This document shows positions 1 to 21,541 of a stretch of DNA of 21,541 nt, piece after piece; within the stretch, counting starts at the first letter, position 1, and every line of letters starts with the position of its first letter. The notes below the pieces were generated by a model. That model did no database searches. It saw only the letters and a list, made by a program, of their open reading frames with translations, and was not told the DNA's origin. Both the position numbers and the translations under genes were made by a program. Origin of the DNA: a virus. The stretch is from the IMG/VR virus record IMGVR_UViG_3300021368_002252, positions 1-21,541 of that record; one strand, written 5' to 3'.

Positions 1-1004
1 CTAACGGTAGCGCTATCTATTAAATCTATAGCTGACTGAAAATACCCACTTTGAGTTACTATGTCTGCCGCATTTTGATCTATCAGTGCGCCACTTGCGA
101 ACGGCAGGGCGGCAGTTGTTTGCACAGATCCGTCAGAAAATCTAACTGCGTTAAACCTACCGCTTGGCGCTATCACGTTTCCAACAGTTTCAAAATCACC
201 ATATTGATCCAAACTGGCTTTTTGGTCTGTCGCCACACTCCAAGTTTGAAGATCAGAAGCATGACCAGCGCTAGACTCAACCGCAAAAACCGTATAAGCT
301 ACAGAGCCATTCTTTGCTGTGGTAGTTTGGTCTGAGTTAAGATCCAAGTTTTGGATTGCTATTTCACCACCATTTTTACGTATATCTATAATATTTTTAA
401 GCTGGTGGTTTACTTGTAGGCCCTGAGCGTCTTCATCTCCTATGCTCAATATAGAATTAGCATTTCCTCTTAATTCAATAAACCCGTCTTTAGCAGAAAC
501 ATATGCATAGTAAGGGGCTACTATTTGAGACGTGCTTGTTTTGAGGCCGATTTTCCAAGTTGGGTCTGTACCCTCTTCCAAAAAGAAGGATGTGACCCTG
601 TTTGTGTAATCTGTAGAGTATGCCTGCCAATAATCACCGTCGTCTGATCTTTTAAATGCAAACGGGGTTGGGAAAACTACGGCATCGTCAGCATCTTTAT
701 AAACAAGTCTGTCTGCTGGAACAACCGAGAATACAATTCCTATACCATCAATATTTATTTTATTGTCGCTATTGGAGCTTTGAAATATGGTATCTCGGCT
801 AAGGGTGTTTGTACTAGCGGTATAAGTACCAATACCAATCTCAAATTGGCTGTCATTTTGTATACAATAATAGGTTACATTGCCGTCACCAATAGCTTCA
901 GCAAAAGTTTGGAAACCACCAAATGTAGCGCCACTAAGGGAAATATTGCCAGTTCCCGTAGTAGTTGTTGTTTCTTTTACTCTATCTGCTATTATTAAAG
1001 CCAT
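1..1004 (-). CDS. Tail fibre-like virion protein, partial (3' end beyond window)
   Basis: This frame is open from an ATG at 1004 to the left window edge (334 codons) with no stop, so the C-terminus is missing. The N-terminus reads MALIIADRVKETTTTTGTGN, followed by GGFQTF, GDGNVTYY, IGIGTYT and TLSRDT. That pattern is a common N-terminal domain of phage tail fibre and other virion proteins, thought to attach to the particle. The middle (about residues 100-300) is beta-rich and low in cysteine, and a segment near residues 305-315 (FSDGSVQTTAAL) is typical of fibre shafts. It is the last gene of the minus-strand surface block and has its own GTGTATAAT-type promoter box 39 bases upstream. Its ribosome site is weak (GGAA). 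Tail fibre is inferred from the N-terminal pattern; the receptor-binding tip is not visible. Confidence 0.8.
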   Translation of the reverse strand, partial: MALIIADRVKETTTTTGTGNISLSGATFGGFQTFAEAIGDGNVTYYCIQNDSQFEIGIGTYTASTNTLSRDTIFQSSNSDNKINIDGIGIVFSVVPADRLVYKDADDAVVFPTPFAFKRSDDGDYWQAYSTDYTNRVTSFFLEEGTDPTWKIGLKTSTSQIVAPYYAYVSAKDGFIELRGNANSILSIGDEDAQGLQVNHQLKNIIDIRKNGGEIAIQNLDLNSDQTTTAKNGSVAYTVFAVESSAGHASDLQTWSVATDQKASLDQYGDFETVGNVIAPSGRFNAVRFSDGSVQTTAALPFASGALIDQNAADIVTQSGYFQSAIDLIDSATV

Positions 1005-1043
1005 ATTATGTTCCGTTATTGGTAATAATAAATTGTCTTATAA

Positions 1044-1054
1044 ATTATACACTA
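1044..1054 (-). promoter_or_regulatory. Putative phage late promoter box (copy 1)
   Basis: Read on the minus strand this is TAGTGTATAAT, 39 bases before the start codon of the fibre gene at 1004. The same box occurs in four other minus-strand gaps of this window. No -35-like hexamer is shared among the copies. An AT-rich inverted repeat (AGATT-AAA-AATCT) lies just upstream at about 1064-1076 and could be a weak terminator of the preceding gene. Confidence 0.6.
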
Positions 1055-1090
1055 ATTACCTTAGATTTTTAATCTATTAATTAATCAGGG

Positions 1091-3460
1091 TTAAAGGGGG
1101 TCAGGGGTGGGGTCGCCAGGATCGTCACCGTCACCGTCGCCATCTGGTTCTTCAGGGTCAGGTTCCTCAGTGCAATCACTACATGGAGGGCAATCGTCAG
1201 AAGTGCAACATGGCGCAAGAAGAGAAGTTATGAAACAACGGGGGTCAAACGCTCCTCCAATTCCATCGCAAAATTCCTCGGTAACATCTTGGTAGAATAT
1301 TCCAAACCCACAGCAGTCGGATGCGCAATCACGGCAGCACCCAAGTTCAGGAGCAGGGGTTGTAGTTGTAGTTGTGGTGTTAACGTCTGGGTCTGGGCAA
1401 TCTAAGCAGCTATTAAAGATGTCTCCAATTCCACCTCCCGGCTTATTGCTACCTTTTACGTAACTTTTGCAACTTTGTCCTGGGATCGCGCTGTTGGTAG
1501 CGCATCCAGCAGAATCGGTTTCCGTGCAGCTTATTAAGCTACTGTCGGCGTCACTGTAGCAACAGCAGATGATAACTGGAGCTTCAGTGGTTGTTGTGGT
1601 AGTTGGGGCGCCCGTAGTCGTTGTTGTGGTGGGGGCTTGAGTTGTAGTTGTGGTTGGAGTTGCGGTTGTAGTTGTTGTTGGAGTGGCGGTTGTAGTTGTA
1701 GTACACGGGCCAGAGTCATCGCACGACTTACACGTAAAAAACGTAGCATCATCACAAGTGCCAGGGCCTTTAATTGGGGTCAAACCCATATTTTGGAGAT
1801 CTGAGGCATAAGCGTCTGCTTGAGCTTTATTAGGGAAGTCAACACAACTTTTTGTTTCCTGTGTTTTTTCGGGACAACCAGCACAAGGTAATGGCTCATG
1901 GCAAACGGTTACAAAAAATGGCTCTTCAGGTGGATCAGTGGTTGAAGTTGTTGTTGTTGGACCTTCAGTGGTAGTAGTGGTTGTGCCGCACTCAGGGTTG
2001 AATGTTACAGTATAATCAAAACAGGACCGAGGAGGGCTTGGTCTGCAACAAGGAACATAAGCATCGGCGCACTGACCGATTTGTGGCTCTCCACCATTAG
2101 CCGAATTCCATTCGTTGGCAATTTGGGCGATAGAGGGGCAATTACATTCACAATTACTGTTGGAGGGAAAACCTCTTCGCCTCCACTTTCGGTGTCCTGG
2201 CGGTTCGTCGGCTGAGTTGCTTTCTATGTAATCATACCTGCAATGAATGACACTTGGACTATCAGGAGGGCATGGGTCTTGCGTTGTAGTTGTGGTTACT
2301 GGTGGAGGTGGTGGATCACAATTAAATCCCGGCATCGAAAAACGACACCCAGGATAATTATCACTAAAGAAACCTTGACTACATTGTGGAAAATTTTGAT
2401 CAGAGGTTGGAGTGCTTGTTTCAAAAAACAATGGGCTTTCACCTGTAAGCTCAAAGTATCCATAGCTTGAACTAGATGTACCTACATTCGCAAAATTATG
2501 TAAAGAAAAACAAGTGCCGACTGGAAAAGAACTAACGTCAAATTCGTATTCCGCACTCATTGATTTAGTAAGACTTGCACAACAAGCCATTGGTAAATCA
2601 CCATAACAGTGGGCTGAACTGTCATTAAAAAATGAATGTATGTGTGCAACTCCTTCATAGACAGTGCCATTACCCCCTCTTCCAACAGCGTCTGCTGGGT
2701 CTTCGCACACAGAATTAAATTTATTGATGTGTTCAGACGCGCTTGTAAATGGTCCTACATATTTTGCTGGAACCATTTGATTATTTGCCACAAGAACAGA
2801 AGTTAAAAAAGCAGTATCACCATATCTTTGAAATGTACCTATTTTTAAATGAAATTTATCAACTTTTGTGGTAGTTGATCCTACAACAGTGTTTTTAAAT
2901 TTTATTGTTGCACATCCATATTTACTTCCTCGACGTTTATCGCAAAGTCCAATATAATCTATGTCTGTAGGAGTATCACCTTCTATGTATGGAAATTGAT
3001 TGTTAACAAATTCAAGTCTTGCATTAGAACCAGCGGTGTCAATCGGCCCTATGGGAACAATTCCAGACAACCAACCGTGAGTTCCAGTGCCTTTGTAATC
3101 GCGAAGATGATGACCTCGCTTAAAATGCGAAGTAAAATTAGGGATACGCTCTAAATCAAGAGGTTTTTCTGGCGAATAAGACCCACTGGCAAAAACATTG
3201 GAGTTGCCTTTAGCGGGGCCGTTTTTCGATAAGAAAAATGATTCACATGGAGAAGATTCAAAATCATCGTCACACTTTCCGCAGTAACTACCAGGAAAAT
3301 CACTACACGACCCCGGCATGTGGATACCACTTACGCCAGAACACTGAACTGATGTAAGAGATTCTGTACAAACAGGATCTCCAGAGTCGTCGCAATAAAT
3401 GCAAACAAACCCAGAAGGTAAATTAAAATCACAACAGTTACAGTTTCTAGGTTTACCCAT
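1091..3460 (-). CDS. Cys-rich, Thr/Pro-linker (mucin-like) virion surface protein
   Basis: This 789-aa protein is not a family I recognise. About 59 cysteines are spread through it, often as CC, CxC or CxxC. Runs of threonine with proline separate the Cys-rich blocks: near residues 387-392, 490-505, 585-628 (the longest, PTTTTTATP-type units) and 693-700. The C-terminus is acidic and Pro/Gly-rich (EEPDPEEPDGDGDGDD). The first 380 residues look like an ordinary folded domain with fewer cysteines; the rest resembles beads on a flexible string. No signal peptide or membrane helix is seen. It starts one base after the stop of the glycosyltransferase gene, with GGAAG as ribosome site, so the two are probably co-translated. 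A fibre or adhesin displayed on the particle is inferred from location between two fibre genes. The Thr tracts would suit O-glycosylation by the neighbouring enzyme. Confidence 0.75.
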   Translation of the reverse strand: MGKPRNCNCCDFNLPSGFVCIYCDDSGDPVCTESLTSVQCSGVSGIHMPGSCSDFPGSYCGKCDDDFESSPCESFFLSKNGPAKGNSNVFASGSYSPEKPLDLERIPNFTSHFKRGHHLRDYKGTGTHGWLSGIVPIGPIDTAGSNARLEFVNNQFPYIEGDTPTDIDYIGLCDKRRGSKYGCATIKFKNTVVGSTTTKVDKFHLKIGTFQRYGDTAFLTSVLVANNQMVPAKYVGPFTSASEHINKFNSVCEDPADAVGRGGNGTVYEGVAHIHSFFNDSSAHCYGDLPMACCASLTKSMSAEYEFDVSSFPVGTCFSLHNFANVGTSSSSYGYFELTGESPLFFETSTPTSDQNFPQCSQGFFSDNYPGCRFSMPGFNCDPPPPPVTTTTTQDPCPPDSPSVIHCRYDYIESNSADEPPGHRKWRRRGFPSNSNCECNCPSIAQIANEWNSANGGEPQIGQCADAYVPCCRPSPPRSCFDYTVTFNPECGTTTTTTEGPTTTTSTTDPPEEPFFVTVCHEPLPCAGCPEKTQETKSCVDFPNKAQADAYASDLQNMGLTPIKGPGTCDDATFFTCKSCDDSGPCTTTTTATPTTTTTATPTTTTTQAPTTTTTTGAPTTTTTTEAPVIICCCYSDADSSLISCTETDSAGCATNSAIPGQSCKSYVKGSNKPGGGIGDIFNSCLDCPDPDVNTTTTTTTPAPELGCCRDCASDCCGFGIFYQDVTEEFCDGIGGAFDPRCFITSLLAPCCTSDDCPPCSDCTEEPDPEEPDGDGDGDDPGDPTPDPL

Positions 3461-3461
3461 T

Positions 3462-4511
3462 TTAGCTTCCGTATATTGACCTTGCCTCTGCTAGAAACTC
3501 ATTAAATTTATTTTCATCGAATTTAGCATTTTCTACAAATTCTTTGTGAACAGGGTGTAAATCCATATTCAATTCAGTAAACTCTAGTATGTAATTTCTA
3601 ACTTTGTTATCTATTGTTAATTCATATTTAACGCCGTCTGGTCTAGCAAATCTGTGCAACCATTTTAAAAATGGTAAGCATAGAGCTTTCCTCCCAGCTT
3701 TTCTGTACTTTTCATGAATGTAACACTCTTCTCCACCAAAACCTCTACAGTGTTCGTTAAATCCAAGCCAAGATCTTTTAGCGGTAAAAAACAGACCAAG
3801 ACCTTGTGCAAAAATTTCAAACTCGTTTTCATCTTGATCAAAACCAAGTCTTGTGAATCCAAGCTTTTCAAGTATACCTTCATGACCTGAAAAAGCTAGT
3901 TCTTGCGGAAAAATAGTGTAGCAATGGTCACAATACTGAATTTGGTTCTGATTTTTTAAATCTACTATTTTACAATTATTATTATCATTAATAACGCTAA
4001 AGTTTTTCTGTTTGCATTTGCAAGCCCAAGCGTTGCCCCACCTTCCCCACATTTGACCTCCCCACTCATCATTAAAGTGTGTAGAGATCATTCTTAAATT
4101 ATCATAGACAAGTGGACCTTGATACAAGTGCATTGTATTTGGGTATTTATCTATAAACTGAAACAATTTTTCTAGGGTTTGTACAACTGGGCAAAGTAGA
4201 ACGTGACAATCCATAACAAGAACAAAATCTGTTTTTGCTTCTTCAATGATTTTGTTTCTAGTGGCAGATGTTCCTTGAGAATCTGGAAAATCTATAACTC
4301 TAAATTTTCCACCAAGTCCTGTTCCGCCCTGTAAGTTTTTAACAGCTTGCGCGTGTTCGTTATCTTTTGCGTTTTCAATAACTACAAATTCAAGTCTATC
4401 TAATAAGTCCTCTCTTTTGTTAAATCGTAATTCTTTAATAATATCCTGAATACTAAAGTAGGCACCATGAAAGTCCGAGTGGTGCGCCATTCCTATCGTT
4501 ATTTTCCTCAT
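3462..4511 (-). CDS. GT-A fold glycosyltransferase with a DxH motif
   Basis: This 349-aa protein looks like a nucleotide-sugar glycosyltransferase of the GT2/GT27-like GT-A superfamily. The N-terminal half has the usual arrangement: a beta strand (FVVIENAKD, residues 42-50), TSATRNKIIEEAKTDF (81-96), then VLVMDCHV (97-104) where the metal-binding DxD normally sits. Here it is D101-C102-H103, as in polypeptide GalNAc-transferases, which use DxH. A later GFGGEECYIHEKYRKAG (257-273) resembles the acceptor/catalytic GGE motif of the same superfamily. Cysteine pairs C164/C166 and C194/C197 suggest a small metal-binding insert. It lies between the Thr/Pro-tailed fibre (23 bases upstream) and the Thr/Pro-linker protein (1 base downstream), so modifying those tracts is a plausible job. 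This is inference; it could also act on host sugars. Ribosome site GAGG. Confidence 0.75.
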   Translation of the reverse strand: MRKITIGMAHHSDFHGAYFSIQDIIKELRFNKREDLLDRLEFVVIENAKDNEHAQAVKNLQGGTGLGGKFRVIDFPDSQGTSATRNKIIEEAKTDFVLVMDCHVLLCPVVQTLEKLFQFIDKYPNTMHLYQGPLVYDNLRMISTHFNDEWGGQMWGRWGNAWACKCKQKNFSVINDNNNCKIVDLKNQNQIQYCDHCYTIFPQELAFSGHEGILEKLGFTRLGFDQDENEFEIFAQGLGLFFTAKRSWLGFNEHCRGFGGEECYIHEKYRKAGRKALCLPFLKWLHRFARPDGVKYELTIDNKVRNYILEFTELNMDLHPVHKEFVENAKFDENKFNEFLAEARSIYGS

Positions 4512-4534
4512 TAATTTTCCTCATATTTTAATTC

Positions 4535-5806
4535 TTATGGAGGTGCAGTCGTAAACCCTCCCCCTCCAGGATCAGCAGTGGTCGTAGTCGTTGGAGCAGT
4601 AGTTGTTGTTGTCGTCGGAGCGGTAGTTGTTGTAGTCGTCGGAGCGGTAGTTGTTGTAGTCGTTGGAAGAGGTGTAGAAGCGCAACTGGTCCATATAGGG
4701 CGCCATTCACCGTTTTGTTTTGCGAACTGAGAGTAAGTACCACTTGCTACTTCCAAATTCGTATCTCTATTAATTGCATAGTACGTATCTCCATCTTCAC
4801 AAACACCTCCACAAGTTCTTTTTTCTACAAATAAACCAGAAGTTGGACTGCAAAAATCAGTTGGTGCAGTTAAGTCTTCTATAAAAAACCCTTCAGCAAA
4901 CCTTATCCCAGAACCAGACCCGCAAATGGTTTCGCCATTTACTGTTAAGTCTCCATAAACTTGAACATCTCTAAAAAAACCGTCCCATCTGAGATCAGGC
5001 GATCCAAGATCAAGCCCGTCGTAACATGGTATAATACGCGATGTTGATTTAATAGTATCAGACGTTGTGAACTGTAGCTGACCGTTTACAGATCTCCAAG
5101 CCCTATTGTCGTTACCAAGGTCAAAAGTTCTAGTTACAGTTGGAGAAGCATCTCCAGAAACTTGAAGTGTTCCATAGTTGTGCAATTCATTAGTGCCAAC
5201 AGCAAGTTTTAGTTCTTGTAAGTCACCACGAAGAAGCGGTGTGCCAGAACCATCAAGGCAGCAAGACCCAGAAGCTTCAGGGTGTGCGCCAAGATAAAAT
5301 TGATAGCTGTCTGACGCCCCTACGTAATAGCCAGCGCCATGACCAATAGCTATATTAAAATCGCCGTCTCTGAGATTGTAAAGAGTTTTCAAACCAACCC
5401 CTACGTTTCCATCTCCCTCGACAGAGCCAACTATGGATGAAAATCCGACAGCTGTGTTGTAATTGCCGTCTAGATTACAGCTAAGAGAGTACGCTCCAAG
5501 TGCAGTATTTTGGTCTCCATATACATTGCCTTGCATAGAGGCATACCCAATAGCAGTATTGTCTGCACCAGATTCGTAAGTTAGGTCTAGACCGTCAAGG
5601 GATAGTTCACCAACCCTTGTTTGGCGTAGGTGTGCTGATTCTATATTTAATGCTTTTACACTGTGTAACTCAAGGAACCTATGAGTAGAGTCTACAGCGT
5701 TTGTAAAAACATCTCTAATATCTTTAGGAGATATTTGTTCTGTGCTGTTGTCTGGTAAGAAAGTATTTAAAGATAGTATAAAATCATTTTCTGAGTACTC
5801 AGCCAT
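4535..5806 (-). CDS. Fibre protein with 17-residue beta-roll repeats and Thr/Pro C-terminal tail
   Basis: This 423-aa protein has three parts. Residues 1-80 include SPKDIRDVFTNAVDSTHRF, an N-terminal module resembling phage fibre or neck-attachment segments. Residues 83-155 hold five copies of an N-x-A-x-G repeat (NTAIG, NTALG, NTAVG, NVGVG, NIAIG) starting at 83, 100, 117, 134 and 151, exactly 17 residues apart. This resembles left-handed beta-roll repeats of trimeric YadA-type heads. After a beta-rich region (about 190-360) with GDLTVNGETICG, a typical fibre shaft phrase, comes NGEWRPIW (366-373) and then a tail of about 40 residues made of APTTTTTT units. It is co-oriented with, and 9 bases after, the 155-aa structural gene. 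A trimeric head or tail fibre is likely; the mucin-like tail is unusual. Ribosome site AAGGTAGGG. Confidence 0.8.
   Translation of the reverse strand: MAEYSENDFILSLNTFLPDNSTEQISPKDIRDVFTNAVDSTHRFLELHSVKALNIESAHLRQTRVGELSLDGLDLTYESGADNTAIGYASMQGNVYGDQNTALGAYSLSCNLDGNYNTAVGFSSIVGSVEGDGNVGVGLKTLYNLRDGDFNIAIGHGAGYYVGASDSYQFYLGAHPEASGSCCLDGSGTPLLRGDLQELKLAVGTNELHNYGTLQVSGDASPTVTRTFDLGNDNRAWRSVNGQLQFTTSDTIKSTSRIIPCYDGLDLGSPDLRWDGFFRDVQVYGDLTVNGETICGSGSGIRFAEGFFIEDLTAPTDFCSPTSGLFVEKRTCGGVCEDGDTYYAINRDTNLEVASGTYSQFAKQNGEWRPIWTSCASTPLPTTTTTTAPTTTTTTAPTTTTTTAPTTTTTADPGGGGFTTAPP
4593..4664 (-). repeat. 24-base tandem repeat encoding APTTTTTT units
   Basis: Three 24-base units (4593-4616, 4617-4640, 4641-4664) differ by only a few bases, and a degenerate fourth copy with a three-base insertion precedes them at about 4569-4592. 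Each encodes eight residues, one Ala-Pro followed by six Thr. Such arrays can gain or lose units by slippage without shifting frame, so fibre tail length may vary among relatives. Confidence 0.85.
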
Positions 5807-5815
5807 AACCCTACC

Positions 5816-6283
5816 TTAATTAAATTTAATTTTAAGATTTGTTACATCAAACTTTACGGCATCGCCTTTATAGACAATTCTTGGGTTGGCTAGCTCTGAG
5901 TGCATTAGAAGGTTTCCAGATCCATATTGAGAGTCGTCGGTAATAGCTATACCTGAAACAAAACCCCAATCTATAAGAGCTTTTTCAAAAACTATAGATC
6001 CAGAATTTTTAATTAAACCACTTCCATAATCATGATCTTGCTGTTCGTAAATCCAAGTTGTATTACCAGCAGTTGAGGGATCTCCAAGGCTTATTCTAGC
6101 GTATCCAGTCCCGCTACCATTGATTCCACTTGGAAGCTCAGGAATTGTTTCGCCAGTGTGAGCATCTATTGGCACACCACTACAGAGCGCAATGGCTATT
6201 TCGCTAGGTTTTATAAAAACCTCGCCTTTAAATATGTGATGTAATAAACCAGACTCTAGATAGTCCGACAAAGCAGTACTCAT
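5816..6283 (-). CDS. Small phage virion structural protein (head/tail-fibre associated)
   Basis: This 155-aa protein matches a widespread phage pattern: MSTALSDYLESGLLHHIFKG, then a strand IAIALCSGVP, GTGYARISL (about 59-67), a segment ending GSIVFEKALIDWGFVSGIAI (93-112) and a C-terminal strand NLLMHSELANPRIVYKGDAV. Members are generally annotated as virion or tail-fibre-associated proteins, and I know of no proven biochemical role. It is the first gene after the capsid terminator and has its own promoter box 38 bases upstream plus a strong AATAGGAG ribosome site. It therefore starts the surface-protein operon with the 423-aa fibre 9 bases downstream. It could be a head-decoration or fibre-base protein. 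Confidence 0.65.
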   Translation of the reverse strand: MSTALSDYLESGLLHHIFKGEVFIKPSEIAIALCSGVPIDAHTGETIPELPSGINGSGTGYARISLGDPSTAGNTTWIYEQQDHDYGSGLIKNSGSIVFEKALIDWGFVSGIAITDDSQYGSGNLLMHSELANPRIVYKGDAVKFDVTNLKIKFN

Positions 6284-6321
6284 TATAGACTCCTATTCCT
6301 AAAAATATAGACATTTATTGT

Positions 6322-6332
6322 ATTATACACTA
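6322..6332 (-). promoter_or_regulatory. Putative phage late promoter box (copy 2)
   Basis: The minus strand reads TAGTGTATAAT, 38 bases before the start codon at 6283. It sits directly after the terminator behind the capsid gene, so transcription of the surface block can restart here independently. There is no room for a normal -35 box because the upstream bases are the terminator stem and T-run. Confidence 0.65.
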
Positions 6333-6365
6333 AAAAAGGGTTCCCCCCGAAAAAGAAGGAACCCT
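6332..6365 (-). terminator. Rho-independent terminator after the capsid gene
   Basis: On the minus strand, GGGTTCC (6364-6358) pairs perfectly with GGAACCC (6344-6338), with one more pair at 6365/6337, around a 13-base loop. A run of six T follows (6337-6332). It lies 29 bases past the major capsid stop codon and would end the head operon, probably to keep capsid transcripts abundant and separate from the fibre operon. Confidence 0.9.
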
Positions 6366-6393
6366 CTATAAAATTTACATTTTAGCTTCTAAC

Positions 6394-7401
6394 TTAGAAT
6401 GAACCCAAGAGGATTCTTCTGTTGTCAAGAACGCCAAAGCCGAGTTCAGCGAACCCGTAGTAGCCTGCTCTCTGCTGTCTGTGAAGAGTAGGATCTTCAA
6501 AGACTTGAACGGCTTGCTTCATTGGCATAACAAAGCTGTCGTTAGCACCTTGGTCAAGACCAACAACCAACTCAGCGTCACTACCTTGAACTGCACCACC
6601 AAGGGAGCCAGTGAAGAAGTCTTGATACTCTTGACCTTCTCCAAGCTCATCTAGATCGTGAAGAGTTACACCAAAGACGTTGGTGATAGGAGCGCCATCG
6701 CCACCAGCGTTGTAGATGGCAGTTCTGGTTGCGTCAGAAATCTGATCAAATCCCCAGTTGCGAACATCTTCAAGAGCTTCTGGTGAAACATAGAGGTCGG
6801 TCAAGCGACCGCGATTAGCAGAACCAGTGTTACCACCAGCGTTACGACGCATGACAGTTTGCATCAAGCTGACAAGTCTCTTGGAGAACATTCCAGCGGT
6901 TGCGTCACCATCATAAACCAAAATGTTGCGGTCAACACCAGCTGCAAGAAGGGTGTGCCAACCATCGTCATTCATCTTCTTGACGAAACCAGCTTCCAAA
7001 ACTTGCATAGCGCGACCAACGATGTCCCAACGAGCTTCGCGAGCAAAACGAAGCAAGTAGTCAATACTGCTTGTGATGCTGTAGGTTGGGATCATGACGT
7101 AATCGCCTTCGACTGATCTCTCAGGAACGCGACCATGACCAGGATTGGTGTAAGCGACGTGTTCGCCTTCAAGTCCTGGGCTAATGAGATCCAAAGGATA
7201 CTCAGTGCTTCCGCCTGGCTCGACTTGGATGGTCTCGAAAATGTTTCCGAGAATGTTGCCAACCAAAACGCCCTTACGGAGAGGAAGTTCAAGAGCTTTT
7301 GCAAACTCTCTTTGCGCAGCAAACGCTACGTTTTGATCATTGTCACCTGAACGGCGAAGCAATGTAATGAATTCTTCACTTGGTCTTTCTTTATATGACA
7401 T
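6394..7401 (-). CDS. Major capsid protein (HK97 fold)
   Basis: This 335-aa protein has the size, order and sequence style of phage major capsid proteins. A helical N-terminus (about 1-45) is followed by GNILGNIFETIQVEPGGSTE (50-69). Then come VMIPTYSITSSIDYLLRFAREARWDI (101-126), a spine-helix-like FVKKMNDDGW (138-147), LTDLYVSPEAL and a C-terminal beta-rich P/A-domain segment ending GFGVLDNRRILLGSF. It follows the protease/scaffold and decoration genes, the standard head order. A strong AAAGGAG ribosome site and more GC-rich, uniform codons than the neighbouring fibre genes fit very high expression. There is no long cleavable N-terminal delta domain like that of HK97; the scaffold is a separate product here. 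It ends at the terminator 29 bases downstream. Confidence 0.9.
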   Translation of the reverse strand: MSYKERPSEEFITLLRRSGDNDQNVAFAAQREFAKALELPLRKGVLVGNILGNIFETIQVEPGGSTEYPLDLISPGLEGEHVAYTNPGHGRVPERSVEGDYVMIPTYSITSSIDYLLRFAREARWDIVGRAMQVLEAGFVKKMNDDGWHTLLAAGVDRNILVYDGDATAGMFSKRLVSLMQTVMRRNAGGNTGSANRGRLTDLYVSPEALEDVRNWGFDQISDATRTAIYNAGGDGAPITNVFGVTLHDLDELGEGQEYQDFFTGSLGGAVQGSDAELVVGLDQGANDSFVMPMKQAVQVFEDPTLHRQQRAGYYGFAELGFGVLDNRRILLGSF

Positions 7402-7427
7402 TGTATTTATCTCCTTTAAGGTGTTAA

Positions 7428-7907
7428 TTAGGATACGATTCCAGGAAGGTTGACGTAGAGTTTAGCGTAGCCGTCTGCGTCTTTTTGGGACATCCAACGA
7501 CCAACGGCCAAGCTTCCAGAGCTACCTGGGGCTGCATTAGTCAAATCGCCAGCTTCAGAAGCTGAAACGTAAGCGATATCACCAGCAACTGGGTCAATAC
7601 TGGTTTCGATCATGTTGGTTACAACCCAACCGCGAGTCAAAACAGTAACCTTACCACCTTTTTGAACTTCGTCCTTGTATTGGTTAAGGTGAGTTCTGGT
7701 CAAGTCCTTGTTGACAACATCGTTAAGAAGGATTCCAACTGGTACACCAGCTGTTGCGTACTTAACTTTGTTTCCGCCTTGATCCATAGCTGCGCCAGAA
7801 GCAACAGCGGCATCAAGAACGACAGCGCCACCACGGGTGGCAGTACCTTCATTGTAGAAGAAACTGATGTCAGTTGATTCTTCATATCTATCTGCTTTAA
7901 GAGCCAT
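7428..7907 (-). CDS. Capsid decoration (cement) protein candidate
   Basis: This 159-aa protein lies between the scaffold gene and the capsid gene, the classical place for a head decoration protein. Its sequence is rich in small residues and beta strands: RGGAVVLDAAV (25-35), VPVGILLNDVV, KVTVLTRGWVVTN, DIAYVSASEAGDLTN and a C-terminal VGRWMSQKDADGYAKLYVNL. The AGD-AY...G.lt...vGr...dadGya.v pattern resembles phage cement proteins that bind capsid surfaces. Its ATAGGAG ribosome site is strong, and codon use resembles the capsid gene, implying stoichiometric amounts. Start codon chosen because the ribosome site ends 7 bases before it. Function is inferred from position and pattern. Confidence 0.7.
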   Translation of the reverse strand: MALKADRYEESTDISFFYNEGTATRGGAVVLDAAVASGAAMDQGGNKVKYATAGVPVGILLNDVVNKDLTRTHLNQYKDEVQKGGKVTVLTRGWVVTNMIETSIDPVAGDIAYVSASEAGDLTNAAPGSSGSLAVGRWMSQKDADGYAKLYVNLPGIVS

Positions 7908-7928
7908 AGTTTTAATCTCCTATTTTAA

Positions 7929-8627
7929 TTACTTTTGTGAGAAAACGTTGTTAGAAAGCCAGTCGGCAATGCTTGCGCGAGTGGACTCAAGCTGGTCATC
8001 GGAGCTTTCGGTTACAAGAGTAGCTTCAGATGTTTCTACTTCTTCAAAAGCTTCTGGGGTAATTTCCTCTGCTTCAGCTTCTTCATCATCAGCTTTAGCT
8101 TCTTTTTCCTTTTTCTTTTCAAGTGCTTCCTTTAACGCAGGAGGCATACCAGCTTCTGCTTCTTTTTCCTTTTTATCGCCATGTTTGTCAGCCTTTGGCT
8201 TTTTTCCATACATAGCAACAACAGAGTCAAATGCTTCATCAGCAAGAGCGTCAAAAGCAGCAAGAGCAGCATCGACATCTTCTACGTCAAAGCCAGCCTC
8301 TACAAGAGCAGCTTTACGCTTCTCCATCTTTTCCTTTTTCTTCATATCTTCCATATGCTCTTTAGCAGATGTAAGTTCTTCTTGGGACTTAGCAAGAGCG
8401 TCTTCAAGTTCAGCAACGCGAGCTTGTGTACTCTTGATGCTTTCCTCAAGTTCAGCAATGCTTGAGTCTTTTTCTTGAATTTCAGCCTCAAAAGCCTCTA
8501 CCTTGGAAGCAAACTCTTTATCTTTTGCTTCTTCGATTTGAGCTTTAATAGCCTCATTCTCAGCCTTAGCAGTAGTAAGTTCAGCGCGAACTTCTTCCAA
8601 CTGCTTTTCTAGCAAATTATCTGACAT
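7929..8627 (-). CDS. Nested in-frame scaffold protein
   Basis: An ATG at 8627 (residue 257 of the protease-scaffold protein) lies 8 bases after a perfect AGGAG, within ATAGGAG-like context identical to the true starts of the decoration and 155-aa genes. Translation from it yields a 232-aa protein beginning MSDNLLEKQLEEVRAEL, which is almost wholly coiled coil plus an acidic C-terminal region, just what a head scaffold needs. Lambda C/Nu3 and similar phages use exactly this nested, same-frame design to make many scaffold copies per protease. The internal start is visible directly; that it is used is inferred. Confidence 0.75.
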   Translation of the reverse strand: MSDNLLEKQLEEVRAELTTAKAENEAIKAQIEEAKDKEFASKVEAFEAEIQEKDSSIAELEESIKSTQARVAELEDALAKSQEELTSAKEHMEDMKKKEKMEKRKAALVEAGFDVEDVDAALAAFDALADEAFDSVVAMYGKKPKADKHGDKKEKEAEAGMPPALKEALEKKKEKEAKADDEEAEAEEITPEAFEEVETSEATLVTESSDDQLESTRASIADWLSNNVFSQK

Positions 8628-9395
8628 ATTGAATTCTCCTATATTAAAATCAGAATTGTCATCTAAATTGAAAGCAACACTCTTTAAAATAACACTTCTG
8701 GGATTAGCAGGCTTGGAGACCAAACCTTTACCAGAGAAAGCAATGTTAGAAAGTGCGCGACCTAGTTTATAACCTTCGTATTCTCCACTACCGCCATAAG
8801 CTCTGAGGTGTTTCGTTAGGAAGGAAGATTCTTCATCTCTAGCTAAAATTTTCTTATCGCCATTAGGATTAGTTAATGCGTAATCAAATCCAGCAAAAAG
8901 ACACTCCATAGAAACATACCACTTGCCTTCCTCTATTTCAGAGATTATTTTCTCCATTCTTTCACGGTTTTCCTCACCAGTCCAACTGTTATAAAGAACA
9001 GCTTGAGTGATGATATCAAAATCTTCAGGCATCTCTGAGTCATCAGCTACCGCCTTTCCGTCTTTTGTTAAAACATAACTACCAGTAATATGCCCAATGA
9101 TATCGTTTTCATCGTGCATAAAGTTAAACTGCTTGTCTTCTGGTGTATTTCTAGCGGCCCAAGTAGCTTCTGGGAGAAATACGTCGTCATTCTTGTTCCA
9201 ACCGCAAGAGACTAAAACAGATTCTAAATAGTATAAATCTATTTGATCTTTATTTTCAGCTACTGCTTTGGCAACTATTTCTTCAGGTATATCCTTTTGA
9301 ACGGTTGCCTCAGAGCAGTACGCAACACTAGCGGTACTCTTAACGAGATCGCCAATGCCGTCATTTATTTCGTTTTCATAAATTTTTATTGCCAT
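7929..9395 (-). CDS. Prohead protease fused to scaffold
   Basis: This 488-aa protein has two halves. Residues 1-250 look like a prohead maturation protease: KQFNFMHDENDIIGHITGSY (88-107) carries a likely catalytic His (H94) and the usual GxV/I turn, and KWYVSMEC (158-165) a likely nucleophile Ser (S162). The order His then Ser fits herpesvirus-like/U35-type phage proteases. Residues 257-430 are a long Glu/Lys/Ala coiled coil, then an acidic KKEKEAEA-type segment and a short C-terminal capsid-binding-like tail (SIADWLSNNVFSQK). Such a protease-scaffold arrangement lets the protease be packaged in the prohead core. It begins 16 bases after a late promoter box and lies between portal and decoration genes. 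An internal start gives the scaffold alone (see separate entry). Confidence 0.8.
   Translation of the reverse strand: MAIKIYENEINDGIGDLVKSTASVAYCSEATVQKDIPEEIVAKAVAENKDQIDLYYLESVLVSCGWNKNDDVFLPEATWAARNTPEDKQFNFMHDENDIIGHITGSYVLTKDGKAVADDSEMPEDFDIITQAVLYNSWTGEENRERMEKIISEIEEGKWYVSMECLFAGFDYALTNPNGDKKILARDEESSFLTKHLRAYGGSGEYEGYKLGRALSNIAFSGKGLVSKPANPRSVILKSVAFNLDDNSDFNIGEFNMSDNLLEKQLEEVRAELTTAKAENEAIKAQIEEAKDKEFASKVEAFEAEIQEKDSSIAELEESIKSTQARVAELEDALAKSQEELTSAKEHMEDMKKKEKMEKRKAALVEAGFDVEDVDAALAAFDALADEAFDSVVAMYGKKPKADKHGDKKEKEAEAGMPPALKEALEKKKEKEAKADDEEAEAEEITPEAFEEVETSEATLVTESSDDQLESTRASIADWLSNNVFSQK
8628..8642 (-). promoter_or_regulatory. Internal ribosome binding site for the scaffold
   Basis: On the minus strand TATAGGAG is followed by AATTCAAT and then ATG at 8627. 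The AGGAG core (8640-8636) is 8 bases from the start codon, optimal spacing. A site this good inside a coding sequence, exactly at the protease/coiled-coil boundary, supports internal initiation. Confidence 0.75.
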
Positions 9396-9411
9396 AATTA
9401 CCTCTAAAGAA

Positions 9412-9422
9412 AATATACACTA
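9412..9422 (-). promoter_or_regulatory. Putative phage late promoter box (copy 3)
   Basis: The minus strand reads TAGTGTATATT, only 16 bases before the protease start codon (9395), so a transcript from it would have a very short leader with the ribosome site AGAGG near its 5' end. It is the closest to its gene of the five copies and has T at the eighth position of the GTGTATAWT core. Confidence 0.5.
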
Positions 9423-9446
9423 AAAATATTAATTTTGTAAAAACAG

Positions 9447-11465
9447 CTATTTTTGGGCTAAGACATAATCAACATACGAGGCAATGGCTGACCTTTTATA
9501 TTCATCTATAGACATGTATTCTGTAGATATTTTATTATTTTCGAGGTGTTTTCTGAATGTGCTTGGCATCTTCTTATTGGCGTGTAAGATTTCTTTAAAG
9601 TCATCTTCAGTAACCTTAGCTAGTGGTTTAAGGTTTAAGAGCATGTCTAGTTTAACCTTCTCAAGATCGGCAACTTGTGCCTTGGTTAGCGATCTCATGT
9701 TCTTTTTATTGTTTATCGCCAAGAAAGCCTTATTGAAATTTTCTGATATGTTATCATAGGTATTATTAGACCATAGGATAAGTTCAGCCACTCCGGGTGT
9801 AGACTTTGGAGTTTCCACCCTTTGTTTTCTTGGACCTTCGTCAATCTTGTTAGGAGGACGACCGTTGGGGTTTACTGGCTTTTGCTTTTCTTTTCTTTCT
9901 GCCACTTTCTCATTTATCTCCGCTTGTTTGTCCATCTTGTCTATCTCGAATTGCTTGTTGGGATTGTGGAAAGGGCTTGCCTTTTCAGGTAGTTTTTCTG
10001 AATTCCTAGCCTTGCTCTCTCTCTTTAATCTCATTTTTTCAACTGGAGCAATTTCTTTAAATCTCTCAAGGATAGTCTCATGTGAGATGATATCTCTATC
10101 CGCAAGTTGTATTAGTAGGTTCTTCTCTGCGGATTCGTCAGACAAGCTCATTTGATCGTAAACAACGTGCGCTGGCTTTCTGAAGCCCATAGCTTTGCGG
10201 ACTAGTTCAAGCTCTCTCTCCCAAAACTTAGTTAGTTGATCACGACCGTATTGTAATCTTTCTACCAATGTCTTCAGTGATATAAAGTTATTAGTAAATC
10301 CACCACCATTATTAGCCATACCAGTAAGAGTTGGAGGTACACCAAGTCCAGCATATATACTATTAAGCACAGATGTGTACTTTTCAGAGCCTAAGAACTT
10401 ATAGACTTGACTGTTAGACTCGGTGTAAGAAAGCTCTGGACCCCACACTAATTCCATAGTACCACCACCAGTATTGCTTGCTAGAATATTCCTTAGCTTG
10501 TTGATAGCGGTTTTGTTTGGCAGGATCTTATGGTCAAGATTACCAAGCGTCCACAATCTGATATTAGAAATCGCTCCATCAAGAGCAGACATGTCAGCTA
10601 GTCTCATTTTTTCTAGCATGACAATATCATCTAAAATAGCGTAAACGAGGGGGTTTGCCCATCTTTGCCAGTCGTCTTTCTTGTAGTAGAATATAGAAAG
10701 TCTATCTTTCTCTAGGTCTATTTTCTTTTGACCTTTCTTGATAGCTTGTTTTACGGTTGGAGGAAGTGTATCTAGTACATGCGCTGGTACAGAACCCTCT
10801 TTGAAGTTATCTAGAAAAGCACCAGAATCTATTTCGTAGTTTCTAACACCCAAGAACATATTAATATTACCATTCTTCATATCAATATTTAGTGGATTAA
10901 AGAAGTTATACCTCCAAGGTATTTGATTGCGCTCTATCTCTGGCAACTCTACGGTAATGTCATTAGCCATAGATTTAATATATTTAGTAATCTCTGGTGT
11001 TATATTAGCATTACTTCTATAAACTATAGTTTGACCAGTTCTATATAGATTGTTTAGAAATCTCTCAGACCTTTCTTTGCCATCAATCTTCTTAAACCAC
11101 TGTTTAAAGAACTTCTCTACACTCTCATTCTCATGTACGATGTTAATCCCTTGACAGCCAAAATCGCCCATTAGGTCAATGATATTACGAATAATACCCA
11201 CTTTATCGTAAGCGTCCATGCACATCTTGATGATGCGCTTCTGCTTGGTTGGGACTTGCTCTTCTGGCCTGAAGGCGTAGTAGTCGCTATGAGTGAACGA
11301 CGGACGTACAGAGCGGTTTGGCTCAACGTCAATGAAATCCCTATGGAAACGAGATGCTTTTGAGACACCTTCGTATGCGTCTAAAGAATTGGAGAATTGA
11401 TCGAAAGCGTCTTTTTTGCTTTGCTGATTGCCTTCGTCCCACGTTATCATATGATTGTCACTCAT
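9447..11465 (-). CDS. Portal protein
   Basis: This 672-aa protein is the portal: the dodecameric ring at the head vertex through which DNA is packaged and to which the neck attaches. Its place just after TerL and before protease/scaffold is standard. Sequence features fit: an N-terminal disordered segment, CMDAYDKVGIIRNIIDLMGD (portal stem/clip start), RTGQTIVYRS, YNFFNPLNIDM, then SVLNSIYAGLGVPPTLTG and NNFISLKTLVERLQYGRDQL, a pattern typical of portal wing/crown regions. The C-terminal 150 residues are charged and partly disordered (KMDKQAEINEKVAERKEKQK). The start is taken as ATG at 11465, which has GGAG 5 bases upstream; an upstream in-frame TTG at 11480 would make the SD itself coding. 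A promoter box lies 41 bases upstream. Confidence 0.85.
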   Translation of the reverse strand: MSDNHMITWDEGNQQSKKDAFDQFSNSLDAYEGVSKASRFHRDFIDVEPNRSVRPSFTHSDYYAFRPEEQVPTKQKRIIKMCMDAYDKVGIIRNIIDLMGDFGCQGINIVHENESVEKFFKQWFKKIDGKERSERFLNNLYRTGQTIVYRSNANITPEITKYIKSMANDITVELPEIERNQIPWRYNFFNPLNIDMKNGNINMFLGVRNYEIDSGAFLDNFKEGSVPAHVLDTLPPTVKQAIKKGQKKIDLEKDRLSIFYYKKDDWQRWANPLVYAILDDIVMLEKMRLADMSALDGAISNIRLWTLGNLDHKILPNKTAINKLRNILASNTGGGTMELVWGPELSYTESNSQVYKFLGSEKYTSVLNSIYAGLGVPPTLTGMANNGGGFTNNFISLKTLVERLQYGRDQLTKFWERELELVRKAMGFRKPAHVVYDQMSLSDESAEKNLLIQLADRDIISHETILERFKEIAPVEKMRLKRESKARNSEKLPEKASPFHNPNKQFEIDKMDKQAEINEKVAERKEKQKPVNPNGRPPNKIDEGPRKQRVETPKSTPGVAELILWSNNTYDNISENFNKAFLAINNKKNMRSLTKAQVADLEKVKLDMLLNLKPLAKVTEDDFKEILHANKKMPSTFRKHLENNKISTEYMSIDEYKRSAIASYVDYVLAQK

Positions 11466-11506
11466 TGTTTCTCCAAGCAATTGGAATGGAATTGGAATAC
11501 ATTTAT

Positions 11507-11517
11507 ATTATACACGT
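11507..11517 (-). promoter_or_regulatory. Putative phage late promoter box (copy 4)
   Basis: The minus strand reads ACGTGTATAAT, 41 bases before the portal start codon. It abuts the stop codon of the terminase gene. It would give portal and head genes extra transcription over the terminase, which is needed in few copies. Confidence 0.6.
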
Positions 11518-13508
11518 TAATAGACATCTTTCATAGAATTTGTAAACCAGCTTGGACCAATATACATATTTTTCTCTTTATCCTTAGATTTAGTGCCTGT
11601 AGCAAACCCTCCGTAGAAATTGTATTCAGCTTGCTCTGGAGTCCTGTCTATAATTCTGGCCGCCATATTAGCCATAAGAAGAGAAGAGTACCTATCCTTT
11701 CTTTGTTTACCCTTCTTACCAGTTCCAACAACGGTTTCTGGAGTGTCCCACTTATCACGACCCGAAGCGGTTTGGGTCATTTGGATCATGGCAAGTTCAT
11801 CTTTAAGCTCTTCTATCTCCATTACACACTGCTCTAGGGTGTCAAACAACCTCCCCTTCATTTGGTCTTCTGCGCTCGATATACCTAAGCTAACGGAGTC
11901 AAATCGAGGAAAGAGAAGCGCCTTGTCTTCAAAATCCTTTCTCATACCATGATTTGCTTCAGCAAGCCATTCATGTTTTGCAAATTGACACATCTCTAGT
12001 ATGTGTAAACCTTGCTCACCGTCTGTGTCTTTAGGTTTGTCATCATTAATTACAGGCCAAATGGGTAGCTCACCTTCTTGTATTTTATCTTTATCGTGTA
12101 AGCCTTCCATGACAGCAATACCGCCACCCTGAGCGTCAAGCGCTATATGATGGCAAGGGAATAACTTCATAAGATCGCGGATCTTCCTAACACAATAGGC
12201 ATAGAAGTCCGTCTCTTTAGAATAGCCTCTCTTAACCTTTTCTTTGTGTTCACCTCTGTTTGTAGTCCAGCAGTGGACGATTCTTCTATGGCCTTTATGT
12301 AGCTCTAATACAACTATACTAAAGTTGTCCACCTCAGAAGCAGGGTCAATACCAAATACATATTTCTTATCTTTATCGCCCATAAGTTTAGCTTCAAAGA
12401 CTATTGGGTTTTTCTCTATGTCGAATATAGGCTCGTTGGAATCAGTGCCTTCGTTGGCTACGCATTGTTCTATGAGTGTTCTTTTAAAGAAGCCTTGAGA
12501 GTCGCGCGTGAAGCAAGCTCCAAATTCCATCTGATAGATACCAGCGTGAACAGTCGCTTTAGATCTAGCAACCTGTGAGGCATCCATAAAGCCTTCTGGG
12601 CGTAATTCATCAGGCATGCGAATAATAGAGTAATCTTTCCAGTTAAAGTCTTTGGGTGGATCTTCACCAAATATATCTCTAAGTCTGGCTGGTTTACCTT
12701 GACTTTTAATTATAGCTTTCCATTTCTTCCAATAATCTGCAAAATGATTAAAGTCATAGTAAGCAGTACCACTTAATATAATTTGGTTGTCTTTCTTTTC
12801 TATTACATCGTCTGTAGCTTCCTCTATTTCTATTCCAAGTTCGGCGGCCTTTTTCCTTGCAGCAATTTTCTTAACGTTCTCAATGGGATCTGAACTAACC
12901 GCAGCGAAACCAGCGACAACTGTCTCGAATATATCTCGCGGGATTGATGCAAACTCATCAGATATAATATCATTAGCACGCTGACCTCTAATCTTCTGCC
13001 CGTCTCCCAAAGGAAGACAAGTAACACGGGATTTATTAATCCGCATAACACAACGGTCCACATCCCTACGTGGTCCACTATTCGCATCGCACATACTCCT
13101 TAAAATTGGCGCATTGTTCCAAATCGTTTCCATGTACTCAAACAAAACCTTAGATTGTCTAAATGCGGCACCAACAACTACCACTTTTCTGTCTGGTAGG
13201 ATTAGGGCGCGGATCATAGAATATAGCGACAGGATAAATGATTTACCAAAACCACGGCTAGCTATGAGCATTGGAAATTTTCTATTCCACATCTCGCATA
13301 GAAATAAAGCCTGTGATGGTAGAATATTAATGTTAAATACATGCTTACATAAGAAAGAGAAGTACTCTGGCCTTGTCATTAGCCATATTAAACGTAAATG
13401 ATAATCCTCATCATTAAATGATACCATCTTGAATGGATTAATTAGATCTTCTTTGTTTATATCGTCAAGGTTCAGCCAAGCTTCATCTATGTTTTTCAGT
13501 TCATTCAT
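11517..13508 (-). CDS. terL: Terminase large subunit (ATPase and nuclease)
   Basis: This 663-aa protein packages phage DNA into proheads and cuts it. The N-terminal ATPase has a Walker A at 83-90 (A-S-R-G-F-G-K-S, with the arginine variant typical of terminases), and Walker B at IISDE (181-185; E185 as catalytic carboxylate). A coupling motif SGTAYYDFNHF follows at 246-256. The C-terminal nuclease (RNase H fold) shows acidic residues in FGIDPASEVDNF (D388) and IALDAQGGG (D458). Length is normal for the family, slightly long because of a Lys/Glu-rich insert at about 210-240. Its start overlaps the stop of the ClpP-like gene by 4 bases (ATGA), implying translational coupling. Confidence is high. 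Confidence 0.93.
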   Translation of the reverse strand: MNELKNIDEAWLNLDDINKEDLINPFKMVSFNDEDYHLRLIWLMTRPEYFSFLCKHVFNINILPSQALFLCEMWNRKFPMLIASRGFGKSFILSLYSMIRALILPDRKVVVVGAAFRQSKVLFEYMETIWNNAPILRSMCDANSGPRRDVDRCVMRINKSRVTCLPLGDGQKIRGQRANDIISDEFASIPRDIFETVVAGFAAVSSDPIENVKKIAARKKAAELGIEIEEATDDVIEKKDNQIILSGTAYYDFNHFADYWKKWKAIIKSQGKPARLRDIFGEDPPKDFNWKDYSIIRMPDELRPEGFMDASQVARSKATVHAGIYQMEFGACFTRDSQGFFKRTLIEQCVANEGTDSNEPIFDIEKNPIVFEAKLMGDKDKKYVFGIDPASEVDNFSIVVLELHKGHRRIVHCWTTNRGEHKEKVKRGYSKETDFYAYCVRKIRDLMKLFPCHHIALDAQGGGIAVMEGLHDKDKIQEGELPIWPVINDDKPKDTDGEQGLHILEMCQFAKHEWLAEANHGMRKDFEDKALLFPRFDSVSLGISSAEDQMKGRLFDTLEQCVMEIEELKDELAMIQMTQTASGRDKWDTPETVVGTGKKGKQRKDRYSSLLMANMAARIIDRTPEQAEYNFYGGFATGTKSKDKEKNMYIGPSWFTNSMKDVY

Positions 13509-14119
13509 CTGTATATCCCGTCAGCGAAACCATAGTAAACAGCTTCAGCTGCCTCCATGTACCAGTCGCCATTGTTAAGTTTTCTTTTGATGTACGCTTT
13601 TGTTTTTGACAAGCTATCCCCACGGTCTTTAAAATACTTTCCAGTTTTATGGCACTTTTCAGCGTAGATGCTTAACATTTTATCTCCAGCCCCTTTTTCA
13701 AAAGCGGCAAGGTTCTGCGCGCTAAGGTAGTGACCGCTTATTTCGCTGCTGCCCCAGTGAACCATAAAGGTTGAATTTTCTGTAACTAACCTTCTTGTTG
13801 CAGCCTGTATAATAACAGTACCCATAGAACACAGCTGACCATACCCAATAAAGTTTGTTTTGCACCTAGAACTTCTAATAGCGTCATATATCCCCATCCC
13901 CGAATACCAACAACCACCCACAGTTTGCATGTGTATGGTAATTGGATCTCTATTTAAATTCTTTAGTATATTTATATTTTTAGTAAAGTTTTGCAACATC
14001 CTGTGATCAACACCGCCAGACTCTCCAGAGTCATCAAATTCATTTATATAAATTTCTCTACTCTTTACGTCTATGTTGTAGGCGTGGATCTCACCTACAC
14101 TATCTCGGTTTGCTGTCAT
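13505..14119 (-). CDS. ClpP-like serine protease
   Basis: This 204-aa protein has the ClpP/crotonase-fold protease pattern: TVGGCWYSGMGIYDAI (66-81) matches the oxyanion GG loop and following helix, GQLCSMG (94-100) carries nucleophile S98, and TFMVHWGS holds H121. The usual third residue, an Asp in a helix before the final YxEAxEAVxYGxxDxI segment, is not clear: the aligned stretch reads KRKLNNGD, with D185 one possibility. In some phages ClpP-like enzymes are the head maturation protease, but here a second protease candidate is fused to the scaffold. It sits between nuclease and terminase genes, overlapping TerL by 4 bases. A role in head assembly is inferred from position; it could also process host proteins. 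Confidence 0.8.
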   Translation of the reverse strand: MTANRDSVGEIHAYNIDVKSREIYINEFDDSGESGGVDHRMLQNFTKNINILKNLNRDPITIHMQTVGGCWYSGMGIYDAIRSSRCKTNFIGYGQLCSMGTVIIQAATRRLVTENSTFMVHWGSSEISGHYLSAQNLAAFEKGAGDKMLSIYAEKCHKTGKYFKDRGDSLSKTKAYIKRKLNNGDWYMEAAEAVYYGFADGIYR

Positions 14120-14121
14120 GA

Positions 14122-14619
14122 TTACTCCAAGCTGTACTTCTCGTTAATTCTTTTTAGGATGCTAAGAACAGTCCATTTAGCGTTTTTCTTAGAATCGCAA
14201 AATATAACATTAACGTTATGGTTTATTTGTAACTCCATTAGAAATCTTAACATATATTTATTTGTAATCCTTAGATTTTTAATCTCTCTATCTGGAACAT
14301 CTGAACCCTCTGGAAAATCCATCAAATCAGTAAGGGAAAATTCTAACACTAAAAATTTATGAGGAAATTCTTTCATCCTCTCTATCTCTGCTTCAAACCT
14401 TTTTCTACTTACCCCCACGTTGTTGGCAAGTTCTACGACACTAGCCTTTCTTTCTATACATATTTTGTCTTCAAGCCCCTCAATGCTATAATCACCCGTG
14501 TCTAGTTTTCTATTTACCATGCCTTTGCAGAAATGATATTTAGTCCTAGACGCTGCGAATGTATATCCTTGTTTTTCTCTTGTGTCTTTTATTATTGTAA
14601 AAGGTCTGATCTTAGCCAT
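14122..14619 (-). CDS. ERCC4-type nuclease
   Basis: This 165-aa protein has the XPF/ERCC4 nuclease core: KDTREKQG (11-18), LDTGDYSIEGLEDKICIERK (39-58, giving G42-D43 and the E56-R57-K58 catalytic triplet) and then helices with FEAEIERM. The acidic residue normally four places after ERK is E63 rather than D, slightly off the consensus. There is no helicase or HhH domain, so it is a stand-alone nuclease, as in several phages, acting on branched or flap DNA, perhaps resolving replication or packaging intermediates before cutting. It overlaps the HNH gene by 8 bases upstream and is 2 bases from the ClpP-like gene downstream, in the same operon. Confidence 0.85.
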   Translation of the reverse strand: MAKIRPFTIIKDTREKQGYTFAASRTKYHFCKGMVNRKLDTGDYSIEGLEDKICIERKASVVELANNVGVSRKRFEAEIERMKEFPHKFLVLEFSLTDLMDFPEGSDVPDREIKNLRITNKYMLRFLMELQINHNVNVIFCDSKKNAKWTVLSILKRINEKYSLE

Positions 14620-14881
14620 TATTTTTTCTCACTATACCTTGAAATAACGATTGATAAAGATTTTCATGTCCAGTAACTTTCTTGTGGCACCAGTAACACA
14701 GTGTAATTCCATTATCAACGTCAAATCTCAAAGTAGATGCGCTTGCCCATTTTTGTATATGGTGTGCATTAAGATGTTTTTTCTTTCTGCAACCCGGCAT
14801 TTGGCATTGCCTATTGTCTCTCGCGAAAACTTTATTCCTCCAGTCTCTGTAAATTGGGTCGTTAAAATCTCTTCTTGTCAT
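14612..14881 (-). CDS. Small HNH endonuclease (terminase-associated type)
   Basis: This 89-aa protein is a minimal HNH nuclease: C26/C31 and C62/C65 form a structural zinc site, LNAHHIQKW (38-45) gives the catalytic His pair H40-H41, N57 lies in VDNGITLC, and H66/H72 follow. Small HNH proteins next to terL in many phages take part in cos-site cleavage or DNA packaging, and its position 730 bases upstream of terL fits. Its ATG overlaps the stop of the gmd gene (ATGA), so it is translationally coupled. It could instead be a homing-type enzyme, but its tight overlap with neighbours argues for a resident gene. Confidence 0.85.
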   Translation of the reverse strand: MTRRDFNDPIYRDWRNKVFARDNRQCQMPGCRKKKHLNAHHIQKWASASTLRFDVDNGITLCYWCHKKVTGHENLYQSLFQGIVRKNNG

Positions 14882-15966
14882 GATAAATCCCTCATAACCA
14901 TCATCTTGACTAAATCTTCAAAAGTATGTTTAGGTGTCCACCCTAGTTTTTCTTTGGCCTTTGAGCAATCACCTCTTAGGTAATCTACTTCCGCTGGCCT
15001 ATAAAACTCTGGATCTACAACTACAAAGTCTTCCCACTCTTTTATTCCAACAGAGTTAAAGGCTATGGATAAAAATTCTCTTACCGTGTGGGTTTCTCCC
15101 GTACAAATCACATAGTCATCTGGCTCGTCCTGCTGTAGCATCATCCACATAGCTTCGCAGTAGTCTCCAGCAAAACCCCAGTCTCTGTATGCATCAAGAT
15201 TTCCTAGCCTTAGTTTTGGAAATTTCAATCCTTCTGTGATGTATATTTCATTGTCATTGGTTAATAGGTCATGTAGTCCTTTTGGAGATACATCATTAGT
15301 GATACACCATTTAATAAAATCACCAATCCATTTAGTAATTTTTCTAGTAACGAAGTTTTCACCACGTCTTGGTCCTTCATGGTTGAATAATATGCCAGCG
15401 CTAGCGTGTAAGCCATAGCCCTCTCTGTAAAGCCTTGTCATGTAGTGGGCGGCACATTTGGAAATGGCATAAGGGCTTTGAGGAAGGAATTTAGTTTCCT
15501 CGTTTTGGTACTTTTCTACAGGTAATCTGCTGTCAAAATCGTTGTCTTGCGATCTTGTGTCGTAATTACTACCAAACATCTCACTGCTACTCGCTTGGTA
15601 AAATTTAGTATTTGTCATTTGGAGATCAGTTAAGCCTTGTAAGATGTTTAAACAACCTTTTCCCGTTATGTCCCAAGTAAGTGCTGGCTGTTTAAAGGAT
15701 ACGGCAACATGACTTTGCGCAGCAAGATTATATACTTCTGCGGCATCTTGGTGGTCTTTTAAAATGTTTATTACAGAGTGTGCGTCAGTAATATCTCCAC
15801 TTACTATTGTTACGTTTTCATGATTTACTAAATGTTTAATTCTAGAAGTGGTGTCAACGCTTACTCTTCTTGTTACGCCAATTACTTGATATTCTTTTTC
15901 TAGGAGCAAGTCTGCTAAATGGCTGCCGTCTTGTCCAGTTATCCCAAAGATGATTGCTTTTTTCAT
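14878..15966 (-). CDS. gmd: GDP-mannose 4,6-dehydratase
   Basis: This 362-aa protein is an extended SDR enzyme converting GDP-D-mannose to GDP-4-keto-6-deoxy-mannose, precursor of GDP-fucose, GDP-rhamnose and perosamine. The NAD(P)-binding GITGQDG is at 8-14, YQASSSEMFG (123-132) carries the active Ser and E129, and SPYAISK (164-170) the Y166/K170 pair. FNHEGPRRGENFVTRK (194-209) is the Gmd signature. Length matches bacterial Gmd (about 370). Marine and cyanobacterial phages carry gmd, but a phage copy between glycosyltransferase and packaging genes is notable. No fucose synthase follows, so host or other phage enzymes must finish the sugar. Its start has AGGA nearby and a 121-base leader after the GT25-like gene. 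Confidence 0.92.
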   Translation of the reverse strand: MKKAIIFGITGQDGSHLADLLLEKEYQVIGVTRRVSVDTTSRIKHLVNHENVTIVSGDITDAHSVINILKDHQDAAEVYNLAAQSHVAVSFKQPALTWDITGKGCLNILQGLTDLQMTNTKFYQASSSEMFGSNYDTRSQDNDFDSRLPVEKYQNEETKFLPQSPYAISKCAAHYMTRLYREGYGLHASAGILFNHEGPRRGENFVTRKITKWIGDFIKWCITNDVSPKGLHDLLTNDNEIYITEGLKFPKLRLGNLDAYRDWGFAGDYCEAMWMMLQQDEPDDYVICTGETHTVREFLSIAFNSVGIKEWEDFVVVDPEFYRPAEVDYLRGDCSKAKEKLGWTPKHTFEDLVKMMVMRDLS

Positions 15967-16087
15967 ATTCCTAAAGTTCCTTTTTATTAATTTATTTCTA
16001 AAAGAAATACAATATTATTTATGTGTGCTTATATGTCCGAAGGTCTCGCACGAATCCAGAAGTTTGTGATTCCAAGTTGCGGTTGTG
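15967..16087 (-). other. Intergenic gap before gmd
   Basis: This 121-base gap is the largest inside the leader-to-packaging operon. On the minus strand it holds an AT-rich CATAAATAATATTG segment (about 16010-16023) that could be a weak promoter and a perfect 6-bp AT hairpin (15994-15999 with 16003-16008). There is no GTGTATAWT box. It may mark the edge of an inserted gmd gene, but no repeats flank it. Confidence 0.3.
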
Positions 16088-16696
16088 TTATTCTATTACA
16101 AAGTCCTTTGTGTCAAAATTTGTCACTGGTCGAGTATGTCCATCTGTTTGAAAAAACACTGGACCTCTTTTTGGTGTTAAAAATAATTCTTTTTGCGAGT
16201 CGTATGCTAGCTCCTTGTCGTGCCAGTTGGTTATATCTATTGATCTGTCGCATAAATTTATGTAGTATTCCGCAGACTCGCGCGTTGGTATTAATATAGC
16301 GTGCGCAGCTAGTGAATTCTTAACTCTATAGTATTCATCGTCGTGTGACGTAAGTTCAAGCCTTCCTTGTCCAGCATCATGTAAACTTAATCCAAAGTAT
16401 ATTAATTTAGCCTCTTTATTTATCTCTAGGTCAAACGGAAAATCGTGCAAAAGTTCAACGTCATCTTCTAGTATTAAAAGTGGAAACTTGTTTGAGTCTA
16501 TTGCAAGCTGTGCGGCTCGCCTGTGTGCGCCCGAAACTATGTTTACAGTAGCAATACCATCTTGAACTGGGACAGCAACTCTTTCGTATGGTAATCCTAA
16601 GTTTGTTAATTTTTCTTCCATCAACTCTCGCTTGGCATTGAAGCTAGGATTTTCAGAGTTGATATAATGAATATATGAATCCGAAAATTTACTCAT
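16088..16696 (-). CDS. GT25-like glycosyltransferase
   Basis: This 202-aa protein resembles the GT25 family (lipooligosaccharide galactosyltransferases and relatives). The pattern is YIHYINSE near the N-terminus, then VSGAHRRAAQLAI (54-66), where GT25 has a Gly-x-x-x-SH stretch, and LLILEDDVELLHDFP (73-87), the LEDD motif for metal and donor binding. The C-terminal half (YFGLSLHDAGQG, HAILIPT) fits the same fold. Donor and acceptor cannot be read from sequence. It overlaps the GT6 gene by 8 bases and precedes gmd, so the three form a sugar cassette. Its likely job is transferring a sugar to a phage or host surface structure. Confidence 0.7.
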   Translation of the reverse strand: MSKFSDSYIHYINSENPSFNAKRELMEEKLTNLGLPYERVAVPVQDGIATVNIVSGAHRRAAQLAIDSNKFPLLILEDDVELLHDFPFDLEINKEAKLIYFGLSLHDAGQGRLELTSHDDEYYRVKNSLAAHAILIPTRESAEYYINLCDRSIDITNWHDKELAYDSQKELFLTPKRGPVFFQTDGHTRPVTNFDTKDFVIE

Positions 16697-17447
16697 CTAC
16701 CAGCACCTTTTCGCCACTTATGTTTATTAATTTGTTTTTATGTTGTCTTAATTGTTCTTTTATAGAAGACGTGTCTAGTGTCATACTTCTTGTGTAGCCT
16801 ATCCCAGATTTGTCACTGACCAAAAATGGAAACATTTCTGTTTTTACAACATGTGGCTCGTTGTAGTGAAAATACTTATTCAAGTAGCTCTCGTCATTCC
16901 ACGGTGGTTCGTGAGGTATTTTTCTGTCTTCTAGTTGCCACTCTCTGAGTAGTTCGCATAGTTCTATAAATTTATCTTTCTGTCCACCAAAGAAAGCGCC
17001 ATAGTAATACATCTGTGGTAAATCTGTATCTTCGGGTACATAAGCTTTGGAAACTGGGTTTCTATCAAAGGGTTTTGAGTCTTTCATCCAGTCTCTATTT
17101 CCGTAGTGTTCACCTCCAACTAGATCGCCAATTAAATTAGACATATCAAAGTTTGAATTTACACTTGTGTCAGCGTCCAAGTAATAAATGTAATCAACAT
17201 CTTTGTCTTTTAATTTCATTATGTTTTTAAATTTAGAGTTTGTACCCTCAACCCAGTCGGAGTGTTGGTCGTGATAATACTCTATATCTATTGAGTCTTG
17301 TAGATAACCGCTTGGATCTGTATCTGAAAAAAAGAAAAACGTTACTTGATCATCGCCTTTATAGAAATGATAGAACCTTTTTATAAACTTTATTCCAAGA
17401 ACAAAGTATGCGTTAGTCGCTACAATTGCTATTCCTATTTTTCTCAT
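16689..17447 (-). CDS. GT6-family (ABO-like) glycosyltransferase
   Basis: This 252-aa protein matches family GT6, retaining alpha-1,3-Gal/GalNAc-transferases that include the ABO blood group enzymes. Signature segments in order: YIYYLDADTSVN (86-97, D91-A92-D93 as metal-binding DxD), EHYGNRD near 113-119, SKAYVPED (133-140), YYYGAFFGGQ (147-156, acceptor loop) and WNDESYLNKYF (183-193), which contains E186 where ABO enzymes have their key Glu. It lacks the membrane anchor of animal enzymes, as expected for a cytoplasmic enzyme. The DxD is intact, unlike the NxN seen in characterised bacterial GT6s. GT6 is rare: vertebrates, a few bacteria and at least one cyanophage. It starts at the stop of the preceding gene (TAATG overlap). 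Confidence 0.88.
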   Translation of the reverse strand: MRKIGIAIVATNAYFVLGIKFIKRFYHFYKGDDQVTFFFFSDTDPSGYLQDSIDIEYYHDQHSDWVEGTNSKFKNIMKLKDKDVDYIYYLDADTSVNSNFDMSNLIGDLVGGEHYGNRDWMKDSKPFDRNPVSKAYVPEDTDLPQMYYYGAFFGGQKDKFIELCELLREWQLEDRKIPHEPPWNDESYLNKYFHYNEPHVVKTEMFPFLVSDKSGIGYTRSMTLDTSSIKEQLRQHKNKLINISGEKVLVDE

Positions 17448-18268
17448 TAGTCCTTCACTGTATCTGGCGTAAGAAATGGTTGATCTACGGACTCATCTGT
17501 ATACTTGTGGAATTTAGAAAGCCTTTCCTTTTCTTTCTCCATAGACAACCTCATCTTTTCCATCATTGCGCCATACTGCTGTGTCAACTCTGGGTTTGTC
17601 GCAAGATGCGTAAGCCAACTGGTAAAATTATGCTTGCTATCTTCTAATCTTTTTACGCGCTGTTCTCTTGTCGCCTTCATTTCTTTGAGCATAGAGTTCT
17701 TCTTGGTTTGCAGTTCTCTGTAATCTTTATTTAGAGACTCCTGAGAGGCTTTGTAAGAGGCCACTTGCCTTTCCATGTTGAATATCAAGTCTGCGTCTTG
17801 CGCCTCTCTAGAGTGCGATCTCTCTAACTCTAGCATGGTCTCCAAGCGTGATATCTCTTGTATGTTTGTCTTGTTCCCCTCAAGAGATCTATTCATAAGC
17901 AACTCTAATTTGATAAGGTCCACTACCTGCATTTCTTCTGTAGGTGTGACATCATCTTTAAATTGAGAAACCACCCTTGACCAGTGGTATTTGAAAAGCT
18001 GTAGTTCTTCATCTGTGAATTGCTTTTTTAGCTCGTTCCAATATGGCCGTATTGTAAGTTCATACTCAGCCTGTTTCTGTGGATCGTACGCATCAAGCCA
18101 CGAAGGATTCTTGAAATCGCCACTAACAACCTTGCGACGAATGAATTCAAGAACGCTGTCTGGGTCTCTGTTTAGATCGCCCGCCAGCTTCTCATGTCCA
18201 GCTTCTAAATTTTCTTTTATGTAGGACTCTTCTTTCTTAGAGATCCTGCCCTTCTTCATAGTATCCAT
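17447..18268 (-). CDS. Coiled-coil protein, candidate terminase small subunit
   Basis: I do not recognise this 273-aa protein with certainty. Residues 6-48 look like a small helix-turn-helix (RISKKEESYIKENLEAGHEKLAGDLNRD pattern with regular hydrophobic spacing). Then a helical WNELKKQFTDEELQLFKYHW region follows (77-96), and a long charged coiled coil (about 140-250) with ELERSHSREAQDADL. An N-terminal DNA-binding domain plus coiled coil is what small terminase subunits have, and it is upstream of terL in the same operon, but several genes intervene. The start could be ATG at 18268 or three codons later (18259); the second has no better ribosome site. It overlaps the sigma-like gene by 32 bases. 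Confidence 0.4.
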   Translation of the reverse strand: MDTMKKGRISKKEESYIKENLEAGHEKLAGDLNRDPDSVLEFIRRKVVSGDFKNPSWLDAYDPQKQAEYELTIRPYWNELKKQFTDEELQLFKYHWSRVVSQFKDDVTPTEEMQVVDLIKLELLMNRSLEGNKTNIQEISRLETMLELERSHSREAQDADLIFNMERQVASYKASQESLNKDYRELQTKKNSMLKEMKATREQRVKRLEDSKHNFTSWLTHLATNPELTQQYGAMMEKMRLSMEKEKERLSKFHKYTDESVDQPFLTPDTVKD

Positions 18269-18761
18269 AGCTTTCTAAGATCTCCTGTATTTTTTCCACT
18301 ATTTCCTCACGCCTCGATTTTGGTATGTATACATCATTTTGCATTTTTAAATAATCAAGGCGCATACCAGCTGGCAGTTCTTTATCAATAATGCCAAATA
18401 TTTGGTCTTGGTCAATTTGGTCTAGCCAGTGAAGTCTTACGTCTATCCAGTGTTGTACACTGTTATCATTATCTAGCTGCGCTGGCTGATAAACCTTTGC
18501 ACGATTTTCGTCGCTACAAGCCACAAAATGATTGTCCCTCACAAAATTCTTTAATCTATTACTCAAATTGGCCGCTAGAAAATTCTCAAGAGGCCGCTTC
18601 TCATCATACCTCTCTAAAGCCTCTATGCATATGATATTAGCTTCTTGGATCATGTCCTTGGCTTCATATCCATAAAATGTATATTTGGGCGCAGAACGCT
18701 CGCAGACTTTTTGTATGACCTCTGTAACCTCTTCCTTTGTCATGTTAGATGGTATTTTCAT
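18237..18761 (-). CDS. Phage sigma-like factor (late transcription)
   Basis: This 174-aa protein has the region 2 pattern of sigma-70-type factors: YEAKDMIQEANIICIEALERYDEKRPLENFLAANLSNRLKNF at 32-73, resembling the ED...Q....A......FD....F......I.....R arrangement that binds core polymerase clamp helices. The C-terminal part (LPAGMRLDYLKMQ and IPKSRREEIVEKIQEIL) could be a reduced region 4-like helix-turn-helix. Length and style resemble T4 gp55-type late sigma factors, which recognise a single -10-like box. It sits in the leader block upstream of all late genes, which carry GTGTATAWT boxes. That link is inference. It overlaps the preceding 216-aa gene by 4 bases. Confidence 0.7.
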   Translation of the reverse strand: MKIPSNMTKEEVTEVIQKVCERSAPKYTFYGYEAKDMIQEANIICIEALERYDEKRPLENFLAANLSNRLKNFVRDNHFVACSDENRAKVYQPAQLDNDNSVQHWIDVRLHWLDQIDQDQIFGIIDKELPAGMRLDYLKMQNDVYIPKSRREEIVEKIQEILESYGYYEEGQDL

Positions 18762-19408
18762 TTTCCCCCCATTAGTAATGGCCGCCAGTCTTTTCCGTCG
18801 TATCCTTCAAAGCATTTCTTCTTCTTGTTGAACCTGATCATGCCTTGGACGGGTTTTTTGGTATTTTTTAAGAGGAGGGACCATAGCTCTTGTTGGTCAA
18901 TGGACTGGATTGTACCGTTTAGACGGCCAAGTAGCGTGTGGTCTTGTAGCTCGACAGGAGAGGGGCATCCTGCGACTTCTGTGGCTAATATAGTATTGGG
19001 GGATGAGAATAGTTCTATATAGTCTTTAGGTATATATGTTTGTACAAATAGTTTTTTATTATCTGTGAATTCTACATGTCTAGTTATAGGACCGTCTATA
19101 GAAGATAGAGGAGTGACTCTATTTAGGTGGGGTACTCCATCAACAAGTTCTACGCATCCTATACCGCGCTCTATCTGAAGCTCATTGTCTGGTTGACGAG
19201 GGCCATCTTTATATTCAACCATTTCATAAAAGAATAGCTCACTTGGTTGAAAATTAGATAGGATGCAGTTATCTACCATAAGATCTATATATCTTTGGTA
19301 AGGACAAGGTACATCTTTAAGAGTGGCTATGTCTGAGAGAATAATATCTTGTTCTGCTACGGTAGCGCAGCAAAAGTAATTACTTCTCGTCTTTGGGTTG
19401 CTGGTCAT
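18758..19408 (-). CDS. Unknown phage protein with a fibre-like C-terminal motif
   Basis: This 216-aa protein is not recognised. The N-terminal part is rich in Cys and aromatic residues (SNYFCCATVAEQD, CPYQRYIDL). The C-terminus reads GMIRFNKKKKCFEGYDGKDW (189-208), a strong match to the G-x-IRYN-xxx-FEGYDG-xxW phrase that ends many phage structural and fibre proteins. It therefore may be a virion protein, although it lies in the leader block before the sigma-like gene. The ATG at 19408 has CAGGA 8 bases upstream and overlaps the 48-aa gene by 29 bases, which places it in the same operon. Confidence 0.65.
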   Translation of the reverse strand: MTSNPKTRSNYFCCATVAEQDIILSDIATLKDVPCPYQRYIDLMVDNCILSNFQPSELFFYEMVEYKDGPRQPDNELQIERGIGCVELVDGVPHLNRVTPLSSIDGPITRHVEFTDNKKLFVQTYIPKDYIELFSSPNTILATEVAGCPSPVELQDHTLLGRLNGTIQSIDQQELWSLLLKNTKKPVQGMIRFNKKKKCFEGYDGKDWRPLLMGGK

Positions 19409-19526
19409 CCAGTAATTCCTGTAGGGGCTTGTCTTCCTTCTCTAGTTCCTCGGCCACAGCCTTCTTCAGAGCGGCAGTTGCTTTACAGCAGAGAGTGGCC
19501 TTACATGCTTTTGCGGTCTTGTTCAT
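19380..19526 (-). CDS. Small 48-aa leader protein, unknown
   Basis: This short frame begins at ATG 19526, preceded by ATAGGA at 7 bases, the same ribosome site style as the other genes here, and lies 37 bases below the promoter box at 19564. The product, MNKTAKACKATLCCKATAAL then KKAV and an acidic EELEKEDKPLQELLDDQQPK tail, has a Lys/Ala/Cys-rich N-terminal half with ACKAT/CCKAT repeated and a highly charged C-terminal half. It is the first gene of the long minus-strand operon and overlaps the next gene by 29 bases. Function is unknown. Confidence 0.7.
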   Translation of the reverse strand: MNKTAKACKATLCCKATAALKKAVAEELEKEDKPLQELLDDQQPKDEK

Positions 19527-19563
19527 TTCAATTCCTATTTGAATGGTATCTGTTTACATATAT

Positions 19564-19573
19564 AATATACACC
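19564..19573 (-). promoter_or_regulatory. Putative phage late promoter box (copy 5), start of the minus-strand operon
   Basis: The minus strand reads GGTGTATATT, 37 bases before the 48-aa gene start. It would drive the whole leader, sugar and packaging block. The surrounding TATATTATATATG is also AT-rich enough for easy melting. No -35 hexamer is evident. Confidence 0.6.
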
Positions 19574-19764
19574 AAGACGGCTTTTTACATAAAAATCTTG
19601 AAAATTAGGCTACAAAAGGGTATTATTGGTAAATGAATGTGTCTACGGATACTTAGAATTAGTAATTAGTATATAACGCTGTCACGTAAAAAATTTGTCC
19701 TGTTCGTGGCGCTTGGACGGTGAAGGCCAGATATAAAAATTATTAAGGATGGTTAGGGGTTGGA

Positions 19765-19950
19765 CTCAGGTGTTACCCGCGCCTGATACATTTGGCAGAC
19801 GAACGGTTTTAGTAATAAAAAATTAAGTATAAATTGCTTAGTTGTGAGTTGATAGCTCTCACCCAAGGATCAAATCCAAGCAAGCGTCTGGTTGGTGGCT
19901 CACTAATAGGTATCTCATATCCTACGAGGCGGCTAGTGGCTTGCTTGGTA
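19765..19950 (+). ncRNA. Candidate structured RNA upstream of the HNH gene
   Basis: Several complementary segments are visible: CAGGTG/CGCCTG (19767-19772 with 19780-19785, one G-U pair), GTGAG/CTCAC (19844-19848 with 19858-19862), GGAT/ATCC (19867-19870 with 19874-19877) and a perfect 10-bp CCAAGCAAGC/GCTTGCTTGG (19876-19885 with 19939-19948). Inside the last, CACTA/TAGTG (19901-19905 with 19934-19938) stacks on it. The AAGCAA segment can alternatively pair with TTGCTT at 19834-19839, giving a closed three-way fold. That is more pairing than expected by chance in this AT-rich DNA. The HNH ribosome site lies about 25 bases downstream. It matches no tRNA, tmRNA or intron core I could assign. 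Confidence 0.45.
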
Positions 19951-19985
19951 GGATAAAAGCTAGGGGTTTATAAACAGGAGAAAAA

Positions 19986-20447
19986 ATGAACTACAGGTAT
20001 CAACCAAATATAGAAAGAGACAAGATTTTACATAAGCTTGGGTATTCTCACTACAATCAGTATCTAAAAAGTGATTTATGGAAAGAAATAATAAAACCAA
20101 AAGTTATAGAAGAGCATGGAGGGCAGTGTTATGTTTGTGGCTGTAAGAAAAATTTAGAAATTCACCACATGGATTACAATAAAGAAAATTTAAGTGGCGA
20201 AAGCACTAACAATATGATACCGCTTTGTGGCAGATGTCATGAAAAAATAGAATTTAAAAAAGTGAAGGGTTCAACAGTAAAAGTTTCTCTTGAACAAGCC
20301 AATAGCAGATTGACCGACTTGATAATGAAGAAACGTGGTAAAATAAATAGTAAATCTTATCGAAACTGGAAAGATCCAAAAGACAGAAAAAGGGGCTGGA
20401 AGAAAAGAAAAAAGGACAGAAATAAATATAAACACTGGGATAGTTAG
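19986..20447 (+). CDS. HNH endonuclease
   Basis: This 153-aa protein has a full HNH fold: C48/C51 (QCYVCG, zinc knuckle), LEIHHMDYN (58-66, catalytic H60-H61), N75/N76 in STNNMIPLC and C81/C84-H85 (CGRCH). The C-terminal third is very basic (KDRKRGWKKRKKDRNKYKHW), likely DNA or RNA binding. It has a strong ribosome site (AGGAG, 6 bases) and codon use rich in AAA and ATA, unlike the two tiny genes to the right. A homing-type nuclease is plausible, since such genes often sit beside structured RNAs or intergenic regions and it is the first gene of the rightward unit. A packaging role is less likely because another HNH sits by terL. Confidence 0.85.
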   Translation: MNYRYQPNIERDKILHKLGYSHYNQYLKSDLWKEIIKPKVIEEHGGQCYVCGCKKNLEIHHMDYNKENLSGESTNNMIPLCGRCHEKIEFKKVKGSTVKVSLEQANSRLTDLIMKKRGKINSKSYRNWKDPKDRKRGWKKRKKDRNKYKHWDS

Positions 20448-20459
20448 CAGGAAATAATA

Positions 20460-20663
20460 ATGGTTCAATCGCCTTGTACAAGACATTGCGGCTTAAATAC
20501 TGATGGCATCTGCGTAGGATGCGGCAGAACGGTGCGCGAGCTTAGAATATGGAGTAATTGTAATGACGAAGAAAAACAAGAAATCGTCTCAAAGAGTTGT
20601 GATAGACTCAAAAGTATGCAAGATGTGCGGGACGAAGGTCTTCATAAAGATGACGAAAACTAA
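20460..20663 (+). CDS. DUF1289 family protein
   Basis: This 67-aa protein matches the DUF1289 pattern: SPCTRHCGLNTDGICVGCGR (4-23) gives C6, C10, C18 and C21, followed by RT and an EL-x-x-W segment (E27 to W31) and a helix DEEKQEIV. DUF1289 proteins are small cysteine proteins common in Proteobacteria, of unproven function; the four cysteines suggest a metal or Fe-S site. A phage copy hints at a proteobacterial host or gene transfer. It starts 12 bases after the HNH stop with AGGA 7 bases upstream, and its last third overlaps the zinc-ribbon frame. Confidence 0.8.
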   Translation: MVQSPCTRHCGLNTDGICVGCGRTVRELRIWSNCNDEEKQEIVSKSCDRLKSMQDVRDEGLHKDDEN

Positions 20664-20712
20664 ATATAAATGTGTCTTGTGTCGCAATGTCAAGACGGAG
20701 CGAGAGGGCTGA
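20563..20712 (+). CDS. Overlapping 49-aa zinc-ribbon protein
   Basis: This frame begins inside the DUF1289 gene in another reading frame (101 bases overlap) and continues 49 bases past it. ATG 20563 has GGAG 8 bases upstream. The product is Lys-rich with C19/C22 and C37/C40 (VCKMCG and KCVLCR), a CxxC-x14-CxxC zinc ribbon. Conserved knuckles and a good ribosome site make chance unlikely. Similar tiny zinc-ribbon proteins are common in phages and usually lack an assigned role, often regulating transcription or recombination. Confidence 0.7.
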   Translation: MTKKNKKSSQRVVIDSKVCKMCGTKVFIKMTKTKYKCVLCRNVKTEREG

Positions 20713-20914
20713 TTCGTGAGGTTTGGGTAATACATATACTTATATATGGGTGATTGTGTCTAAACCACCCCCACAAAAAACACACACATCACAGATAAAG
20801 TCTTACAAGTTAAAACCCCACCCTGCCCCGACATACGTAAGTCCTTATCTGACAACGACTTACGACGATATGTATTTATTTTGCAAAAACTTCTAGAATA
20901 ACTGCACAAAGCTA
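20713..20914 (+). other. Intergenic region before the first early promoter
   Basis: No convincing gene is seen here. It is CA/AC-rich (about 20761-20830) and contains the perfect inverted repeat described separately. A minus-strand frame crosses it and the following promoter and gene, but it looks like an antisense shadow. Confidence 0.45.
20836..20864. repeat. Perfect 8-bp inverted repeat (operator or stem-loop)
   Basis: CGTAAGTC (20836-20843) and GACTTACG (20857-20864) are exact reverse complements with a 13-base spacer, and ACATA/TATGT nearly extends them outward past a four-base insert. It lies 51 bases upstream of the -35 box of the first early promoter. A repressor operator is possible; without a T-run it is a poor terminator. 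Confidence 0.55.
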
Positions 20915-20985
20915 TTGACAAATGCCGATAAGTATGTATAATGGGAGACATAACAAACACAACACTTACTAAGGTAAACACAATG
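20891..20985 (+). repeat. Promoter/leader module, copy 1
   Basis: This 95-base module and the one at 21142-21234 share, in order: TTCTAgAATAACT, GCTxTTGACAA, CCGATAA, TATAAT, GACATAACAA-CAACAC and AAGGTAA, then ATG. The conservation spans upstream element, promoter, leader and ribosome site, so it was duplicated as a unit. Confidence 0.8.
20915..20942 (+). promoter_or_regulatory. Early sigma70-type promoter P1
   Basis: A perfect TTGACA (20915-20920) and TATAAT (20937-20942) are separated by 16 bases. CCGATAA (20925-20931) lies between them and recurs in P2. This is a near-consensus host promoter, expected to act immediately on infection. It overlaps an ATG at 20941 that therefore cannot be the gene start. 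Confidence 0.9.
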
Positions 20986-21147
20986 CAAACTAAGAACAGC
21001 AAAATCACAAGCCGCATCATCCTCTCAATGATGAACAAAATCAGCAACGAATTGGTAGCATACGACAACGATTATTGGAGCGATGAGTTTCGCCAATGCG
21101 TGCGAGACGTTATCAAAGCAATCGACAATCTTAGAAAGTTTTTCTAA
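20983..21147 (+). CDS. Small early protein, unknown (54 aa)
   Basis: The product begins MQTKNSKITSRIILSMMNKI and contains DEFRQCVRDVIKAIDNLRKF, a charged mostly helical protein with no recognisable motif. ATG 20983 is chosen because the ATG at 20941 is inside the -10 box; AAGG lies 8 bases before 20983. The stop codon overlaps the start of the second promoter module. Very strong promoter and small size suggest an early host-takeover protein, but no function can be stated. Confidence 0.65.
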   Translation: MQTKNSKITSRIILSMMNKISNELVAYDNDYWSDEFRQCVRDVIKAIDNLRKFF

Positions 21148-21234
21148 AATAACTCAAGATTGCTCTTGACAATTCCGATAACTATAGTATAATAAAGACA
21201 TAACAACAACACTACTACAAAAGGTAATAACATG
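21142..21234 (+). repeat. Promoter/leader module, copy 2
   Basis: This second copy of the module at 20891-20985 begins inside the stop region of the 54-aa gene (TTCTAAAATAACT) and ends at the ATG of the 65-aa gene. The two downstream proteins are not similar, so only the control region was duplicated. Confidence 0.8.
21166..21193 (+). promoter_or_regulatory. Early sigma70-type promoter P2
   Basis: TTGACA (21166-21171) and TATAAT (21188-21193) are separated by 16 bases, the same as P1, with the same CCGATAA (21175-21181) between them. Expected to be strong. Confidence 0.9.
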
Positions 21235-21429
21235 TTTAACGTAGAATTCAACAACAAAAACAACGTTTGGAACTTCCGCACTTTCCGCACTCAAGCCGCT
21301 GCTGACGTGTTCGCCAAGAACGTTGAGCTTCAAGGCGGAACAGTTTTGTTCTGCGGCAATCCTCGCGACGTTCTCGCTGAACCTACTTGGGACAGCGTGA
21401 CAATGAATGGTCGCTTCTCCTGCGAGTGA
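21232..21429 (+). CDS. Small early protein, unknown (65 aa)
   Basis: The product begins MFNVEFNNKNNVWNFRTFRT, with AAADVFAKNVELQGGTVLFC in the middle; a small alpha/beta fold is likely (strand, strand, helix, strand). It is preceded by AAAGG 8 bases upstream. Codons such as CGC, TTC and AAC are more frequent than in the HNH gene, suggesting high expression in the host. No family is recognised. Confidence 0.75.
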   Translation: MFNVEFNNKNNVWNFRTFRTQAAADVFAKNVELQGGTVLFCGNPRDVLAEPTWDSVTMNGRFSCE

Positions 21430-21436
21430 CTAAGAC

Positions 21437-21456
21437 AATCGGATATCCTACCGATT
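21437..21456 (+). repeat. 6-bp hairpin after the 65-aa gene
   Basis: AATCGG (21437-21442) pairs with CCGATT (21451-21456) across an 8-base loop, 8 bases past the stop codon. There is no U-run, only an AT-rich CAAAATAAATT tail, so it is a weak terminator at best, or an RNA 3' stabiliser. The remaining 85 bases to the window end hold no identifiable gene. Confidence 0.45.
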
Positions 21457-21541
21457 CAAAATAAATTAGGTTCTAGGAATTTAACCGCAAGTTATACTAG
21501 GTAATCAAAACTGCGCCCCAACACACTACACACTAGAGAAA

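Follow-up and report, generated by a model that had tools for sequence, protein, structure and literature searches.

The window analysed here is the whole 21.5-kb virus record IMGVR_UViG_3300021368_002252 from IMG/VR (21,541 nt). Going by the ORF map and the Pfam and PHROG matches, the genes on its minus strand include those for terminase, cement, and fibre-like proteins. The gene for a 349-aa glycosyltransferase lies inside this structural cassette; it is transcribed after a 423-aa ORF, from which it is separated by 23 nt, and is followed after a single nucleotide by a 789-aa ORF (Table 1). The ORF coordinates and the run counts agree with the original prediction that two proteins with Thr/Pro tracts flank the glycosyltransferase gene at these distances. 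That prediction also described both flanking proteins as surface proteins, which holds by homology for the 423-aa protein, a virion protein with fibre/spike-type PHROG matches. The 789-aa protein contains 59 Cys residues and matches no Pfam or PHROG family, and its position within the structural cassette suggests that it may likewise reside on the virion. A 335-aa protein encoded at positions 6394-7401 of the window was taken as the capsid protein; it shares 82-97% identity with its counterparts in the best 80 of about 600 IMG/VR contigs, whereas a search of 50,697 cultured phage records gave no match to it.

Table 1. Features of the glycosyltransferase locus and related genes in the window
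Feature	Coordinates	Strand	Support or remarks
Cys-rich protein, 789 aa, nine Thr runs, proposed second acceptor	1091..3460	-	Tract analysis
Main Thr tract of the 789-aa protein, aa 587-625	1586..1702	-	
GT27-like GT-A glycosyltransferase, 349 aa	3462..4511	-	Pfam Glycos_transf_2 3.7e-9; AF2 pLDDT 94; 29 best PDB entries GT27
H286, expected third metal ligand	3654..3656	-	Invariant; spacing as H359 of GalNAc-T2
GGEECYIHEK motif, aa 259-268	3708..3737	-	Invariant in 36 relatives; counterpart is GGENLE of GalNAc-T2
Insert with CxC...CxxC (C164, C166, C194, C197), zinc-ribbon-like by eye	3921..4022	-	
DxH motif, D101-C102-H103	4203..4211	-	D and H invariant; corresponds to D224-S-H226 of GalNAc-T2
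Fibre/spike-like virion protein, 423 aa, C-terminal Thr tract	4535..5806	-	PHROG tail spike 1.2e-16, virion structural protein 1.1e-17
Thr tract of the 423-aa protein, PTTTTTTA repeats, aa 381-410, proposed acceptor	4577..4666	-	
GDP-mannose 4,6-dehydratase-like enzyme	14878..15966	-	PF16363 2.6e-110
202-aa protein, LEDD motif, GT25-like by eye only, possible extender (inferred)	16088..16696	-	phrog_24091 (unknown function) 5e-8
GT6-family glycosyltransferase, possible glycan extender (inferred)	16689..17447	-	Pfam Glyco_transf_6 4.3e-17

The 423-aa protein contains four runs of at least four Thr residues (aa 382-410), and the 789-aa protein contains nine (aa 389-701). The richest 30-aa window holds 23 Thr residues in each carrier, compared with a maximum of 14 in residue shuffles (1000 per protein). 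The Thr codons within the runs are a mixture of ACA, ACT, ACC, and ACG. Identical Thr codons are adjacent in six of 40 cases in the 789-aa protein, against 12.6 expected from composition, and in five of 19 cases in the 423-aa protein, against 5.3 expected. Since the codons are mixed, and identical neighbours fall below expectation in the 789-aa protein, simple trinucleotide slippage is ruled out as the source of the tracts.

The 349-aa protein contains both motifs of a GT-A enzyme that had been read from it, namely D101-C102-H103 and GFGGEE, the latter starting at G257. Residues D101, H103, and H286, together with the GGEECYIHEK motif, are invariant across an alignment of 36 viral relatives, and D101 and H103 are also invariant in 38 mostly bacterial relatives. 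The Cys-containing insert is present in most members of the window's clade and absent from the other clades in alignment A1. The match to the Pfam Glycos_transf_2 model, which is a broad one, scores 37.2 bits against a curated cut-off of 23.3. The PDB sequences nearest to profile A1 are GT2 chains (e.g., TarS 5tze, E 0.004), and no GT27 sequence was found with this profile among PDB sequences at E values up to 1; profile A4 gave a weak match to GalNAc-T7 only at E 0.36. In distant relatives (L031, L033-L044, and L047), the glycosyltransferase is fused to a second domain, which in L047 matches Methyltransf_24 (1.1e-7), with a rhamnosyl O-methyltransferase/CmcI match just under the cut-off; from sequence, this methyltransferase-like domain suggests methylation of the glycan. 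No relative of the fusion form was found among the 50,697 cultured phage records.

The AF2 model of the 349-aa protein, built from an alignment of 36 relatives, has a pLDDT of 94.1 and a pTM of 0.92. All of the 50 matches listed by Foldseek against the PDB are polypeptide GalNAc-transferases, and the 29 top PDB entries in VIA-align all belong to GT27 (Z 20.0-24.0, rmsd of about 3 over 253-275 residues), ahead of the best entries outside the family, GlfT2 (18.5), K4 chondroitin polymerase (17.8), and RmlT (17.7). When a bacterial relative was modelled as well, GT27 again ranked first (Z 24.2 down to 19.7), by a smaller margin over the best other entry (RmlT, 19.8). The comparison with GT2 and GT27 proposed in the original prediction divides by method, with GT27 placed first by fold in two models and Pfam GT2 returned by sequence alone. 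The AF2 model of the 349-aa protein has a GALNT-type GT-A catalytic fold, a fold that other GT-A enzymes share at lower Z. TarS, RmlT, and K4 chondroitin polymerase, the GT2 enzymes that come closest in profile searches or rank next in the fold comparison, have structural Z values below those of GT27, and act on teichoic acid or polysaccharide.

GT27 comprises GT-A enzymes with a DxH motif and a ricin-like lectin domain, and the Mn ligands of GALNT1 are Asp209, His211, and His344 (PMC4202792). The DxH motif and distal His of the 349-aa protein are expected, from residues and spacing, to form the corresponding Mn-binding triad; 27 residues separate the first Gly of GGE from the distal His both in this protein (H286) and in GalNAc-T2 (H359). 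The polypeptide GalNAc-transferases (GALNT, CAZy GT27) thus share with the 349-aa protein the predicted GT-A fold, the spacing of DxH and distal His, the GGE motif, and an acceptor context rich in Thr and Pro, but differ in that identity in the structural alignment is about 13%, and that the present family is encoded by phages and bacteria. They differ further in domain structure: the whole 349-aa protein aligns to the catalytic domain of GalNAc-T2 (residues 135-416) and ends there, and the full-length structural alignment contains no ricin-like lectin domain. The protein is called GT27-like rather than filed as a GT27 member. A shared fold alone is no proof of function, and the argument for the acceptor rests on genome context.

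To describe that context, relatives were collected from IMG/VR (47 with a single protein query and 401 with an alignment query, of which 80 were taken) and from GTDB genomes (80 of 97 taken), with ORF maps produced by mechanical calls. A tract was defined as at least 12 Thr in 30 aa, a threshold fixed following initial inspection of the data, and one representative was counted per 70%-identity cluster. The ORF directly upstream of the glycosyltransferase (-1) carries a tract in 29 of 41 viral clusters, compared with 11 of 329 ORFs at eleven other offsets (Fisher 1e-24, a value that overstates independence because the clusters share ancestry). When loci fetched by tract pattern are left out, the viral counts become 26/38 at -1 and 9/303 elsewhere, and the result is much the same when runs of at least four Thr are counted instead (32/41 at -1). 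Bacterial genome relatives follow the same trend at a lower rate, with a tract at -1 in 10 of 59 against 11 of 509 elsewhere. In a control with unrelated phage loci of the GT6 type found in the window, tracts occur in 0/20 ORFs at -1 and 0/20 at +1. After masking of the tracts, the -1 carriers fall into 15 BLAST families, the largest of which (19 members) may be joined by Cys-rich segments. At least one of the loci in bacterial genomes, L307, looks like a prophage because one of its neighbours is a tape measure protein. The neighbours pooled over 14 GTDB loci (e.g., L264, L277, L281, L287, and L302) include HprK-related kinase A, PqqD-like, sulfotransferase, GT25, and dioxygenase families.

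Of the homologues of the 423-aa protein, 12 have both a tract and a glycosyltransferase next door and 69 have neither; the other six are discordant, four of them (L007, L011, L012, and L032) with the tract on the gene after the glycosyltransferase, one with a split ORF, and one at a contig end; these rows are related and include duplicates, so they reflect one or a few events rather than 87. Among the capsid-sharing phages alone, the association between tract and glycosyltransferase is weak (p 0.04, hand-classified table). About a quarter of the glycosyltransferase relatives have no adjoining tract (e.g., L181, L193, L206/207, and L348, one of these relatives being in a 162-kb record). Most Thr-tract viral contigs are without this glycosyltransferase, which is present in two of 36 large records, and one 73-kb record (L240) shares the capsid-like gene and has a tract but no glycosyltransferase. 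Tracts without the gene, named in the original prediction as evidence against it, are thus found in part, and the idea that every Thr-tract phage has this enzyme is ruled out. Such phages may use other enzymes: a PF11397 glycosyltransferase occurs in four of the 36 large Thr-tract records. This GT60-type gene was seen in L050 and in the records of L078, L110, and L121.

Because the enzyme has a GT27-like structure and catalytic residues, and its relatives lie beside Thr tracts, it probably puts sugar on the tracts. We consider it likely that the 349-aa protein acts as a polypeptide O-glycosyltransferase of a GT27-like, Mn-dependent type on tract Thr residues of both neighbours, giving clustered mucin-like O-glycans on virion proteins; the predicted fold, the conserved catalytic residues, and the tract linkage have been computed in its support. 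The enzyme would take the sugar from a nucleotide-sugar donor, for which UDP-GalNAc is just one candidate, and transfer it to Thr in the tracts of the 423-aa and 789-aa proteins. The virion proteins would thereby acquire clustered mucin-like O-glycans, and this coat may serve in shielding, solubility, or adhesion. The virion O-glycosylation system originally proposed is in this way favoured by the GT27-closest model, the triad spacing, and the tract linkage, which is strong in phages and weaker in bacteria, but not in a strict form, given the tract-less relatives and the many tract contigs that do not carry the gene.

The Pfam GT2 assignment and the GT2 sequence neighbours of the 349-aa protein would also suit a GT2-type transferase that acts on host LPS, capsule, or a lipid-linked glycan, in seroconversion or superinfection exclusion, with the tracts as flexible linkers; seroconversion-type phage GT2 genes are well known. 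This reading is unlikely in view of the top rank of the GT27 fold in two models, the location of the gene in the structural cassette, and a tract linkage that extends over about 15 carrier families and reaches bacteria. Glycosylation of virion proteins outside the tracts, with the tract serving as a spacer that holds a glycosylated or receptor-binding part off the shaft, would account for the tract-less loci L181, L193, L206/207, and L348, which keep a large neighbouring structural protein. However, the tract accompanies the glycosyltransferase across different carrier proteins, and this alternative is judged quite unlikely as well. Phage proteins often carry Thr tracts, in most cases without this glycosyltransferase, so tract proteins and enzyme might share fibre cassettes through chance or mosaic hitch-hiking with no functional link; the concentration of tracts at one position, the similar behaviour of bacterial genomes, and the negative GT6 control make this highly improbable.

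Beyond tract glycosylation at this locus, a wider reading can be put forward tentatively, as a possibility that we hold to be somewhat less than even: a phage mucin-type O-glycosylation in which the GT27-like enzyme starts the glycans on fibre Thr tracts, the GT6 and GT25-like enzymes of the window extend them, and members of the same family act on cellular proteins with Thr tracts in several bacterial phyla. The 202-aa LEDD-motif protein, the GT25-like candidate, has no Pfam match. The GDP-mannose 4,6-dehydratase-like gene is kept in capsid-sharing phages both with and without the glycosyltransferase, which rules it out as a system-specific component; the enzyme is probably not specific to Thr-tract glycosylation.

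Glycosylation of virions by phage enzymes is described as established in mycobacteriophages in a passage of PMC12363180, which cites Freeman et al. 2023. Like the enzyme proposed here, the Che8 proteins gp108-110 are phage-encoded glycosyltransferases acting on virion proteins, and gp108 looks by eye like a glycosyltransferase-methyltransferase fusion, but they are unrelated to the GT27-like phage family by HMM: gp108, gp109, and gp110, with Che8 as the one mycobacteriophage compared, show no similarity to the A1 HMM (best E 0.098, negative bit scores). A tblastn search with the 349-aa protein found no relative in the 50,697 cultured phage records, a collection that includes the Che8 record and in which Che8 gp110, used for validation, matched 706 records. 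The GT60/PF11397 GlcNAc-transferases (Skp1-type), a protein-acting family, are encoded in some other Thr-tract phage contigs but belong to a different Pfam family, and the 349-aa protein does not match the PF11397 profile at E values up to 1. No description of a phage GT27-like enzyme or of fibre Thr-tract glycosylation was found in the literature covered, which included few subscription papers. According to PMC5504323, bacteria do not carry O-GalNAc on Ser/Thr. What is new relative to mycobacteriophage virion glycosylation is the pairing of a GT27-like enzyme with Thr tracts.

If the proposed activity is correct, mucin-type sugar-coating of proteins, with the genes for enzyme and acceptor side by side, would reach phages and bacteria, and a testable prediction would follow for the virion surface chemistry of uncultured phages. 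The family would also offer small candidate enzymes for producing clustered O-glycans in bacterial hosts, and may represent a prokaryotic relative through which the origin of the animal GalNAc-transferases could be studied.
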